Positions 1 to 62,771 of a stretch of 62,771 nt of DNA are shown here, piece by piece. The stretch covers positions 1-62,771 of the forward strand of contig ONBX01000021.1 in assembly GCA_900316205.1 (NCBI GenBank). The letters are read 5' to 3'. Both the position numbers and the translations under genes were made by a program. The notes beneath the pieces were generated by a model that saw only the letters and a program-made list of their open reading frames with translations, was not told the DNA's origin and did no database searches. Position 1 is the first letter of the stretch; each line of letters opens with the position of its first letter. Source of the stretch: an uncultured Eubacteriales bacterium (GTDB taxonomy: Bacteria; Bacillota; Clostridia; Oscillospirales; Oscillospiraceae).

Positions 1-87
1 CGTCTCTGCGATACCATCAACTCATTATCTGCCGAGGTTATTCGCAGCATTACTGCGCGTTCTTGGATTATTAAATGTTTTAATTAG
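1..87 (+). CDS. C-terminal fragment of an unknown protein (possible transposase end)
   Basis: An open frame enters from the left edge and ends at TAG 85-87, giving 28 residues that finish SITARSWIIKCFN. It is followed at once by a long perfect hairpin, as expected for a gene end. The tail looks faintly like the C-terminus of some DDE transposases, but too little is present to assign a family. It could also be a chance frame. Confidence 0.3.
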   Translation, partial: RLCDTINSLSAEVIRSITARSWIIKCFN

Positions 88-110
88 AAATTAGTATGAG
101 ATTTTTGTTT

Positions 111-158
111 ATACAGACAGCGAAGCCGGGGAGAGATCCCCGGCTTCGCTGTCTGTAT
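111..158. terminator. Perfect 21-bp hairpin, bidirectional terminator
   Basis: Arms 111-131 and 138-158 are perfectly complementary around a 6-nt loop. The element lies between the rightward fragment ending at 87 and the leftward gene ending at 175. An A-rich flank on the right and a T-rich flank on the left fit intrinsic termination in both directions. Confidence 0.8.
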
Positions 159-174
159 GGATAATAAAACAGAA

Positions 175-1056
175 TCAGAAGATGTCCTCCACCACCTTGG
201 AGGGGGGAGCTTCCAGAATCTCGGGATGCTGGAACATGTACTGGAAGGCCTGGAAATACTGGGCGTAATAGTGTCCGTCCACAATGCCCTCGTCCACCAC
301 GGCCTTGGCGTCCACATACTTACGGTCCAGCATGTTGCCGTTGCGGTCCAGCTCATAGGCGTGGCGCTTGGGGCCGAAGGCGATGAACACCGGCAGGGTG
401 CCAAAGTTGTAGATGTGATGGTACACCGGGCCGAGACGGAGGGAACCCAGGTCCGTGATGATCATGGAGCCGTGGAAGGGACTTACATCCAGAAGAGACT
501 GGGGGATCCAGCCAAAGTAGTCCATCACCCGCAGCAGACCAATGGCGGCGCGCAGCAGGAAGCGGGGGAAGTGGGAGACGGTCTCGGCAAAATCCTCGGT
601 GCCGTTGGTGTCGTCGTTGGTCTTGATCTCCTCGATCTTCTCGTTGAGCTTGCGGTACACGTCAAAGATGGTGTCGGTAGGCTCAAAGACGACCTTGATG
701 GTGGTCTCAGTGGCGTCGATGGAGAGCTCGCGCTTCACGGTCATGATGATCTCAATGTTGTCCCGGGCGTAGATCCGGCGGCCCACCACGAAGCGGTTGA
801 TGCCGGGCAGCATGGAGATGGCACGGATATGACAGGCGATGAAGAAGTGCAGCAGGCCGATGCCCTTGTAGCCCTCCACCCGAAGGGCACGGAGGCGGCG
901 GTCCACAGCGCTGATCTCCATGGCTTCCTCATAATGGACATAGCGGTCGTTGCGCTGGGGCATAATGAAGGGGATGAACTTGTTGAAGGCGGGCAGAGAG
1001 CGAAGCAGCCGACCTTCCTTCCGGTCGCCGAAGCGGCGTCTGTATGTGCTGGCCAT
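175..1056 (-). CDS. CAT-like / 2-oxoacid dehydrogenase acyltransferase-like protein, probably inactive
   Basis: This 293-residue protein resembles the trimeric catalytic domain of the chloramphenicol acetyltransferase/E2 acyltransferase superfamily, without lipoyl or subunit-binding domains. It shows the family's C-terminal block (GSMIITDLGSL, then VDEGIVDGHYYAQYF). In active members that block contains the catalytic His of a DHRxxDG motif; here the position reads Glu (DEGIVDG), so transferase activity is doubtful. The start was placed at ATG 1056 because GGGAGG lies just upstream; an ATG 11 codons earlier lacks a site. It has its own promoter (1094-1122), so it is probably not cotranscribed with the DnaC/DnaD pair. 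Clostridia carry uncharacterised relatives of this length. Confidence 0.75.
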   Translation of the reverse strand: MASTYRRRFGDRKEGRLLRSLPAFNKFIPFIMPQRNDRYVHYEEAMEISAVDRRLRALRVEGYKGIGLLHFFIACHIRAISMLPGINRFVVGRRIYARDNIEIIMTVKRELSIDATETTIKVVFEPTDTIFDVYRKLNEKIEEIKTNDDTNGTEDFAETVSHFPRFLLRAAIGLLRVMDYFGWIPQSLLDVSPFHGSMIITDLGSLRLGPVYHHIYNFGTLPVFIAFGPKRHAYELDRNGNMLDRKYVDAKAVVDEGIVDGHYYAQYFQAFQYMFQHPEILEAPPSKVVEDIF

Positions 1057-1093
1057 GGAGAACCTCCCAAAATATTTAAAAAAATTCAACTAA

Positions 1094-1122
1094 AGTATAG
1101 CGCCGATTCCGACAGAATACAA
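1094..1122 (-). promoter_or_regulatory. Sigma-A promoter of the CAT-like gene
   Basis: On the minus strand, TTGTAT (1117-1122) and TATACT (1094-1099) are separated by 17 nt, about 40 nt upstream of the start codon at 1056. Confidence 0.65.
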
Positions 1123-1150
1123 GCGGAAAAACAGATTTTTCCAGAACAAA

Positions 1151-2140
1151 TCAGCGGCGCATCCGGCGGATGTCCGTGCCGGTGAAGGGCAGCGGGAGAA
1201 ACTCCCCGTCCAGGCGGGAGCAGATCTGCGCGGAATAGCGGCGCAGCAGCTCGCCGGAGGGGCAGTTTGTGGAGATGATCATGCGGCGGCCGTTCACCAG
1301 ACGGGTGTTCAGCAGGGTGTAGAGGGCGCTGATGGAATAGGGCGTCAGCATCTCGGTGCCCAGATCGTCCAGGATCATGAGATCGCAGCTGAGCATCTGG
1401 CGGACCCGGCGGGCGGCTGCTTCCGCTTCCTCCGCGTCCCGGGAGAATTTCTGCCGCTCAAAGGCGTCCAGGGCGGCGGAGGCACTGTCATAGCAGACGG
1501 AATAGCCCTTGTCCGCCACTACCCGGGCGATGCAGGCGGAGAGATAGGTCTTGCCAAGCCCCGTGTCCCCCTGCAGGAGAAGGTTGGTGGAGACCTGAGG
1601 GAAGTTTTCGGCAAATTTCTTGCAGGCGCCCAGGACCCGGGCCATGTTCTGGCGGGGAGAGAGGCCGCTTGCATCGGGATCGGCGCTGTACAAATTGAGG
1701 TCGAAGCGCTCAAAGCTCTCGTCCCCACTGCGCAGCAGCACGCCCAGCTCTTTTGTGAGCTCCTGGTTATAGAGCTTGTGCAGGCACTCGCAGGGAGCGC
1801 CGTTGTCGATGCCGGTATCCCGGCACTTGGGACAGGTGCAGATCTCGTCCAGAAAATCCACCGGCCAGCCCTGCTCCACAAGCAGCTCCGCCCGGCGGAC
1901 CTGCAGGTCCAGATTCTCTTTTTTCAGTTCCTCGATGCGCTCCGCCAGATCCTGCCGGTGGGTCAGGGTCAGGCGGACAAGCTCCGCCATCTGGGCGCGC
2001 ATCCGCATATCGATCTGCTGGATCTCGGGGACCCGGGCATAGGCGGCGCTGAGACGGCGCTGCTGCTCGGCCTGATTGGCGGCGCGGCGCCGCTCCAGCT
2101 GCTCCCTGGCACGGGCCAGGATCTTTCCATCATAGGGCAT
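1151..2140 (-). CDS. DnaC/DnaI-type ATP-binding helicase loader
   Basis: This 329-residue AAA+ protein matches the primosomal loaders that place the replicative helicase on DNA. The N-terminal part is charged and coiled-coil-like. A four-cysteine cluster (CTCPKC plus a second pair, about residues 101-119) resembles the zinc site of DnaI. Walker A GDTGLGKT lies near residue 190 and Walker B LMILDDLGTE near residue 252. The DnaD gene lies 11 nt upstream on the same strand, the usual Firmicute pairing, and both proteins act in primosome assembly. The start has GAGG ahead of ATG 2140. It could be a general IstB-like loader, but the partner gene favours a chromosomal replication role. Confidence 0.9.
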   Translation of the reverse strand: MPYDGKILARAREQLERRRAANQAEQQRRLSAAYARVPEIQQIDMRMRAQMAELVRLTLTHRQDLAERIEELKKENLDLQVRRAELLVEQGWPVDFLDEICTCPKCRDTGIDNGAPCECLHKLYNQELTKELGVLLRSGDESFERFDLNLYSADPDASGLSPRQNMARVLGACKKFAENFPQVSTNLLLQGDTGLGKTYLSACIARVVADKGYSVCYDSASAALDAFERQKFSRDAEEAEAAARRVRQMLSCDLMILDDLGTEMLTPYSISALYTLLNTRLVNGRRMIISTNCPSGELLRRYSAQICSRLDGEFLPLPFTGTDIRRMRR

Positions 2141-2151
2141 GGTAAAAAACC

Positions 2152-3072
2152 TCAGATTTGATCAAGTATTTTGTCCCACTGCTCGGAAGTCAGGGGCTTC
2201 TGGACCCGGGATTCCTGCGGGGAAGGGGCGGAGCTGCGCCGGGCGGGATCCTTTTCCGCGATCTCAGCCGGGCTGTGCAGACCCTTCTGGTGCCAGCTCT
2301 GCAGGATCTTGCGCAGATAACTCCACTTCAGGGAGCCGGTGTTGGTGACGGTCCTGTCGGCGGCAATGGCGATGGCCTCTTCCCCGAAGCCCTGTTCCAG
2401 CCAGCCGTTTACTTCCTTCTCCTGGGTAGGGGAGAGCTCGGTAAGATGCAGCGCCTCCCGGATGCGGCCCAGGTCGCTGTGTCGCTCACGGCGCATGCGG
2501 ATATAGTCCTCCGCCTGCTCCAGGGTCAGGATCTCCCGGTTGGCCCAGGCATAGGCCTCCCGCTCCAGAAAACGGGCGCTGGGCCTGCGGCTTTCGCCGT
2601 ATTTCCAGAGGCAGAGCTCTCCGCAGAAGTGCAGCAGCTCCAAAATCACCTCCGGCGGCAGGGAGAGATGGTCGTAGATCCCGAAGAGCACCCGCAGGTC
2701 GTTGCTGCTGAGGGCGCGGCCCATGACCTGGGCGGCCTCGGCATAGACGGCGGAGAGAGCGCTGTTGCCGGCGGAGCGGCGGGAGATCTCCCCGGCAGTG
2801 TACTGGGGCAGTTCCTCCGGCGCGTCCGGCTCCGGCGGCTGACGCAGGGCGGGGGCGCCGCCCTCCGGGAGAAGCTCCATCCGGCGGAGCTTTTCCTCCG
2901 CGGCGCGGATCTCCTGCAGGGTGCGGCAGAGCGCCTGGGCAGCCTGCTCCTCGTCCAGCGCGCCGTAACGCTGCCGATAAAGCCAGAGCAGGGACACGTC
3001 CCCGTCATGGGCGGCGATGAGCTTGTCCAGTACGGCGCTCGATATGCAGTTTTCCGCTGGCTTCTCCGGCAT
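2152..3072 (-). CDS. DnaD-domain replication initiation protein
   Basis: A 306-residue protein with two DnaD/DnaB_2-type modules. The first spans roughly residues 115-195 and ends in an aromatic-rich helix (AYAWANREILT). The second, near residues 215-275, carries WSYLRKILQSW, typical of the DnaD C-terminal DNA-binding segment. DnaD proteins remodel DNA at the origin and recruit the loader, consistent with the loader gene 11 nt downstream. The start chosen is ATG 3072, preceded by GAGAGG; an in-frame GTG seven codons earlier is less likely. Expression is from the minus promoter at 3131-3159. Confidence 0.85.
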   Translation of the reverse strand: MPEKPAENCISSAVLDKLIAAHDGDVSLLWLYRQRYGALDEEQAAQALCRTLQEIRAAEEKLRRMELLPEGGAPALRQPPEPDAPEELPQYTAGEISRRSAGNSALSAVYAEAAQVMGRALSSNDLRVLFGIYDHLSLPPEVILELLHFCGELCLWKYGESRRPSARFLEREAYAWANREILTLEQAEDYIRMRRERHSDLGRIREALHLTELSPTQEKEVNGWLEQGFGEEAIAIAADRTVTNTGSLKWSYLRKILQSWHQKGLHSPAEIAEKDPARRSSAPSPQESRVQKPLTSEQWDKILDQI

Positions 3073-3130
3073 GGATCGTTTCCTCTCGCGCACTTAAGAA
3101 AAATTAACAGAATATTTCCGACGGGGGAAC

Positions 3131-3159
3131 ATTATACCATCAAAATCATCTTGTCGCAA
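3131..3159 (-). promoter_or_regulatory. Sigma-A promoter of the dnaD-dnaC operon
   Basis: Minus strand TTGCGA (3154-3159), 17-nt spacer, TATAAT (3131-3136). Its -35 box physically overlaps the -35 box of the divergent plus-strand promoter. Confidence 0.7.
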
Positions 3160-3180
3160 GGGGGAGAGATGTGATATAAT
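3151..3180 (+). promoter_or_regulatory. Sigma-A promoter of the U32 gene
   Basis: TTGTCG (3151-3156), 18-nt spacer, TATAAT (3175-3180) with an extended -10 TG. It drives the U32 gene starting at 3264, leaving a leader of about 75 nt. Confidence 0.75.
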
Positions 3181-3263
3181 AAACTATATTATAGCGAAAT
3201 TATGCCCACAGGGTTTTTGAACAGGCGGAGGAGCGCTCCTGCCCGCCTGAAGGAGACAGAGAT

Positions 3264-5333
3264 ATGATCGAGCTTCTTGCGCCGGCGGGATCGCCGGAAT
3301 CGGTGATCGCCGCCGTACAGAACGGGGCGGACGCCGTATATCTGGGAATGGGGAATTTCAACGCCCGCCGCGGCGCCCGGAATTTTACCGACGAGGAATT
3401 TGAAAAGGCCGTGCGCTACTGCCGTATCCGGGGCTGCAAGGTCTATGTGACGCTGAATACCCTTGTGAACGACCGGGAGATCGAGCCCGCGGTGCAGGCG
3501 GCAAAGCTGGCCTCCGATCTGGGGGCAGACGGCATCATCATCCAGGACCTGGGCCTGATCCGGGCCATCCGGGCGGTGCTGCCGGACATTCCCCTCCATG
3601 CCAGCACCCAAATGAGTTTACATAATCTTGCCGGCGTGGAAGCGGCGGCGGAGCTTGGCCTGACGAGAGCGGTGCTGGCCCGGGAGCTGAGCCTGGAGCA
3701 GATCCGCTTTATTACAAAACACGCCAGCATCGAGACGGAGGTCTTCTGCCACGGCGCGCTGTGCTTCTGCCACTCCGGCCAGTGCTACATGTCCGCCCTC
3801 ATCGGGCGGCGCAGCGGCAACCGGGGTATGTGCGCCCAGCCCTGCCGGATGGCCTACTCCCTCACCGGGAGTGTGGACGAGTATCCCCTGAGCCTGAAGG
3901 ACAGCTGCCTGGCCGATCGGCTGCAGGAGCTGGAGGAGGCGGGGGTGGCCTGCCTGAAGATCGAGGGACGGATGAAGCGGCCGGAATACACCGCCATCGT
4001 CACCGGGATCTACAGCAAGGCCCTGCGGGAGCACCGCAAGCCCACCGCCGAGGAGATGGAGCTTCTGGAGAAGGCCTTCTCCCGCCAGGGCTTCACCCAG
4101 GGCTACTTCAACGGCGACAAGAAGGACATGTTCGGCGTGCGCAGCGAAACGGACAAGGCCGACGAGGCCGTGTTCACCACTGCCCGCAAGGCCTATGCGG
4201 ACGGAGAGCTGCGGCGGGTGCCGGTGCACTTTTATACCGTGGTGGAAAAGGGCGAGCCTGCCAAGGCCATCGCCTTTGACGATGAGGGCAACCGGGCGGT
4301 GGCCTTCGGGCCGGTGCCCGAGCGGGCCAAGCGCCAGGGCCTGACCGAGGGCTATCTCACCGAGCAGATGTTCAAGACCGGCGGCACTCCTTATACCTGC
4401 GTGGAGAACCGGGCCAAGGCAGAGCCGGGCCTGTTCCTGCCCGCCTCGGAGGTCAACGAGCTGCGCAGAAAGCTCATCTCCGAACTCTCTGAGCGTCGGG
4501 CCGCGCCTCCCACGAGACGGGTGGGACGGATGCCCGCCATGCCGAAGAACCTGGGGAGCGTGGCGGACCCGAAGATCATTTTCCAGGTGCGCTGCGAGGA
4601 TCAGCTTTTACCCGAGCTTGCCGAGCTGAAGCCGGATTACCTCTATGTGCCTGCCCTGCTCATGGCAAAGCGGCCGGAGCTGGTGGTGCCTTTTGTGGAA
4701 AAGGGGGCAACGCCTGTGGCGGTGCTGCCCAGGGTTATCACCGATCAGCAGAGCCCGGAGGTCTACGCCGCGCTGGAGCAGCTCTTTGACGAGGGCGTCC
4801 GGGAAGCGCTGGTGGGTAACCTGGGCCATGTGTTCCTGGCCAAAAAGGCTGGGATGAAGATCCGGGGCGATTTCGGCCTGAACGCCTTCAACGCCATGAG
4901 CCTGGAAATGCTGCGGGAGGCGGGCTTCCTCTCCGCCACCGCGTCCTTCGAACTGCGGCTGAGCCAGATCCGGGATATGCCAAAGCCTCTGGATACGGAG
5001 ATCATCATCTACGGGCGGCTGCCGCTGATGATCTCGGAGCAGAGCCTGGTGAAGACCACCGTGCAGGATACCGCCCAGCTGGCCGACAGGATGGGCTCAG
5101 TCTTCCCGGTGGCAAGAGACTATGGCGACAGAACGGTGATCTATAACGCCCACAAGCTGTATCTCGCGGACAAGAAGGAAGACCTCTACGCTACCGGCGC
5201 CTGGGGCCTCCGGCTTCTCTTCACCAACGAGAGCGGACGGGAGTGCGTGGAGGTGGCCAAGGGCCATCTGGGACTCAGCGACTACCGGCCCAACGTGCTG
5301 ACAAGGGGACTGTACTATAGAGGAGTGGAATAA
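3264..5333 (+). CDS. Peptidase family U32 protein (RlhA/YrrO-like)
   Basis: A 689-residue member of family U32. The N-terminal half is a TIM-barrel-like domain starting LLAPAGSPESVIAAVQNGAD. The U32 signature (E-x-FCHGALC, then SGQCYMSALIGRRSGNRG and CAQPCR) lies near residues 160-195, and its conserved cysteines may bind an iron-sulfur cluster. Characterised relatives include RlhA, needed for 23S rRNA cytidine hydroxylation, and UbiU/UbiV; classical protease activity is doubtful for most members. The length fits the long Clostridial forms with an extra C-terminal region. The start has AAGGAG 8 nt upstream. The precise substrate cannot be read from sequence. Confidence 0.88.
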   Translation: MIELLAPAGSPESVIAAVQNGADAVYLGMGNFNARRGARNFTDEEFEKAVRYCRIRGCKVYVTLNTLVNDREIEPAVQAAKLASDLGADGIIIQDLGLIRAIRAVLPDIPLHASTQMSLHNLAGVEAAAELGLTRAVLARELSLEQIRFITKHASIETEVFCHGALCFCHSGQCYMSALIGRRSGNRGMCAQPCRMAYSLTGSVDEYPLSLKDSCLADRLQELEEAGVACLKIEGRMKRPEYTAIVTGIYSKALREHRKPTAEEMELLEKAFSRQGFTQGYFNGDKKDMFGVRSETDKADEAVFTTARKAYADGELRRVPVHFYTVVEKGEPAKAIAFDDEGNRAVAFGPVPERAKRQGLTEGYLTEQMFKTGGTPYTCVENRAKAEPGLFLPASEVNELRRKLISELSERRAAPPTRRVGRMPAMPKNLGSVADPKIIFQVRCEDQLLPELAELKPDYLYVPALLMAKRPELVVPFVEKGATPVAVLPRVITDQQSPEVYAALEQLFDEGVREALVGNLGHVFLAKKAGMKIRGDFGLNAFNAMSLEMLREAGFLSATASFELRLSQIRDMPKPLDTEIIIYGRLPLMISEQSLVKTTVQDTAQLADRMGSVFPVARDYGDRTVIYNAHKLYLADKKEDLYATGAWGLRLLFTNESGRECVEVAKGHLGLSDYRPNVLTRGLYYRGVE

Positions 5334-5338
5334 TAACC

Positions 5339-5407
5339 GTAGGGGCGGCTATTAGCCGCCCGCTGAAAAACGCTTGTGATGAACGGGCGGCTGATAGCCG
5401 CCCCTAC
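5339..5407. repeat. Palindromic repeat, family A, complete two-arm copy
   Basis: The left arm GTAGGGGCGGCTATTAGCCG (continuing to CCCG) at 5339-5362 and the right arm at 5384-5407 are near-perfect reverse complements, and each arm is itself internally palindromic. The loop is 21 nt. The same units recur at 10579, 11989, 34032 and 43986 in this window. Confidence 0.85.
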
Positions 5408-5430
5408 AGAGACAAGGAGAGCTTAAGAAC

Positions 5431-6003
5431 ATGCATATCGTACTTGCCTCCTCTTCTCCGCGGCGGAAAGAGCTGATGAAGATGCTGGAGGTACCGAATT
5501 TGAAAATCCTGCCCGCAAAAGGGGAGGAGATCCCCCCGAAGCACGCCTCTCCCGGAGAGCTGGTGATGGCCCTTTCCCATGCCAAGGCCTGGGAAGTGGC
5601 GGCGCGCTGTGATCCCGATGACGTGATCATCGGCGCGGACACCATCGTGTGGGTGGACGGCGGGGCCTACGGAAAGCCCCATGACGAGGAGCACGCGGCC
5701 CGCATGCTGCGCCGCCTCTCCGGTGACTGTCACGAGGTCTACACCGGAGTGACGGTGATCCGGGGCGAGCGGTGCATCAGCCAGTTTGAGCGCAGCCTTG
5801 TGCGCTTTCGTAAACTGGAGGAAGAGGAGATCCGCCGCTACATCGCCACCGGCGAACCCATGGACAAGGCCGGCGCCTACGGGGCCCAGGGCAGGGGAGC
5901 GCTCTTCGTGGAGCACATCGAGGGCGACTTCTTTAACGTGATGGGCCTCCCCCTGTGCAGACTGGGGAAGATGCTGAAAGAGCAGGGAGTGAACATCCTT
6001 TGA
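5431..6003 (+). CDS. maf: Maf-like nucleoside triphosphate pyrophosphatase
   Basis: A 190-residue Maf/HAM1-fold protein hydrolysing non-canonical or excess NTPs to NMP and pyrophosphate; it is linked to septum inhibition in Bacillus. The N-terminal motif ASSSPRRKELM, the central GADTIVWVDG and the C-terminal motif AGAYGAQGRGALFVEHIEGD are all present. The AYGxQG form is typical of the dTTP/UTP-specific subgroup. It opens the maf-mreC-mreD block, and its stop codon overlaps the mreC start by 4 nt (TTGA), implying translational coupling. AAGGAG precedes the ATG. Confidence 0.93.
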   Translation: MHIVLASSSPRRKELMKMLEVPNLKILPAKGEEIPPKHASPGELVMALSHAKAWEVAARCDPDDVIIGADTIVWVDGGAYGKPHDEEHAARMLRRLSGDCHEVYTGVTVIRGERCISQFERSLVRFRKLEEEEIRRYIATGEPMDKAGAYGAQGRGALFVEHIEGDFFNVMGLPLCRLGKMLKEQGVNIL

Positions 6004-6839
6004 AAGAATATCTGAAAAAATACGGGGTGCGCATGGGCATCATCGTGGCGGCCTCCGTCTTTCTGATCCTGCTGGGCGCCGCTACCAGAAGCGGCATCGG
6101 CCTGGTGCAGAACGTGACAGGCATCGTAGCCGCCCCCATGCAGAAGGTGCTGAGTTCCACGGTCAACTGGTTCAACACCATATACGGCTATCTGTATGAG
6201 TACGACTCCCTGATGGCGGAGAACGAGTCTCTGCGGACCCAACTGGCAGAAGCCCAGCAGTCCGCCCGCGACGGCATCGAGGCCTCCGAGGAGAACGTGC
6301 GCCTGCGGGAGGCCCTGCTGCTGCGGCAGAAGCACACCGACTATGTGCTGGAATCTGCCAAGGTGGTGCTCTGGTCCGCCTCCAACTGGTCCTCCTCCTT
6401 CACCATCAGCAAGGGCAGGACCAGCGGCATCGAGCTGGGCGACCCGGTGATCACCGAGTACGGCGCCCTGGTGGGGCAGGTGACGGAGCTGGGCGAGACC
6501 TGGGCCACCGTCAGCACCCTCATCGACGTGGATATGAGCGTGGGCGGCTACGTTGGCTCTTCCGGCTCCTCCGGCATGGTGGTGGGCGAATACGCCATGA
6601 TGAAGAACAAGACAGCAAAGCTCACCTTCCTGGCCGACGGCGCCCAAATCTTTGAAGGCGACGAGGTGCTGACCTCCGGCTCCGGCGGCGCCTTTCCGGC
6701 TGGCCTTGTCATCGGCACCATTTCCAATGTGCAGACCGAGGCCGGCGGCCAGATCGAGTACGGCATCGTGGTGCCCCAGTGCGAGCTGGACACCCTGGTG
6801 CAGGTTTTCATCATCAAGGACTTTACTGTGGTAGAATGA
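6000..6839 (+). CDS. mreC: Rod shape-determining protein MreC
   Basis: A 279-residue MreC, the bitopic membrane protein that links the elongation machinery to PBP2. It has a short cytoplasmic N-terminus, one membrane segment (MGIIVAASVFLILLGAAT, about residues 12-29), a coiled coil (YEYDSLMAENESLRTQLAEA, near residues 61-80) and the beta-rich extracellular domain. The start is inferred as TTG 6000, overlapping the maf stop by 4 nt, since no ATG fits at this N-terminus. It is followed by mreD with an ATGA overlap. mreB and rodA are not adjacent here. Confidence 0.9.
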   Translation: MKEYLKKYGVRMGIIVAASVFLILLGAATRSGIGLVQNVTGIVAAPMQKVLSSTVNWFNTIYGYLYEYDSLMAENESLRTQLAEAQQSARDGIEASEENVRLREALLLRQKHTDYVLESAKVVLWSASNWSSSFTISKGRTSGIELGDPVITEYGALVGQVTELGETWATVSTLIDVDMSVGGYVGSSGSSGMVVGEYAMMKNKTAKLTFLADGAQIFEGDEVLTSGSGGAFPAGLVIGTISNVQTEAGGQIEYGIVVPQCELDTLVQVFIIKDFTVVE

Positions 6840-7378
6840 GCTTACGAGAATTTTTGATCCGCTACATGATGCCCAAGGTGGAGTGGAAGCAGGTGCTGAA
6901 AAATGCGCTCTACATCTTCCTCTGCCTCCTGGTGCAGACCATGCTGCTCTCCCGCTTCCGGATCGCGGGGATCTGCCCCTATGCGCTTCCCGCTGCGGCG
7001 GTGGCTCTGGGCATGTTTGAAGGGCCCATTGGCGGGGTGCTGTACAGTCTGGTACTGGGCTATTTCGCGGACATGGCCTTTGTGGAGAACACCGTGCTCT
7101 TCACGCTGCTGTTCCCGGCGCTGGCCTTTGCTGCGGGCTTTATCGCCCAGTTTTTCATCAACCGCCGTTTCTTTGCCTATATGGGCGCGGCGCTCCTGGG
7201 CCTTGCCATCACGGCCCTGGGACAGATGCTGCACACCTCGACCATGGACGGCTTTTCCGGCGCCATGCTCTCCACGGCGCTGCTGCAGACCCTGTGGTCC
7301 CTGCCGCTGGCGGCGTTGGCCTACATTTTCCCGGCCCGCTGGAGCCGCTTCGCTCCGGTCAGCAAGGGAGAGAGCTGA
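6836..7378 (+). CDS. mreD: Rod shape-determining protein MreD
   Basis: A 180-residue polytopic protein with about five membrane segments (for example NALYIFLCLLVQTMLLSRF near residue 22 and LPAAAVALGMFEGPIGGVLY). Its length and hydropathy match MreD, which works with MreC and PBP2 in lateral wall synthesis. The start ATG 6836 overlaps the mreC stop (ATGA); an upstream in-frame start inside mreC is discounted. About 500 bp of repeats separate it from mrdA. Confidence 0.9.
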   Translation: MSLREFLIRYMMPKVEWKQVLKNALYIFLCLLVQTMLLSRFRIAGICPYALPAAAVALGMFEGPIGGVLYSLVLGYFADMAFVENTVLFTLLFPALAFAAGFIAQFFINRRFFAYMGAALLGLAITALGQMLHTSTMDGFSGAMLSTALLQTLWSLPLAALAYIFPARWSRFAPVSKGES

Positions 7379-7382
7379 AGAC

Positions 7383-7490
7383 AATTCGGAATTCGGAGTT
7401 CGGAATTCGGAATTGTGGCGAGTTGAGAATTCGAATCATCGCCGAAGGCGATACCATTCTTGTTCCCTATTCGCTGTTCCCTATTCCCTC
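7383..7490. repeat. Interspersed repeat, family C, with direct repeats
   Basis: Direct repeats of a GGAATTC-like unit (7386-7414) lead into a small palindrome ATCGCCGAAGGCGAT (7438-7452) and then repeated TTCCCTATT units. The palindrome recurs at about 49685-49700 and in diverged form at 43215 and 43830, so this is a dispersed family. No gene is visible. Confidence 0.65.
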
Positions 7491-7826
7491 AAGAGACCCC
7501 TCAGTCTGCCGCCTTGCGACGCGCAACAAGTCCTTTAGGGCGTGAGACGGCGTCAGACAGCTTCCGCCTTGCGGTGCCCGAAAAACGCTGCGGGCTTACG
7601 CTTGTCCACCTTGCCGCAATTGCCATTCCCGGGCCTGCTTCGCTACGGCCCGCCAATGGCGCGGCTGCGGAAATTGCGGCCCGCCTGCATCTGCCACTGG
7701 CAGCGGCAGGCCGCAATTCCTTGCGTTTTTCGACCGCTGCGGAAATTCCGGGTTCCCTTCTTCCGCCACCGGCGGCGGGAACCCGCAATTCCCCTTAGCG
7801 GGGGAGCCTACAAGGAGAAAGACCCC
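7491..7826. repeat. Mosaic repeat: family B copy split by a three-hairpin insert
   Basis: A family B unit begins at 7494 (GACCCCTCAGTCTGCC) and its expected end (CCTTAGCGGGGGAGCC) appears only at 7792-7808. Between them lies a block with three successive hairpins: arms GCCATTCCCGGGCC near 7620, GCCTGC near 7681, and GGGTTCCC/GGGAACCC near 7750-7785. These are separated by recurring GCGGAAATT/CGCAATT words. No coding signal is convincing. Confidence 0.65.
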
Positions 7827-7828
7827 TC

Positions 7829-7875
7829 AGTCCGCTTCGCGGACAGCTCCCCTTAGCAGGGGGGCCTATAAGGAG
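7829..7875. repeat. Family B repeat forming the mrdA ribosome site
   Basis: Complete short copy: GACCCCTCAGTCCGC, a GCGGAC partner, CTCCCCTTAGCAGGGGGGCC, then TATAAGGAG. The terminal AAGGAG is the Shine-Dalgarno sequence for the ATG at 7887. Confidence 0.75.
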
Positions 7876-7886
7876 ATATTATTGCA

Positions 7887-10022
7887 ATGAACAAATCTAT
7901 CAAACCCAGTCGGGTGGTTGCCATGGGCGTGCTGTTTGCCTTGATCATGGTGATCTATCTGGCCTTCCTCTATAATCTGCAGATCGTTCAGGGCGAGGAG
8001 TACTATAACCGCAGCAAGGAGACCAGCACCGAAAAACGCACCGTCACCGCCGCAAGAGGCAACATCCTGGACCGCTACGGACGGGTGCTGGTGAGCAACA
8101 AGGAGTGCTACAACCTGAAGATCGACACCACCAAGCTCTTTGCCAATGACGACCCCAACGCCGTCATCCTGGAGCTTGTGAACATGGTGCAGGGCTACGG
8201 CGACAGCTATACCGACGATCTGCCCATCTCCATGACGCCTCCCTTCGAGTACAAGGAGGACATGACCGATATCGAGCGGACCATGCTGCAGGCCTATTTC
8301 AAGGACAAGGCCAGGGAGAAGATCCTGCCGGACAACCCCAACGCCGTGGAACTGCTGAGCTACATGCGCACCCGCTATGACATCGACAACAGCTATTCCG
8401 CCGAGGAGATGCGCGTGATCGCGGGCGTGCGCTATTCCATCAACGTGCGCTACGCCATCAACACTGCCGACTACATGTTCGTCGAAGACGCCAGCATGCA
8501 GCTGATCGCCTCCATCATGGAAAACAAGCTCCCCGGCATCGAGATCGAGCGGGCCTACATGCGGGAATACGGCACGGAATACGCCGCCCACCTGCTGGGC
8601 TACACCGGACTCATGACCCAGGAGGAGTACGAGCGCTACTCTCTGCTGAACTATGCCACCAACGCCTATGTGGGCAAGGACGGCATCGAATACGCCTTTG
8701 AGGAATATCTGCACGGCCAGGACGGCGAGGTGGTGGAAACCCGCAACCCCTCCGGCACGGTGCTGAGCACGGTGTACCTCAAGGAACCGGTGCCCGGAAA
8801 CCACATCTACCTCACCATTGACATTGCCCTGCAGGAGCAGGTGGAACGCATCCTGGCAAACGGCGTGGAAAACGTGCTCATCAAGGACCGGCGTCAGACC
8901 CGCGCTGAGGGCATTGCCCGCGGCGACTATGACCCGGAGATGAAGGACGAGATCACCGGCGCCGCCGCCGTGGTGGTGGATGTGCGCACCGGAGAGCCCC
9001 TGGCCATTGCCAGCTGGCCCACCTATGACGTCTCCACCATCATAGAGAAGTACTCCGAGCTGATGGAGACCCCCAACGCGCCTCTCTTCAACCGGGCGCT
9101 GATGGGCGCCTACGCCCCGGGCTCCACCTTCAAGCCCTGCGTGGCCATGGCAGCCCTCACCGACACCAGCATCGAGTTCAACACCGAGACCAGGACCAAG
9201 TGCGAGGGCGTGTTCACCAAGTACGCGGCCGAGGGCTACGCCCCTGAGTGCTGGATCTGGAACGCCATGGCGCCGGAGCATTATACCCACGGCAACGACA
9301 ACGTCACCGAGGCCATCCGGGACTCCTGCAATTACTTCTTCTACTCTGTAGGTCACGACCTGGGCGTTACCACCATGGGCAAATACGCCCACCTCTTCGG
9401 CCTGGGTGTTCCCACCGGCATCGAGCTGGTGGAGACGGTGGGCAACATGTCCAGCGAGGAAACCCACCACTACTACGTGGACGATGAGTGGCACATCGGT
9501 GATACGATGCAGGCCGCCATCGGCCAGTCCGACAGCATTTTCTCCCCCCTGCAGATCGCCGAGTACTGCGCCACCGTGGCAAACTCCGGCACCCGGTATT
9601 CCGCCTCCGTGCTGAAGGCCATCCGCAGCTTTGACTACAGCGAAAAGCTTTACGAGCGGGAACCGGAAGTGATGAGCACCGTGGAATCCGCCGAGTATAA
9701 CTGGGCCGCTGTCCACGAGGGCATGTATCTGGTGCTTCACGACTGGGCGGCCAATGCTCCCAACTGCGAAAACTGGGTGGACTGCGCCTGGGAAGTGGCC
9801 GGCAAGACCGGAACGGCCCAGAAGGGTGAGAAGATCACCAACGACGGTATTTTTATGTGCTATGCTCCCTATGACAATCCCGAGGTCGCCATTGTGATCG
9901 TGGTGGAGCGCGGCGGCAGCGGCGCCAGCGTCCAGTTTATGGCCCGCCAGATCATGGACGCGTATATCAACATCAAGAGCTACAAGGACACCTCCGAGTC
10001 GGAGATGAGCCTGCTGCGCTGA
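7887..10022 (+). CDS. mrdA: Penicillin-binding protein 2 (elongasome transpeptidase)
   Basis: A 711-residue class B penicillin-binding protein that cross-links peptidoglycan during rod elongation. It has one N-terminal membrane segment (VVAMGVLFALIMVIYLAFLY, about residues 12-31), then the PBP dimer domain beginning RGNILDRYGRVL. The transpeptidase domain has the SxxK motif STFK near residue 412, SCN near residue 482 and KTGTAQKG near residue 638, so all active-site motifs are intact. It follows mreD, as in most elongasome clusters. The ribosome site AAGGAG is supplied by the repeat that ends just upstream. Confidence 0.94.
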   Translation: MNKSIKPSRVVAMGVLFALIMVIYLAFLYNLQIVQGEEYYNRSKETSTEKRTVTAARGNILDRYGRVLVSNKECYNLKIDTTKLFANDDPNAVILELVNMVQGYGDSYTDDLPISMTPPFEYKEDMTDIERTMLQAYFKDKAREKILPDNPNAVELLSYMRTRYDIDNSYSAEEMRVIAGVRYSINVRYAINTADYMFVEDASMQLIASIMENKLPGIEIERAYMREYGTEYAAHLLGYTGLMTQEEYERYSLLNYATNAYVGKDGIEYAFEEYLHGQDGEVVETRNPSGTVLSTVYLKEPVPGNHIYLTIDIALQEQVERILANGVENVLIKDRRQTRAEGIARGDYDPEMKDEITGAAAVVVDVRTGEPLAIASWPTYDVSTIIEKYSELMETPNAPLFNRALMGAYAPGSTFKPCVAMAALTDTSIEFNTETRTKCEGVFTKYAAEGYAPECWIWNAMAPEHYTHGNDNVTEAIRDSCNYFFYSVGHDLGVTTMGKYAHLFGLGVPTGIELVETVGNMSSEETHHYYVDDEWHIGDTMQAAIGQSDSIFSPLQIAEYCATVANSGTRYSASVLKAIRSFDYSEKLYEREPEVMSTVESAEYNWAAVHEGMYLVLHDWAANAPNCENWVDCAWEVAGKTGTAQKGEKITNDGIFMCYAPYDNPEVAIVIVVERGGSGASVQFMARQIMDAYINIKSYKDTSESEMSLLR

Positions 10023-10058
10023 TTTGAAAGAAACCTGCTGCGGATGCACAAAAAAAGA

Positions 10059-10087
10059 TTGCGTATCAGGAAAAAACAGGATATAAT
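10059..10087 (+). promoter_or_regulatory. Sigma-A promoter of mgsA
   Basis: TTGCGT (10059-10064), 17-nt spacer, TATAAT (10082-10087), about 36 nt before the ATG at 10123. Confidence 0.75.
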
Positions 10088-10122
10088 GACATGATAAATA
10101 TTTCAACGAGGAGTTGAATCGC

Positions 10123-10527
10123 ATGAACATTGCCTTAATGGCGCATGATCGGAAGAAAGAATTGATGGTCCAGTTCTGCATTGCCTACTGCGGAATTTTG
10201 GCAGAGCATAACCTCTGCGCTACCCATGTGACAGGCAAACTGGTCTCCGAGGCCACGGGTCTGCCCATCACCCTGTACCTCCATGCGGATCAGGGCGGTT
10301 CCCAGCAGATCGGGGCCAGGATCTCCTTCAACGAGATCGACCTGGTGCTGTTCTTCTGCGACCCGGCCAATCCCAAGGGCTTTGACGATATCAACAAGGT
10401 GGAGCGCCTCTGCGACCAGTATCAGATCCCCTTTGCCACCAACGCCGCCACGGCGGAGGTGCTGGTGCAGGGCCTGCGCCGGGGCGATCTGGATTGGCGC
10501 AACATTGTCAATCCCCAGAAGCGCTGA
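10123..10527 (+). CDS. mgsA: Methylglyoxal synthase
   Basis: A 134-residue enzyme converting dihydroxyacetone phosphate to methylglyoxal and phosphate, a bypass relieving phosphosugar stress. It starts MNIALMAHDRKKELM and carries the phosphate-binding segment HVTGKLVSEATGL, the catalytic aspartate region LVLFFCDPANPKGFDDI and PFATNAATAE. Length and motifs are canonical. The start is ATG 10123 with GAGGAG upstream; a TTG three codons earlier is less likely. It has its own promoter. Methylglyoxal synthesis is relevant to the glycerol genes at 34-41 kb, though they are not adjacent. Confidence 0.94.
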   Translation: MNIALMAHDRKKELMVQFCIAYCGILAEHNLCATHVTGKLVSEATGLPITLYLHADQGGSQQIGARISFNEIDLVLFFCDPANPKGFDDINKVERLCDQYQIPFATNAATAEVLVQGLRRGDLDWRNIVNPQKR

Positions 10528-10578
10528 AAAATCCGTGGGGACAGTCTGCTCCCCCCAGGGTAAAACATCAAACAGTGA

Positions 10579-10603
10579 GCGGGCGGCTGATAGCCGCCCC
10601 TAC
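10579..10603. repeat. Family A palindromic half-unit upstream of hisS
   Basis: GCGGGCGGCTGATAGCCGCC (continuing CCTAC) matches the right arm of the copy at 5384-5407. The left arm is missing or badly degraded. The unit ends about 27 nt before the hisS start codon. Confidence 0.75.
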
Positions 10604-10630
10604 ACATTTGTAGGATAGGAGTTTTCTTAT

Positions 10631-11986
10631 ATGGCAAAAGTCGCACCCCGGACCCTCTCCGGCTTTATGGAGCTGGCTCCCCGGGATCAGATGAAAATGG
10701 AGCGGATGATGCAGGCCCTGCGGGAGAGCTACTCCCTCTTCGGCTTCACACCGCTGGACACGCCGGTGATCGAATCGGCGGAAGTGCTGCTGGCCAAGGG
10801 AGGCGGCGAGACGGAAAAACAAATCTACCGCTTCCAGAAGGGGGACAGCGATCTGGCCCTGCGCTTTGATCTGACGGTGCCCCTGGCCAAGTATGTGGCA
10901 GCCCACTACGGCGAGCTTTCCTTCCCCTTCCGGCGCTACCAGATCGGCAAGGTCTACCGGGGCGAGCGGGCCCAGCGGGGCCGCTTCCGGGAGTTTTACC
11001 AGGCGGATATCGACGTGATCGGCGACGGGAAGCTGGACATCCTGAACGAGGCGGAAATCCCGGCGGTGATCTACAGCACTTTTACGAAGCTGGGCATCCG
11101 CAAATTCAAGATCAAGGTCAATAACCGCAAGATCCTCAACGGCTTCTACGCCATGAACGGCATGAGCGAGAAGGCCGGGGAGATCATGCGCACCGTGGAT
11201 AAGCTGGACAAGATCGGCCCCCACAAGGTCAAGCAGCTTCTCATCGACGAGGTGAAAATGCTGCCCGACAAGTCCGAAAACGTGCTGGATTTTATGGCCA
11301 TCCAAGGGGACAACGCCTATGTGCTCTCCCGGCTGGAGGACTACCGGGGGATGGATCCCACCTTTGACCAGGGCCTGGAGGAGCTGAACACGGTGACGAA
11401 GTATCTGAAGGACTTCGGCGTGCCGGAGGAGAATTTCGCCATCGACCTGACCATTGCCCGGGGCCTGGATTACTACACCGGCACCGTCTATGAGACGGAG
11501 ATGACCGAGCACCCGGAGATCGGCTCTGTCTGCTCCGGCGGCCGCTATGACAACCTGGCGGAGTATTATACCGACAAGCAGCTCCCCGGCGTGGGCATCT
11601 CCATCGGTCTTACGAGGCTGTTTTATGTGCTGAACGAGCAGGGGCTTTTGTCCGAGGAACTGGTGACTTCCCCATGTGACGCGCTGGTGATCCCCATGAC
11701 CGAGGAAGTGGGGCCCGCTGTGGCCGCCGCAACTGCCCTGCGCCAGGGCGGCGTCCGCACCCAGCTCTATGGCGAAAAGCGCAAGTTCAAGGCCAAGATC
11801 GGCTATGCCGACAAGATCGGTGTGCCCTTCGCGGTGCTGCTGGGCGAGGATGAGATCGCCGCGGGGGAGATGTCCGTAAAGGACATGCGTACCGGCGAGC
11901 AGAAGCGCATGAAGAGCGACGAGGCCGCGGCCTACATCCGCAAGTGCGTCGACGAGCGCAACAGCGGCGCGATTATAAAAGAATAA
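10631..11986 (+). CDS. hisS: Histidyl-tRNA synthetase
   Basis: A 451-residue class II synthetase charging tRNA-His. It shows the histidine-binding segment RFDLTVPLAKY, motif 2 RRYQIGKVYRGERAQRGR with FYQADIDVIG, the HisA motif GLDYYTGTVYET near residue 279, and motif 3 GISIGLTRLF. The C-terminal anticodon-binding domain follows (about residues 350-435). hisS followed by aspS is a common Firmicute order. The start has a short AGGAG site. No T-box leader is visible upstream. Confidence 0.94.
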   Translation: MAKVAPRTLSGFMELAPRDQMKMERMMQALRESYSLFGFTPLDTPVIESAEVLLAKGGGETEKQIYRFQKGDSDLALRFDLTVPLAKYVAAHYGELSFPFRRYQIGKVYRGERAQRGRFREFYQADIDVIGDGKLDILNEAEIPAVIYSTFTKLGIRKFKIKVNNRKILNGFYAMNGMSEKAGEIMRTVDKLDKIGPHKVKQLLIDEVKMLPDKSENVLDFMAIQGDNAYVLSRLEDYRGMDPTFDQGLEELNTVTKYLKDFGVPEENFAIDLTIARGLDYYTGTVYETEMTEHPEIGSVCSGGRYDNLAEYYTDKQLPGVGISIGLTRLFYVLNEQGLLSEELVTSPCDALVIPMTEEVGPAVAAATALRQGGVRTQLYGEKRKFKAKIGYADKIGVPFAVLLGEDEIAAGEMSVKDMRTGEQKRMKSDEAAAYIRKCVDERNSGAIIKE

Positions 11987-11988
11987 GT

Positions 11989-12012
11989 GTAGGGGCGGCT
12001 ATCAGCCGCCCG
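11989..12012. repeat. Family A palindromic half-unit after hisS
   Basis: GTAGGGGCGGCTATCAGCCG with trailing CCCG, identical to the left arm of the copy at 43986, placed immediately after the hisS stop codon. Confidence 0.75.
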
Positions 12013-12013
12013 C

Positions 12014-12188
12014 CTTCCTCGCGATAGCAGGGGAAGGCTATAAGAAGGAGACCCCTCAGTCTGCCGCCTTGTGTGAGACGGCGTCAGACAGCTCCCCTTA
12101 GGCAGGGGGGCCTATAAGGAAGGAGAATCCCCCAGTCAGCCTGACGGCTGACAGCCCCCTTTAGGCAAGGGAGCCAACAAGGAAGGAG
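12014..12188. repeat. Tandem array of three family B repeats upstream of aspS
   Basis: A partial unit ends GGCTATAAGAAGGAG (12033-12047). A full unit spans 12048-12124 (GACCCCTCAGTCTGCC to TATAAGGAAGGAG). A diverged unit spans 12126-12188 (CCCCCAGTCAGCC to AACAAGGAAGGAG). Each unit ends in an AAGGAG-like string, and the last one serves as the aspS ribosome site. Confidence 0.8.
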
Positions 12189-12196
12189 ATTGTAAT

Positions 12197-13969
12197 ATGA
12201 CACAAAATCGTACCCATACCTGCGGGGAACTCCGGCTGGAGAATGTCGGTCAGCAGGTGAAGATCGTCGGCTGGATGGAAAACCTCCGCGTGGTGGGCAG
12301 CAACCTGGGCTTTGTGGTGGTCCGGGACTTTTACGGCACCACCCAGGTGGTGGCGGAGACCGAGGAGATGGTGGCCGCCTTCAAGGCCATCAACAAGGAA
12401 TCCACGGTGTCCGTGGAAGGCGTGGTCCGGGAGCGGGCCAGCAAGAATCCCAAGCAGCCCACCGGCGACATTGAAATCGTCCCCGAAAAGGTGGAGGTCC
12501 TTGGCCGCTGCCGCTATAACGAACTGCCCTTTGAAATCAACCGCAGCCGGGACGCCGATGAGACCCAGCGCCTCAAATACCGTTACCTGGACCTGCGCAA
12601 CCCCGCGGTAAAGAAGAACATCATCCTGCGCTGCAACGTGGTCTCCGCCCTGCGTCAGGCCATGACCGAGCACGGATTCCTGGAGATCACCACCCCTATC
12701 CTGACTGCCTCCTCTCCCGAGGGCGCGAGAGACTATCTGGTGCCCGCCCGCAAGCACCCCGGCAAGTTCTACGCCCTGCCCCAGGCGCCCCAGCAGTTCA
12801 AGCAGCTGCTGATGACCTCCGGCTTTGACCGCTATTTCCAGATCGCCCCCTGCTTCCGGGATGAGGACGCCCGCGGCGACCGCAGCCCAGGCGAGTTCTA
12901 CCAGCTGGATATGGAGATGGCCTTTGCCAGCCAGGAGGACGTGTTCGCCGTGCTGGAGGACGTGCTGCCGCCTATCTTTGCCAAGTACGGCACCTATGAT
13001 ATCGCCTCCTCCGCCCCCTTCAAACGCATTCCTTACAAGGAAGCCATGGAGACCTACGGCTCCGATAAGCCGGATCTGCGCATCGACCTGACCGTGCAGG
13101 ACGTGACGGAGCTGACCCGGGGCACGGAATTCCCGCCCTTTGCCGAGGGGAACACCGTGAAGGCCATTGCCGTGTCCGGCTGCGAGCTCACGCGCAAGCA
13201 GATCGACAAGCTCTGCGCCGACGTGGAGGTGCAGTCCGGCGCCAAGCCATACTGGACCAAGGTGGAAAACGGCGCCTTCGTGGGCGGCGTTGCCAAGTTC
13301 CTGAACGACCGGGCCGCCACCCTCATTGAGAAGCTGGCTCTGGCGGACGGTTACCTGGTGGGCTTTGCCGCCGGCAAGCACGACCAGGCCGTGAAGACCG
13401 CGGGCGTACTGCGCAAGATGCTGGGCGCCGCGGTGCCCGGCCATATGGACAAGGAGCGGTACGAGTTCTGCTGGATCGTGGACTTCCCCATGTACGAGAT
13501 CGGGGAAGAGAGCGGCGAGCTGGAATTCTGCCACAATCCCTTCTCCATGCCCTCCGGCGGACTGGAGGTCCTGCTGAAGGCCGAGCGGGGCGAGATCGAT
13601 CCCCTCACCATCACCGCCGACCAGTACGACCTGGTCTGCAACGGTGTGGAGCTCTCCTCCGGCGCTGTCCGGAACCATGATCCCGAGATCATGGTGAAGG
13701 CCTTTGAGATGGTGCGTCTGGGCGAAGAGGACGTGAAGGCCAAGTTCCCCGCCATGTACAACGCCTTCTGCTACGGTGCTCCTCCTCACGCGGGCATCGC
13801 CCCGGGCGTGGACCGCATGGTCATGCTGCTGGCCGGGGAGGACTCCATTCGCGAGGTTATTCCCTTCCCCATGAACAAGAACGCCCAGGATATCATGATG
13901 GGCGCGCCCTCCGAAGTGACCCAGAAGCAGCTGGACGAGCTGCACATCCGGGTGACGGCAGAGGAATGA
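12197..13969 (+). CDS. aspS: Aspartyl-tRNA synthetase
   Basis: A 590-residue bacterial-type class II synthetase. Domains in order: OB-fold anticodon-binding (residues 1-110), catalytic core with motif 2 (FRDEDARGDRSPGEFYQLD, near residue 219), the inserted GAD domain (about 290-410), and motif 3 (APGVDRMVMLLAG near residue 534). The usual RRRDHGG-type string of the anticodon domain reads ENLRVVGSNLG, an unusual variant. The ribosome site AAGGAAGGAG is the end of a repeat array. A strong terminator follows. Confidence 0.94.
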   Translation: MTQNRTHTCGELRLENVGQQVKIVGWMENLRVVGSNLGFVVVRDFYGTTQVVAETEEMVAAFKAINKESTVSVEGVVRERASKNPKQPTGDIEIVPEKVEVLGRCRYNELPFEINRSRDADETQRLKYRYLDLRNPAVKKNIILRCNVVSALRQAMTEHGFLEITTPILTASSPEGARDYLVPARKHPGKFYALPQAPQQFKQLLMTSGFDRYFQIAPCFRDEDARGDRSPGEFYQLDMEMAFASQEDVFAVLEDVLPPIFAKYGTYDIASSAPFKRIPYKEAMETYGSDKPDLRIDLTVQDVTELTRGTEFPPFAEGNTVKAIAVSGCELTRKQIDKLCADVEVQSGAKPYWTKVENGAFVGGVAKFLNDRAATLIEKLALADGYLVGFAAGKHDQAVKTAGVLRKMLGAAVPGHMDKERYEFCWIVDFPMYEIGEESGELEFCHNPFSMPSGGLEVLLKAERGEIDPLTITADQYDLVCNGVELSSGAVRNHDPEIMVKAFEMVRLGEEDVKAKFPAMYNAFCYGAPPHAGIAPGVDRMVMLLAGEDSIREVIPFPMNKNAQDIMMGAPSEVTQKQLDELHIRVTAEE

Positions 13970-13982
13970 TCCGAGAGAGAAT

Positions 13983-14038
13983 ACAGCGATCAGACACCGG
14001 CAATCCCATGGACCTGCCGGTGCCTGATCGCTGTTTTT
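13983..14038 (+). terminator. Rho-independent terminator after aspS
   Basis: A 20-bp stem with one mismatch (13983-14002 with 14015-14034), 12-nt loop, followed by a T-run. Confidence 0.85.
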
Positions 14039-14045
14039 GTCAGGC

Positions 14046-14074
14046 TTGCTTTCGGGCAGCTTCTTTTTTATAAT
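14046..14074 (+). promoter_or_regulatory. Sigma-A promoter of the lipoprotein gene
   Basis: TTGCTT (14046-14051), 17-nt spacer, TATAAT (14069-14074), directly behind the aspS terminator. Confidence 0.65.
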
Positions 14075-14167
14075 GGAACCAAACGGAATCCGAATCGCGG
14101 AAGGGCGGCCCGGCCCCGAAGGAAAGCAGCCGGCCCGTGCCGAAGAGACGCAAAGGGGGAGAACCTG

Positions 14168-16201
14168 ATGAAGAAGTGGATCGCTGTACTGTTGATGCTG
14201 TGCATGCTTCTGCCGCTGGGCGGCTGCAACAATACCACGCCCGCAGCGGCGCCGCAGGCATCCGGCGGGGAGACTGTGCCGGAAGGGGAAAAGACGGAAG
14301 CCCAGGCGAAGCAGGAGCCGGAAAAGCTATATGTCACAAAATCAGAAACCAGGCTTGCGAGAAAGATCGAGGAGGGCCAGACCGAATACGCCCTTTCTGT
14401 TTTCGGCCCTCTGTGGCCAGGACAGGAGAAGGTCACCGAGTACAGCTACGATGCGTTCGGCGCTGTCGCCGCGGAAACCGTGCGCTTTGTGGATGAGGAG
14501 ACCCGGAGCTTCCTGGAAGCGGCGGACTATGCGGAGGAATTTGACAAATCGGACGAGGGCTATGAGATCCTGCGCAATGAGGCCGGGGAACTGGTCACGG
14601 TGACGGCCCCCAACGGGATGACGTATAACCTGATGAACGGCAGCAGCTTTTCCACGATGGATACCGCGAGCTTCGAGGACGGTCATGTTGTGAAGATCGA
14701 CCGCGTCTGGAAGGAAAATGGGGAGCACACGGAGACCGTTACCCAGGAGTACCACCCCAACGGGGTGCTGAAGCGTCAGGAGACGGTATCCAATATTGTA
14801 GCAGGCATGTTCAGCGCCTACAGCTTCGAGGAGCCCCTTGTCAGCGTGCGTGAATACAATGAAGACGGCTGCTGCACGCTGCTGCACGAGGAGAACGTCA
14901 ATGAATTTTCCGGGAAGCTGTTTGTGGAGGAGTACCGCTGGGAATACGACGATGACAACAACCCCATCACCATGAGCTATGCAAGGGGGGAGGCGTCCAA
15001 GGCGCCCCTCACCGATGTGACCGAGATCCAGACGGAACTGGAGATGCAGTATGACGGGGATAAGCGCATGATATCCGGCAAAAAAACGGAGAAAGGCGCC
15101 GTTACCGAGTATCGCTACACTTACCGGGAAGACGGACAGCTGGAGAGGGTGGTGCGCGAGAGCGGCGACAGGACCGAGGAGACAACGCTGGAGTATGACG
15201 ACGCCCTCCGTCTGATCGCGGAGAGACGCAGCGTGAACGGCAATCCCGGCAAAGACACCACCTACACCTGGACAGAGGGCCAGAACGGAAGATTTGAATG
15301 CACAGCCGAAGGGGACACGGATAAGGGCATATTCGCCGATGGCAGCGGGAGAATGTATCCCATCCGTTTTGATGAGAATGGAAATCCCCTGCGGCGAACC
15401 TTCTATGCGATCCTTCCCTCCGCGGTGACCCTGGAGCCGGCCTTCACGGATCGTATCACGGAATACGAATATGAGACGATTCAGGTCAAGGAAGAGGTAG
15501 ATCCGGCGGAGATGGCAAAGCGCCGGGAAAACCAGAACGCGCTGGCGGAATACTATCCGGTTCTGGCGGAGTCTTACTGCGGCGTACCGGTGCCGACGCC
15601 CAACGGGACCCAAAGACTGGAGCGCATCGTGGTGCAGGAGGGCAGCGGCGCGCTGGATCTGGTGACGGAATTCCAATATGACGAGAGCGGCGTGCTCGTG
15701 GGAACGCTGAGCTATTTCGATACAAGCGGAAAGCGGATCGCCTCCGGGGAAGCAAGGTTCGATGAACAGGGCCGCATGATCTGGGACCGGGTGGCGGAGG
15801 ATACCGTCCTGGAGTACGAATACGGAGAGGATCCGGAGGAGTACATCTTCCGGGAGGTCCGGAACGGCGAGAGCTTCCGGGAAGTGAAGTGTGATCTGCA
15901 GACGGCTGTTCCCGCAAACTGGATCAGGCAGACCTACGAGCAGGCGCGCCCCTATGCGACGATCACGCGGAATGAGGACGGGCTGCCGATCAGACAGGAG
16001 TACAAAAGCGCAAACGGGGAAGTGAGCGTCACAGAGTATTCCTATCAGGCGCAGACGGGGGTTGACGGCACACTGACAGAGCTGATCCAATACGAGGATT
16101 CCTGGGATTCACCGCTGTTTCGCTTCGATGACAAGGGCTATCTCGTGTATTACGAAGCACCGAATTACCAGCGCGTCGTCTACGAATATTCCGGGATCTG
16201 A
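14168..16201 (+). CDS. Lipoprotein with YD/RHS-like repeats
   Basis: A 677-residue predicted surface lipoprotein. The signal peptide MKKWIAVLLMLCMLLPLGGC ends in a lipobox with Cys at residue 20, then comes a short acidic linker. The rest is beta-rich and built of loosely repeated 20-25-residue units with Y-D/Y-R-Y motifs, such as YSYDAFG, YRYTYREDGQLERV, LEYDDALRLIAERR, FQYDESGVL and FDDKGYLVYYE. These resemble YD repeats of RHS/wall-associated proteins, but no core box or toxin tip is present. GGGGGAG precedes the ATG. It is monocistronic, between its own promoter and terminator. The function is unknown; binding or scaffolding at the surface is an inference. Confidence 0.75.
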   Translation: MKKWIAVLLMLCMLLPLGGCNNTTPAAAPQASGGETVPEGEKTEAQAKQEPEKLYVTKSETRLARKIEEGQTEYALSVFGPLWPGQEKVTEYSYDAFGAVAAETVRFVDEETRSFLEAADYAEEFDKSDEGYEILRNEAGELVTVTAPNGMTYNLMNGSSFSTMDTASFEDGHVVKIDRVWKENGEHTETVTQEYHPNGVLKRQETVSNIVAGMFSAYSFEEPLVSVREYNEDGCCTLLHEENVNEFSGKLFVEEYRWEYDDDNNPITMSYARGEASKAPLTDVTEIQTELEMQYDGDKRMISGKKTEKGAVTEYRYTYREDGQLERVVRESGDRTEETTLEYDDALRLIAERRSVNGNPGKDTTYTWTEGQNGRFECTAEGDTDKGIFADGSGRMYPIRFDENGNPLRRTFYAILPSAVTLEPAFTDRITEYEYETIQVKEEVDPAEMAKRRENQNALAEYYPVLAESYCGVPVPTPNGTQRLERIVVQEGSGALDLVTEFQYDESGVLVGTLSYFDTSGKRIASGEARFDEQGRMIWDRVAEDTVLEYEYGEDPEEYIFREVRNGESFREVKCDLQTAVPANWIRQTYEQARPYATITRNEDGLPIRQEYKSANGEVSVTEYSYQAQTGVDGTLTELIQYEDSWDSPLFRFDDKGYLVYYEAPNYQRVVYEYSGI

Positions 16202-16218
16202 GCAGACCCCGGCAGGTA

Positions 16219-16250
16219 AAACGGGTATCCGGGAGGATGCCCGTTTTTTT
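16219..16250 (+). terminator. Rho-independent terminator after the lipoprotein gene
   Basis: Stem 16219-16230 with 16235-16246 (one wobble), ending in seven T residues. Confidence 0.85.
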
Positions 16251-16253
16251 CAG

Positions 16254-16282
16254 TTGCCGGATCCCACCGGGCGTGGTATGAT
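16254..16282 (+). promoter_or_regulatory. Sigma-A promoter of the YifB/ComM gene
   Basis: TTGCCG (16254-16259), 17-nt spacer, TATGAT (16277-16282). The leader of about 100 nt contains a hairpin at 16331-16356 (CTGCTTCCCAC and its partner), which may influence expression. Confidence 0.6.
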
Positions 16283-16389
16283 AATAAAACAGCGAAAAAG
16301 AGCGGCGGAACGCTGCTCAGGCTGCTTGGACTGCTTCCCACGGGGTGGGGAAGCAGACTGCGTGAGCAAAAACGAAAGGCGGCGGAAGC

Positions 16390-17907
16390 ATGTTTGCACG
16401 GGTGAAGAGTCTGGGCATCAGCGGGATCGGCGGCTACGGCGTGACGGTGGAGGTGGACATCTCCAACGGCCTGCCGGCCTTCGACATCGTTGGGCTGCCG
16501 GACGCGGCGGTAAAGGAGAGTCGGGAGCGGGTGCGCTCCGCCGTAAAAAACAACGGCTTTCGCTTTCCGGTGAGCCGCATGACCGTGAACCTGGCTCCCG
16601 CGGACAAGAAAAAGGCAGGCACCCTCTATGATCTGCCCATGCTGATAGGGATCCTGGCCGCCACGGGCGAGATCAAAAGACCCGGCGAGGACTGCGCCTT
16701 TCTGGGGGAGCTTTCCCTCACGGGAGAGCTGCGGCCCATCATGGGCGCCCTGCCCATGGCCATCGCCGCCCAGCGGGAGGGAATCCGGACCTTGTATGTG
16801 CCGGCGGAGAACGCCTCCGAGGCCGCCTTTGCCGATGAGATCACCGTTTACCCGGTGGAGAACGTGGCCCAGCTTCTGCGCCATTTGAAGGGCGAGGAGA
16901 GTCTGGAGCCTGCCCAGCCGCCCAGACCGGAGGACTCCCGCCTGGGACTTCCGGATTTTGCGGATGTGAAAGGGCAGGAGAGCGTGAAGCGGGCCATGGA
17001 GATCGCCGCGGCAGGAGGACACAACATCCTGCTGGTGGGACCGCCGGGAGCCGGCAAGAGCATGATGGCAAAGCGTCTGCCCGGCATCCTGCCCGATATG
17101 AGCCGGCGGGAGATGATCGAAGCCACGGAGATCCACTCGGTGGCGGGACTTACCAGCCGGAAGCGGCCCATCGTGGCCTCCCGGCCCTTCTGCGCGCCCC
17201 ATCACACCGTTTCTATGGCGGGGCTTGCCGGCGGCGGCACCATCCCCAGACCCGGCCAGCTGAGCATCGCCCATCTGGGCGTGCTGTTCCTGGACGAGCT
17301 GCCGGAGTTCCGCTCCGACGTGCTGGAGGTCATGCGCCAGCCTCTGGAGGACGGAGAAGTGACCGTCTCCCGGGCAGCTGCCACGGTGACCTTTCCCAGC
17401 CGCTTCATGCTTGTCTGCGCTATGAATCCCTGCAAATGCGGCTGGTATGGACACCCCTCCGGCCGCTGCCGCTGTACGCCCCAGGAGGTGCGCCGCTACC
17501 ACAGCCGGATCTCCGGTCCGCTGCTGGATCGGATCGATTTGATCGTGGAGGTGCCGGCCCTGGAGTATGAGGAGCTGAAAAACCGGGCGCCTGCCGAGCC
17601 CTCGGCGGAGATCAAAAAGCGGGTGGACGCTGCCCGGGAGATCCAGCGCCGCCGCTTCGGCAAGGACAGTACCCTGGTAAACGCCCGGATGGACGTGAAG
17701 GACATGCGCAGCTGCTGTGCGCTGGACGCGGAGAGCGACAAGCTGATGAAGGACGCCTTCGAGGCCCTGGGCCTCTCCGCCAGAAGCTATGACCGGATCC
17801 TGCGGGTGGCACGGACCATCGCGGATCTGGCCGGAAGCGAGAGCATCGCCCCGGAGCACATCGCGGAGGCGATCCAGTACCGCAGCTTTGATTTTGGAGA
17901 CAACTGA
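16390..17907 (+). CDS. YifB/ComM family Mg-chelatase-like AAA+ ATPase
   Basis: A 505-residue protein of the YifB family. The N-terminal Lon-like (ChlI) domain spans about residues 1-165 (GLPAFDIVGLPDAAVKESRE). The AAA+ core carries Walker A GPPGAGKSMMAK near residue 217 and Walker B LFLDELPEF near residue 299, and a Mg-chelatase C-terminal domain ends the protein. ComM of Haemophilus/Vibrio is a hexameric helicase promoting branch migration in natural transformation; the role in Firmicutes is not settled. A cysteine pair near residue 347 (CNPCKCGWYGHP-like region) and CRC further on are family features. It is followed 60 nt later by a membrane acyltransferase with no obvious link. Confidence 0.92.
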   Translation: MFARVKSLGISGIGGYGVTVEVDISNGLPAFDIVGLPDAAVKESRERVRSAVKNNGFRFPVSRMTVNLAPADKKKAGTLYDLPMLIGILAATGEIKRPGEDCAFLGELSLTGELRPIMGALPMAIAAQREGIRTLYVPAENASEAAFADEITVYPVENVAQLLRHLKGEESLEPAQPPRPEDSRLGLPDFADVKGQESVKRAMEIAAAGGHNILLVGPPGAGKSMMAKRLPGILPDMSRREMIEATEIHSVAGLTSRKRPIVASRPFCAPHHTVSMAGLAGGGTIPRPGQLSIAHLGVLFLDELPEFRSDVLEVMRQPLEDGEVTVSRAAATVTFPSRFMLVCAMNPCKCGWYGHPSGRCRCTPQEVRRYHSRISGPLLDRIDLIVEVPALEYEELKNRAPAEPSAEIKKRVDAAREIQRRRFGKDSTLVNARMDVKDMRSCCALDAESDKLMKDAFEALGLSARSYDRILRVARTIADLAGSESIAPEHIAEAIQYRSFDFGDN

Positions 17908-17967
17908 GAAAGTGGCATGCGAAACCGGAGTTTCGCAAGCAGCTGAAAAGAAAGGAGGACAAGAAGC

Positions 17968-18969
17968 ATGAGAAGAACGGAGCTGGATCTGTGCCGGATC
18001 ACCGCCTGCATTTCGGTGATTCTCATCCATACCGTGAGCGGTTCTTTCTCGTTCACGGATCACTTCTCCGCTGCCATGTTCCTGGCCTCCGCGCTGCGCG
18101 GAGCCGTCCCGCTGTTTTTCATGATCAGCGGCATCCTGTTCCTGAGAAGGGAAGAGCTGGATCTGAAAAAGACGGTTTTGCCAAGGGCCCTTCGCCTGAC
18201 CGCGCTGTATTTTATCTGGTCGGCCATCTATCTGCTGGGGAGGCTCGCCGTGGGGCAGGTCAGCACCGCAGACGATCTGCTGGGCCTTTGGATCCAGGGC
18301 CATTATCATCTCTGGTTCCTGCCGGCCATGGTGATGTGCACACTGGCGCTGCCGCTGGCCCACAGTGTGCTCCACGGAAAGAAGCTGGACCCGGTGTATC
18401 CGCTGCTGCTGATTCTGGCCTATCCGGTCCTCTATACCACCGTCGGCTTCTGCTTTTCCCCGGACAGCAAGCTGTTTCAGCTGACAAGGGTGTTTTACAG
18501 GGACTTTTTCCTCTATGTGGGCTATGCGATCTGGGGAGCATGGCTGGACGCCCATCCCATGCCCAAGATGCTGCGCTGGATCGCGCCGCCGGTGTGGCTT
18601 TTGGTGTCGGTGTTGGCCGCCGCGGTGAACATCGAATCCTCCATGATGAAGGGCTATGTGGATGGGATGCTGTTTGACTATTTCTCTGTCACCACCTTCC
18701 TGCAGGCCAGCGCGATGCTCTGCTTCTTCCTCACCTGGAAGGACAGACCCGCCCCGTCCGGAAAACTGCTGCCCGCCCTCTCTGACGCCACGCTGGGCGT
18801 GTATCTGGTTCACCCGATGCTTATCGGGATCGTGGAGAAGACGGGGTTGCTCCCGGAGAACATGGATCTGCTGCTGCGTCTTCTGCTGCTGTTTCTGATC
18901 CTGGTTGCGACAAGCTTCCCGCTGGTGATGCTGGCAAAAAAGATCCCCTTTATCCGGAAGCTGATGTGA
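17968..18969 (+). CDS. Acyltransferase family 3 membrane protein
   Basis: A 333-residue polytopic protein of the Acyl_transf_3 (OafA/WecH-like) family, which moves acyl groups onto cell-surface sugars or lipids. The N-terminal block RTELDLCRITACISVILIHT contains the conserved His of the first membrane helix. The segment GAVPLFFMISGILFLRREE is the usual second helix. About ten hydrophobic helices follow. The acceptor cannot be deduced. It is preceded by AGGAGG and closed by a strong terminator. Confidence 0.85.
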   Translation: MRRTELDLCRITACISVILIHTVSGSFSFTDHFSAAMFLASALRGAVPLFFMISGILFLRREELDLKKTVLPRALRLTALYFIWSAIYLLGRLAVGQVSTADDLLGLWIQGHYHLWFLPAMVMCTLALPLAHSVLHGKKLDPVYPLLLILAYPVLYTTVGFCFSPDSKLFQLTRVFYRDFFLYVGYAIWGAWLDAHPMPKMLRWIAPPVWLLVSVLAAAVNIESSMMKGYVDGMLFDYFSVTTFLQASAMLCFFLTWKDRPAPSGKLLPALSDATLGVYLVHPMLIGIVEKTGLLPENMDLLLRLLLLFLILVATSFPLVMLAKKIPFIRKLM

Positions 18970-18995
18970 GGGCCCGCAGCGGAAGAACCCGAAGA

Positions 18996-19035
18996 AGAGA
19001 AAAGCGCCTGTGGGAAACAGGCGCTTTTTCTCTTT
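18996..19035 (+). terminator. Rho-independent terminator
   Basis: Stem AAAGCGCCTGT / ACAGGCGCTTT with A- and T-rich flanks (18996-19035). Confidence 0.85.
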
Positions 19036-19063
19036 CCCAAAAGGCGGAGAACTGCGAAAGTGC

Positions 19064-19092
19064 TTGATTCTCGGGCAGAAATAGGGTAAACT
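19064..19092 (+). promoter_or_regulatory. Sigma-A promoter of the thiI-cinA-gluQRS operon
   Basis: TTGATT (19064-19069), 17-nt spacer, TAAACT (19087-19092), about 30 nt before the thiI start. Confidence 0.6.
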
Positions 19093-19123
19093 ATCCCAGA
19101 TTACGATTACAACAGGAGTACTT

Positions 19124-20305
19124 ATGAACGATATTCTTCTTCTCAAGCTGGGTGAGATCGTGCTGAAGGGTCTCAACCGCAAGGGCTTCGAACAGAAGCT
19201 CATGGGCAATATCCGCCGCCGGTTGGTGCCCATCGGAAAATTCAAGGTGACGTGCATGCAGTCCACCGTCTATGTGGAGGCCCTGGAGGAGGGCGTCGAT
19301 CTGGACGCCGCCTTCGAGGCGGTGCAGAAGATTTTCGGCGTGGTGAAGATCAGCCGGGCCGCCGCCTGCGAAAAGGACAAGGACGCCATTGCAAGACTGG
19401 CCATCGACTACCTGCGCCAGGACATGCTGCGGGCCAAAAGCTTCAAGGTGGAGTCCAAGCGCAGTGACAAGAGTTTCCCCATGACCTCCATCCAGCTGAG
19501 CCAGTATGTGGGCGGGGAGCTGGCCGAGGCCTATCCCAACTGTAAGGTGGACGTGCACGAGCCCGAGCTCATCGTGAACCTGGAGATCCGGGATCTGGCG
19601 GCCTATGTCCACGCCCAGCCGGTGAACGGCGCCGGCGGCATGCCCGTGGGCTCCAACGGCGTTGCGGTGACCCTGCTCTCCGGCGGTATCGACAGCCCGG
19701 TTTCCACTTACATGATCGCAAAGCGGGGCGTGCGCCTCATTCCGGTGCACTTCTTCTCCTTCCCCTACACCTCCCAGCAGGCCAAGGAAAAGGTCATTGA
19801 GCTGGCAAAACTGCTGACGGCCTGGTGCGGCAAGATGACCCTGGAGGTGGTGCCCTTTACCCATATCCAGGAGGAGATCCGGGACAAGTGCCCGGAGGAG
19901 TATTTCACCCTCATCATGCGCCGCTTCATGATGCGCATTGCCGAGCGGATCGCCCTTTCTAACGGCGCCCGCGCCATTGTCACCGGGGAGAACCTGGGCC
20001 AGGTGGCAAGCCAGACCATGGAGGCCATGGCCTCCACCCAGGCGGTGCTGAAGCTGCCGGTGCTGCAGCCGCTGATCGGCATGGACAAGGAAGAGATCGT
20101 GCAGATGAGCCGCAGGATCGGCACCTTCGATACCTCCATCCTTCCCTATGAGGACTGCTGCACGGTTTTCACCCCGCGGCATCCCCGTACCCGGCCTACG
20201 GTCGCCGAGGTGGAGAAGGCCGAGAGCACCCTGGATGTGGACGCCCTGGTGGCCGAGGCCCTGCAGGGCATCGAGCGGGTAACTCTCGACCTGGAGGAAA
20301 CGTAA
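19124..20305 (+). CDS. thiI: tRNA 4-thiouridine synthase ThiI
   Basis: A 393-residue ThiI, which adenylates and thiolates U8 of tRNAs. It has the ferredoxin-like N-terminal domain (LLLKLGEIVLKGLNRKGFE), a THUMP domain (about residues 60-165) and a PP-loop ATPase domain with SGGIDSPVS near residue 187. The conserved Cys of the PYEDCCTVFTP segment near residue 345 is present. There is no C-terminal rhodanese domain, as usual in Firmicutes, so sulfur must come from a separate cysteine desulfurase. AGGAG precedes the ATG. cinA begins on the next base after the stop. Confidence 0.94.
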   Translation: MNDILLLKLGEIVLKGLNRKGFEQKLMGNIRRRLVPIGKFKVTCMQSTVYVEALEEGVDLDAAFEAVQKIFGVVKISRAAACEKDKDAIARLAIDYLRQDMLRAKSFKVESKRSDKSFPMTSIQLSQYVGGELAEAYPNCKVDVHEPELIVNLEIRDLAAYVHAQPVNGAGGMPVGSNGVAVTLLSGGIDSPVSTYMIAKRGVRLIPVHFFSFPYTSQQAKEKVIELAKLLTAWCGKMTLEVVPFTHIQEEIRDKCPEEYFTLIMRRFMMRIAERIALSNGARAIVTGENLGQVASQTMEAMASTQAVLKLPVLQPLIGMDKEEIVQMSRRIGTFDTSILPYEDCCTVFTPRHPRTRPTVAEVEKAESTLDVDALVAEALQGIERVTLDLEET

Positions 20306-21559
20306 ATGCGCGATTATAACACTGAGATCCTCTCCGTGGGGACCGAACTGCTGCTGGGTCACATCACCAACACCGACACCCGGGACATCTCCGAGATGCT
20401 CTCCAGGATCGGGGTGAACGTGCGCTACCAGACCGTGGTGGGGGACAACCCGGAGCGTTTGGCGCAATGCGTGGCCATTGCCAAAGAGAGGGCAGACGTG
20501 ATCATCACCACCGGCGGCCTGGGGCCGACCTGCGACGATCTGACCAAGCAGGTGCTGGCGGAGAGCTTTGGCCTCAAGCTTGTGGAAAACGCCGCCGAGC
20601 GGGAGGGCCTTTACGAGTACATCCGCACAGGAAAGCAGTTTACGCCCAACAATCTGAGTCAGGCCCTGCTGCCGGAGGGATGCACGGTGTTCCACAACCG
20701 CTGGGGCACCGCCCCCGGCTGTGCCTTTGAGGCGGAGGGCAAGATCGTCCTCATGCTGCCGGGGCCGCCCAACGAGTGCGTGCCCATGTTCCGGGAATAC
20801 GGCATCCCCTATCTGAAAAAGCTCTCCGAGGAGCAGATCCTGTCTCACACGGTGCGTATCTTCGGCATGGGGGAGAGCGCGGTGGACGATCTCTTTGCCG
20901 AGGAGATGAACGCCATGCGCAACCCCTCCATGGCGCCCTACGCCAAGGAGTGCGACTGCCTGCTGAAGGTCACCGCCAAGGCGAAGACCGAGGAAGAGGC
21001 CGAGACCATGATGGCCCCGGTGATCGCCCATGTAAAGGAAAAGCTGGGCGAATATGTCTACGGCATGGACGTGGAGTGCATCGAGGAGGCTGTGCTGCCC
21101 CTCTTGAAGGAGCGGGGCCTGACCTTCGCCGCGGCGGAGAGCTGCACCGGCGGAGACGTGGCCCGGCGCATCACCGAGATCCCGGGGGCCAGCGCTGTGT
21201 TCCTGGGCGGCTGCGTCACCTATACCAACGAAGTGAAATCCAGACTCCTGGGCATCGACCTGGATCTGATCGAGGGTAACGGCGCTGTCAGCGAGCCGGT
21301 GGCAAGGCTGATGGCAGAGCGGGTCCGGGCCCTCACCGGGGCGGACATCGGCCTCGGCGTCACCGGCCTTGCCGGGCCGGACGGGGACGGCGTACACGAA
21401 GTGGGGACGGTGTTTGTCTCCATGGCGGTGGAGGGGGAGACCTTTGTGCGCGAGCTGCACCTGGGTACCTTTCGCACCCGCAGCTTCATCCGGCGGATGG
21501 CAGGCAATCACCTCTATGACATGATGCGCCGCTATCTCACGGGGCTCAAAGTGGCCTAA
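20306..21559 (+). CDS. cinA: CinA-like protein (competence/damage-inducible, NMN deamidase family)
   Basis: A 417-residue two-domain CinA. The N-terminal MoCF/COG1058 domain (about residues 1-170) begins AEILSVGTELLLGHI-like and has TTGGLGPTCDDLT. The C-terminal CinA amidase domain (about 255-415) has AAESCTGG with the catalytic Ser, and GVTGLAGPDG. The family recycles nicotinamide mononucleotide (pyridine nucleotide cycle). It sits head-to-tail with thiI without a gap (GGAGG inside the thiI end), and 12 nt before gluQRS, so the three are cotranscribed. Confidence 0.93.
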   Translation: MRDYNTEILSVGTELLLGHITNTDTRDISEMLSRIGVNVRYQTVVGDNPERLAQCVAIAKERADVIITTGGLGPTCDDLTKQVLAESFGLKLVENAAEREGLYEYIRTGKQFTPNNLSQALLPEGCTVFHNRWGTAPGCAFEAEGKIVLMLPGPPNECVPMFREYGIPYLKKLSEEQILSHTVRIFGMGESAVDDLFAEEMNAMRNPSMAPYAKECDCLLKVTAKAKTEEEAETMMAPVIAHVKEKLGEYVYGMDVECIEEAVLPLLKERGLTFAAAESCTGGDVARRITEIPGASAVFLGGCVTYTNEVKSRLLGIDLDLIEGNGAVSEPVARLMAERVRALTGADIGLGVTGLAGPDGDGVHEVGTVFVSMAVEGETFVRELHLGTFRTRSFIRRMAGNHLYDMMRRYLTGLKVA

Positions 21560-21571
21560 GCGAGAGACGAG

Positions 21572-22501
21572 ATGGAAAGAGCAGTCGTGGGGCGCTTTGC
21601 GCCCAGCCCCTCGGGCTATCTGCATCTGGGCAACCTCCTGGCTATGCTGCTGGCCTGGCTGGACTGCCGCGCCCAAAACGGCAGGCTGATCTTCCGCCTG
21701 GAGGATCTGGACCCGGCAAGATCCAAGCGGGAATACATCGACGCCCTGGCCGGGGATCTGCGCTGGCTGGGCCTGGACTGGGATGAGGGCTGGCCGGATC
21801 CGGCCTATGCCCAGAGCAGGCGAAGCGCGCGCTATGCCGAGGCCTTTGCGTTCCTGAAAGAACAGGGCCTTTGCTATCCCTGCTGGTGCAGCAGGGCGGA
21901 GCGGCTGGCGGCGGCCTCGGCCCCCGCGCCGGGGGAGGAACAGTTTGACCCCGGCTGCCGCTGCGCGCATTTCAGCGCCGCGGAGCTGGCGCGCCGCTTC
22001 GCGCAAGATCCGAGGAGGCCGGCCTGGAAGCTGCGGATGCCGGATCGGGAGATCTGCCTCACCGACGGCCACTATGGTCTGCTGCGGCAGAATCCGGCCC
22101 GGGAGGGCGGCGATATCGTGATATGCCGCTCGGACGGGGTGTTTGCCTATCAACTGGCCGTCAGCGTGGATGATTGGGAGATGGGTGTGACGAGGGTGGT
22201 CCGTGGCCGGGATCTGCTGGACTCCTCACCAAGGCAGAAATGGCTCATCGAGACCCTGGGCGGAACCGCGCCGGACTACTGCCACGCGCCGCTGCTGACG
22301 GAAGAAAAGGGCAAGCTCTCCAAACGCCTGGGCAGCCTCTCCACCCAGGTGCTGCGCAGGGAAACGAGCCCGGAGGCGCTGGTGGGAAGGCTGGCCTTTC
22401 TCTGCGGCCTGCGGGACCGGGAGGGGCCGACAAGACCCGAGGAGCTGCTCAAAGACTTTTCCTGGGAAAAGGTGAAAACAGAAGATATCCGCATCGGATA
22501 A
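21572..22501 (+). CDS. gluQRS: Glutamyl-Q tRNA(Asp) synthetase
   Basis: A 309-residue truncated paralogue of GluRS lacking the anticodon-binding domain; the family glutamylates queuosine 34 in tRNA-Asp. It has the class I signature GRFAPSPSGYLHLGN (HIGH-equivalent HLGN), a zinc site (CWC near residue 110 with CRC further on), and KLSKR as the KMSKS motif near residue 247. It ends the thiI-cinA operon. It is intact, so queuosine in tRNA-Asp is expected, an inference from family function. Confidence 0.92.
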   Translation: MERAVVGRFAPSPSGYLHLGNLLAMLLAWLDCRAQNGRLIFRLEDLDPARSKREYIDALAGDLRWLGLDWDEGWPDPAYAQSRRSARYAEAFAFLKEQGLCYPCWCSRAERLAAASAPAPGEEQFDPGCRCAHFSAAELARRFAQDPRRPAWKLRMPDREICLTDGHYGLLRQNPAREGGDIVICRSDGVFAYQLAVSVDDWEMGVTRVVRGRDLLDSSPRQKWLIETLGGTAPDYCHAPLLTEEKGKLSKRLGSLSTQVLRRETSPEALVGRLAFLCGLRDREGPTRPEELLKDFSWEKVKTEDIRIG

Positions 22502-22552
22502 AAATGCACGCCCTTTCGGGCACCCCTCGTAAGAATGTTTTATCGTTTTCAG

Positions 22553-22582
22553 AAATGGCATGATCTTTGGGTCATGCCATTT
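22553..22582. other. 11-bp hairpin downstream of gluQRS
   Basis: AAATGGCATGA (22553-22563) pairs perfectly with 22572-22582 around an 8-nt loop. No T-run follows, so intrinsic termination is weak; it may simply mark the operon end. Confidence 0.5.
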
Positions 22583-22704
22583 CCTGTTCCCCCAAACCTG
22601 TCGCTTTCGCTTCGCATGTGCTGCGCGTTTCTGACTCTGATAGCCTGCCCGAAAAGGAAAAAGGCGAGTACAATAACCGTTTCCTTGAGACCAACGAAAT
22701 GAAC

Positions 22705-22733
22705 TTGACAAGTGACCTTTCGTTCACTATAAT
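22705..22733 (+). promoter_or_regulatory. Consensus sigma-A promoter of the TetR gene cluster
   Basis: TTGACA (22705-22710), 17-nt spacer, TATAAT (22728-22733): a perfect consensus promoter, unusually strong for a regulator and therefore likely to need repression. Confidence 0.85.
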
Positions 22734-22752
22734 AGGTGAACGAAAGGTCACT
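22711..22752. promoter_or_regulatory. Perfect 17-bp inverted-repeat operator
   Basis: AGTGACCTTTCGTTCAC (22711-22727) fills the spacer exactly and its perfect reverse complement lies at 22736-22752; the 8-nt centre contains the -10 box. This is a textbook autoregulatory TetR operator, 21 nt before the start codon. Confidence 0.85.
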
Positions 22753-22772
22753 CGACTTATCTGGAGGTACGT

Positions 22773-23363
22773 ATGGCGAACGACACAAAAGAAAGGATCC
22801 TTGCTGCGGCATTGGAGATGTTTTCTAAAAACGGCTATGCGGGGACCAACATCCGTGAACTGAGCGCCTCCCTCGGGCTTGTGAAGTCCGGGGTCTATAA
22901 GCATTTCGAGAGCAAAGAAGCCATCTGGAATGCACTGCTGGATGAGATGATCGCCTATTATGGAGAGCATTTCGGCTCGGCGGAGCATCTTCCGCCCGTG
23001 CCGGATTCCCTGGAGGGGCTGGTAGATATGACCATGGGAATGGTGCACTTCACGGTCCATGATGAAAGAATCATCATGACGCGCAAGGTGCTGACGCTGG
23101 AACAGTACCGGGACGTGCGCGCGCGGGAACTGGCAACCAAGCACTTTCTTACCGGCCTCACCGAAATGTTTACCCATGTATTCACCGGCATGATGGAAAG
23201 GAGACTGATCCGCCGGGACGATCCGGCCATGCTCGCTTTTGCGTACACTACCCCCATCTCTGCACTTATCCATCTCTGCGACCGTGAGCCAGAGAAAACG
23301 GAGGAAGCGATCGCACAAATCGAGGCCTTCAGTCGGCATTTTATAAAGGTTTATGGAGAATAA
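22773..23363 (+). CDS. TetR/AcrR family transcriptional regulator
   Basis: A 196-residue TetR-type repressor. The N-terminal helix-turn-helix is typical (TKERILAAALEMFSKNGYAG, TNIRELSASLGLVKSGVYKH), and the ligand-binding C-terminal domain is diverged as usual. It lies directly behind the consensus promoter overlapped by a perfect 17-bp inverted repeat, so autorepression is very likely. The genes that follow on the same strand with short gaps (P-loop kinase, reductase, GNATs) are candidates for the same regulon. The ligand is unknown. Confidence 0.92.
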   Translation: MANDTKERILAAALEMFSKNGYAGTNIRELSASLGLVKSGVYKHFESKEAIWNALLDEMIAYYGEHFGSAEHLPPVPDSLEGLVDMTMGMVHFTVHDERIIMTRKVLTLEQYRDVRARELATKHFLTGLTEMFTHVFTGMMERRLIRRDDPAMLAFAYTTPISALIHLCDREPEKTEEAIAQIEAFSRHFIKVYGE

Positions 23364-23384
23364 AACCGGATTGACGAGGTAGAT

Positions 23385-23933
23385 ATGGTAATCATGATAA
23401 CAGGAGCATCCCATGTCGGAAAAACGCTTTTGGCACAGCGGCTGCTTGAAAAATACAAATACCCGTATCTTTCCATTGATCATTTGAAGATGGGGCTTAT
23501 CCGAAGTGGAAATACGGATTTGACACCCGAGGACGACGATGAACTGACAGAGTATCTTTGGCCGATCGTCAGAGAGATGATTAAGACAGCGATAGAGAAT
23601 GAGCAAAATCTGATCGTTGAAGGCTGTTACATTCCTCCTGACTGGAGAAAGGACTTTGATAGCAGTTATCTGACTTCTGTTTCATTCATTTGTCTTGCCA
23701 TGACGGAGAAGTATATCGAAACGCACTTCGATGAAATCATCGGGCAAGAATCCAAAATAGAATCCAGGCAGATCAAGGGAGATTGTACGATCAGCGATCT
23801 AAAACAATGGAACAGATGGTTCCTTGAGGCGTTCAGCAATGCTGACGAGAAGGTAAGCCTGATAAATGAAGATTTTGGAGAAGCGATAGCAGAAATAATG
23901 GATCGCGGTTTCCTGTGTGCGGGCCGGAAATAA
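23385..23933 (+). CDS. P-loop nucleotide-binding protein (adenylate-kinase-like)
   Basis: A 182-residue P-loop NTPase/kinase. Walker A is GASHVGKT at residues 7-14, followed by a short kinase-like fold with DHLKMGL near residue 33 and IVEGCYIPP near residue 80. It resembles small uncharacterised kinases annotated as AAA or adenylate-kinase-like. The gene is visibly richer in A+T than its neighbours, suggesting recent acquisition. It is 21 nt after tetR, with GAGG before the ATG. The substrate is unknown. Confidence 0.7.
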   Translation: MVIMITGASHVGKTLLAQRLLEKYKYPYLSIDHLKMGLIRSGNTDLTPEDDDELTEYLWPIVREMIKTAIENEQNLIVEGCYIPPDWRKDFDSSYLTSVSFICLAMTEKYIETHFDEIIGQESKIESRQIKGDCTISDLKQWNRWFLEAFSNADEKVSLINEDFGEAIAEIMDRGFLCAGRK

Positions 23934-23968
23934 GAGCGCGAAGAAAACAAGAAAGAGGCGGATGACAA

Positions 23969-24652
23969 ATGAGAATTCTTGTCCTGAACGGCAGTCCTAA
24001 GCGGGATAAAAGCGACACGATGCATATCACCAGAGCCTTTTTGGAAGGGATGCACGAAGCAGCTCATCAGGATATCCGGTTGATCCATGTGATCGACAAG
24101 CACATCGAACCCTGCACCGGCTGCTTTTCCTGTATGAGAAACGGCGGCACCTGCGTCCACGATGACGATATGCGGCAAATCCTGGAGGAGGTCCTGTCGT
24201 GCGATCTGCTGATCTGGAGCTTCCCGCTCTACTGCTACGGAATGCCGGCACCGCTGAAGGCGCTTCTGGACCGCACGCTTCCCCTCTCCGGCATGGCGAT
24301 GCAGAAGGTGGGCGACCGGTACGAGCACGTCGGGCAGGCAGACTACTCTCACCTGCGCTATCTGATGATCAGCGGCTGCGGCTTTCCCAACAGCCGACAC
24401 ATCTTTGAACCGGCGGTCGCACAGTTCAAGCTCTGTTTTCCCGGCAGCCATACCATCCTCACCGTTCCGGAGAGTCCCATGTTCAACGCACCGGAGGCGG
24501 CTGTTGTGATCGAACCGCGCCTGGCGCTTGTGAAGCAGGCGGGAAAGCAATACGCCGAGACGGGCCGGATCGACGCGGCTCTGCTCGCCGAGATCTGCGC
24601 CCCCATGATCCCGGAGGAGCAGTACGCGGCCATTGTGAACGGCGGGGTTTGA
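23969..24652 (+). CDS. NAD(P)H-dependent FMN reductase, flavodoxin-fold
   Basis: A 227-residue flavodoxin-like oxidoreductase. The N-terminus MRILVLNGSPKRDKSDT is the FMN phosphate-binding loop. CTGCFSCMRNGGTCVHDDDM near residues 49-68 is the cysteine-rich loop of this iron-sulfur-flavoprotein-like subgroup, and WSFPLYCYGMPAPLKALLDR follows. It probably reduces quinones, nitro compounds or other electrophiles. It sits within the TetR-led cluster, consistent with a detoxification response. The next start is 4 nt after its stop. Confidence 0.85.
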   Translation: MRILVLNGSPKRDKSDTMHITRAFLEGMHEAAHQDIRLIHVIDKHIEPCTGCFSCMRNGGTCVHDDDMRQILEEVLSCDLLIWSFPLYCYGMPAPLKALLDRTLPLSGMAMQKVGDRYEHVGQADYSHLRYLMISGCGFPNSRHIFEPAVAQFKLCFPGSHTILTVPESPMFNAPEAAVVIEPRLALVKQAGKQYAETGRIDAALLAEICAPMIPEEQYAAIVNGGV

Positions 24653-24656
24653 GTGT

Positions 24657-25151
24657 ATGGAGACGGAACGGCTGATCCTCGATTCCATCAAGGAATCCGA
24701 CAAAGAGGACTATTTTATCAACATTTCCCACGACAAAAAGGTGCTGGAAACCTTTATCTGCCGCTATGCGGAAACGATGGAGGAACTCGACTTTTCCTCC
24801 TATCCGGGAAGACAGGATCTGTTTGCGATCCGACTGAAAGAAACCGGGCGTCTCATCGGGATCATCAATTTCTTCGATGAGAAGGACGGCTCCTGTGAGA
24901 TCGGATACGGGATCGGCTCCGGGTACTGGAACCGGGGCTATGCGACGGAGGCCGTTCATCGCTTCCTGGAATTACTGTTCCGGGAGAAGGGCCTTCATAC
25001 CGTATACGCGTCCTTCTTCACCGGAAACGAGGTCTCCCGCCGCGTGATGGAGAAGTGCGGCATGCAATACAGCCATTTCGTGGAAAAAGAAATGGTCTAT
25101 TTGGATGTCGAACGGGATCTGACCTATTACGTTATCCATGATTGGAGGTAA
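24657..25151 (+). CDS. GNAT acetyltransferase, RimJ/RimL type
   Basis: A 164-residue GNAT. It begins METERLILDSIKESD, typical of the RimJ/RimL subgroup. The acetyl-CoA loop GYGIGSGYWNRGYATEA near residues 84-100 is the R/Q-x-x-G-x-G/A equivalent, followed by NEVSRRVMEKCGM. It acetylates an amine on a protein N-terminus or small molecule; the substrate is not deducible. It overlaps closely with its neighbours (4- and 6-nt gaps). First of six GNATs here. Confidence 0.85.
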   Translation: METERLILDSIKESDKEDYFINISHDKKVLETFICRYAETMEELDFSSYPGRQDLFAIRLKETGRLIGIINFFDEKDGSCEIGYGIGSGYWNRGYATEAVHRFLELLFREKGLHTVYASFFTGNEVSRRVMEKCGMQYSHFVEKEMVYLDVERDLTYYVIHDWR

Positions 25152-25157
25152 TCGACC

Positions 25158-25517
25158 ATGAAACAATACATTGCCTATTGCGGACTGGACTGCGAGAGCT
25201 GTGAAGCCCGCCGTGCAACCGTGAATGACGACAATTCTTTACGGCAAAAGGTTGCGAAAGAGTGGTCCGAGCTGAACGGCGTGGAGATCACGCCGGAAAT
25301 GATAAACTGCGTCGGCTGCCGGATCGACGGGGTCAAGACGCCCTACTGCGAATCGCTCTGCCCGATCCGTCAATGTGCCATGGGGCGAGGCATGGAGACC
25401 TGCGGGAGTTGTGGCGAGATGGAGAGCTGCGGGAAGCTCGGCGTGATCGCGGAAAACAACGCCGAGGCACTGCAAAATCTGCGCGCAGAGAGAGGTGAGC
25501 GGTATGCAATTTCGTGA
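25158..25517 (+). CDS. DUF3795-type cysteine-rich protein
   Basis: A 119-residue protein with the DUF3795 layout: YCGLDCESCEA near the N-terminus, then CVGCRIDG, CESLCPIRQC and TCGSCGEMESCGKLG. About twelve cysteines suggest metal (zinc or iron-sulfur) binding. The family has no established function. Its end overlaps the start of the next gene by 14 nt, implying translational coupling with the alpha/beta hydrolase. Confidence 0.8.
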   Translation: MKQYIAYCGLDCESCEARRATVNDDNSLRQKVAKEWSELNGVEITPEMINCVGCRIDGVKTPYCESLCPIRQCAMGRGMETCGSCGEMESCGKLGVIAENNAEALQNLRAERGERYAIS

Positions 25518-26253
25518 ATTTGGAGAGGCGAAGCGGGAAAAGATTGTGCTGCTGCACGGCGGTGGGCTGTCCTGGTGGAATTACCGGGAAACAGCGGAAA
25601 TATTGAAAAACGAATTCCATATCGTCCTGCCGATTCTGGACGGACATGCGGGCAGTGACCACCCTTTTACAAGCATCGAGGAAAATGCGGCGGAAATCAT
25701 CGCGTGGATCGACGCACATTGCGGCGGCTCTGTCCTGCTGATCGGAGGTCTGTCGCTGGGCGGGCAGATCCTGCTGGAGATGCTCTCACAGCGCCGGGAG
25801 CTGTGCAGCTATGCGCTGGTCGAAAGCGCTGCGGCAATCCCCTCCCGGCTGACAAACGCCCTGATCGCTCCGGCTTTCGGCAGCAGCTACGGGCTCATCC
25901 GGAATCGGAGCTTTGCCAGGCTGCAGTTTCAATTCCTGCACATCAAGCGGTCACTGTTTGAAGACTATTACCGGGACACCTGCCAGATCAAAAAGAGCGA
26001 CATGATCGCCCTTATGAAATCGAGCACCGCTTATGCGCTAAAAGACTCGATCCAGAGCAGCGACGCTAACGTGCATGTGTACTATGGCGGCAGAGAGACA
26101 AACGAGATCAAACGCTCTGCAGAGTTGATCGGCAAAACACTTCCGGACAGTCAGCTTCATTGCTTCCGCGACTTCTATCATGGGGAGTTTTCCATCAACC
26201 ATGCGCAGGACTATGCGGATACGATCCGCCGAATGATCGGCGTCAGACAGTGA
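25504..26253 (+). CDS. Alpha/beta hydrolase
   Basis: A 249-residue alpha/beta-hydrolase-fold protein. The oxyanion region is LLHGGGLSWWNY, the nucleophile elbow GGLSLGGQ lies near residue 85, and the catalytic His lies in FYHGEFSINH near residue 231. It is likely an esterase or lactonase; the substrate is unknown. ATG 25504 has AGAGAGGTGA upstream and is preferred over the GTG at 25495. It overlaps the DUF3795 gene. Confidence 0.82.
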   Translation: MQFREFGEAKREKIVLLHGGGLSWWNYRETAEILKNEFHIVLPILDGHAGSDHPFTSIEENAAEIIAWIDAHCGGSVLLIGGLSLGGQILLEMLSQRRELCSYALVESAAAIPSRLTNALIAPAFGSSYGLIRNRSFARLQFQFLHIKRSLFEDYYRDTCQIKKSDMIALMKSSTAYALKDSIQSSDANVHVYYGGRETNEIKRSAELIGKTLPDSQLHCFRDFYHGEFSINHAQDYADTIRRMIGVRQ

Positions 26254-26290
26254 ATGATACGGCTCTTCGCCGAAACAGAAGGGAATTGTG

Positions 26291-26839
26291 ATGAACTATC
26301 GTAAAATCATTACACTGAAGGACGGCAGAGCCTGCACGCTCCGAAACGGAACAGCGGAGGACGGACAGGCGCTCCTCGACATCTTCAACCTCACCCACGC
26401 GCAGACGGATTATTTGCTCACGTACCCGGAGGAGCACAGCTATACCGCCGAGTATGAGGCCGAGCTGCTGCGGAGAAAGACAGCCAGTGTCGATGAAATC
26501 GAACTCCTTGCGTTTGTTGACGGCGCGATCGTTGGCTCGGCAGGTGTTACCTGTGTCGGCCGAAAGGAAAAGATCCGTCATCGTGCGGAGTTTGGCATCA
26601 GTGTGGATAAGGCATACTGGGGCCTCGGCGTCGGACGGGCACTGACATGCGCACGGACTGCCGGGTATGTCCAGCTGGAGCTGGAGGCGGTCGCAGAGAA
26701 CAAAAGCGCCCTCGCCCTGTACAGGAGCGTGGGCTTTGTGGAGTACGGCAGGAACCCAAAGGGCTTCCGCTCCCGCCTGACTGGCTGGCAGGAGCTGGTG
26801 CTCATGCGGCTGGAGCTGGAATGGCCAAGCGTTATGTGA
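26291..26839 (+). CDS. GNAT acetyltransferase
   Basis: A 182-residue GNAT with the acetyl-CoA loop GLGVGRALTCA near residue 115 and the C-terminal NKSALALYRSVGFVEYGRNP strand-helix. It resembles N-acetyltransferases acting on small amines. ATG 26291 is chosen over a directly preceding GTG because AAGGGA is well spaced. Second GNAT of the cluster. Confidence 0.85.
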   Translation: MNYRKIITLKDGRACTLRNGTAEDGQALLDIFNLTHAQTDYLLTYPEEHSYTAEYEAELLRRKTASVDEIELLAFVDGAIVGSAGVTCVGRKEKIRHRAEFGISVDKAYWGLGVGRALTCARTAGYVQLELEAVAENKSALALYRSVGFVEYGRNPKGFRSRLTGWQELVLMRLELEWPSVM

Positions 26840-26878
26840 GGGGCACGAGAACGGCCTTTCCCTTTGGAGGAAGAAAAA

Positions 26879-27334
26879 ATGAAATCGAAATATGCTTTCA
26901 TTACCCTGCGCGATTGCCCGGAGCTCATGGATCGGGCGGCAGCCTGGTTTCACGAAAAATGGGGTGTGCCGAAAGAGGCCTATCTGGACTGTATGACGAC
27001 CTATCTGAACCGGGAGACGGAATACGGCTGGTATCTGTGCCTGGACGGTGAGAGGATCATCGGCGGGCTGGGGGTCATCGAGAACGACTTCCATGACCGC
27101 AAAGACCTGACGCCGAATGTCTGCGCGGTGTACACCGAGGCGGACTGCCGCTGTCAGGGGATCGCCGGGCGTCTGCTGAACATGGCGGTGGAAGACATGC
27201 GTGCCAGAGGCATAACGCCCCTGTATTTGGTCACGGATCACATTGGTTTTTACGAGCGCTACGGCTGGGAGTATTTCTGCATGGTGCAGGGGGACGGGGA
27301 ACCGGAGATGACAAGGATGTACATTCACCGATAA
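26879..27334 (+). CDS. GNAT acetyltransferase
   Basis: A 151-residue GNAT. The acetyl-CoA loop is CQGIAGRLLNMAVEDM near residues 91-106 and the end is HIGFYERYGWEYFCMVQ. It starts at ATG 26879 with GGAGGAAG upstream. Third GNAT of the cluster; the substrate is unknown. Confidence 0.83.
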   Translation: MKSKYAFITLRDCPELMDRAAAWFHEKWGVPKEAYLDCMTTYLNRETEYGWYLCLDGERIIGGLGVIENDFHDRKDLTPNVCAVYTEADCRCQGIAGRLLNMAVEDMRARGITPLYLVTDHIGFYERYGWEYFCMVQGDGEPEMTRMYIHR

Positions 27335-27504
27335 GGGAGAAATCATAAAGCCGAAAGGCTTCATGAAATATTTTTTCAAGGAGCGTAGTGTTTGAAAACC
27401 TACACCACACCGGAGATTGTGGGCTGACCGGGAGGTCTGTCGACAATCGAACAAGCCTCCCGCTGAAAGGCAATTGAAGTCAACAATTTTCAGGAGGAAA
27501 AACA
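27335..27504 (+). other. Intercistronic region with an SD-preceded 11-codon frame and a hairpin
   Basis: Between two GNAT genes, AAGGAG (27378-27383) precedes a TTG-initiated frame (27392-27427) encoding LKTYTTPEIVG. It is followed by a hairpin whose 7-bp arms are CGGGAGG and CCTCCCG (27428-27463 region). It may be a leader peptide, a decayed peptide gene or coincidence. Confidence 0.35.
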
Positions 27505-28131
27505 ATGAATACAAATGACGATACCATTCGTTTGGAAAAACCCGAGGACTACAGAGAAGTGGAAAACCTCGTCAGAGAGGCGTTCTGGAACGTGTACCGT
27601 CCGGGATGCAGTGAGCATTATGTGATCCATGTGCTGCGGGACGATCCTGCTTTCGTAAAGGAGCTGGACTTTGTTATGGAGCAGAACGGCGTGCTGATCG
27701 GGCAGAACATGTTCATGCGCACCGTCATCCATGCCGACGACGGCCGGGTGATCCCCGTATTGACCATGGGGCCCATCGGCATTACGCCGGAACGAAAGCG
27801 CCATGGCTACGGCAAAGAGCTGCTGGACTACTCGTTGGAAAAGGCCACTGCCATGGGCTTTGGCGCGGTGCTCTTCGAGGGCAACATCGGCTTCTACGGT
27901 AAGTGCGGCTTTCGCTATGCCAGGAACTTCGGCATCCGCTATCACGATCTGCCGGAGGGTGCGGACGACTCCTTCTTCCTCTGCAAAGAGCTGATTCCCG
28001 GCTATCTGGACGGCATCACCGGCGTCTACCAGACACCCCTGGGCTACTACGTGGACGATGCGGACGTGGAGAAATTCGACAAATCGTTTCCCCACAAAGA
28101 GAAGCTGAGACTCCCGGGACAGATCTTCTAA
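27505..28131 (+). CDS. GNAT acetyltransferase
   Basis: A 208-residue GNAT of the predicted-acetyltransferase (YhbS-like) type. The core is VLTMGPIGITPERKRHGYGKELLDYSLEKA near residues 88-117, with the acetyl-CoA loop in RKRHGYGKEL. It then continues ATAMGFGAVLFEGNIGFYGK. The C-terminal extension LGYYVDDADVEKFDKSFPHK is typical of this subgroup. AGGAGG precedes the ATG. Fourth GNAT of the cluster. Confidence 0.86.
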   Translation: MNTNDDTIRLEKPEDYREVENLVREAFWNVYRPGCSEHYVIHVLRDDPAFVKELDFVMEQNGVLIGQNMFMRTVIHADDGRVIPVLTMGPIGITPERKRHGYGKELLDYSLEKATAMGFGAVLFEGNIGFYGKCGFRYARNFGIRYHDLPEGADDSFFLCKELIPGYLDGITGVYQTPLGYYVDDADVEKFDKSFPHKEKLRLPGQIF

Positions 28132-28228
28132 ACCGAATGGTGAACAAAAACGGGAGCCGGTGCATCCTGGACGGTGTACCGGCTCTTGCGCAAAACAGAA
28201 TATCAAAAAGGGGGGCGGAGAAACTGCT

Positions 28229-28729
28229 ATGTTTGATCTTTCAAAATTCAGCGCAAAGTATCGCGTCCGGGACATGAAGGATTCCGACGCAGATGCGATT
28301 TTGGATTTCTGCCTGCAGAACGATCAGTACTATCGGTATTGCGGCAAGCAGCCGTCCAGAGAGCTGATCCTTCAGGACCTGCACCTCACGCCGCCGAACA
28401 CTTCCGCGGACGCCAAATACTATGTCGGGTTCTATGACGGGAGTATTCTGGCGGCGATCCTGGATCTGATCGACGGATATCCCGACAGCGATACGGCCTT
28501 TATCGGCTTCTTTATGATGAACCGGCAGCTTCAGGGACGCCAGATCGGGACATCTATTATTCAAGAGCTGTGCCTGTATTTGAAAGAAACGGGTCTGAAA
28601 CGGGTACTCCTGGGAATCGATAAAGAGAATCCCCAGTCCAATGCCTTTTGGGCGAAGAACGGTTTTTCCGTGATCCGGGAAGTGGAGCAGGAGGAAGGCA
28701 CCATTCTAGTGGCGGAAAAAAGCCTGTGA
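28229..28729 (+). CDS. GNAT acetyltransferase
   Basis: A 166-residue GNAT starting MFDLSKFSAKYRVRDMKDSD. The acetyl-CoA loop region is FMMNRQLQGRQIGTSIIQEL near residues 94-113, then NPQSNAFWAKNGFSV. ATG 28229 has a G-rich site GGGGGGCGGAG upstream; a longer frame upstream is not supported. Fifth GNAT. A hairpin (GAGCCGGT/ACCGGCTC, 28153-28184) lies in the preceding gap. Confidence 0.84.
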   Translation: MFDLSKFSAKYRVRDMKDSDADAILDFCLQNDQYYRYCGKQPSRELILQDLHLTPPNTSADAKYYVGFYDGSILAAILDLIDGYPDSDTAFIGFFMMNRQLQGRQIGTSIIQELCLYLKETGLKRVLLGIDKENPQSNAFWAKNGFSVIREVEQEEGTILVAEKSL

Positions 28730-28763
28730 CAGCTCACGGCTTGATTCATTACGGGAGGGAGTT

Positions 28764-29744
28764 ATGATAAAGACAGAACACCTGTGCCTATACCCTGCGT
28801 CGCGGGAGCAGATGGAGACCATGATCGCCTCCGAGCAGTGGGATTTCGAACACTGTGGTATTCAGGATTGGCTGCCCAAGGTGAACTTTCGCGGTTACCG
28901 GGACGAGGATTACGAGGCGGTCTGCGCTTTTCTGATCGAATTGAATCAGAAGGACAGAACGCACATCAACTGGAACTGGGCGCGCTTTGAGTGGATGATG
29001 GAGCACCCGGAGTTTGACAAAAGCTTGAGGTCCTCCATTGGGCTCTGGTGGTCGGATGGCAAAGTCGTCGGCGCGGCGATCTACGATATGTACTTTGGAG
29101 AGGCTTTCTGCGCCGCGCTGCCGGAGTATGAGGCGCTGTACCCGGAAATCCTGGACTACGCCTGCCGGGAGCTGAAGGATGATTCAGGGCTTGGGATCGC
29201 CGTTCATGACGGAAATCAAGCAGAAATCGCGGCAGCAAAGGCTGCCGGGTTTGTCCGGGAAGAGCAGCAGGAAACGGTGATGCGCCTGGATCTGGACAAC
29301 TTGGTTTTATCTGATCTGCCGGATGGCTTCTCCCTTTCGGAGCTTGACCCGGTACAGGAGGCTTACGATTTTCAATGGCTGCTGTGGCAGGGATTTGACC
29401 ACGGGGAAGATCGGGAAGAGTTTGAGCGCACAGACCCTGTTATCCCGCAAAACCGCAGGCATTTGAATAAGCGCCTTAGCTTGACCGCACTTGCGCCGGA
29501 TGGCGGCAAGGCCGCCTATTGCTGCGTATGGTTTCACAAGGATACCGATTATGCCTATGTTGAGCCGGTCTGCACAATTCCGGGTTACCGCGGGAAAGGC
29601 ATTGCCGCCGCGCTTCTTTCGGAAGCACTGAACCGGGCAAAGGCGCTTGGCGCAAAGAAAGCCTATGTGATTTCCGATCTCCCGTTTTACGAGAAGCTCG
29701 GCTTTGAAAAAACGCAGCATTACTCGTTTTACCGGAAGGTGTAA
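28764..29744 (+). CDS. Two-domain GNAT acetyltransferase
   Basis: A 326-residue protein with a degenerate N-terminal GNAT-like half and an intact C-terminal GNAT half; the acetyl-CoA loop IPGYRGKGIAAALLSEAL lies near residues 272-289, then LPFYEKLGFEK. The first 25 residues (MIKTEHLCLYPASREQMETM) look like the start of a separate RimJ-type GNAT, and a second natural-looking N-terminus (VNFRGYRDEDYEAVCAFLIE) begins near residue 41. This hints at a junction between two genes. Last member of the cluster, followed by a long perfect hairpin. Confidence 0.8.
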   Translation: MIKTEHLCLYPASREQMETMIASEQWDFEHCGIQDWLPKVNFRGYRDEDYEAVCAFLIELNQKDRTHINWNWARFEWMMEHPEFDKSLRSSIGLWWSDGKVVGAAIYDMYFGEAFCAALPEYEALYPEILDYACRELKDDSGLGIAVHDGNQAEIAAAKAAGFVREEQQETVMRLDLDNLVLSDLPDGFSLSELDPVQEAYDFQWLLWQGFDHGEDREEFERTDPVIPQNRRHLNKRLSLTALAPDGGKAAYCCVWFHKDTDYAYVEPVCTIPGYRGKGIAAALLSEALNRAKALGAKKAYVISDLPFYEKLGFEKTQHYSFYRKV

Positions 29745-29799
29745 ATGCCAAATACCAGGGTGCGCAGGAATACAGATAGAAATCATACTTTATTGATCC

Positions 29800-29856
29800 C
29801 CTGACAGAAAATACCGGTTTGTTGATTCTATCAACAAACCGGTATTTTCTGTCAGC
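29800..29856. terminator. Perfect 25-26-bp hairpin between convergent genes
   Basis: Arms 29801-29825 and 29831-29855 are perfectly complementary. The hairpin lies between the GNAT cluster and the convergent gene ending at 29949; a T-run at 29861-29865 lies just downstream on the plus strand. It probably terminates both transcripts. Confidence 0.8.
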
Positions 29857-29948
29857 CAACTTTTTCAGGCAGATGGAAAATCATTTTGACTTCAGGCTTT
29901 CTTATGAGCATCTGCCCTTCGGGCGTGCATGGTTCAATGTGAAGAGGC

Positions 29949-31217
29949 TCAGTAGATGATGCTCCAGACCTCGTAGGAGAGGATCTGGAAGGTGGGAACG
30001 CCGTTGAAGGTGTAGTCCCGCACCACGGCGGTACCGCCCTGGACGGGCTTGGCCTTGCCGGACCAGACCAGGTTTGCGACCTCGTCGTTGTTGAGATGAT
30101 AAAGAGAATCGCTCATGCCGCTGTCCCAGTACTCCATCAGGTCCAGCTCATAGTTCTGGAACTGCACCGTATAGGTCCCATCGCCGTTCGCGGTCATGTC
30201 ATAGGCCACGGTGAAGTGGTTGTAGGCCTCGCCGTCCGCGGCGGGGAAGCGGAAGTAGCCGTCCCGGTAGACGAAGGTATTCCAGGCGCTGAGCATGTAC
30301 TCGGTGTTGTTCAGGGGGTTCACGCTGCGCGCAAAGAAGCGGTTGAGATAGAGATTGGCGTCTTCCAGGCTGAGACACTCGTCGCCCTCCAGGTAGACGA
30401 TCCGGTCGTGATGGTTGAGCTTGCAGTAGAGCTCCACAAAGCGAATCAGGAAGTCGTCCGCGGCGTTGGAACTGTTGAAGGAAGGCTTCATCTGCTCGGA
30501 GAAATTAGAGAGGAAGATATTGATGCGGTAGAGCCTGTCGCCGGAAAGTTCGGTGGAGCCGGCGGGGGCGGCCTTGGTATAGACCAGCACGCTGCCCTGG
30601 ATCCCCTCGCAGGTGGCCGTCAGGGTGACGGGGCTGCCCGGGTTTTTCAGCACCGTGATGGTGCAGTTCCGGCCTTTGGCGTCCGGTTCCAGCTTCAAAA
30701 CAGAGGGATCGCTGACGCTCCACTGGAAGGAAGCGTCGGCAAAGAGCGCATCCGGGAAGGCCATGGCTTTCAGATCCAGGGAGTTGCCCACCGCCTCGGT
30801 GAACTCCTCCAGAGGGGTGGTGCCGTAGCAGATCCGCACGGTGTCGGGAACCGCTTTCGCTGTGGGCGTGGGGGTAGAGGGCGCGGGCGTCACAGTCGTC
30901 GCGGCGGGGGAAGGAGTGATGACGATGATCTCCGTGGTGGGCTTGGGATTGGGGGAAGGACTCTCCCCGGTGGTCTCGGGCGAAACGGTTTCCGCCGGGC
31001 TGAGGGGCTTGGGAGAGGCGTTCTCTTTGCCGCCCAGCAGCAGGACCAGCAGCACGATCACCGCGGCCAGCAGCGCAAGGCACAAGGCGATCCAGGGCCA
31101 GAGAGGGCGGGAAGGCCTCTCCTGGGCCTTGGGTTCGGAATTCGGCAGCGGGGCGCCGCAGATGGAACAGAAATTGGCGCCGTCGGGGCTTTCACAGCCG
31201 CAGTGAGGACAGAACAT
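29949..31217 (-). CDS. Zinc-ribbon, single-pass membrane protein with extracellular Ig-like and unknown domains
   Basis: A 422-residue protein. An N-terminal zinc ribbon (CPHCGCESPDGANFCSICG, residues 3-21) is cytoplasmic. A membrane helix follows (WIALCLALLAAVIVLLVLLL, about 42-61), then a Pro/Thr/Ser-rich linker to about residue 120. An Ig-like BIG2-type module (WSVSDPSVLKL...ITVLKNPGSPVTLTATCEG) leads to a C-terminal domain of unknown function. The layout suggests an envelope sensor or anchor. GGTGAT precedes the ATG. The GT39 gene lies 42 nt upstream on the same strand. Confidence 0.7.
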   Translation of the reverse strand: MFCPHCGCESPDGANFCSICGAPLPNSEPKAQERPSRPLWPWIALCLALLAAVIVLLVLLLGGKENASPKPLSPAETVSPETTGESPSPNPKPTTEIIVITPSPAATTVTPAPSTPTPTAKAVPDTVRICYGTTPLEEFTEAVGNSLDLKAMAFPDALFADASFQWSVSDPSVLKLEPDAKGRNCTITVLKNPGSPVTLTATCEGIQGSVLVYTKAAPAGSTELSGDRLYRINIFLSNFSEQMKPSFNSSNAADDFLIRFVELYCKLNHHDRIVYLEGDECLSLEDANLYLNRFFARSVNPLNNTEYMLSAWNTFVYRDGYFRFPAADGEAYNHFTVAYDMTANGDGTYTVQFQNYELDLMEYWDSGMSDSLYHLNNDEVANLVWSGKAKPVQGGTAVVRDYTFNGVPTFQILSYEVWSIIY

Positions 31218-31259
31218 GGGATCACCGGCTTTCTATAGAATGGGAAACACGCGGTTTTG

Positions 31260-33110
31260 TCAGAAGGGCCAGCTGGGCAGCCATTTGAGGAGAGCGTCGG
31301 CCAGCTCCGACCGAATGGGCAGACCGTTCAGCACCGGGAAGAAAAGCACAAACAGGGCGATGGAGCCGGCAGTGAGACCCAGGGCGGAGAGCCTCCAGCT
31401 TGCGCGGTTTTCCCGGAGCAGGGCCATGGTGTAGCTGAGGGAGAGCACCAGGAAAAGCGCGGAGGGGAAATAGTGATAGGCAAAGGTGAGCCTTTCCACC
31501 GGCACCCAGGGGAGCAGCTGGCTGAGATAACCCACCAGGATGAAGGCGGCCAGCCTGTCCCGGCGGCGAATGGCCATCCAGCAGAGCACCGGCAGGCTCA
31601 GCAGGCCGCCCCAGCAGAGCACGGGATTCAGGAAAGCTCCAATGGTGCTGCGCAGGCCGGGGGTGGGATACTCCAGCACGTAGAGGATAGGCCGGTAATC
31701 GATGAGCCAGTGGTACCAGTTGGAGGAATAGGGGTGGGTGGCGCCCAGCACGCTCTTGGAGTGATAGGTGAACATATAGATCTGATTGTCCACAATGATG
31801 CGCAGATAATCCAGAGAGAAGGGGGAGACGCCTTTGGCTCTGCCGTAGGGCAGATAGCTGAGACAGTAGATCAGCCCCGGGACAGCGATGAAAAAGACCA
31901 GACAGAAGAGGACGTTTTTCAAAAAGGAGGGAAGAAGGGAAGACGGGCCGTCGGGGACGCCGGCCCCTACATCTCCCTCGGGAGACGACGGACGTCTATC
32001 AGCCGCCCCTGCGGAGTCTTTTCGGGCCTTGATAAAGCGGAGAATCCAGTGGACAGCCCAGAGAAAGGCCAGACCCGCCCCGGCATAGATGCTGGTCCAC
32101 TTGGCGGCGGCGCCCAGACCGAAGCTGACGCCGCAGAGGGCCAGGGCCCAGAGCTTGTCCTCCGAGAGCCAGATCCAGAGAAAGAGATACATCAAAAGGA
32201 TGAAAAACACCGAGTAGGTGTCGATGGTGGCAATGCGGGTCTGGACATAGTGCATGCAGTCCGAGGCGAAGAGGAGGGTGCCCAGGGAGGGCAGCAGCCG
32301 TCCGCCGAAGAGCTTTTTGAGAAAGACGTAGAGCAGCGGCAGCATCAGCGTGCCAAAGAAGGTGCCGGAAAAGCGCCAGCCGAAGGGCGTCATGCCGAAG
32401 AGGCGGATGCCCAGGCCCAGGATCTCCTTGCCCAGGGGCGGATGGGTGATTTCATAGGGCCAGACGCCGTTCAGATGCTCCCATGCTGTGCGGGCGTGGT
32501 AGATCTCATCAAAATAGGAGGAGTTCTGGAAGCTCATGGAGAGAGGGACCGTGTCCGCCTCGTCGCAGAGCTGGGGAATGCTGCTGGTGACAGGAAGGGG
32601 ATCGCCGTCTCCGTCCAGGGCCACCACCTCGCCCAGCCAGGGCTCCCCGGAGGTGGCGGCGATGCGGATATACCGGGGACGCAGGGTGGTCTCCGGGGTG
32701 ATCGCCGCCCATTTGAGGACGGCAATGTGATCCTGGTTAAAGCTGGAGACGGAGAAATACTCCTGCCCATCCTCGGAATAGGAGATATCGTAGCTCCCCA
32801 TGCCGACGCCGGGATAGAGCATGATGCGGCTGGGCGCGGCGCCCTCCGGCAGCTCGATCACCGCCACCTGCCCTGCCATGGGCACAAAGCTCTGGGGGTC
32901 GGTCATGCTGCCGAGACGGAAGAAGGCCGTGCAGGCGTAGATCCCCGTGATGAGCAGAATGGGGAGCAGATCCCGGCGGCTGAGGGCGCGGGAGCGGGCC
33001 CTGTCCTCCCTGCCGGGAAGGCGGCAGCGGTTCAGATCGGGCAGAGTCATGAAATAGACCAGCAGCAAAAGCACGGTCAGCAAAGGGAGAAAATAGGCAA
33101 ATACTTTCAT
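31260..33110 (-). CDS. GT39/PMT-type membrane glycosyltransferase carrying a repeat-derived insert
   Basis: A 616-residue polytopic glycosyltransferase of the protein O-mannosyltransferase (GT39) type, using a lipid-linked sugar donor. After an N-terminal helix there is a soluble beta-rich stretch (about residues 85-180). The catalytic loop follows: YFDEIYHARTAWEHLNG with the Asp-Glu pair near residue 199, and THPPLGKE near residue 218. About ten further helices follow. Residues near 366-389 (AGAADRRPSSPEG, then DVGAGVPDGPSS) are encoded by a palindromic intergenic repeat and are hydrophilic between two helices, so probably tolerated. It is cotranscribed with the zinc-ribbon protein. Confidence 0.85.
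   Translation of the reverse strand: MKVFAYFLPLLTVLLLLVYFMTLPDLNRCRLPGREDRARSRALSRRDLLPILLITGIYACTAFFRLGSMTDPQSFVPMAGQVAVIELPEGAAPSRIMLYPGVGMGSYDISYSEDGQEYFSVSSFNQDHIAVLKWAAITPETTLRPRYIRIAATSGEPWLGEVVALDGDGDPLPVTSSIPQLCDEADTVPLSMSFQNSSYFDEIYHARTAWEHLNGVWPYEITHPPLGKEILGLGIRLFGMTPFGWRFSGTFFGTLMLPLLYVFLKKLFGGRLLPSLGTLLFASDCMHYVQTRIATIDTYSVFFILLMYLFLWIWLSEDKLWALALCGVSFGLGAAAKWTSIYAGAGLAFLWAVHWILRFIKARKDSAGAADRRPSSPEGDVGAGVPDGPSSLLPSFLKNVLFCLVFFIAVPGLIYCLSYLPYGRAKGVSPFSLDYLRIIVDNQIYMFTYHSKSVLGATHPYSSNWYHWLIDYRPILYVLEYPTPGLRSTIGAFLNPVLCWGGLLSLPVLCWMAIRRRDRLAAFILVGYLSQLLPWVPVERLTFAYHYFPSALFLVLSLSYTMALLRENRASWRLSALGLTAGSIALFVLFFPVLNGLPIRSELADALLKWLPSWPF
31943..32012. repeat. Palindromic repeat embedded in the GT39 coding sequence
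   Basis: Read on the plus strand: ACGGGCCGTCGGGGACGCCG (31943-31962) with GCCCCTAC, then a spacer, then CTATCAGCCGCCCCTGC (31996-32012). The second part is the core of family A; the first is a GC-rich variant of the same arm. Both keep the reading frame open. Confidence 0.7.
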
Positions 33111-33186
33111 GGCAATACGGTTCCTGATGATGAAATGGAGCGGGCGCAGGGGCAGAAGGCCGCCTGCGCCCGAAGAATGTGCATGT

Positions 33187-34008
33187 TCAGCTCCGGAGCA
33201 GTTGGTGCAGCTCCTTCACGGAGGGGAGGATCAGATCCGGCTGACGCTCCGCCGCGTCCACCATGGCCTGGTCCGTCTCGCCGGAGAGGACCAGCACAGA
33301 GACGCTGCCCGCATTCTGGGCCACGGCGATATCGGTATAGAGCCGATCGCCCACGGCACAGATCTGTTCATTGGGAATGCCGGTCATTTTGGCGATCACA
33401 TCGATCATGTTCCGGTTGGGCTTGCCGATGTACTCGGGCTTTACGCCGGAGGAGGCGGTGAGCAGGGCGCAGATGCTGCCACAGTCCGGCAGGACCTCGC
33501 CTGCGGGCATGGGGCAGACCCAGTCGGGATTGGCGGCGATGAATTTGGCGCCCCGGCGCAGGAAGTGGACGGCCTTGTCCAGCTTCTCGTAGACGAGCTC
33601 CGTGTCGAAGCCCTGGACCACCACGTCCACGTCAAAGGCCTCGGTGTGGCCGTTCTCATCGTTCACCAGGTCGATGCCGTAGCTGACCAGCTCCCGATAA
33701 AAGGCTTTGGTACCGGCAAGATAGACCTTGGCGCCGGGGTGGTTCTGGTTCAGGTAGAGGCCGGTGGCCATGCCGGAGGTGAAGACGTTTTCCTTTTCGC
33801 AGGGAAAGCCCAGCCTTCTCAGGCGGGTGATATAGTCTACACCGGCCCGGGAGGAGTTGTTGGTGAGATAGATGTATTGTTTCCCGAGACGGGGCAAATC
33901 TTCCATCAGCTCGATGGCGCCGTCATACACATTGTCTCCCAGATAGAGGGTGCCGTCCATGTCGAAGAGGAAGAGCCGGCATGCGCGGAGCTTGTCAAGA
34001 TTGGTCAT
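33187..34008 (-). CDS. HAD-IIA family phosphatase (NagD-like)
   Basis: A 273-residue HAD hydrolase. Motif I is FLFDMDGTLYLGD near residue 13 (nucleophile Asp), motif II YLTNNSSR near residue 47, the C2-type cap lies in the middle, motif III GKPNRNMI near residue 193, and motif IV AVGDRLYTDIAVAQNAG near residue 216. The family dephosphorylates sugar phosphates, nucleotides or p-nitrophenyl phosphate; relatives near glycerol genes act on glycerol phosphate, but that is only suggestive here. GGAGA precedes the ATG. Confidence 0.9.
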   Translation of the reverse strand: MTNLDKLRACRLFLFDMDGTLYLGDNVYDGAIELMEDLPRLGKQYIYLTNNSSRAGVDYITRLRRLGFPCEKENVFTSGMATGLYLNQNHPGAKVYLAGTKAFYRELVSYGIDLVNDENGHTEAFDVDVVVQGFDTELVYEKLDKAVHFLRRGAKFIAANPDWVCPMPAGEVLPDCGSICALLTASSGVKPEYIGKPNRNMIDVIAKMTGIPNEQICAVGDRLYTDIAVAQNAGSVSVLVLSGETDQAMVDAAERQPDLILPSVKELHQLLRS

Positions 34009-34031
34009 GTTGATTCTCCATCATTTGTATT

Positions 34032-34055
34032 GTAGGGGCGGCTATCAGCCGCCCG
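34032..34055. repeat. Family A palindromic half-unit
   Basis: GTAGGGGCGGCTATCAGCCG with CCCG, identical to the arms at 11989 and 43986, between the HAD gene and the small gene at 34121. Confidence 0.75.
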
Positions 34056-34120
34056 GGGACACAAGCAGGGGGACAGGCAGGGGATTGTATTTCCTTCGCT
34101 GGGGAAAGCATAGACGGGAT

Positions 34121-34480
34121 TCAGAACGGGAAGCCCATGCCTTCGTTGATGACGACCTCTTTGATCCCGCCGAGCGAATCCAGATCAGTCATAAGCTCCT
34201 GAATCGCAGGAATAATGTCTTGGGGCTGCACATTCCCCAGATCGTGGTGGATCAGAATCTTGTTGCCCTGTAACGAAACTCCGACATAACCATAATAAAT
34301 ATCCGGGTCGTCCCGTTTAGACTGAAAGCGGTTCACTGCTGTTTTGACAGCTTCTATCTTGTCCTCCGGAGCCGCATCACAATACACACTGTAGGTAAAA
34401 TCCTCACCTGCGAAGCCATCCAGGCGTACCGAAAAGCTCAAGCCCAGAGCGCCTAAGCCAAAGGTATCGTCAAAATCCAT
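34121..34480 (-). CDS. Small protein of unknown function
   Basis: A 119-residue soluble, acidic protein beginning MDFDDTFGLGALGLSFSVRL. No family is recognised. It is predicted alpha/beta with several strands (FTYSVYCDAA, YYGYVGVSLQ, KILIHHDLG). ATG 34480 has GAGGAGG immediately upstream, which strongly supports translation; longer in-frame starts lack a site. It lies 88 nt downstream of glpK on the same strand and is A+T-richer than its neighbours. It could be cotranscribed with glpK. Confidence 0.65.
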   Translation of the reverse strand: MDFDDTFGLGALGLSFSVRLDGFAGEDFTYSVYCDAAPEDKIEAVKTAVNRFQSKRDDPDIYYGYVGVSLQGNKILIHHDLGNVQPQDIIPAIQELMTDLDSLGGIKEVVINEGMGFPF

Positions 34481-34568
34481 TGGAAACCTCCTCAGTAGCA
34501 TTGATGTTTCGTGTTCAGGATACAGAGAATGGGGGAACGAAGCGCCATAAAAACTCAAAACTGAAAAC

Positions 34569-36062
34569 TTATTCTTCTTCGCCCCAGAGCAGGGCGCATT
34601 TCACGGCCTTGTCCCAGCCGCGGATCAGGGCCTTGCGCTTATGTTCCTCCATAGTGGGGGTAAAGGTCCGGTTGATGGCCCAGTTGGAGCGGATATCTTC
34701 CAGGCTTGCCCAGTAGCCCACAGCGAGGCCCGCGAGGTAAGCCGCGCCCAGGGCGGTGGTCTCGATGCACTGGGGGCGGTATACATCTGCACCCAGCAGG
34801 TCCGCCTGGAACTGCATCAGGAAGTCGTTGGCGCAGGCGCCGCCGTCCACCTTCAGTTCCGCAATGGGGATGCCGGAATCCCGCTCCATGGCACGGGCGA
34901 TGTCATGGGTCTGGTAGGCCAGAGATTCCAGGGTGGCGCGGACCAGGTGGGCCCGGCTGAAGCCACGGGTGATGCCCACGATGGTGCCGCGAGCCCGCTG
35001 GCTCCAGAAGGGAGCGCCCAGACCGGTGAAGGCCGGGACCACATAGGCCCCCGCGGTATCGGGCACCTTCATGGCAAAGTCCTGGCTCTCCTTGGCGCTG
35101 GTGATAACGCCCAGCTGGTCCCGCAGCCACTGCACGGCGGCGCCGGCCACGAAGATGGAACCCTCCAGGGCGTAGTCCACCTGGTCGCTGGTGCTGGCGG
35201 CGATGGTGGTGACCAGGCCGTTCTTACTCTGAACCGGGGTCTTGCCGGTGTTCATCAGCAGGAAGCAGCCGGTGCCGTAGGTGTTTTTCATGGTGCCGGG
35301 CTCAAAGCAGCATTGACCGAAGAGGGCGCATTGCTGGTCGCCGGCGGCGCCGGCAATGGGGATCTCCCCGCCGAACATATCAAAGTCCGTCTTGCCGTAG
35401 ACACAGGAGGAGGGCTTCACCTCCGGCAGGAGGGAGGCGGGCACGTCCAGCAGCTCCAGCAGTTCCTTGTCCCACTCCAGGGTGTGGATGTTGAAGAGCA
35501 TGGTGCGGCTGGCATTGGTGTAGTCCGTCACATGGACCCGGCCGCCGGTGAGCTTCCAGATGAGCCAGGTGTCGATGGTGCCGAAGAGAAGCTTGCCGGC
35601 AGCGGCCCGTCTCCGCGCGCCGGGGACGTTGTCCAGCAGCCACTTGATCTTGGAGCCGGAGAAATAGGCGTCGGGCACCAGGCCGGTCTTCTGCCGGATC
35701 ATGTCCCCGTGGCCGGCCTTCACCAGATCGTCGATGATATCGCTGGTGCGGCGGCACTGCCAGACAATGGCGTTGGCGATGGGAACGCCGGTCTCCTTAT
35801 CCCAGATGACCGTGGTCTCCCGCTGGTTGGTGATACCGATGGCGGCGATGTCCTCCGCGGTGACGTTGAGCTTGGACATGGCGGCGTGGGCCACCTCATA
35901 GGTGGTGCCCCAGATCTCCATGGCGTCATGCTCCACCCAGCCGGGCTGGGGGAAGATCTGCTTGAATTCCTTGTTCACAACGGAACAGATGTTGCCGGAT
36001 TTGTCGAAGAGAATACAGCGGGAGCTTGTGGTGCCCTGGTCCAGGGCCATGATGTACTTCAT
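34569..36062 (-). CDS. glpK: Glycerol kinase
   Basis: A 497-residue FGGY-family kinase converting glycerol to sn-glycerol 3-phosphate. The N-terminus [17 protein letters not shown] forms the phosphate-binding loop. ATP-domain motifs [14 protein letters not shown] and [15 protein letters not shown] are present. The segment [19 protein letters not shown] corresponds to the loop whose His is phosphorylated by HPr in Gram-positive GlpK, so PTS activation is possible (inference). The start is ATG 36062 with AAAGGAG. It is monocistronic from its own promoter, perhaps with the small downstream gene. No glpF or glpD is adjacent. Confidence 0.95.
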
Positions 36063-36114
36063 CGGGTGTGCTCCTTTCCTGTGGTTGGTTTGCAATTGTT
36101 TTATCGTTAATGAC

Positions 36115-36143
36115 ATTATAATGGTTTTTCCGGTTCTTTGCAA
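36115..36143 (-). promoter_or_regulatory. Sigma-A promoter of glpK
   Basis: Minus strand TTGCAA (36138-36143), 17-nt spacer, TATAAT (36115-36120), followed by a leader of about 45 nt. Confidence 0.75.
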
Positions 36144-36167
36144 TGGGTATGTTGCGGAGAAAAGCGT

Positions 36168-36191
36168 GGGCCGCCGCAGATGCGGCGGCCC
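36168..36191 (-). terminator. G+C hairpin downstream of the hydrolase gene
   Basis: GGGCCGCCGCA (36168-36178) pairs with 36181-36191. On the minus strand it is followed by CGCTTTT, a modest T-run, and it separates the hydrolase gene from glpK. Confidence 0.55.
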
Positions 36192-36257
36192 TTGGGGAAA
36201 AAGGAGGTATGCGGGGAAAAGGAGCGTATGAAAGACTGAGGAGTGAAAATAGACAGA

Positions 36258-38108
36258 TCAGAATGCTGTGCGGGTGTTGGTCACTGTCATCAGGGTGATG
36301 ATCGCGGCGTTGATCAGGCCGCCCAGGTAAGGATTGCGGGTGACCCGGTAGATCTTGCGGGAGATCAGCGCGGCAGTGGGAAGAATCAGGACCATCGGGA
36401 AGAGCCAGAGAATGTACATCGGAGGATTGCCGCCGGAGAAGGACGTCTGCGCCCAGAACAGGTGCTTCTGGCTGTAGTAGCAGCCATATTGGATCCAGGG
36501 CATGATCAAAGCGGGAGCCGCAGCGAACAGCGCGCAGAGCAGACCGTTGCCCAAACCGCGCTTGCCGCCGATGGTGTTGAAGTTGAAGCAGTTGAAAGAA
36601 ACCGAAGACGCAACATAATAGACAAGGAACAGAAGCAGATAGGGCCAGAGAGCAATGCCGATTTTTTCAGGCGTGAACGCCTTGAGCGCGAGGGTCCAGA
36701 AACGGAAGTCCGTCTTGAAGAAATAGTCGGCGAAGAACACCCAGCTGACGGTGACGCATACGGTTATCAGCGCGAGCAGCAGGGTCTTGCCCCACTTGGC
36801 GGGAGACATCTTCACGCCGACCTCGGCAAGATCCATGCCCTGCTTCTTGCCGCGGGTGAAGTAGAAGACCAGCATGCACACAATGGCGAAGCCGCCGCAG
36901 CCGGCCGCCCAGAGGGAGATGGCGAAGGACTCCTGCTGCTTGATGGTGGTCGCCATACCTTTGGTTGTTGCGGGCAGATAAATGAGCATGGCAAAAATCG
37001 CGGAGATGATCATGGACAGCCAGAACCAAAGCTTGCCCTTCTTGTCGGTCTCAACAGGCTTAACCAGTTCTTTGGCGCGGAGGTCAGCAAAGAACGGCGT
37101 GTAGAGCAGCAGCGTGGTGAAGGAGATCACGAACAGCACGATGCCGATCAGACCGACAAGGTTGAAGGCCTCTTTCCACTGCCAAACCTGGTCGTTGGCC
37201 GGCAGAGGATTCGGAGCGCCCAGGGTGTTTTCGAAAAACTCGATGGTGTAGGAAGTGGATTTCGCACTAAAGTGAGACCAAGGGTGAATGATATCAGGAC
37301 GGAAGATGATGCGGATAGTATCTTTGCCATCAATGGTGTCGTGGTAGTAGGTATAGGAGTCGCGGGTCGGAAGGTCGGTGGGGTCTTTGCCGAAATTCAG
37401 GAAAGACTGGGCATTGGCGGTATCCATAAAGTAGTAGGAGCTGCGCTGGTTGCCGTTTTCGTCGGTGGATTTGTGGAAGAATTCATCGTATTGGCAGGCG
37501 ATAATGCCTACATCGCGCTTGCCATAGATATTGGCGAAATCAGAAGTCTGGGTATCGCTGAGACCAGTGTTAGTAGTGTTGACATAGGTTGCGTCAGCGC
37601 AGTTGAGGAGGACAGAGGCGATAACCTGGTTCTCGGCGGCGTTGTCGGAAACAACAGCGGCATTGCAGGACATGCCGCCCATAGAGTGGCCGGTAACGCC
37701 GATGCGAGTGGCGTCTACATAGGGCAGACGGGACAGGGCAAGAGCGCCCTGATACACGCCACCATTGCCGCCGACGACCGCGGTAGTGTTGCCGTGAGCG
37801 GGCTGGTCAATGGCGAGAACAACATAGCCGCGGCGTGACAACTCTGTGAAATTGGCGTCCTGCATTTCCTTGTTGTTGAAAGCGCCATGGCTGGTCACAA
37901 CGGCGGGGGCGGGGTTCTCAGCGGTCGCTGTCTTCGGGACGAAGATGTAAGCACTCATGGTAAAACCGGCGTCTGTCTCCAGATACAATCGCTTCATCTC
38001 CACCTTCCCACCTGAAGTCTGGACCGCAGAGGCGACGATCATGCTGAGGAGCAGGAGGGCTATGGCGATGCATAGCCAGATTTTTGCTTTTTTCTTGACT
38101 TGATCCAT
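36258..38108 (-). CDS. Alpha/beta hydrolase fused to a polytopic membrane domain
   Basis: A 616-residue protein. There is an N-terminal membrane helix (WLCIAIALLLLSMIVASAV, residues 11-29). An extracellular alpha/beta-hydrolase (dienelactone-hydrolase-like) domain spans about residues 35-300, with nucleophile motif GHSMGG near residue 143 and a candidate His in RPDIIHPWSHF near residue 269. About eight membrane helices follow from residue 315 to the end. The fusion places a hydrolase outside a transporter- or acyltransferase-like membrane module. The upstream gene is a MarR repressor and the promoter at 38245-38274 overlaps a palindrome. ATG 38108 has AAAGGGAGAG. The substrate is unknown. Confidence 0.75.
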   Translation of the reverse strand: MDQVKKKAKIWLCIAIALLLLSMIVASAVQTSGGKVEMKRLYLETDAGFTMSAYIFVPKTATAENPAPAVVTSHGAFNNKEMQDANFTELSRRGYVVLAIDQPAHGNTTAVVGGNGGVYQGALALSRLPYVDATRIGVTGHSMGGMSCNAAVVSDNAAENQVIASVLLNCADATYVNTTNTGLSDTQTSDFANIYGKRDVGIIACQYDEFFHKSTDENGNQRSSYYFMDTANAQSFLNFGKDPTDLPTRDSYTYYHDTIDGKDTIRIIFRPDIIHPWSHFSAKSTSYTIEFFENTLGAPNPLPANDQVWQWKEAFNLVGLIGIVLFVISFTTLLLYTPFFADLRAKELVKPVETDKKGKLWFWLSMIISAIFAMLIYLPATTKGMATTIKQQESFAISLWAAGCGGFAIVCMLVFYFTRGKKQGMDLAEVGVKMSPAKWGKTLLLALITVCVTVSWVFFADYFFKTDFRFWTLALKAFTPEKIGIALWPYLLLFLVYYVASSVSFNCFNFNTIGGKRGLGNGLLCALFAAAPALIMPWIQYGCYYSQKHLFWAQTSFSGGNPPMYILWLFPMVLILPTAALISRKIYRVTRNPYLGGLINAAIITLMTVTNTRTAF

Positions 38109-38244
38109 CGTATTCTCTCCCTTTCTTTTTTGTCTTGTCCGGATTTCAACACAAGCGATTGTGCGCGCTCTCCCCATTGCTGTTTTGTTAAAGATGCCGA
38201 ATTACATGGTGACAGAAAGGTTGACAATCGCTTTTACTATACTG

Positions 38245-38274
38245 ATTATACAAAAAACGGGCGGATACTGTCAT
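38245..38274 (-). promoter_or_regulatory. Promoter of the hydrolase-membrane gene
   Basis: Minus strand ATGACA (38269-38274), 18-nt spacer, TATAAT (38245-38250). The -35 box lies inside the palindrome at 38259-38290. The leader to the start codon is about 130 nt, with no other gene in 38109-38415. Confidence 0.55.
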
Positions 38275-38290
38275 TTGACAGCTTCCGCCC
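38251..38290 (-). terminator. Terminator of marR, overlapping the next promoter
   Basis: GGGCGGA...CTGTCA-TT-TGACAG...TCCGCCC (38259-38290) forms a 15-bp stem with a small internal mismatch, followed on the minus strand by GTTTTTTG. It is well placed to end the marR transcript. The inner CTGTCATTTGACAG is also a plausible dimer operator. Confidence 0.65.
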
Positions 38291-38415
38291 ATTTTAGGAA
38301 AGTTTTGTGGTATTATTTTGACATATCGCATTCTTTTGTCCAAAAAGACCACGAAAGAAAATCTTTACAGAATTCCATATCGGAATAAGTACAGGCTGAA
38401 AAGGTTGAAGTACGC

Positions 38416-38952
38416 CTAATCGAGGGGAATCAGCTCCGCCTCTGGAGAAGAACCGTTTTTCGCCAACTGTCCGTTCAACAGGTTCAGCGCCTCGGTGAAG
38501 TTTGCCAGCGTCTCACCATCCAAGCTATCCAGTGCCTCGAAAAAGGGACGGAAGTTGTGCTCGTAAATCGTGCGGCTGAAGGAATCGTAGAGCCTGCGTG
38601 CCTTTTCCGTCGGACACAGGATGATATTCTTGCGGTTGCCCGCTGTACGGAAACGCTCCACTAGACCCAGCGTGGTGAGATGGCGCGCGATCTTGGAAAA
38701 ACTGCTCTGGGGAATGCCCAAAGCCTCAGAGACGCGGTTCATGCAGTCCGTCTCCTCTTCATGCTCGATCAGGTATTCCATCACCTGCCAGGACACCGAG
38801 CTTATGCAGACGCCTTCCCCAATGTCCAGAATCTGGGCGCGGGAGGTAATATTAGAATGCTGCACCAGTGCTGCGATCAACGCGCGATAGCGACCCATCC
38901 AATCGGTATGCAACAGCGATCCCTCGATTTCATATAAAATCAAACTTATCAT
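38416..38952 (-). CDS. MarR family transcriptional regulator
   Basis: A protein of up to 178 residues with a winged helix: SWQVMEYLIEHEEETDCMNRV, then the recognition helix IPQSSFSKIARHLTTLGLVERF near residues 80-101, and the wing RTAGNRKNIILCPTEKA. MarR proteins respond to phenolics, lipids or oxidants. The start is uncertain: ATG 38952 has no ribosome site, while the in-frame TTG at 38913 has GAGGG 7 nt upstream. The hydrolase-membrane gene lies downstream on the same strand and is the obvious target candidate. The region is A+T-rich. Confidence 0.85.
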   Translation of the reverse strand: MISLILYEIEGSLLHTDWMGRYRALIAALVQHSNITSRAQILDIGEGVCISSVSWQVMEYLIEHEEETDCMNRVSEALGIPQSSFSKIARHLTTLGLVERFRTAGNRKNIILCPTEKARRLYDSFSRTIYEHNFRPFFEALDSLDGETLANFTEALNLLNGQLAKNGSSPEAELIPLD

Positions 38953-39038
38953 ACCATATAATATAATGTCAAGGTTGAGAATGGTGCTTTGGTAAACATC
39001 GTGAGAAAAATGGTAAAATTTTTGTGAAAAATAGAGAG

Positions 39039-39067
39039 TGGACAGGAGAGATTTGACGATATATTAT
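39039..39067 (+). promoter_or_regulatory. Sigma-A promoter of the PocR-AraC gene
   Basis: TGGACA (39039-39044), 17-nt spacer, TATTAT (39062-39067). Transcription would start near 39074, which argues that translation begins at ATG 39124, not at the ATG at 39073. Confidence 0.6.
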
Positions 39068-39123
39068 AAGTAATGGAAATCAATCCCACGAAAATGATAA
39101 ATAATACGGGAGATGAAAATATT

Positions 39124-40116
39124 ATGTCTGGGATCGATTATGATTTAAAAGCCTTACTCGATGTGGCCCGCTGGGAGCCAGTACAGGATCAGCTCGCAGC
39201 AATCACGCAGACGGCAATCATCACCATCGACTACAAAGGCATCCCTGTCTCTAAACACAGCGGTCGCACTGAATTCTGCACGGTGATCCGGGAGAATCCG
39301 GTCACCTGCAAACGCTGCTACCGCTGCGATGCCCTGGCTGGGTTGGAGGCTGTGCGCCGTAACGAGCCCTTCATCTACCTCTGTCACTGCGGGATCGTGG
39401 ACGTGGCGGTACCGGTCGTGGTGGGGGAGCAGTATCTGGGAGCGGTAATGTTCGGCCAGGTCCGCCTGCCTGACGGAGACCGGGACGGGCAGGTCCGCCG
39501 CCTGGTCAATGAAATCAGCTCTTTCCGGCCGGAGGAGCAGGATTCCCGTGAGGAGCTGATGGAAAAATACCAGCAGCTTCCCGAAATGGAGTACAGCCGG
39601 ATCGTGGAGGTAGCTGCACTGATCAATTCCGTGGTGAGATATATCGTCGGGCGTGCCGTTCAGAACCGCAGCGACCGCATGGCATATGAATGGGTGCTTC
39701 GCGCGTCTCTTCCGGGGCTGCCGCCTACACTGGATTGGCAGATGGAGAACCGGAGCGATTCGCCGCAGCGGGGAGAGATCCCTGTGGCGGCCGACAGCCC
39801 GGTATACCCAGCCCTCGCCTACATGGACGGGCATCGACAGGAAATGGTGCGGATGTGCCAGATGGCGGAGCTGTGCCATCTGAGCGCGAGCTATTTTTCC
39901 AAGCTCTTTCTGCGTGAGCTGGGGGAAAACTTCACGGATTACATGAAGCGGCAAAAGGTGCAATGGGCCAAGGAAATGCTGCGCAAGACCGACAAGAGCG
40001 TTAACGAGATCAGCACGGAACTGGGTTTTCTGGACAGCAGTTACTTCATCAAAGTATTCAAGGCTTTAGAGGGCATCACCCCGCTGGCCTACCGGCAGGA
40101 AAAGTATTATACATAG
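39124..40116 (+). CDS. AraC-family regulator with PocR sensory domain
   Basis: A 330-residue regulator. The N-terminal PocR domain (about residues 5-165) has the family cysteine pattern: FCTVIRENPVTCKRCYRCD and YLCHCGIVDVAVPVVV. In PocR it is thought to sense small diols such as 1,2-/1,3-propanediol or related compounds. The C-terminal AraC double helix-turn-helix (about 225-330) has AELCHLSASYFSKLFLRELG and FLDSSYFIKVFKALEGITPL. It faces the G1P-dehydrogenase-like gene across a shared terminator, with glpK nearby, suggesting glycerol/diol control (inference). Confidence 0.9.
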   Translation: MSGIDYDLKALLDVARWEPVQDQLAAITQTAIITIDYKGIPVSKHSGRTEFCTVIRENPVTCKRCYRCDALAGLEAVRRNEPFIYLCHCGIVDVAVPVVVGEQYLGAVMFGQVRLPDGDRDGQVRRLVNEISSFRPEEQDSREELMEKYQQLPEMEYSRIVEVAALINSVVRYIVGRAVQNRSDRMAYEWVLRASLPGLPPTLDWQMENRSDSPQRGEIPVAADSPVYPALAYMDGHRQEMVRMCQMAELCHLSASYFSKLFLRELGENFTDYMKRQKVQWAKEMLRKTDKSVNEISTELGFLDSSYFIKVFKALEGITPLAYRQEKYYT

Positions 40117-40129
40117 TTACGACGCAGAA

Positions 40130-40173
40130 ATCAAAACACGGCCGCATCCAAGAGGATGTGGCCGCGTTTTGAT
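40130..40173. terminator. Bidirectional terminator between convergent genes
   Basis: ATCAAAACACGGCCGCATCC (40130-40149) pairs with 40154-40173 with two wobble positions, flanked by A- and T-rich ends. It serves the AraC gene and the convergent dehydrogenase gene. Confidence 0.85.
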
Positions 40174-40186
40174 AACAAGAGAGGCT

Positions 40187-41425
40187 TTACTTGACGATGA
40201 GCCGGGTCATTCTGGCCAGGGTCAGACGGTTGCGGATGGCGGAGGAGATGTCCAGGAAGCTGTCTTCCACGGCGGGGTCGATGCCCAGCTCCTCCAGAGT
40301 GTGCTTGGCGCCGATGGCGGCGTAGAGCTCGTTGAGTTCCTCGTAAGTGGGAATCTTCGCGATGACCTCGCGGATCTCCTGCCAATGATCGGCGATGGAC
40401 TGGGGATCGAAGGTCTTCAGCACGTCGTTCTCGTTCTCCTTCAGGATGCCGTCAGCCAGATCGCCGAAGATCTCCCGGACCCAGGCCTCGTCGATGGGCT
40501 CGAAGGGCTTGACCTGGATGCTTTCCCGCTCCGCCAGCTTGTGATAGGCCTTGGCGCACATCAGGGTGCCCACACCCACGCACTCGCCGTGGAGGCCGTG
40601 AGCGTTTTCAAAGTACTTGGGCTTCATCTCCACCAGGTGGGCCACCAGATGCTCGGCACCGGAGGCGGCGCGGGAGTTGGAGAGGATCTGCATGGTGAGG
40701 CCGGAGAGCATCTGGGTGTAGGCCATGGCCTCCAGATCGGGTTTCTTGCCTTCCTTCAGCTCATAGGCGCAGCGGACCATGATGTCCAGCGCCTCCTGGG
40801 CCATGGCACAGACCTTGTCGCAGAAATACTCGCCGGAGACGATGTGGGCGATCTTCCAATCGGCAATGGAGACGTGCTTGGCCAGGATGTCCTGCACGCC
40901 CGCGATGTTCAGGAACATGGGGGCCCCGGCGATGATGTTCATGTCGCAGATCACCGCGTCCGCCGCCTGCATGGGGATGGACTTCTTCTGCCCGTCGATG
41001 ATGATGGAGCAGATATCAGCGGTGAAGCCGTCAGAGGAGACGATGGTGGGGATGGCCACGAAGGGGATACCCAGACGCCAGGCGCTGTAGCGGCCAAAGT
41101 CCATCAGGGTGCCGCCGCCGACCACGACCACGTAATCTGGGGTCTTCTCAAAGCGGGTCATGCAGTCCTCAATCAGGCCCTTCTCGCTGTGCAGACCCTT
41201 GGCCTCCAGCACGATCTCCTGATCGGCCTTCACATGGACCATGCCGGGCAGATTGTAGGTATTGGTATCATAGATAACGATGCGGTGTCCGGAAAGGCCG
41301 CAGTCGTCCATGTACTGCTCAAACCTCTCCAGCGCGCCGTACTCGCAGACCACAAGCTTTGTGCGCAGCTCGTGATCGCGCCCGCAGGCGCAGGGGCCAA
41401 GATACTGCTTGGTGTTCAGGATCAT
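40187..41425 (-). CDS. sn-Glycerol-1-phosphate dehydrogenase-like (AraM/EgsA family)
   Basis: A 412-residue member of the iron-containing alcohol dehydrogenase fold, closest in pattern to AraM/EgsA, which reduces DHAP to sn-glycerol 1-phosphate. The dinucleotide site is VVVVGGGTLMDFGRYSAWR near residue 97, then IPTIVSSDGFTA near residue 124. Putative metal ligands are Asp in GVQDILAKHVSIADW near residue 172, His in SGAEHLVAHLVEM near residue 252, and His in NAHGLHGECVGVG near residue 271. GGAGG precedes ATG 41425. It lies opposite the PocR-AraC gene and close to glpK. It could instead be a glycerol dehydrogenase-like enzyme. Confidence 0.85.
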   Translation of the reverse strand: MILNTKQYLGPCACGRDHELRTKLVVCEYGALERFEQYMDDCGLSGHRIVIYDTNTYNLPGMVHVKADQEIVLEAKGLHSEKGLIEDCMTRFEKTPDYVVVVGGGTLMDFGRYSAWRLGIPFVAIPTIVSSDGFTADICSIIIDGQKKSIPMQAADAVICDMNIIAGAPMFLNIAGVQDILAKHVSIADWKIAHIVSGEYFCDKVCAMAQEALDIMVRCAYELKEGKKPDLEAMAYTQMLSGLTMQILSNSRAASGAEHLVAHLVEMKPKYFENAHGLHGECVGVGTLMCAKAYHKLAERESIQVKPFEPIDEAWVREIFGDLADGILKENENDVLKTFDPQSIADHWQEIREVIAKIPTYEELNELYAAIGAKHTLEELGIDPAVEDSFLDISSAIRNRLTLARMTRLIVK

Positions 41426-41477
41426 GATGCTACCTCCGAAAAATAGTATGTAAAGGTGATAATGTGCTCTACATGTT

Positions 41478-41506
41478 AATGTAATCTTTCCCGGGACGCT
41501 TGTCAA
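41478..41506 (-). promoter_or_regulatory. Sigma-A promoter of the G1P dehydrogenase gene
   Basis: Minus strand TTGACA (41501-41506), 17-nt spacer, TACATT (41478-41483), about 55 nt before the start codon. Confidence 0.65.
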
Positions 41507-41561
41507 GGATGGAAAGAGGAGGGAAACGGTTTCCGCTCTTCCCATTTTCGAGGCGGTGTGC

Positions 41562-41567
41562 TATACT
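41562..41567 (+). promoter_or_regulatory. Extended -10 promoter element of plsC
   Basis: TATACT preceded by TGC (extended -10), 33 nt before the plsC ATG. The -35 region TTCCCA is weak. Confidence 0.5.
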
Positions 41568-41599
41568 GAAAACTACCAAAACAAAAAGGTGGGATCTGT

Positions 41600-42400
41600 A
41601 TGATCTGGGCATTGGGTATGTTTTTGCTGAGTCTGGCGGGGGCCATCGCGCTGCCGCTGTGCTGCGGCTTTTCTCTCTGGTGGGCCATCCCGATCTTCAT
41701 CGGGCTGGAGCTCGTGCTGCATCTGCTGTTTATCGTTTCCCACTGGATCTTCTGCCTGCGGGGCAGAGATCGGGAGACGCCCCTGGAAAAACAGCTGCCG
41801 GTGGGCCGCATCGGCGCACGGCACGCGGGAGAGCTGGTCTGCGCCTACGGCGGCGTACGGGCCCAGGTCACCGGAAAAGAAAAGCTGCCGGACACGCCCT
41901 TTTTGCTGGTGTGCAATCACCGGAGCCTCTTTGACCCGCTGGTCATCCTGCAGGAACTGAGCGACTATAACATCGCCTTTGTGTCCAAGCCCTCCAATCT
42001 CCAGATCCCCATGGTGGGAGATATCGCCTACACGGCGGGCTTTCTGGCCATCAACCGGGAGAACGACAGGGAGGCCCTGAAGACCATTCTCCAGGCGGCG
42101 GACTATCTCAAGCGGGGCATCTGCAGCATGGGCATCTTCCCCGAGGGTACCCGCACCCGGACCGGCAAGCTCCAGGACTTCCACGCAGGCTCCTTCAAGA
42201 TCGCCCAGCGGGCCAATGTCCCCCTGGTGATCGCCTGTGTGCGGGATACGGAGAAGGCCTCTCGCCGGCTCTTCCTTCGGCCTACCAAGGTCTATCTGGA
42301 TATCCTGGAGGTGCTGCCCGCTGAACAGGTGAAAGCTATGAACACCCGGGATCTGGCGGAATACAGCCGGAACAAGATCCTGGAAGTCGTCAAAGAATGA
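41600..42400 (+). CDS. plsC: 1-acyl-sn-glycerol-3-phosphate acyltransferase
   Basis: A 266-residue PlsC-type acyltransferase making phosphatidic acid. Two N-terminal hydrophobic segments (about residues 1-50) precede the soluble domain. The catalytic HX4D motif NHRSLFD lies near residue 111, and the glycerophosphate-binding FPEGTRTRTGKLQDFHAG near residue 179. It is followed 47 nt later by an SDR reductase of the FabG type; both fit lipid metabolism. Its N-terminal half, with the extra helices, is longer than minimal PlsC. Confidence 0.9.
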   Translation: MIWALGMFLLSLAGAIALPLCCGFSLWWAIPIFIGLELVLHLLFIVSHWIFCLRGRDRETPLEKQLPVGRIGARHAGELVCAYGGVRAQVTGKEKLPDTPFLLVCNHRSLFDPLVILQELSDYNIAFVSKPSNLQIPMVGDIAYTAGFLAINRENDREALKTILQAADYLKRGICSMGIFPEGTRTRTGKLQDFHAGSFKIAQRANVPLVIACVRDTEKASRRLFLRPTKVYLDILEVLPAEQVKAMNTRDLAEYSRNKILEVVKE

Positions 42401-42447
42401 AGGCAGTTTTGAGATCTGCGTTTTGAACTTGAAGAAGGAAACACATT

Positions 42448-43182
42448 ATGTCAACCAATAAAGTGGCACTGATCACCGGCTCCAGCCGGGGCATCGGCGC
42501 GGCCATCGCGGAAAGCCTCAGCGACGCGGGCTATGCCGTCTGTATCAATTATATCGAGCGGGAGGACAAGGCCGAGGAACTGGCGGCGCGCATCCGCCAA
42601 AAGGGCGGACGCTGCATTACCCAGCAGGCGGACGTGGCGGACCGGGAGGCGGTCTTCTCCATGGTGCGCCGGATCGAGCGGGAGCTGGGACCGGTGACGC
42701 TGCTGGTCTCCAATGCCGGCATCGCCAAACAGCAGCAGTTTCAGGATATCGACCCTGAGACCTGGCAGCGGCTTTACGCGGTGAACGTGAACGGCGCGTT
42801 CCATAGTGCCCAGGCGGTACTGCCCCACATGCTTCACGAGCACGCAGGCTGTATGGTTTTTGTTTCCTCCATCTGGGGTCAGCACGGCGCCAGCTGCGAG
42901 GCAGCCTACTCCTCCACCAAGCACGCCATCATCGGCCTGTCCCGCTCCCTCTCCGCGGAGCTGGCCCTCTCGGGCATCCGGGTCAACTGCGTGGCCCCGG
43001 GGGTCATCGACACGGACATGGTGCAGGTCCTGGGGCAGGAGACCCTGGAGGGCCTGGCTCGGGAGATCCCTCTGGGGCGGCTGGGAAAGCCCGAGGAGAT
43101 CGCCCAAACGGTGCTGTACCTGGCGGAGAATCCGTATATCACGGGACAGGTGGTCACCGTGGACGGTGGGTTTCTCTGCTGA
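42448..43182 (+). CDS. SDR-family oxidoreductase (FabG-like)
   Basis: A 244-residue classical short-chain dehydrogenase. NAD(P) motif TGSSRGIGAAIAESL at the N-terminus, NAG motif VSNAGIAKQQQF near residue 90, catalytic Ser in FVSSIWGQHG near residue 139, YSSTK near residue 152, and the end GQVVTVDGGFLC. It resembles 3-oxoacyl-ACP reductase FabG but is outside a fab operon, so the true substrate may differ. It starts at ATG 42448 with AAGGAA and probably shares a transcript with plsC. Confidence 0.88.
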   Translation: MSTNKVALITGSSRGIGAAIAESLSDAGYAVCINYIEREDKAEELAARIRQKGGRCITQQADVADREAVFSMVRRIERELGPVTLLVSNAGIAKQQQFQDIDPETWQRLYAVNVNGAFHSAQAVLPHMLHEHAGCMVFVSSIWGQHGASCEAAYSSTKHAIIGLSRSLSAELALSGIRVNCVAPGVIDTDMVQVLGQETLEGLAREIPLGRLGKPEEIAQTVLYLAENPYITGQVVTVDGGFLC

Positions 43183-43198
43183 GAGAATCGTGGACAGG

Positions 43199-43242
43199 GA
43201 AAAGAGAAGAGATGTGGCGTCGGCTGCGCCGACGGATTGTGA
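43199..43242. repeat. Family C interspersed repeat
   Basis: GGAAAAGAGAAGAG leads into GTCGGCTGCGCCGACGGATT, a palindromic core matching the copy at 43800-43852. It lies between the SDR gene and mazF. Confidence 0.55.
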
Positions 43243-43387
43243 TTTGTTGCGCAAGGCTCGACGCCAGCTCGTTTTGTGTTTTCTGGTTGCTTTTCATCTG
43301 TATAAATCTTCCTCTCTTGTGGGAGACTAAAAGCGAGCCCGGTACATAGAATGGTACGGGCGACTGGTTTTCCGGAGAGTGAAGAAC

Positions 43388-43732
43388 ATGGTCAAACGAG
43401 GAGATATCTATTTTGCGGACCTGAGCCCGGTGGTGGGCAGCGAGCAGGGGGGCATGCGCCCGGTGCTGATCGTGCAGAACGACACTGGCAACCGCCACAG
43501 CCCCACGGTGATCGCCGCCGCCATCACCAGCCAGACCGGAAAGGCCCGGCTCCCCACCCACATCTACCTGTCCGGCCCCAGCGTGGGCTTGAACCGGGAC
43601 AGTGTGATCCTGCTGGAGCAGATCCGCACCCTGGATAAGACCCGCCTGCGGGAGCGGATGGGCCATCTGGGAGAGGAGGCCATGAGCGCTGTGGACAGCG
43701 CCCTGGCGGTAAGCTTCGGGCTCAAGGGATGA
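43388..43732 (+). CDS. mazF: MazF/NdoA-type endoribonuclease toxin
   Basis: A 114-residue MazF-fold mRNA interferase. It begins [21 protein letters not shown] with the RGDI and GxEQGG motifs of NdoA. The [12 protein letters not shown] and [20 protein letters not shown] segments contain the catalytic Arg and Thr seen in Bacillus NdoA. The match is strong. No antitoxin gene lies upstream: the preceding 205 nt hold a repeat and a hairpin, and before that an SDR gene. The toxin is therefore an orphan or its antitoxin is elsewhere. ATG 43388 has GGAGAG. Confidence 0.9.
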
Positions 43733-43749
43733 CAATAGCATAGAACGGA

Positions 43750-43784
43750 CGCTCTGCCTCATACATTGGGGCAGGGCGTTTTTG
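43750..43784 (+). terminator. Rho-independent terminator after mazF
   Basis: CGCTCTGCC pairs with GGCAGGGCG (one G-T wobble), followed by TTTTT. Confidence 0.75.
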
Positions 43785-43789
43785 ATTCG

Positions 43790-43860
43790 TGAAGAGAGAA
43801 GAGTGAATAGTGAAGAGAGAATAGATGCGGTGTCGCCTGCGGCGACGGATCAATAGGAGT
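43790..43860. repeat. Family C interspersed repeat
   Basis: Direct repeats of a GAAGAGA / GTGAATAG type lead into the palindromic core GTGTCGCCTGCGGCGACGGA. The copy at 49640-49766 has the same layout. Confidence 0.65.
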
Positions 43861-43880
43861 GGAATATTGGGAAGTGTGCC

Positions 43881-44468
43881 ATGGAAATACCGATCTTTGA
43901 AAACGGCGAGCGGGTGGGAACGCTGCAGGTCTCTGTACAGGGACTCTACACCGTGTTTTTGGCACAACTGCCTCCGAGGCGGGCTGTAGGGGCGGCTATC
44001 AGCCGCCCGCAGGATGGCAATGGAGAGAATCGGAACGGGCGGCTGATAGCCGCCCCTACGGAGAAACCGGGAGACTGCGCGAGCTCCTTGAGTCGGCTCT
44101 GGATCCTGGGCCGGAATGGCTGTGCACAGGATCTTGGACTCTTTCGACCTGGGAAAGAGCGGAGAACCTTCTTTCGAAAACTCAGCAGGCTGGAATGCAG
44201 CCGCCTGCCTGCAGCACCGGTGAAGGCACTGGTTTTGCCCAACGGGGAGAGGCCGAAGCTTCCCGGGAAAGGAGAGGAAGGACGGCAGAAGGTCGCACCG
44301 ACGGGAGGAAAAACAAATTCCAAATTTGCATGGTGTTTTCTCTCCGACGGAAGTCTGGTCGAGCCGAAGCGGCGGCTGCTGGCTCTGCCCTGGGCCGGGG
44401 AAAAGCTGCCGCGCGGGACACGCAGGATCCGGAAGAACGGAATGGAATATTGGGTGTTTCGGTATTGA
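43881..44468 (+). CDS. Hypothetical protein carrying an in-frame palindromic repeat
   Basis: A 195-residue protein of no recognised family. It starts MEIPIFENGERVGTLQVSVQ with GGGAAG upstream. Residues about 36-59 (VGAAISRPQDGNGEN, then RNGRLIAAPT) are the translation of a complete family A palindrome (43986-44059). The flanking parts have an ordinary soluble, basic composition with RLSRLECSRLP and WAGEKLPRGTRRIRKNGMEY. The insertion keeps the frame, so the gene may remain expressed. It lies between the mazF terminator and the pdp promoter, so it is monocistronic. The confidence concerns its being a gene, not its function. Confidence 0.55.
   Translation: MEIPIFENGERVGTLQVSVQGLYTVFLAQLPPRRAVGAAISRPQDGNGENRNGRLIAAPTEKPGDCASSLSRLWILGRNGCAQDLGLFRPGKERRTFFRKLSRLECSRLPAAPVKALVLPNGERPKLPGKGEEGRQKVAPTGGKTNSKFAWCFLSDGSLVEPKRRLLALPWAGEKLPRGTRRIRKNGMEYWVFRY
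43986..44059. repeat. Family A palindrome, complete copy inside an ORF
   Basis: Left arm 43986-44009 (GTAGGGGCGGCTATCAGCCG with CCCG) and right arm 44036-44059 are perfect reverse complements, with a 26-nt loop. The arms are the same as at 5339-5407. It lies within codons 36-59 of the gene at 43881. Confidence 0.88.
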
Positions 44469-44493
44469 GAAAAGCGGCACGCGGGTGTATACT
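44465..44493 (+). promoter_or_regulatory. Sigma-A promoter of pdp
   Basis: TTGAGA (44465-44470), 17-nt spacer, TATACT (44488-44493), about 46 nt before the ATG. The -35 begins inside the stop of the preceding gene. Confidence 0.7.
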
Positions 44494-44538
44494 GAGTATA
44501 TAGATTGCGCATTACCGAAACATAGGGAGGCGTTTCAT

Positions 44539-45843
44539 ATGCAGATGACCGATCTGATCGCCAAAAAGAGAGACGGCGGCGTGCTCAGCACGGAAGAGAT
44601 CGACTTTATGATCCAGGGCTACACCCGGGGCGAGATCCCGGATTATCAGATGTCCGCCATGTGCATGGCTATCCTGCTGCGGGGCATGGACGACCGGGAA
44701 ACTTTGGACATGACCATGTCCATGATGCACTCCGGCGAAACGCTGGATCTGAGCCCCATCCAGGGCGTGAAGGCGGACAAGCACTCCACCGGCGGCGTGG
44801 GCGACAAGACCAGCCTGGTGCTCTGCCCCATGGTGGCGGCGGCGGGCCTGAAGATCGCCAAAATGTCGGGCCGTGGCCTGGGCCACACCGGCGGCACCAT
44901 CGACAAGCTGGAGAGCTTCCCCGGCTTTACCACCGCCATCAGTGAGGAGACCTTCTTTGAAAACGTGAATCGCATCGGCATCGCCATTATGGGCCAGACC
45001 GCAGACCTGGTGCCGGCGGACAAGAAGATCTACGCCCTGCGGGATGTGACCGGGACCGTGCCCTCTATCCCCCTGATCGTTTCCTCCATCATGTCCAAGA
45101 AGCTGGCCTCCGGCGCAGACGTGATCGTGCTGGACGTGAAGTGCGGCGACGGGGCCTTTATGAAGACCGAGGAGGACGCCCGGACCCTGGCAAAGGGCCT
45201 CACCCGGATCGGCCGTCTTGCTGGGCGCAAGTGCGCCGCCGTCATCACCGATATGGACCAGCCCCTGGGCTGGGCTGTGGGCAACGCGGTGGAGGTAAAA
45301 GAGGCCATCGCCGTGCTGAAGGGGGAGCAGCAGGGCGACCTGTTGGAGCTCTGCCTGACCCTGGGCGGCTGCATGCTGGCAGAGGCCGGGTACGAGCCCG
45401 GCATCGAGGCGGCGCGGGAGCGGATGCTCAAGACCATCGCCGACGGCAGCGCCCTCAAAAAGCTTGCCGAGATGGTGGAAGCCCAGGGCGGCGACCCCGC
45501 CGCGGTATACGACACCTCCATCCTGCCGGACGCAAAAGTCAAGATCCCTGCTCCGGCGGAAAAGGGCGGCTACGTCAAGCGTATCCACGCCGAGCGGGTG
45601 GGACTGGTGTCCATGCACCTGGGCGGCGGCCGCGCCACCAAGGAGAGCAGCATCGACCTCTCCGTGGGCGTGGTGCTTGCCAAGAAAGTGGGGGACAAGG
45701 TGGAAGCCGGCGAGAGCCTTGGCACCATCCACGCCTCCAGCATGGAGAAAGCGGAGCAGGCGGCAGCGCTGCTGCGTGATTGCTTCGAGCTCTCTGACGA
45801 GCCGGTGGAGCGCCCTGCTTTTATCAAGGACATCATCCGCTGA
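44539..45843 (+). CDS. pdp: Pyrimidine-nucleoside phosphorylase
   Basis: A 434-residue thymidine/pyrimidine-nucleoside phosphorylase cleaving uridine and thymidine with phosphate. The N-terminal alpha domain has IAKKRDGGVLSTEEIDFMIQ. The phosphate/nucleoside site is VKADKHSTGGVGDKTSLVL near residue 80, followed by the signature SGRGLGHTGGTIDKLES near residue 110. The C-terminal PYNP domain spans residues 340-430. ATG 44539 has GGGAGG; a longer frame upstream is only read-through of the previous region. It is monocistronic with a strong terminator. Confidence 0.94.
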   Translation: MQMTDLIAKKRDGGVLSTEEIDFMIQGYTRGEIPDYQMSAMCMAILLRGMDDRETLDMTMSMMHSGETLDLSPIQGVKADKHSTGGVGDKTSLVLCPMVAAAGLKIAKMSGRGLGHTGGTIDKLESFPGFTTAISEETFFENVNRIGIAIMGQTADLVPADKKIYALRDVTGTVPSIPLIVSSIMSKKLASGADVIVLDVKCGDGAFMKTEEDARTLAKGLTRIGRLAGRKCAAVITDMDQPLGWAVGNAVEVKEAIAVLKGEQQGDLLELCLTLGGCMLAEAGYEPGIEAARERMLKTIADGSALKKLAEMVEAQGGDPAAVYDTSILPDAKVKIPAPAEKGGYVKRIHAERVGLVSMHLGGGRATKESSIDLSVGVVLAKKVGDKVEAGESLGTIHASSMEKAEQAAALLRDCFELSDEPVERPAFIKDIIR

Positions 45844-45862
45844 TTGGCGATCAAACCAAACA

Positions 45863-45908
45863 AAGAAGCCCTGGAAGGACCTTGACATCCTTCCGGGGCT
45901 TCTTCGTT
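45863..45908 (+). terminator. Rho-independent terminator after pdp
   Basis: A 17-bp stem with one wobble (45863-45879 with 45888-45904) and a T-rich end. Confidence 0.8.
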
Positions 45909-45952
45909 CCCGGAGCGCTGTGGGGAGAAAAGGAAGATGAAAGGAATAACAC

Positions 45953-45981
45953 TTGCAAAAAAAAGAAAAATGAGTTACAAT
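45953..45981 (+). promoter_or_regulatory. Sigma-A promoter of the RCC1-like gene
   Basis: TTGCAA (45953-45958), 17-nt A-rich spacer, TACAAT (45976-45981), 50 nt before the ATG. Confidence 0.7.
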
Positions 45982-46030
45982 ATGATGACAAGAATGGCGG
46001 AACACGCCTTTGTATGAAAGGGGATAGGCT

Positions 46031-47374
46031 ATGAAATGCCCAACCTGCGGCCAGATTTGCCGGACAGACCGGGAATTCTGCGCGCTGTGCGGGACGCCGC
46101 TGAAACGGAAAAAACGTAAGGGCGGGCTGATCGCGCTGCTGCTGGTGCTGGTCCTGCTGCTGGCGGCTGCCGGATATGTCTTCCTGCTGAAGGATCCGCT
46201 GGATCTGGTGAACAGCCTGCACGCTGACACACCTGCCGTTCAGGAGATTGCATCCGTACAGGAGGATCCCACTGCCATCATAGTCCAGGAGACAGCGGCG
46301 ATGCCTGAGGGGACTTCCCGGGGCGATGTGCTCTGGGGTGACGTTGGGGAGATTTTTGTAACAGACCGCTATACCCTGGCCCTGTGCAAGGACGGCACGG
46401 TGAAGCTGGCTGGCCAGTCTGCCTCACCGGAGTTTGGCTTTGATCTGTTTGACTGGGCCAATATCACCCAGCTCGTCCCCGCGGACTTCTTTGTGGCGGG
46501 CCTCACGGCGGACGGCCGGGTGCGCCTGACCGGCGAGGTGAGCGGCTATGAAGAGGCAGCGCGCTGGAGCGATGTGGCGCAGCTCTTCCTGGATGGGGAC
46601 ACGCTGCTGGGTCTGACCCGGGACGGTCATGTTCTGGCTGCGGCTCCCAACCTGGGCTTTGATCCCTCGGAACTCCATGACATGGCGGATATCATCACCG
46701 GCGGGGGAGATACCCTGGCGGTGGCCCGGGACGGCCGGGTCACTGTGCTGCGCCGGCAGGGCATGCTCTGGGATCTGGACGGAGCCTATGGGCTGAAGGA
46801 AGTTGCCTGCAATTCCGACTACGCCCTGTTCCTGATGGAGGATGGCACGGTGCGCACCGGCGCCTCTCTGCATTACTTCCTCAACGGCACGGACAGTCCG
46901 TTCTACGGATGGGAGAACATCGAGCAGCTTGTGGCGGGCGATTGGTTTGCGCTGGGGCTGACCCGGGACGGAAGGATCCAGGGTGCTTCCACCGCCTATG
47001 GAGAGCCGATCCCGGATACCGAGGACTGGTCTGATGTGCGCAAACTGCTGCTGGACCGGGAGCGCAGCATTGTCTATGGCGTGACCGGGGACGGCCGGGT
47101 CCTGGCTGCCGCCGCTTCTCCGGAGACTCCTATACCGGAACTGAGCTCCTGGCAGAATGTGGCCCTGCTGCAGATCAGCCGGAACTACATCGCGGCGCTG
47201 ACCACCGACGGACGGGTACTGACCTTCTCCTGGCCGGAGGCTCCGGCAGTGCTGGACTGCTCCGACTGGACAAACGTCAGCTCCATTGCCCTGAGCAATA
47301 CCCATCTGGCTGCCTTGACGGCTGAGGGAGGCGTGCTCACCGCCGGAGACAACAGCTTTGGCCAGTGCGGCTGA
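46031..47374 (+). CDS. Zinc-ribbon membrane protein with RCC1-like beta-propeller
   Basis: A 447-residue protein. The zinc ribbon CPTCGQICRTDREFCALCG (residues 3-21) and a basic stretch come first, then a membrane helix (GLIALLLVLVLLLAAAGYVF, about residues 32-51). The extracellular part is a chain of roughly 50-residue units with L-T-x-D-G-R-V motifs (VAGLTADGRVRL, LGLTRDGHVLA, LAVARDGRVTV, LGLTRDGRIQ, YGVTGDGRVLA, AALTTDGRVLT), the pattern of RCC1/BNR-like propellers. It shares the ribbon-helix-sensor layout with the gene at 29949-31217. A ligand-sensing or adhesion role is an inference. Confidence 0.78.
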   Translation: MKCPTCGQICRTDREFCALCGTPLKRKKRKGGLIALLLVLVLLLAAAGYVFLLKDPLDLVNSLHADTPAVQEIASVQEDPTAIIVQETAAMPEGTSRGDVLWGDVGEIFVTDRYTLALCKDGTVKLAGQSASPEFGFDLFDWANITQLVPADFFVAGLTADGRVRLTGEVSGYEEAARWSDVAQLFLDGDTLLGLTRDGHVLAAAPNLGFDPSELHDMADIITGGGDTLAVARDGRVTVLRRQGMLWDLDGAYGLKEVACNSDYALFLMEDGTVRTGASLHYFLNGTDSPFYGWENIEQLVAGDWFALGLTRDGRIQGASTAYGEPIPDTEDWSDVRKLLLDRERSIVYGVTGDGRVLAAAASPETPIPELSSWQNVALLQISRNYIAALTTDGRVLTFSWPEAPAVLDCSDWTNVSSIALSNTHLAALTAEGGVLTAGDNSFGQCG

Positions 47375-47393
47375 GTGGGAATTGAGTTATGTT

Positions 47394-47423
47394 AACCGCG
47401 TGCCGGCAGGCACGCGGTTTTTT
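47394..47423 (+). terminator. Rho-independent terminator
   Basis: AACCGCGTGCC / GGCACGCGGTT stem with 4-nt loop and T-run. Confidence 0.85.
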
Positions 47424-47486
47424 CAAGCCGGAGCGGGAAGAATCCGATTTTTATTCGAGGAAAGGATAAACAGGTAAAAATAATAC

Positions 47487-47516
47487 TTGCCATAGCAGCA
47501 GTTTGTAGTGTATAAT
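47487..47516 (+). promoter_or_regulatory. Sigma-A promoter of the EF-G paralogue
   Basis: TTGCCA (47487-47492), 18-nt spacer, TATAAT (47511-47516), leader about 60 nt. Confidence 0.7.
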
Positions 47517-47582
47517 AATTTGGACTGTTTCTAAGGCGTAATACCAAGTCTTATATATACTTTTTCAGAGAGGAAGCAACAC

Positions 47583-49595
47583 ATGGAAACCAAAAACATT
47601 CGCAACATCGCCCTCCTGGGCCACGGCAACAGCGGCAAGACCAGTCTGGCTGAGAGCATGCTCTTTGTGACCGGCACCATCGATCGTCAGGGCAAGGTCT
47701 CTGACGGCAACACCACCTGCGACTACGACGCGGAAGAGATCAAACGCCAGATCACCATTGCAACCTCCATTGCCCCTGTCAGCTTCGGCGGCAAGAAGAT
47801 CAACGTGCTGGACTGCCCGGGCTACTTCGACTTTATCGGTGAGACCCTGTGCGCCCTGCGCGCTGTGGAAGCCGGCGCCATCCTGGTCACCGCCAAGGAC
47901 GGCATCTCCGTCGGCGCCGAGCGTATGTGGAAGGCTACCAAGGCCGCAAACCTGCCCACCATGTTTGTAGTGTCCAAGACCGATGAGGAGCACGGCGACT
48001 TTTTTGCCGTAGTGGACGCGCTGCGTGAGAAGTACGGCAGCATCGTCGCTCCCGTGACCGTTCCCACCTCCGACGGCACCGGTGTCATCGATCTGGTGAA
48101 GAACGTGGCTTATGTTACCAAGGGCGGTAAGACCACCAAGACCGAGGTCCCCGCTGCCGACGCCGGTCATGTGGAAGACCTGCGCATGGAGCTGATGGAG
48201 ACCGCCGCCGGCGCTACCGAGGAACTGATGGAGAAGTTCTTCGAGGAGATGGAGCTGAGCGAGGAAGACACCATTGCCGGTATCAAGGCCGGTGTCGCCA
48301 CCCGTGACGTGATCCCTGTGTTCGCCAGCGCCGCCATGCAGAACATCGGCACCGAGGCCCTGCTGCAGGGCATTGCCGACTACGTTCCCGATCCCTCCGA
48401 GGCCGAGGGCATCGACCCCAACGGTCCTGTCCAGGGCTTCGTGTTCAAGACCGTGTCCGACCAGTTCGGCAAGTACAGCTTTGTGAAGGTCATGAAGGGC
48501 ACCATCACCTCCGACCTCTCTCTCCGCAACCTCCGCGCTTCCAGCACTGACAAGCTGGGCCGCCTCTACACCGCCACCGGCAAGAAAATGACCGAGGTCA
48601 AGGACGCCTGCTGCGGCGACATCGTTGCCGTCGGCAAGATGGATTGGAAGACCGGCGATACCGTGTGCGATCCCAAGAACGAGGACGAGCTTCCCGCCAT
48701 TGAGATGCCCGAACCCTGCTACTCCATGGCCATCTCCCCCAAGACCAAGGGCCAGGACGACAAGGTCGCCGGCGGCCTTGCCAGACTGAACGAGGAAGAC
48801 ATTTCCTTCACCCTGGTGAACAACGCGGAGACCCACCAGATGGTCATCTCCGGCCAGGGCGACATCCAGGTGGACGTGCTCTGCGCCAAGCTGAAGAGCC
48901 GCTTCGGTGTGGAGACCGAGCTGAAGCCCGCCCGCGTGGCTTACCGCGAGAAGATCAAGGGCAAGGTGGAAGCCCACGGCCGTCACAAGAAGCAGTCCGG
49001 TGGTTCCGGTCAGTTCGGTGACGTTTGGATCCGCTTCGAGCCCCAGGAGGAGCAGGACGAGATGATCTTCGCCGAGGAAGTATTCGGCGGCTCTGTTCCC
49101 AAAAACTTCTTCCCCTCTGTGGAAAAGGGTCTGCGCAACGCGGTGCAGAAGGGCGTTTTGGCGGGTTACCCGCTGGTCGGCCTGAAGGCCACCCTGTACG
49201 ACGGCTCCTACCACCCCGTGGACTCCAACGATATGGCCTTCCAGACCGCTGCGCGCCTGGCCTATCAGGACGGCATCCCCAAGGCCAAGCCCACCATCCT
49301 GGAGCCCATCGGCCTGCTGCAGGTCAGCATTCCCGATGAGAACCTGGGCGATATCATGAGCGACATCAGCTCCAAGCGCCGCGGCACCGTGCTGGGCATG
49401 ACTGCTGAGGACGGCATGCAGACCGTGGAGGCCGAGGTCCCCATGGCGGAGATGAGCTCCTACACCATTGACCTGCGCTCCATGACCCAGGGCCGCGGTT
49501 CCTTCACCTGCAAGTTCATCCGTTACGAGGAAGCTCCCGGCAACGTGCAGCAGAAGGTCATCGAAGAGGCCAAGGCGCTGGCTGAGGCTGAATAA
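47583..49595 (+). CDS. Elongation factor G-like GTPase (EF-G paralogue)
   Basis: A 670-residue translational GTPase with the five-domain EF-G layout. The P-loop is GHGNSGKTSL (residues 13-22), G3 is DCPGYFDF near residue 78, where canonical EF-G has DTPGH, so the catalytic His is replaced by Tyr. G4 is SKTDEE near residue 132. Domain IV carries HGRHKKQSGGSGQFGDVWIRF and KVEAHG. The pattern matches the EF-G2/EF-G-like group whose role is poorly defined; canonical fusA should lie elsewhere. It is monocistronic with a strong promoter. GAGAGG precedes the ATG. Confidence 0.9.
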   Translation: METKNIRNIALLGHGNSGKTSLAESMLFVTGTIDRQGKVSDGNTTCDYDAEEIKRQITIATSIAPVSFGGKKINVLDCPGYFDFIGETLCALRAVEAGAILVTAKDGISVGAERMWKATKAANLPTMFVVSKTDEEHGDFFAVVDALREKYGSIVAPVTVPTSDGTGVIDLVKNVAYVTKGGKTTKTEVPAADAGHVEDLRMELMETAAGATEELMEKFFEEMELSEEDTIAGIKAGVATRDVIPVFASAAMQNIGTEALLQGIADYVPDPSEAEGIDPNGPVQGFVFKTVSDQFGKYSFVKVMKGTITSDLSLRNLRASSTDKLGRLYTATGKKMTEVKDACCGDIVAVGKMDWKTGDTVCDPKNEDELPAIEMPEPCYSMAISPKTKGQDDKVAGGLARLNEEDISFTLVNNAETHQMVISGQGDIQVDVLCAKLKSRFGVETELKPARVAYREKIKGKVEAHGRHKKQSGGSGQFGDVWIRFEPQEEQDEMIFAEEVFGGSVPKNFFPSVEKGLRNAVQKGVLAGYPLVGLKATLYDGSYHPVDSNDMAFQTAARLAYQDGIPKAKPTILEPIGLLQVSIPDENLGDIMSDISSKRRGTVLGMTAEDGMQTVEAEVPMAEMSSYTIDLRSMTQGRGSFTCKFIRYEEAPGNVQQKVIEEAKALAEAE

Positions 49596-49636
49596 GACAA
49601 AGACCCACACACGGCGGCTCCCTCCGGGGTCGCCGT

Positions 49637-49766
49637 GTATTGTAAAGAGAGAAAAGTGAAGAATGAAAAGTGAATAGTTGCGGTATCGCCTTCGGCGATG
49701 ATTCCAATTTGTCCGCTCCCCGGACTCCACATCTCTTCATTCTTCTCTTTTCACTATTCACTTGTA
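49637..49766. repeat. Family C repeat with long inverted arms
   Basis: AAAAGTGAAGAATGAAAAGT (49649-49668) and a reverse-complementary TTCATTCTTCTCTTTTCACT region (49736-49755) flank the palindrome GGTATCGCCTTCGGCGATGA (49681-49700). The unit ends just before the next gene. Confidence 0.65.
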
Positions 49767-49779
49767 AATGGGTGATTTG

Positions 49780-50604
49780 ATGAAACGCAATCTGTCCGTA
49801 ATGAAGAATATGGGCTGGGCACTGGCGATCATCCTGTGCCTGCTGGTGCTGTTCGTGGCCCTGATCATCGCGGCGGCGCTGCCGTATTCCGGTCCCATCC
49901 AGCGCGGCGGCGTGCAGCTCAACGAGCTGGACAGCGAGCCGACGGAAGTGGTCCAGCAGAAGGAAGAGATCATTCTCAGCGAGCTGCGCACTCTGCCGGA
50001 GAGCCAGGACGCGGGCCAGGGCTACATCGATGGGCTCACCTTCCTCTGTGACAGCAGCGTCATCGGCCTGCGAGACTATGCGCTCCTGGCTGGCGGCACC
50101 GCCACCACCCAGGTCTGGGGCAGCACCGCGGGGAATATCCCGGCCAACAGCTTTGCCGACTGCCGCATCCGTTATCAGGCGGAGATGGTGGAGATCAGCC
50201 CCGCCGAGGCGGCAGCCAAGGCGCAGCCCTCCCGACTGGTGGTCGTTCTGGGCTCCGACGGCTTGGACAGCGTGGATGAGGACACCTTTGTGGAGGGCTA
50301 TGTGAGCCTGCTGAAGAGCATTCGGGAGGCAAGTCCCAACACCGTTATCATCGTCTGCTCCATGAGCTCGGTCACCACCAGCTATAACGGCGTGGATGGA
50401 GTGAACGCCAACACCATCCGCACAGTGAACGAGTGGATCAAGACCGTGTGCATGCGCACCGGGGTCTACTACTGCGACACGGCTGACGCGGTGAACGACC
50501 GGGCGGGCTGGCTGGACGGGGACTACGCCGCGGTGAACGGCAGAGCCCTGAACACCGCCGGCATCCAGAAGTTCCTGGAGTATCTCAGGACCCACGCGGT
50601 GTAA
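49780..50604 (+). CDS. Membrane-anchored SGNH/GDSL-like protein, degenerate catalytic motifs
   Basis: A 274-residue protein with an N-terminal membrane anchor (ALAIILCLLVLFVALIIAAAL) and an extracellular domain resembling SGNH hydrolases. The GDS block reads FLCDSSVIGLRDY near residue 88. Block III is replaced by VVVLGSDGLDSVDED, and the C-terminal DxxH block reads YAAVNGRALNTAGIQKF, lacking the Asp-His pair. Activity as an esterase is therefore doubtful. ATG 49780 has GGTGAT 3 nt upstream and is preferred over the ATG at 49768. Confidence 0.7.
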   Translation: MKRNLSVMKNMGWALAIILCLLVLFVALIIAAALPYSGPIQRGGVQLNELDSEPTEVVQQKEEIILSELRTLPESQDAGQGYIDGLTFLCDSSVIGLRDYALLAGGTATTQVWGSTAGNIPANSFADCRIRYQAEMVEISPAEAAAKAQPSRLVVVLGSDGLDSVDEDTFVEGYVSLLKSIREASPNTVIIVCSMSSVTTSYNGVDGVNANTIRTVNEWIKTVCMRTGVYYCDTADAVNDRAGWLDGDYAAVNGRALNTAGIQKFLEYLRTHAV

Positions 50605-50620
50605 GAGAAATACGTATGAT

Positions 50621-50648
50621 AAACGCCCGGCCATTGGCCGGGCGTTTT
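50621..50648 (+). terminator. Rho-independent terminator
   Basis: AAACGCCCGGCCA with its complement (50621-50647), ending in TTTT. Confidence 0.85.
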
Positions 50649-50668
50649 AGTTTTCTGTATGAATCACG

Positions 50669-50981
50669 AAAAACTCCCGACAAAAAGGGCGTGCAAATTA
50701 GGGAGACGATAGGTTTTGCGCGGCCCTTTTCTGCCCATCCATCATAGAAAAATCCGGAAATACAGCAAGTATTCCCGGTTTTTTCTATTTCGTCTGGACG
50801 AAAAATACCTCGCGCAAAACTGCTTCGCACCGCAGACAGAGAGATTTTTGTGTCAAGCGAGGCACCTGGCGCAGGAATACTGGATATGTATTCCGAGCAC
50901 AGGCAACGATGCTTGGCGCGAAAAGATCCTGTTTGCGGCTGTCGTATCCCTAACTTGCACGCCCTAAAGTCGGGAGTTTTT
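50669..50981. repeat. 313-bp element with long terminal inverted repeats (MITE or structured RNA)
   Basis: The ends 50669-50710 and 50941-50981 are reverse complements over about 41 nt with few mismatches: AAAAACTCCCGAC matches exactly, then GGGCGTGCAA and TTAGGGA. Inside are further hairpins: 50743-50787 (20-bp imperfect, ending in T6), 50790-50803 (TTCGTCTGGACGAA), 50808-50862 (CCTCGC/GCGAGG) and 50874-50894. A T6 run follows the closing arm (50977-50982). No ORF is convincing. Confidence 0.6.
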
Positions 50982-50987
50982 TGATGG

Positions 50988-53900
50988 TCAGAGCCGGAGA
51001 AAAGCGCTGATCAGCAGCACAGGCAGGGCCCAGAGCAGCAGGAACAGCAGCAGGAAGCCGGCGGAGACAGTGCCTGCGGAGAGGAGTTTCACAAAGACGA
51101 CGATCACACCAAGCACCGCGGCCAGAACGGTCAGCAACAGGTTGATGCGCACCGCCAGATACAGGCTGCGGGCGGTGTCGGCCATGTGCACCAGGGGCCC
51201 CAAACCTTCCCGGCAGACCACCGCGGCGGGCTTGCTGTCGGCGGAGGGCTTGGCCTCGGAGATGGCGAAGCGATCCACATAGGGCGGAAAATCATAGCCG
51301 TCGGTGGCGACCTCAAAGCAGTCGGACAGCATTTCAGGCGTCACCAGAAAGTCCCGGATGGCGAAGATGGGGTGGCGATTGGAGCGGATCAGACCCACCA
51401 GTGCCTTGCGCACCTGAGGCTGACCTTCGTACTTCATGTTGAAGATACCGCAGAGAATGCCGTCCACCGCCAGGAGAACCGTGGTCTTGCCCACCAGACG
51501 GTAGGGTACGCGGACGTTCATGAGACGCATCAGGTCCAGCCCGCCGCAGAGGATCACGCTGCCGTCGATGACGCCCTTCATGCCGCCGCCGGAGAGGTTC
51601 TCAAAGCCCTCCACTCGCCGCATGGAGCAGTTGTTCTTTTCCATCAGCTGGGAGAAGCAGGGAGCCAGGTCTGAGCCGGAGGCGCAGATCATGGTGCCGG
51701 CGTAGGAGATGATGGTTTCCGGCTGCACTTCCGCAAAAATACGCACGGTGTCGATCTCCACGCTGCCCTCGGGGAAGAGATCCCGGTCGGTGACGATCAG
51801 GTTGTCGCTGCTGCCGATATCGCTGATGCCGGACCAGCCGGCAATAGCGGCGCCGCTGTGGAAGATACGGAGAGAGCCGAAAAGGAAGGGAAGGGCGAAG
51901 CAGAGCAGCGCCATCATGGGCACCGCGGGGCACAAGATCGCCGTAAAGATGTACAGAAATTCGGGGAAGGCGTGTTTGGCAATGGCAACCACCAGGGACA
52001 TCAGCAGTGCCAGGATGGCAAGAACGGGAGAGAGACGGTTGAAGGTGGTCTCATCGGGAGCGGCTTCTTCTGTCCTGCGGACAAAGCCCTTGGGCGGACG
52101 CATGGACTTGAGCAGGGTCAGCCCGCTGCCCTTCACATCCGGCTCCGCGGTAACGGCATAGCAGCGCTTGCCGATGGCAGGCACACGCAGCGCCTTGCGC
52201 AGGCCTCTGGCACTGGCCAGAGAGGACATCAGCACGCCCAGAAAGGACAGACTGGAGATCAGGCAGAGAGGCATATGGGGCGTACCCATGAAGCCGATGC
52301 AGACAGAAAGAGCATCCAGGCTTGTGAGAATACAGCCGAGCACCGCCAATGAGTCTGCTCCGAAGCGGCCCCGGGCCAGATTCACAAGCGAGCCGGTGAC
52401 CACATCCAGACCCAGCAGCAGGATCGTGAGCTGGATGGCCAGGGACAGACCGGAGGCTACCTGCACGGTGCGCAGCGCCCCGGAGACCGGCAGACCCAGC
52501 GTGATCCAGGCCAGAACGGCCAGCAGCACCAGACCGATGCGCACCCGCATGCGGAGGCTGGTGACGAAGGAGCCGTAGTACTTGGAGGCAGTGGCGGGGG
52601 AGACCTCAGGCCCCAGATCCTCACTCTCATCCTCCATGGTGGAGGCGGTGCCGGTCCGGCTGCGTCTGGCGCCGAAGAGACGGACCAGCAGACTGGAGGC
52701 CATGCCGGAGAGGTATTGGCCAAAGGTGGGGAAGGCGTTGGGGTCGTCTCCGTCTTCCTCGTCATAATCCCGATCTGGGGCGTATTCCGGCCTGAGTCGG
52801 TCATCATAGCCCTCGGTATGTTCAGGCGCTTCCGTCTCGGCGGGAGGCGCCTTCTTTGCGCTTCTGCGGAACAGACTCTTTTTCTCCAGAGGCTTTTCCG
52901 GAAGCTCCTCCTCGCCTGCTACCCAATGGAAGCCCACATTGCCGCTGGGCTTGGGGGGAACATAGCTCTCGTCCGCGCTCAGATCCAGCTCCTTGCCATC
53001 GAAGACCATGGTGCTCTTCCGCTCCCCTGTGAGGTTGAAGCGGGGATCGATCTCCTCGGAAGGAATGACGTAGCTGCGGGCGGGCTTGGGACGGGTGAGC
53101 TCGCTGCCCTCCTTTCGGGAGGGCTCCACCGCGGCTGCGGGCTGGGGAGGCGCGGGATCCTGGCCGAGAAGACGGCGCAGGCTCTCGCTCCAGTCCGCGG
53201 CGGTGAGGTCAGGAACGGTTCCGGCCTCTTCCGCAGGCGGCGCGGGCTGCGGCTCGGAAACGGGAGCTTCCGCCGCCGGTCGGCGGAGACCGCCCTGGGG
53301 CTTGCCTCCCTCGCCGCGGGAGGAAAAGCTGTCACCCCGCATCTGCTGCAGGATGTCCCGGGCTTCCTCCTCCATGCGGGAGACTCTGCCGCTTCCGCCG
53401 GCTCTGGGTGAGGCGGAAGGCGCGGCAGGGGAGGCAGCCGCCGCTCTGCGAGCGGGTTCGGCCTTCCGCTCCTCGCCGATGGCATCGGCCACGGCAGGAA
53501 TGGCAGCAAGTATATCGTTGTATTCAGCTAAAATATCATCTACGGACATGGCGGAGAATTCAACATCCTCATCTATAATCTCTCTTCGCCGAGTGGAAGG
53601 GGAGGGGCTTGCGTCTCTGGAAGAAGGCGGAGCCGGTTGGGGAGAAACCGAAGGCTTTTCTTTCTTTTCGGGAAAGGCTTTCTCACGCCGCTCGCGGCGG
53701 AGGAAGCCGAAGGTCTCGGCGGCTTCGGAGGGCGACAGAGGAGCGGGCGGGGCAGCTTCGGGAGCTGGGGCCGCCTCTGCTGTGGGAGCCGGCTCCTTTC
53801 GGTTCCGTTCCGAGCCCCGTTTCTGACGGGTGGGACGGGAGGCGTCGGAGGAAGCGCTTGCCTTACCGGAGGCGGGACGGGAGCGCTGCTCCTTTTCCCT

Positions 53901-55046
53901 GCGCCGGGGAGCGGTCTCAGCGGCCGAGGGGGCCGCGCCGGTAGGGGGGAGAGAGGAAGCCTCCTCCCTTATGCGGGCGGCTTCCCGGCGGGAACGCGGC
54001 GCGTCGGCACGGGGAGCGGGCTGCTCCGCGGGCTCCGTGTATTCCGCCCAGAACTCCGACAAAATGTCGTTTACGGACATGTTGAGAACATCGGGATCGG
54101 CCTTCGGCTCTTCCTTGGGCCGGGAACGCGGTGTTGGGGCGGCAGCCTCCTCCTCAGGGAAGAGACGCTTGGCGGGTGCCTCGACATAGGAGGCTTCCTC
54201 TTCCGGTTCCGTGGCTGGCTTTGCCTTCTTGGCGGAAGCAGAGCGCTTTTTGCCCAGACTGCCCAGAAAATCCTGAATGCCGTTGCGCTTGCCGCCGGCT
54301 TTTGCCTTTTCGGAGAAGAAAGACCGGGACTCCTCCGCGGGGGCGGGAGCCTCCTGCCGCCGTCTGCGGCGGGGGAGAGGCTCGGGCTCTACGGGTGCGG
54401 TGCTCTCTTCCAGACCGCCCCAGTATTCTGCAAGGATGGCGTCCACCGAAAGACCGGTGAGTTCTTCCTCCGGAATGTGGACTTCCACCTCCGGCGCGGC
54501 GGGGCGAACAGGCGCGGACACCGCGGACCGCACCGGTTCCGGGGCGGGGGCGTCCTCTTCCTCCGCAATGCGCACAGGCTCTTCCTTTTTGCCCCAGAGC
54601 AGCTCGTCGAAGCTGGGGAGCTCCTCCTGGGGGACATGCTCCCTGGAGGAACGGGGTTTCGTTTCGGAACGGAGGCGGGAAAGAAAGCCGCTAGCCAGAC
54701 TTTTCAGATCGGGGCGGGCTTTTTCGGAGGGAGAAGGCGATTCCGCCTCGGCCACCGGCAGATCGGAACGCTCGTTCTCCGGAACAGGAGCTTCCTTATC
54801 CCAGCGGGAGCTGAGACGCTCCTGGGAGGCAGCACGATCCCGACGGGGTTCATAGATGCGCACGCTTTCCTCCTGCTCCTCAGAAGCGCGCAAAGCGTCC
54901 AGAGACGCGCGGGAAAGGCGGCGCCCGGAAGAGACCGACCGGGCTTCCTCCTGCTGCAGCTCATCCTGATACTCCGAGAGAATATCGCTTACACGGTAAT
55001 CCCGGGACTCCATATTCTGTTCTTCATCCGAAGAAAAGCGACTCAT
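50988..55046 (-). CDS. Giant pseudo-P-type ATPase with disordered, motif-repeat N-terminal half
   Basis: A 1352-residue protein. Residues 1 to about 820 are low-complexity, rich in Pro, Glu, Ala, Arg and Ser. They contain four copies of a motif: VSDILSEYQ (residue 19), LSVDAILAEYW (about 198), MSVNDILSEFW (about 322) and MSVDDILAEYN (about 501). The C-terminal part (about 830-1352) has six to eight membrane helices and a heavy-metal P-type ATPase layout. Its motifs are degenerate: ILCPAVPM for CPC, VTDRDLFPEGS for DKTGT, no TGE loop, and no TGD or GDGxND. Transport activity is therefore unlikely; a scaffold or sensor role is inferred. It lies 51 nt after rlmB on the same strand. Confidence 0.8.
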   Translation of the reverse strand: MSRFSSDEEQNMESRDYRVSDILSEYQDELQQEEARSVSSGRRLSRASLDALRASEEQEESVRIYEPRRDRAASQERLSSRWDKEAPVPENERSDLPVAEAESPSPSEKARPDLKSLASGFLSRLRSETKPRSSREHVPQEELPSFDELLWGKKEEPVRIAEEEDAPAPEPVRSAVSAPVRPAAPEVEVHIPEEELTGLSVDAILAEYWGGLEESTAPVEPEPLPRRRRRQEAPAPAEESRSFFSEKAKAGGKRNGIQDFLGSLGKKRSASAKKAKPATEPEEEASYVEAPAKRLFPEEEAAAPTPRSRPKEEPKADPDVLNMSVNDILSEFWAEYTEPAEQPAPRADAPRSRREAARIREEASSLPPTGAAPSAAETAPRRREKEQRSRPASGKASASSDASRPTRQKRGSERNRKEPAPTAEAAPAPEAAPPAPLSPSEAAETFGFLRRERREKAFPEKKEKPSVSPQPAPPSSRDASPSPSTRRREIIDEDVEFSAMSVDDILAEYNDILAAIPAVADAIGEERKAEPARRAAAASPAAPSASPRAGGSGRVSRMEEEARDILQQMRGDSFSSRGEGGKPQGGLRRPAAEAPVSEPQPAPPAEEAGTVPDLTAADWSESLRRLLGQDPAPPQPAAAVEPSRKEGSELTRPKPARSYVIPSEEIDPRFNLTGERKSTMVFDGKELDLSADESYVPPKPSGNVGFHWVAGEEELPEKPLEKKSLFRRSAKKAPPAETEAPEHTEGYDDRLRPEYAPDRDYDEEDGDDPNAFPTFGQYLSGMASSLLVRLFGARRSRTGTASTMEDESEDLGPEVSPATASKYYGSFVTSLRMRVRIGLVLLAVLAWITLGLPVSGALRTVQVASGLSLAIQLTILLLGLDVVTGSLVNLARGRFGADSLAVLGCILTSLDALSVCIGFMGTPHMPLCLISSLSFLGVLMSSLASARGLRKALRVPAIGKRCYAVTAEPDVKGSGLTLLKSMRPPKGFVRRTEEAAPDETTFNRLSPVLAILALLMSLVVAIAKHAFPEFLYIFTAILCPAVPMMALLCFALPFLFGSLRIFHSGAAIAGWSGISDIGSSDNLIVTDRDLFPEGSVEIDTVRIFAEVQPETIISYAGTMICASGSDLAPCFSQLMEKNNCSMRRVEGFENLSGGGMKGVIDGSVILCGGLDLMRLMNVRVPYRLVGKTTVLLAVDGILCGIFNMKYEGQPQVRKALVGLIRSNRHPIFAIRDFLVTPEMLSDCFEVATDGYDFPPYVDRFAISEAKPSADSKPAAVVCREGLGPLVHMADTARSLYLAVRINLLLTVLAAVLGVIVVFVKLLSAGTVSAGFLLLFLLLWALPVLLISAFLRL

Positions 55047-55097
55047 TTTTCAACCCCTGCTTCCATGATGCGGTATGCGTTGGCCGATGAAAACAGC

Positions 55098-55853
55098 TTA
55101 CAAACTGCGCTGGCGAAGGATCTCGTACATGGTGATGGCGGCGGCTGCGCTGGCGTTGAGGGAACTGACCCGGCCCTTCATGGGCAGGCTCACGATGAAA
55201 TCGCAGCACTCCCGCACCAGACGGCCCATGCCGTCTCCCTCAGAGCCGATGACCAGAGCAAGGGGACCGGAAAAGTCCGTGTGCCACAGGTCGCTCTGCC
55301 CGTCGGCGGCGGTGCCGTAGACCCAGACGCCCCGTTCCTTCAGCTCCTTGAGCGCGGCGGGGATGTTGGGGACTCTGGCAACGGCCATATGCTCGGCAGC
55401 GCCGGCGCTGGCCTTGTCCACCACGGCGGTGAGCCCCGCGCTGCGGCGCTTGGGGATGATGACGCCGTGAGCGCCGGCACATTCGGCGGAACGGATGATG
55501 GCGCCTAAGTTGTGCCCGTCACTGATCTCGTCACAGACGATCAGGAAGGGAGCTTCGTCCCGCTCTTCGGCAATGGCGAAGAGATCCTCCACCGAGCAGT
55601 AATCCCGCACGGCCACCAGTGCGATGACACCCTGATGGGCATGGGTCCTGGACATGAAGTCCAGCTTGCGCCGGTCACATTCCACCACGACGATGCCCTT
55701 GTCCCGGGCGGTGGAGGCGATGTGACCCAGGGTCCTGTCCACCTCGCCCTTGCTGATATAGAGCTTGTCCATGGCGCGGCCGGCCCGCAGGGCCTCCATA
55801 ACGGCGTTGCGGCCCTCAATGATCTCGTTCTGAATCCCAGTTTCCTTCTCCAT
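55098..55853 (-). CDS. rlmB: 23S rRNA 2'-O-ribose methyltransferase RlmB/TrmH family
   Basis: A 251-residue SPOUT methyltransferase. The N-terminal substrate-binding domain starts NEIIEGRNAVMEALRAGRAMDK. The knotted catalytic domain has motif 1 DGHNLGAIIRSAECAGAHGVI near residue 114, motif 2 ALVIGSEGDGMG near residue 203, and motif 3 SLPMKGRVSSLNASAAAAI near residue 225. It methylates a guanosine in 23S rRNA (G2251 in E. coli). ATG 55853 is supported by GGAG upstream. It precedes the pseudo-P-type-ATPase gene in the same transcript. Confidence 0.92.
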   Translation of the reverse strand: MEKETGIQNEIIEGRNAVMEALRAGRAMDKLYISKGEVDRTLGHIASTARDKGIVVVECDRRKLDFMSRTHAHQGVIALVAVRDYCSVEDLFAIAEERDEAPFLIVCDEISDGHNLGAIIRSAECAGAHGVIIPKRRSAGLTAVVDKASAGAAEHMAVARVPNIPAALKELKERGVWVYGTAADGQSDLWHTDFSGPLALVIGSEGDGMGRLVRECCDFIVSLPMKGRVSSLNASAAAAITMYEILRQRSL

Positions 55854-56022
55854 TGCATACGACTCCAAGTTATAATTTTACTGATAAAGCATACCACAGC
55901 TAATGCTAAAAAGGAAGCATAAGATTGCAAATTTACAAAATTTTATAGACTTTGCCTGCGCGGCAGAGTATGATATCGGCGTGGATCAAGATCCCGATTC
56001 TTCAGAAAAGAAAGGTGGTTCC

Positions 56023-56868
56023 ATGAAAGACCCCATGCGATCTGTGGAGCGCTTTGCCTATAATCATCCCCGCTTCGGTATTCCCAACCTGATGCGTTAC
56101 ATCGTGGGCGGAAACGTGCTGTTCTGGCTGGCGGGGGTGTTGCTGCGCAACTATACGCTGCTGAGCTATATCACCTTTGATGCCGCGGCCATCCTTCACG
56201 GCCAGGTCTGGCGCCTCGTCACCTTCATGTTTTATCCCATCAGCGGCAGCATGCTGTTCGCACTTCTGTCCTTCTATTTCTATTACTGGATGGGGAGCAC
56301 GCTGGAGCAGTATTGGGGTACGCCGCAGTTCAACATTTTTATGCTGCTGGGCTGGTTCTTCACGGTGGTTTTCGGCTTTGCGGTGTACTTCATCACAGGA
56401 CACAGTCCCCAGATCACCGGCACCTATCTTTACTACTCCCTGTTTTTCTCCTATGCCACACTGTTCCCGGAGATGCAGGTGATGCTCTTCATGCTGATCC
56501 CGGTGAAAATGAAATGGCTTGCCATCGTGGACGCGCTGTTCTTCGCCTATGCGGTGGTGAGCGGCTTTGCCTGGTTCCCGGAGAACCTGCTGCCACTGGT
56601 GGCGCTGCTCAACTACTTCATTTTCTTCGGCGGCGAGCTTTGGAACCGCCGCCCGAGGAAGGCCAGCGCCGCCACGGTGAACTTCCGGCGTGAGAGCGCG
56701 CGGATCCGCAGGGAACAGAGAGGGGAGCTTTACAAGCACAAATGCTCCGTCTGCGGGCGGACGGACGTGTCCAACCCGGAACTGGAGTTTCGCTACTGCT
56801 CCCGCTGCGCCGGCTATCACTGCTTCTGCCAGGACCACATCGACAATCACATCCATTTTACGGAGTGA
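56023..56868 (+). CDS. Rhomboid-like membrane protein with C-terminal zinc finger, catalytic motif absent
   Basis: A 281-residue protein. Six membrane helices resemble a rhomboid fold (ITFDAAAILHGQVWRLVTFMF, FYFYYWMGSTLEQYWGTPQF), but the catalytic GxSG is absent; the equivalent region reads ITGTYLYYSLFFSYA. A basic linker leads to a Cys/His cluster, HKCSVCGRTDVSN, then YCSRCAGYHCFCQDHIDNHI, which could bind two zinc ions. It is an inactive rhomboid relative or a derlin-like scaffold, an inference. ATG 56023 has AAAGGTGG. It stands alone, before a tRNA promoter. Confidence 0.75.
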   Translation: MKDPMRSVERFAYNHPRFGIPNLMRYIVGGNVLFWLAGVLLRNYTLLSYITFDAAAILHGQVWRLVTFMFYPISGSMLFALLSFYFYYWMGSTLEQYWGTPQFNIFMLLGWFFTVVFGFAVYFITGHSPQITGTYLYYSLFFSYATLFPEMQVMLFMLIPVKMKWLAIVDALFFAYAVVSGFAWFPENLLPLVALLNYFIFFGGELWNRRPRKASAATVNFRRESARIRREQRGELYKHKCSVCGRTDVSNPELEFRYCSRCAGYHCFCQDHIDNHIHFTE

Positions 56869-56921
56869 CCGGACGGCTGGAAAGGGATTCCAAAAAAATC
56901 GAAAAAAAGTAAAAATAATGC

Positions 56922-56950
56922 TTGACCTTGCCGCACGTTTGTGCTACTAT
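56922..56950 (+). promoter_or_regulatory. Promoter of tRNA-Pro
   Basis: TTGACC (56922-56927), 17-nt spacer, TACTAT (56945-56950); an overlapping TATAAT lies at 56948-56953 with longer spacing. It is about 70 nt upstream of the mature tRNA. Confidence 0.6.
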
Positions 56951-57022
56951 AATCGGGCGGCAAGGCCAAGGGGCTTTGCTTTCAGATACAGGAGGGGCTT
57001 GCGAAGCTTCTTCTGAGTAGAC

Positions 57023-57098
57023 CCGGGTGTAGCGCAGATGGTAGCGCGCTTGAATGGGGTTCAAGAGGCCGCTGGTTCAAATCCAGTCACTCGGACCA
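57023..57098 (+). tRNA. tRNA-Pro (anticodon GGG)
   Basis: A 76-nt cloverleaf: acceptor CCGGGTG pairs with CACTCGG (one G-T), D arm GCGC...GCGC, anticodon stem CTTGA/TCAAG with loop ATGGGGT (anticodon GGG), variable AGGCC, T arm GCTGG TTCAAAT CCAGT, discriminator A and encoded CCA. It reads CCC/CCT proline codons. Confidence 0.95.
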
Positions 57099-57099
57099 G

Positions 57100-57135
57100 A
57101 AATCCTCGATTTCGCAAGAAATCGAGGATTTTTCT
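57100..57135 (+). terminator. Rho-independent terminator after tRNA-Pro
   Basis: AAATCCTCGATTT / AAATCGAGGATTT stem (57100-57131) followed by T-rich sequence. Confidence 0.85.
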
Positions 57136-57175
57136 TGTATTTGCTTTTTTTGTTGCTTGGATAAGGTATCAACAA

Positions 57176-57469
57176 ATGGCTGAAAGTAAGCGCTGGAAAG
57201 AGATTGATGCACTGTATACCATGGGCATCATCCTGGTTTTGATCGGACACTCGCACTCATCAGACTGGAGTGCCATTCAAGGAACGGCATGGGAAAAGGG
57301 GATCTATTTTATCTACACTTTTCATATGCCGCTGTTTTACTTCGTTTCCGGATTCCTCTTTCAGAATTCCGGTGCGCTCCTGATCAAAGGCTACAAGCAT
57401 TGGCTTTGTGACAAAGCGGTAAGACTCCTTACACCCTATGTTTGGAGGAATAACCATGGGATTTGGTGA
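57176..57469 (+). pseudogene. Truncated acyltransferase family 3 gene (5' fragment)
   Basis: Encodes the first ~90 residues of an OafA-like membrane acyltransferase (RWKEIDALYTMGIILVLIGH, then FYFVSGFLFQNSG and DKAVRLLTPYV). It then stops in unrelated sequence (WRNNHGIW). Intact relatives have over 300 residues and ten helices, so most of the gene has been deleted. The truncation point falls at the ribosome site of the SGNH hydrolase gene, which it overlaps by 14 nt. Compare the intact family member at 17968-18969. Confidence 0.75.
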
Positions 57470-58139
57470 TTTCATCTCGCATCTGATCCTGAAATATCTT
57501 GTTATCCCCAAAACGCCGAAGGTATTGCCCGGGAAAACACATATCGCCTGCATCGGCGACAGCATCACCTTTGGCGCGGGCGTCAACGGGAAAACGCAGA
57601 TGACCTGGGAGCACTTTCTCAATGAGCTCCTGGGGGAGGAGTATCAGGTCATCAACTATGGCATCAGCGGCAGAACGCTGCAGGAGAAAGGAGACTATCC
57701 CTACAAAAAGGATAAGTTCTATCAGATCTCCCTTCATTGCGGGGCGGAGATCTACCTCATCATGCTTGGAACCAATGACGCAAAGCCCTATAACTGGGAC
57801 AGAGAGCGCTACCGGAGGGAGCTTGCTTCCTTCGTGGAGGAGTATCGCGCGCTGCCCCAGCAGCCCCGGGTGGTGCTGATGACGCCGCCCCGGTGTTATG
57901 ACGATCCGAAGATCGGGAAGGTTGCCTTTGACATCGAAAGAGAGACCATCGACCGGGAGATCGTCCCCATCCTGCGGGAAGAAGCAGAAGGGAAGGGCCT
58001 GCCCGTTGTGGATCTCAATGCCTTTACCCAAGGGCATCCGGACTGGTTTGGGGATGGCGTCCATCCCAACGAGATCGGAAACCGCCAGATCGCCGGATAC
58101 CTGGCCGAGCAGCTCCGCGGCCTGGGCTTTTGCAGATAG
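57456..58139 (+). CDS. SGNH/GDSL hydrolase (esterase/lipase)
   Basis: A 227-residue SGNH hydrolase with all blocks intact: block I ACIGDSITFGAG near residue 36 (Ser nucleophile), block III IMLGTNDAKPYNW near residue 105, and block V FGDGVHPNEIGNR near residue 195 (Asp and His). It probably deacylates surface glycans or lipids. Upstream is a truncated O-acyltransferase, and pairing of such genes is common, so the two may once have worked together. ATG 57456 has GGAGGAA. Confidence 0.88.
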   Translation: MGFGDFISHLILKYLVIPKTPKVLPGKTHIACIGDSITFGAGVNGKTQMTWEHFLNELLGEEYQVINYGISGRTLQEKGDYPYKKDKFYQISLHCGAEIYLIMLGTNDAKPYNWDRERYRRELASFVEEYRALPQQPRVVLMTPPRCYDDPKIGKVAFDIERETIDREIVPILREEAEGKGLPVVDLNAFTQGHPDWFGDGVHPNEIGNRQIAGYLAEQLRGLGFCR

Positions 58140-58174
58140 GCAGGTTAGGCGCGGCCTTAAAGAACAGTTGCTTC

Positions 58175-58203
58175 TTGCAAAGGAAAGAGAAATGCGATAT
58201 AAA
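58175..58203 (+). promoter_or_regulatory. Sigma-A promoter of the phosphatase-like gene
   Basis: TTGCAA (58175-58180), 17-nt spacer, TATAAA (58198-58203), 36 nt before the ATG. Confidence 0.65.
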
Positions 58204-58238
58204 GTATCATGCTATTTCTGATAGAGGAGAATTGGAAA

Positions 58239-59528
58239 ATGAAGAAGACGATGGCATGGATCCTTTGTCTCGCGCTGCTGGTAGGCGTCGCGGTGTTAGC
58301 TGTCAGGTGTAACCGGAGTGAGGACCCGGAACAGGCGGAGACCGCCGGTGAAACGGCGTCTGTGACGACGGAGACCGAAGCGGCTGAGAAGGTTCCGGAA
58401 GCAGGGCCGGCTGCGGAGGAGACCGCTTCCAAAGCGGACACGGCCACGGAAGAGACCACAACGGTGGAGACCCGGGTGACAGGGATCCAGAAGTACGGCA
58501 ACGTGGAGCTGGAGGTCAAGGCTACGGAACTGCTGGAGTTGGGCTTTGCCTACGGAGACCTGCTGCGTGTGGAGCTGGCCGGACAGAGCCTGGAAATGCC
58601 GCTTTGCTCCAATTACTCCGATGTGGAGAGCGGCTGCATGGTCTGCAGAGCCCTGAAGGATGACAATACGGACAAGGTCTCCATCGCCGTCAACATGGGC
58701 GACATGGCTTCCGGCATCGGCCTTGCGGAAAAAACCACCATCGAGGAGGAACCTGGCTACCGCTGGGATCTTCTCCTGGAGGAACCGGTCACCGTCACCA
58801 TTTCCATGGCAGAGAAGGGCGCCTACGCCGACGAGTATCTGCTGCACCAGCTGGTGCGCACAGATGAGCGGGCGGATTATCCGACACTGACGGATGCGGA
58901 ATTTGCAAATTTCCGCATGATCGCCACCACAGGCATGGGGGAGGGCGTGCTGTATCGCTCCTCCTCGCCCATCAATCCCAAGCTGGACCGGAACCGGGAG
59001 GCGGACGCCGCAGCGGAGGCTGCAGGGATCCGCACCGTGCTGAATCTTTCGGACAGCGAGGATGTGATGCGCGCCTATGAGGGCTATGCGGGCAGCTACT
59101 ACAGCACCCTGGACGTGCTCCCCCTCAACCTTGGCGTTACATTCAGCAATGAGAGCTTCCGGGCGGGGCTTGCCGAGGGCTTGGCGTATCTGTCTACCCA
59201 TGAAGGACCCTATCTGGTCCACTGTAATGAGGGCAAAGACCGGGTAGGCTTCGTCGCGGCACTGCTGGAGAGCCTGATGGGGGCTTCTGCCGACGAGGTG
59301 ATGGCGGACTACATGCTTACCTATTATAATTACTTTGGCGTAGAGCCGGGAAGCGAGCGTTATGAGACCATCCTGGAGCGGAACATTGTGAAGACCCTGC
59401 AGGAGAGCTTTGGTGTGGAGGATCTCCGCGAGGCGGATCTATCCGTCTGTGCGGCAGACTACCTGCGTTCTCTGGGCCTGAGCGACGAGAGCATCGCGGC
59501 GCTCAAGCTTCGGCTCAGCGGGATGTGA
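58239..59528 (+). CDS. Secreted/anchored tyrosine phosphatase-like protein
   Basis: A 429-residue exported protein. A signal or anchor (MAWILCLALLVGVAVLAV) precedes an acidic Thr/Glu-rich linker to about residue 75. A beta-rich domain (GNVELEVKATELLELGFAYG, SNYSDVESGCMVCRAL, IAVNMGDMASGIGLAEK) resembles the C-terminal domain of SAM hydrolase/fluorinase-type proteins. A dual-specificity-phosphatase-like domain has YLVHCNEGKDRVGFVAALLE near residue 325, matching CX5R with Cys and Arg intact. The combination suggests an extracellular phosphatase acting on phosphotyrosine, inositol phosphates or nucleotides. ATG 58239 has GAGGAG. A strong terminator follows. Confidence 0.82.
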   Translation: MKKTMAWILCLALLVGVAVLAVRCNRSEDPEQAETAGETASVTTETEAAEKVPEAGPAAEETASKADTATEETTTVETRVTGIQKYGNVELEVKATELLELGFAYGDLLRVELAGQSLEMPLCSNYSDVESGCMVCRALKDDNTDKVSIAVNMGDMASGIGLAEKTTIEEEPGYRWDLLLEEPVTVTISMAEKGAYADEYLLHQLVRTDERADYPTLTDAEFANFRMIATTGMGEGVLYRSSSPINPKLDRNREADAAAEAAGIRTVLNLSDSEDVMRAYEGYAGSYYSTLDVLPLNLGVTFSNESFRAGLAEGLAYLSTHEGPYLVHCNEGKDRVGFVAALLESLMGASADEVMADYMLTYYNYFGVEPGSERYETILERNIVKTLQESFGVEDLREADLSVCAADYLRSLGLSDESIAALKLRLSGM

Positions 59529-59564
59529 GCCATACGTCTTGAGGAGACGTGCAGCAAACCAAGA

Positions 59565-59613
59565 AAAAACCTTGACAGTGAAAAACTCATTTTTTCACTG
59601 CCAAGGTTTTTCT
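59565..59613. terminator. Bidirectional terminator
   Basis: AAAAACCTTGACAGTGAAAA pairs with a complementary arm ending at 59609 (one wobble), between convergent genes. Confidence 0.8.
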
Positions 59614-59630
59614 TTAAGGAAGAGACGGCA

Positions 59631-60597
59631 TCAATCCGCGGAGGGTTCCCCGTCACGGAGCTTTTCTGCCAGGTCCGTGATGCTTTGGGCCATGTCGTCG
59701 TTCAGGCCAACGGCCCGGTCGGACAGGCTCTGCGGAACGAAGGCCTTGCTGCGGCTGAGGCGGACAAGGCGGATGTTCTCGTGCTCCCGCAGCAGCTTTT
59801 CAAAGGGGAAGCGGATGATGGTGGGGGTATTGAAGCCCACGCCCAGTTCCAGCAGCACGGTTTTCTTTCCCCGGCATTCCGAGAGGAAGCGGCTGAAGCG
59901 CTCCTCGGCGGCGTGCCAATCCTCATCCTCCACGAAGTAGTTGTCGCTGCGCAGATTCATGGCCATCTCGCCGCCGCATACCGGGCAGCGGGGGACCATG
60001 TGGGAGGGGATCCGTGCGTCCTTCCGCGCCTGGTCCATCTGGCGGAACATCTCCTCGGCGTCGTAGGTCTTGGGGTGGCAGCCCCGCTTGCACTGGATCC
60101 TCCGGTAGCTGCCCTGGGTGGCGAAAATCTGCTCCGGGGGGGAGGCCGGCCTTTTCAAACTGCCCGTCCACATTGGTGCTGAGCAGGAAGAGCTTTTTGC
60201 CCTTCAGCGCATCCAGCAGCGTTTTGTGCAGGGGCGTCACGTCCAGGTCGATGCCGGCGATCAGCGCCATGTGGGAGAAATAGGCCCAGCGGCTCTCCTC
60301 ATCGGGGAAGGGGTAGAAGCCCGCGGAATACATGTCCTGCATATAGGGCCCTTTCCCGTAGGCCTTCTGAAATTCACCGAAGTTTTCCTCGAAGAACTTG
60401 CCGCCGTATTGGGCTCCGGCGGCAGCGCTCATCCCGGTGCCTGCGCCCAGCAGCACATAGTCCGCCGCCCGGAGAAAGCCTGCGGCCCGGTCGATCTGCC
60501 CGGCATAGGGCAGGCCCTGGGTGATATAGTCCCCGGCGTAGTCAGCGGAGAGAAAGTCCGCAAAGCCCGTTTTCTTTCTGGCGTTTCGGTTGAACAT
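59631..60597 (-). pseudogene. SIR2-family protein with a frameshift in a G7 run
   Basis: Two frames encode one sirtuin-like protein of about 322 residues. The first (from ATG 60597) has the NAD motif LLGAGTGMSAAAGAQYGGKF near residue 50 and LLSTNVDGQFEKAGLP. The second has FATQGSYRRIQC and a zinc site (CKRGC, then CPVCGGEM). They join at a run of seven G at 60136-60142; six would restore the frame. Gln replaces the usual catalytic His (TQGSY), as in class M sirtuins (SirTM). AAGGAGG precedes the ATG. It could be a true null, a phase-variable gene or a sequencing error. Confidence 0.8.
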
Positions 60598-60680
60598 ACT
60601 ATGTGCCTCCTTGACATTTGCTGGGACCATTATAATAAATAGGATCGGTCCCTGCAAGCAGGTACTTTTTTGTTACCATG

Positions 60681-60709
60681 AAAACAACCCCGGCAGTGTT
60701 CTGCCGGGG
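60681..60709 (-). terminator. Terminator of the NUDIX operon
   Basis: CCCCGGCAG / CTGCCGGGG stem (60688-60709) followed on the minus strand by TTGTTTT. Confidence 0.75.
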
Positions 60710-60748
60710 CTGAAATCCGAATACGGAAAGCCGGAAGGGGAGGGAGGC

Positions 60749-61162
60749 TTATTCGCTGCGCCGCTTTAAACAGGCCTCCGCCTTGATCAGAACCTCCCGG
60801 ATCGCCGGATAGGTCATGATCGGCTCCGCCTCCTCAAAGGGGAGCCACGCAAGGGAAACCACTTCTCCCGGCTGGGGGATCAGATCCCAGGTGAGGGGCT
60901 GGGCCAGGAAGAAGACCACGGCCTTTTCCACATTGGGCTTGGGGGAGTAGACGGCGATCTCCCGGAAGGAGCAGTCCAGCGCCACCTCCAGGTTGGTTTC
61001 CTCCCGGATTTCCCGCAGGGCAGTCTCCTGCTCAGTCTCCCCGGCCTCCACATGGCCCTTGGGCAGCACATATTTGCCGGAGGGCGTGTGCTCCACCAGA
61101 TAGAGCCGCTGCCCGTCCCGGACGGTATAGACCACGGCGCCGCAGGATCGTTCGTATTTCAT
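60749..61162 (-). CDS. NUDIX hydrolase
   Basis: A 137-residue NUDIX protein. The box GHVEAGETEQETALREIREE near residues 36-55 retains the RExxEE core; the usual Gly after it is Asn (TNLEV). It resembles diadenosine tetraphosphate or nucleotide-sugar hydrolases. It begins MKYERSCGAVVYTV, typical for Ap4A hydrolases of the MutT type. It is last in a minus-strand group after the PHP and DeoR genes, with a 16-nt gap. Confidence 0.9.
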   Translation of the reverse strand: MKYERSCGAVVYTVRDGQRLYLVEHTPSGKYVLPKGHVEAGETEQETALREIREETNLEVALDCSFREIAVYSPKPNVEKAVVFFLAQPLTWDLIPQPGEVVSLAWLPFEEAEPIMTYPAIREVLIKAEACLKRRSE

Positions 61163-61178
61163 GGGAAAACCTCCTGCC

Positions 61179-61853
61179 TCATTCCAGCCCGATGAGGCTG
61201 TAGTTCCGGGAGCGGAGAAGGCGCATCATGCCCATGTCGTCGCTGGGAAGCTTTTCCGCAAGAATGCCGGTGATGGCGATGTCCTCGGTGCGGTGGCAGT
61301 CGGACCCGGCGGTGGCGATGAGACCGAATTCTTTTGCATAGTCCTGAGCCAGCTCGTTGCGGCTGTTGTGCCGGGGATTGGCGTTGTAGACCTCCACCCC
61401 GTCCAGATAGCGGGCGATGGCGGGGGTGCAGCCCCGGCGATAGGGGTGGGCCTGAATGATCAGGGCGCCGGCAGTCCGGGCAATGGGGGAGAAGGCGGCA
61501 ATGCCCATGCGGAAGATCTCCTCCGGCTCCGCAAGCAGGTCGTTCTGCCAGCCGTAGAGCAGATAGTCGTTCTCGCTCTCGTCAAAACGGAGCTCTGCGC
61601 CCTTGAAGACCTTGAGCCCCTGCTTTTCCCCCTCCTCCTTGACGAGTCGGTAGCCCTCCAGAAAAGCGCCGACCTTGTCTCCGGGGGCGGCGGGGTCGAT
61701 GCCCAGATAGTCAAAGGTGGTGCGGTTATAGTGATCAGTGACAATGAGGGCGCTGTAGCCCGCGGCCTTGTAGCCGACCACGATCTCCTCCGCCTTCAGC
61801 CATCCGCAGCGGCTTACATGGGTGGTGTGCAGATGGGGTTCGATCTTATACAT
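61179..61853 (-). CDS. PHP-domain phosphoesterase
   Basis: A 224-residue PHP metallophosphoesterase. Metal ligands are visible as HLHTTH (residues 7-12), VTDHYNR near residue 39, GAELRFDESE near residue 85, QAHPYRRG near residue 134 and AGSDCHRTED near residue 187. Stand-alone PHP proteins include histidinol phosphatase and RNase AM-type nucleases; the substrate is not determined. AAAGGAG precedes the ATG. It lies 28 nt after the DeoR gene. Confidence 0.87.
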   Translation of the reverse strand: MYKIEPHLHTTHVSRCGWLKAEEIVVGYKAAGYSALIVTDHYNRTTFDYLGIDPAAPGDKVGAFLEGYRLVKEEGEKQGLKVFKGAELRFDESENDYLLYGWQNDLLAEPEEIFRMGIAAFSPIARTAGALIIQAHPYRRGCTPAIARYLDGVEVYNANPRHNSRNELAQDYAKEFGLIATAGSDCHRTEDIAITGILAEKLPSDDMGMMRLLRSRNYSLIGLE

Positions 61854-61881
61854 CAGGAAACTCCTTTCAGAAATGATGGCA

Positions 61882-62640
61882 TTATTCCGCGATCTCCAAC
61901 AGGGTCCCGCTGCTGCGGCAGAGGGCTCGCAGGGCCTCGGGACAGGCGGCGTCGGTAATGAGCTGGTCGATATCTCCCAGGGTTGCGTAGCTCATGAGCC
62001 CGGTAGAGCCGAACTTGGCCGAATCGCACAGCAGGATGCGTTTTTCGCTCTGCTGCACGGCGAGACGCTTGATTTCAAAATCCAGATAGGAGGAGACGTT
62101 CAGCTTCCCGTCGGCAGAGAGACCGGTGGCGGCAAGCAGGGCCTTGCCGAAGTGGTAGCGGCCCAGAAACTCCAGGGTGCTCACATCGGCCACGGAGTTG
62201 GTCCTGCGGTTCAGCGCGCCGGGCAGCACGATCAACTCCAGATTGGGCTTCTTGGCAGCCTGGGCGATGATGGCCAGGTTCCCGGTGACGATGGTGGCGT
62301 GGATGTCCTGGGGCAGCATGTCCAGCAGATGCATGGTGGTGGTGCCCGCGTCCACAAAGAGGGTGTCCCGGTCGTTTACCAGGAAGGCGGCCTGGCGGGC
62401 GATGGCGATCTTGGCGTCGGTATGGAGCTTGGCCCGCTGGGCAAAGAGAGGGATCTCCTGCTGCAGCACCGAGCGCACCCCGCCGTAGACCTTCTCCACC
62501 GTGCCGGTCTTTTCCAGGAAGGCCAAATCCGCCCGGATGGTGTTCATGGAGACGGGGAAGGCGTCACACAGCTCCTGCATGGTGGCTGAGCCCCGGCGGG
62601 CGATGTAGGCGGCCATCTCTTTTCTGCGGTTTTCTCGCAT
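61882..62640 (-). CDS. DeoR-family transcriptional regulator
   Basis: A 252-residue DeoR regulator. The N-terminal HTH is RGSATMQELCDAFPVSMNTI followed by RADLAFLEKTGTVEKVYGGV. The C-terminal sugar-phosphate-sensor (DeoRC) domain has FVDAGTTTMHLLDMLP near residue 94, VLPGALNRRTNS, and KRILLCDSAKFGSTG near residue 200. It probably controls the PHP and NUDIX genes downstream in response to a phosphosugar. ATG 62640 has AAAGGAG; the longer upstream frame is not supported. In 62641-62771 I see no further gene. Confidence 0.92.
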   Translation of the reverse strand: MRENRRKEMAAYIARRGSATMQELCDAFPVSMNTIRADLAFLEKTGTVEKVYGGVRSVLQQEIPLFAQRAKLHTDAKIAIARQAAFLVNDRDTLFVDAGTTTMHLLDMLPQDIHATIVTGNLAIIAQAAKKPNLELIVLPGALNRRTNSVADVSTLEFLGRYHFGKALLAATGLSADGKLNVSSYLDFEIKRLAVQQSEKRILLCDSAKFGSTGLMSYATLGDIDQLITDAACPEALRALCRSSGTLLEIAE

Positions 62641-62771
62641 GGTCAGGCTCCTTTCCGGGTATCCTCCGTGAGGTTGAATTGCAAAGATAAGTTCCAGTCG
62701 GCGGTGCAGCCAGGTGGGAATTAAGATTGCAAAGCCTTTCATAGAATTAAAATATGCAAACACGGGTTCAA

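Follow-up and report, generated by a model that had tools for sequence, protein, structure and literature searches.

The locus studied here raises the question of what role remains for a protein that has the membrane layout of a heavy-metal pump, has lost the motifs by which such pumps operate and carries a very long N-terminal arm. It lies in a window, the whole stretch of DNA analysed, of 62,771 nucleotides from an uncultured Eubacteriales bacterium. The earlier note on this DNA described a P1B-type layout with degenerate catalytic motifs and a long disordered part bearing spaced copies of a short motif, a description that our analysis confirms. Its interpretation, in which the motif is a docking peptide for a multivalent partner and the protein a membrane scaffold or sensor rather than a pump, is upheld in part. 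The gene, its neighbour and the altered catalytic regions are as follows.

50988..55046, minus strand: pseudo-P1B-ATPase gene, 1352 codons plus stop
52617..55046, minus strand: disordered arm, residues 1 to ~810, probably cytosolic, with low pLDDT outside short helices and rich in E, A, P, S and R
50991..52583, minus strand: P1B-ATPase-like core, residues 822-1352, with P1B-fold membrane helices and degenerate P and N domains
52047..52187, minus strand: actuator-domain remnant, residues 954-1000, chiefly one beta-hairpin
51765..51791, minus strand: phosphorylation-site position, TDRDLFPEG replacing DKTGTLTEG
51192..51224, minus strand: hinge region, AVVCREGLGPL, without GDGxND
55098..55868, minus strand: rlmB (23S rRNA Gm2251 methyltransferase), a conserved neighbour 51 bp upstream of the pseudo-ATPase gene

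Results

The core retains a predicted pump fold but not the catalytic residues

The core is predicted to adopt the P1B fold, including the membrane helices and the P and N domains, so that the C-terminal part resembles a P-type ATPase, as the earlier reading required. An order-wide profile of the pseudo-ATPase (A3) matches the solved P1B structure 3rfu at 5.6e-29, and a profile restricted to the genus (A2) had no match among solved structures at 0.01; the arm model, being of low confidence, was left out of the fold search. The window protein has no Pfam match at E 1, and its match to TIGR01525 (E 1e-5, 24.6 bits) falls well under the curated cut-off of 346.25. When the profile is aligned with 3rfu, Thr stands in the column of the phosphorylated Asp and Asp in that of the Lys; the Asp of the TGD loop survives as RD. 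The metal-binding CPC is replaced by CPA, and the reduced hairpin of the actuator remnant contains TAEP. DKTG, TGD and GDGxND were found in 0/121, 0/80 and 0/19 members of three homologue sets; TGE[STA], counted as a bare pattern irrespective of its position, occurs in 23/121, 18/80 and 1/19. The pseudo-P domain is strongly conserved in the genus: TDRDxFP, NRHPIFAIRDF and TDGYDFPP contain residues that vary little or not at all, and no variation is seen across the genus alignment at the Asp next to the former phosphorylation site (TDRD). That the protein is not a pump is strongly supported, the three catalytic motifs being absent from all homologues checked, and its assignment as a scaffold is well supported.

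Homologues number 898 public proteins at E <= 0.001, the weak end of which may include true ATPases; the best 120 of the 898 were listed. The pseudo-ATPase is present in 9/9 genomes of the same order versus 0/187 others, and across the order it is linked with rlmB. It is under purifying selection, as shown in silico by six pairs with dN of 0.014-0.126 versus dS of 0.41-0.69.

The arm, predicted to be disordered, carries a short motif predicted to be helical

The arm of ~810 residues is predicted to be disordered apart from a number of short helices. The motif copies, of which three are exact and one is degenerate, account for four of these helices.

54969..54998, minus strand: motif copy 1, residues 17-26, YRVSDILSEY, degenerate; copies near the N-terminus are found again in several other families
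54423..54452, minus strand: motif copy 2, residues 199-208, LSVDAILAEY
54051..54080, minus strand: motif copy 3, residues 323-332, MSVNDILSEF
53520..53549, minus strand: motif copy 4, residues 500-509, MSVDDILAEY, opening the longest arm helix (502-536)

In the models the motif, Phi-[STDN]-[VLI]-[DE]-[DE]-I-L-x-E-[FY], looks like a self-capped amphipathic helix. Its copy number and spacing vary among homologues, although in near relatives copies 2 to 4 can be aligned. With the strict regex, the 75 closed ORFs from named loci comprise 34 with one copy, 13 with two or three and 28 with none (L125 was excluded from the motif counts, its open frame being cut short), and the 121 listed pseudo-ATPase proteins comprise 54 with one copy, 58 with two to four and nine with none. 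A recognisable motif is missing from 14 of the 75 closed ORFs even with the relaxed regex, and from 12/19 far homologues with the strict one, indicating that the motif is not essential everywhere. The earlier interpretation named unconserved spacing as a ground for its refutation, and this is partly borne out; the variability suits a flexible mode of docking more than an array with set distances. A multivalent partner is conceivable, though nothing demands one: single-copy proteins make up 34/75 of the closed ORFs, and each of the 115 motif-bearing LspA tails described below has exactly one copy.

The motif recurs on two unrelated membrane proteins

A pattern search of 60 genomes returned 47 motif places versus 2 for the reversed control. 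Three protein families account for 42 of the 47: 18 places belong to the pseudo-ATPase (assigned by position), 18 to LspA as read with two further probable but unread, and four to glycosidase-like proteins, one of them a fragment. The other five, on a DprA-like, two epimerase-like and a GDPD-like protein and one short ORF, were taken as chance; they were identified by reading translations rather than by family search, G021:C5 from the matched letters alone. In the collected sequence, a set itself enriched for carriers, 135 matches were obtained versus 0 for the reversed motif, and shuffling the compositionally biased arm reproduced the motif in 0/20,000 trials.

LspA. The motif terminates LspA (signal peptidase II) in 115 of the 120 best public homologues, in 114 of these one residue from the end. 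In the genus, 26 of the 31 genomes having LspA show the motif end, on tails extending 164-279 residues beyond the core, and a motif-ended tail was seen in 0/21 LspA of other families; L230, the LspA of G042, is not in these counts. Since, among the LspA read, the motif tail was found in this genus alone, recruitment of LspA would be a local innovation. Three genomes without the arm motif in the pseudo-ATPase retain its core and the LspA motif, which favours the shared docking helix proposed below. The two carriers may not be strictly coupled: G009, G014, G030 and G032 (65, 71, 92 and 92% complete) have an LspA with the motif but gave no strong pseudo-ATPase match, so that the two need not co-occur unless assembly gaps explain the result. 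The LspA of the window's own genome has a PF01252 domain above the curated cut-off and is encoded in the cluster sepF-divIVA-ileS-lspA-rluD, in which Pfam matches identify sepF, divIVA, lspA and a pseudouridine synthase, and ileS is assigned by size and place only. DivIVA and SepF, encoded in this cluster, were considered as receptors and are kept only as a lead, because this gene order is common in Firmicutes.

NAGPA-type glycosidase. In the genus the motif of this protein is N-terminal, at the free end of the tail. From 30 loci requested, 29 ORFs were read; the motif is present in 11 by loose regex and, by eye, in four more (L243, L244, L250, L253), and was not seen by either means in 14 of the 29. 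The NAGPA places of the own genome (L233-L236), where the longest ORF is antisense in at least three of four, did not contribute N-termini to the motif reading. The own genome encodes all three carriers, which fits a common putative receptor that gathers envelope proteins.

As is characteristic of docking motifs (SLiMs), a short conserved motif thus lies in disorder on unrelated proteins, disorder having been modelled for the pseudo-ATPase arm only. The earlier designation as a docking peptide is supported at the level of sequence and models: within the disordered arm the motif is predicted to be helical, it is seen again from family to family, and two unrelated membrane proteins carry it at the end of tails that are probably cytosolic.

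Discussion

We consider it probable that the pseudo-P1B-ATPase is a dead pump serving as anchor and binding platform, and that a common putative receptor binds the motif helix and gathers envelope proteins. Stripped of the machinery for phosphorylation and hydrolysis, the protein would still use its metal-pump fold to anchor itself in the membrane and to bind other proteins. Its long arm would present one or more self-capped helices, in many cases close to the free end, like bait on a line, and LspA and the NAGPA-type glycosidase would offer the same helix at the free ends of their tails. All three tails are likely to be cytosolic, judging from the topology of LspA and P-type ATPases and from the N-terminal membrane segment that the glycosidase has. 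A single receptor, either cytosolic or peripheral to the membrane and occurring throughout the order, could then bind the helix and bring pseudo-ATPase, LspA and glycosidase together at one site, where the additional motif copies of some lineages, the window's included, may raise avidity. Weighing against this reading are the shortness of the motif, its absence from some homologues, the finding of motif-tailed LspA in the genus but in none of the 21 LspA of other families, and the four genomes with an LspA motif and no strong pseudo-ATPase match. More tentatively, and with somewhat less than even confidence, we suggest a docking code, in which the ten-residue capped helix of an order-wide pseudo-pump was copied de novo onto the cytosolic ends of LspA and a phosphodiester glycosidase, and in Oscillospiraceae-type Clostridia the dead pump, together with its putative receptor, organises a site of envelope assembly.

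Other readings have been weighed against this one. The pseudo-ATPase core might itself be the receptor, its degenerate P and N domains, in which many Arg and aromatic residues are invariant, binding the acidic helix in cis on its own arm, as autoinhibition, and in trans on the LspA and glycosidase tails. The strong conservation of the pseudo-P domain in the genus, the Arg residues in its conserved stretches and the three genomes that lost the arm motif but kept the core and the LspA motif agree with this. We nevertheless regard it as unlikely, as two of the four genomes with an LspA motif and no strong core match are ~92% complete, and LspA of other families was read without such a tail, so that core conservation there needs another cause. 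It is quite improbable that the motif is a handling signal, such as a protease or chaperone recognition site or a membrane-targeting or turnover tag, rather than a scaffold docking site. Its position at chain ends, one residue from the C-terminus in LspA and N-terminal in the glycosidase, is indeed that of degrons and targeting tags, but the internal arm copies (residues 199, 323 and 500) and long linkers fit docking better, and the helix is acidic where membrane-targeting helices are usually basic.

Continued transport activity through a diverged catalytic cycle would account for the retained P1B membrane layout, the genus-wide Asp of TDRD and the RD remnant of the TGD loop; the substituted Asp and Lys columns, the absence of the three catalytic motifs from all homologues checked and the vestigial actuator make it very improbable. 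Coincidence within low-complexity, acid-rich tails, suggested by the biased composition of the arm and, by eye, of the LspA tails, is scarcely credible and is already disfavoured by the shuffle and by the reversed-motif counts in both the carrier-enriched set and whole genomes.

Under the preferred reading of a dead-pump platform, a metal-pump protein in a large gut-bacterial group has lost its engine parts, kept its shape and carries a long, floppy docking arm. If a common receptor reads the motif, the three carriers would exemplify the spread of a single docking motif to unrelated proteins, and a synthetic ten-residue helix would provide a handle for fishing out a membrane-organising hub, one belonging to a major gut lineage known here mainly from metagenomes.

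Neither pseudoenzymes nor docking motifs are new as classes, but a literature search, from whose coverage subscription journals were mostly absent, returned nothing on a bacterial pseudo-P1B-ATPase or on the motif. The window protein is like P1B-type heavy-metal ATPases (CopA, 3rfu/4bbj; TIGR01525) in predicted fold, membrane helices, order of P and N domains and a detectable sequence relation. It differs in lacking DKTGT, TGD and GDGxND, in its reduced actuator, in having CPA rather than CPC and in its ~810-residue disordered arm, and it misses the NCBIfam cut-off by far. The second carrier, LspA (PF01252), departs from the 21 examined in other families by its motif-ended tail in the genus. 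The FtsZ C-terminal peptide and the SSB C-terminal tip are short conserved motifs that end a disordered linker and are read by partners. Mimicry of the FtsZ peptide was considered and dropped, because the own FtsZ ends in EDPFDSIFKIFNTK and not in the motif. In both systems, as in the arrangement described here, a disordered linker bears a short motif at its free end; the present motif differs from theirs in sequence and in being common to three unrelated membrane proteins.

Degenerate ATPase core

The gene is a complete open reading frame encoding a pseudo-P1B-ATPase of 1352 residues, in a genome of 2.78 Mb that is 96.4% complete and of which the window forms contig 34.

50988-55046, minus strand: pseudo-P1B-ATPase, with an N-terminal arm of ~810 residues and a P1B-ATPase-like core at residues 822-1352

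DKTG[TS], the [ST]GD loop and GDGxND were each absent from the last 530 residues of all 121 listed proteins (the window's included), all 80 named loci and all 19 homologues from other families, the listed proteins and named loci overlapping in these counts. In a profile alignment with 3rfu, a solved CopA-type structure, LVVDKTGTLTEG pairs with LVVTDRDLFPEG of the pseudo-ATPase family, the column of the phosphorylated Asp being occupied by Thr and the Lys column by Asp, while TGD lies opposite RD, with the Asp retained. The actuator domain is a remnant; TGE[STA] occurs in 23 of the 121 listed proteins, 18 of the 80 named loci and one of the 19 other-family homologues, occurrences that may or may not correspond in position to the actuator TGE. 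The core is under purifying selection, as dN is 0.014-0.126 against a dS of 0.41-0.69 in six pairs. An ordinary pump is very unlikely, and we hold with high confidence that this protein is not one.

Motif copies in the disordered arm

The structure model assigns arm residues 1-679 a mean pLDDT of 52.8 and predicts helices starting at residues 19, 201, 325 and 502, corresponding to all four motif copies, as well as further short helices. The earlier observation of a degenerate P-type protein with motif copies in a disordered arm is confirmed. Three copies fit the pattern given at that time, [LM]SV[DN]xIL[AS]E[YF]; copy 1, YRVSDILSEY, does not. At its first position the motif favours aromatic or aliphatic residues, followed by S/T/D/N ahead of the helix, acidic residues and then I-L-x-E-F/Y. 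These preferences match a helix N-cap combined with a hydrophobic staple, and the sequence reads as a capped helix of this type.

No match occurred in 20,000 shuffles. The strict regex detected the motif in 47 of 75 closed open reading frames of named loci and a relaxed form in 14 more, with neither detected in the remaining 14. Strict matches lie within the first 110 residues in 7 of 19 far homologues, where shuffled sequences predict 0.002, and a looser form is present in four others. Two independent members of the order, one from another genus of the same family (L277) and one from another family (L278), carry YALDDILAEF and FSLDDILQEY, respectively. The earlier note made its reading depend on conserved spacing in orthologues; spacing varies among homologues, and copy number by regex ranges from 0 to 4.

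Other conserved segments were also observed in the arm.

52617-53500, minus strand: arm blocks SRMEEEARDIL, LRRLLGQDPAPPQP and DPRFNLSGERKS-x-MVFGGKELDLSADE, conserved in the window and orthologues

These blocks raise the possibility of additional binding sites on the arm. Separately, [DE]LP[ED]LP occurs near the N-terminus in nine of the 75 closed frames (L045, L053, L054, L055, L061, L062, L068, L072 and L074), none of which contains the strict docking motif; this segment is perhaps a replaced docking site.

The motif in LspA and a glycosidase

In the window's own genome a strict codon pattern occurs at four places, three inside the pseudo-ATPase gene. Across 60 genomes a related pattern was found at 47 places, compared with 2 for a reversed control. 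Eighteen were assigned by position to the pseudo-ATPase and 18, after reading, to LspA (signal peptidase II), including a partial tail on another contig in G036 and a shifted frame in G017; two others (G002:C290 and G025:C209) are probably LspA. Four lie in a glycosidase-like protein, one of which (L141) is incomplete and lacks the enzyme domain, and five in unrelated frames.

LspA is present in 31 of the 37 genus genomes and absent from six. It ends in the motif in 26 of the 31, with tails of 164-279 residues; of the other five, three run off the contig, one has the motif in another frame owing to a shifted frame and one (G004) lacks the motif end. The motif was absent from all 21 LspA proteins of other families whose tails were read; five further LspA were found in the order. 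The own LspA ends in SSFDLDDILAEFK. Among the best 120 of its 1736 homologues in the public protein collection, a selection biased toward close relatives, 115 carry one terminal copy, and in 114 this copy stops exactly one residue short of the C-terminus. A second tail motif, DPF-x-x-W, mostly DPFAEWERAN, is present in 112 of the 120 (P0124-P0243; for example L237, 8206-9261). The own FtsZ terminates in EDPFDSIFKIFNTK, which has only DPF in common with it, possibly by chance.

The own glycosidase relative starts with MSEKDFELNDILNEF and matches, at 5.0e-89, a G008 relative in which Pfam confirms an NAGPA domain. Of 29 glycosidase frames read, the regex detects the motif in 11, and visual inspection adds four.

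Distribution and neighbouring genes

An order-wide alignment search of 196 genomes of the class detected a full-length pseudo-ATPase in 9 of 9 same-order genomes (314.8-760.3 bits; four supplied rows to the alignment and five are independent) and in none of 187 outside the order, where the top match, 131.4 bits, was limited to the ATPase core. A single query of the 60 relatives gave a strong match in 29 of the 37 genomes of the genus, the window's own among them, and a candidate in 20 of 23 other-family genomes, with none in G040, G041 and G047. Eight genus genomes gave no strong match. Completeness is 65-86% in six of them but about 92% in G030 and G032, so that some may have truly lost the gene.

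All 74 named loci whose upstream sequence extends to 800 bp or more contain an rlmB match; in 69 this match shares the strand of the open frame and terminates between -400 and +200 bp from it. Among the 20 far loci, 19 have rlmB upstream on the same strand: in 18 it overlaps the frame or lies no more than about 200 bp from it, and in L125 the distance is about 1.1 kb. L118 has no rlmB within the stretch examined. This conservation across named and far loci indicates an old pairing; co-expression is likely, and we draw no further functional inference from it. Two other neighbours were observed.

47583-49595, plus strand: EF-G-like translation factor gene, convergent with the pseudo-ATPase gene
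55903-56868, plus strand: divergent rhomboid-like membrane protein, all rhomboid matches sub-threshold

Five of the 20 far loci (L120, L121, L125, L130 and L135) have the EF-G-like gene immediately downstream of the pseudo-ATPase gene, in the same orientation. The rhomboid-like sequence reads as having a Cys-rich, zinc-ribbon-like C-terminal segment, and its homologue cluster lies upstream of the operon, on that strand, at 74 of 81 loci.

A proposed shared cytosolic reader

The N-terminus of P-type ATPases and the C-terminus of LspA should face the cytosol. In the glycosidase a membrane helix precedes an enzyme domain expected to be exported, which would place its N-terminus in the cytosol, so that the motif would be cytosolic in all three carriers. 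The simplest cause of the same ten-residue helix occurring on three unrelated membrane proteins is one shared cytosolic reader, and the motif is probably a docking site for a common receptor. The earlier interpretation, a docking peptide on a membrane scaffold or sensor, is supported in part and extended to further carriers, with no receptor named.

Less probably, the receptor is the pseudo-ATPase core. Three genomes (G001, G024 and G027) have lost the motif from the arm and kept it on LspA; the reader would therefore be independent of this arm. In four others (G009, G014, G030 and G032) the LspA motif was read and no strong pseudo-ATPase match was found, which, unless assembly gaps are responsible, disfavours the core and argues for a third protein as reader. 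Our literature search, outside which most subscription journals fall, so that reports in print are possible, found nothing on such a pseudo-P-type ATPase, the motif or an extended LspA. Several families have the motif in the arm, whereas LspA tails ending in it were detected in this genus alone; this pattern suggests that LspA took up an existing docking code.
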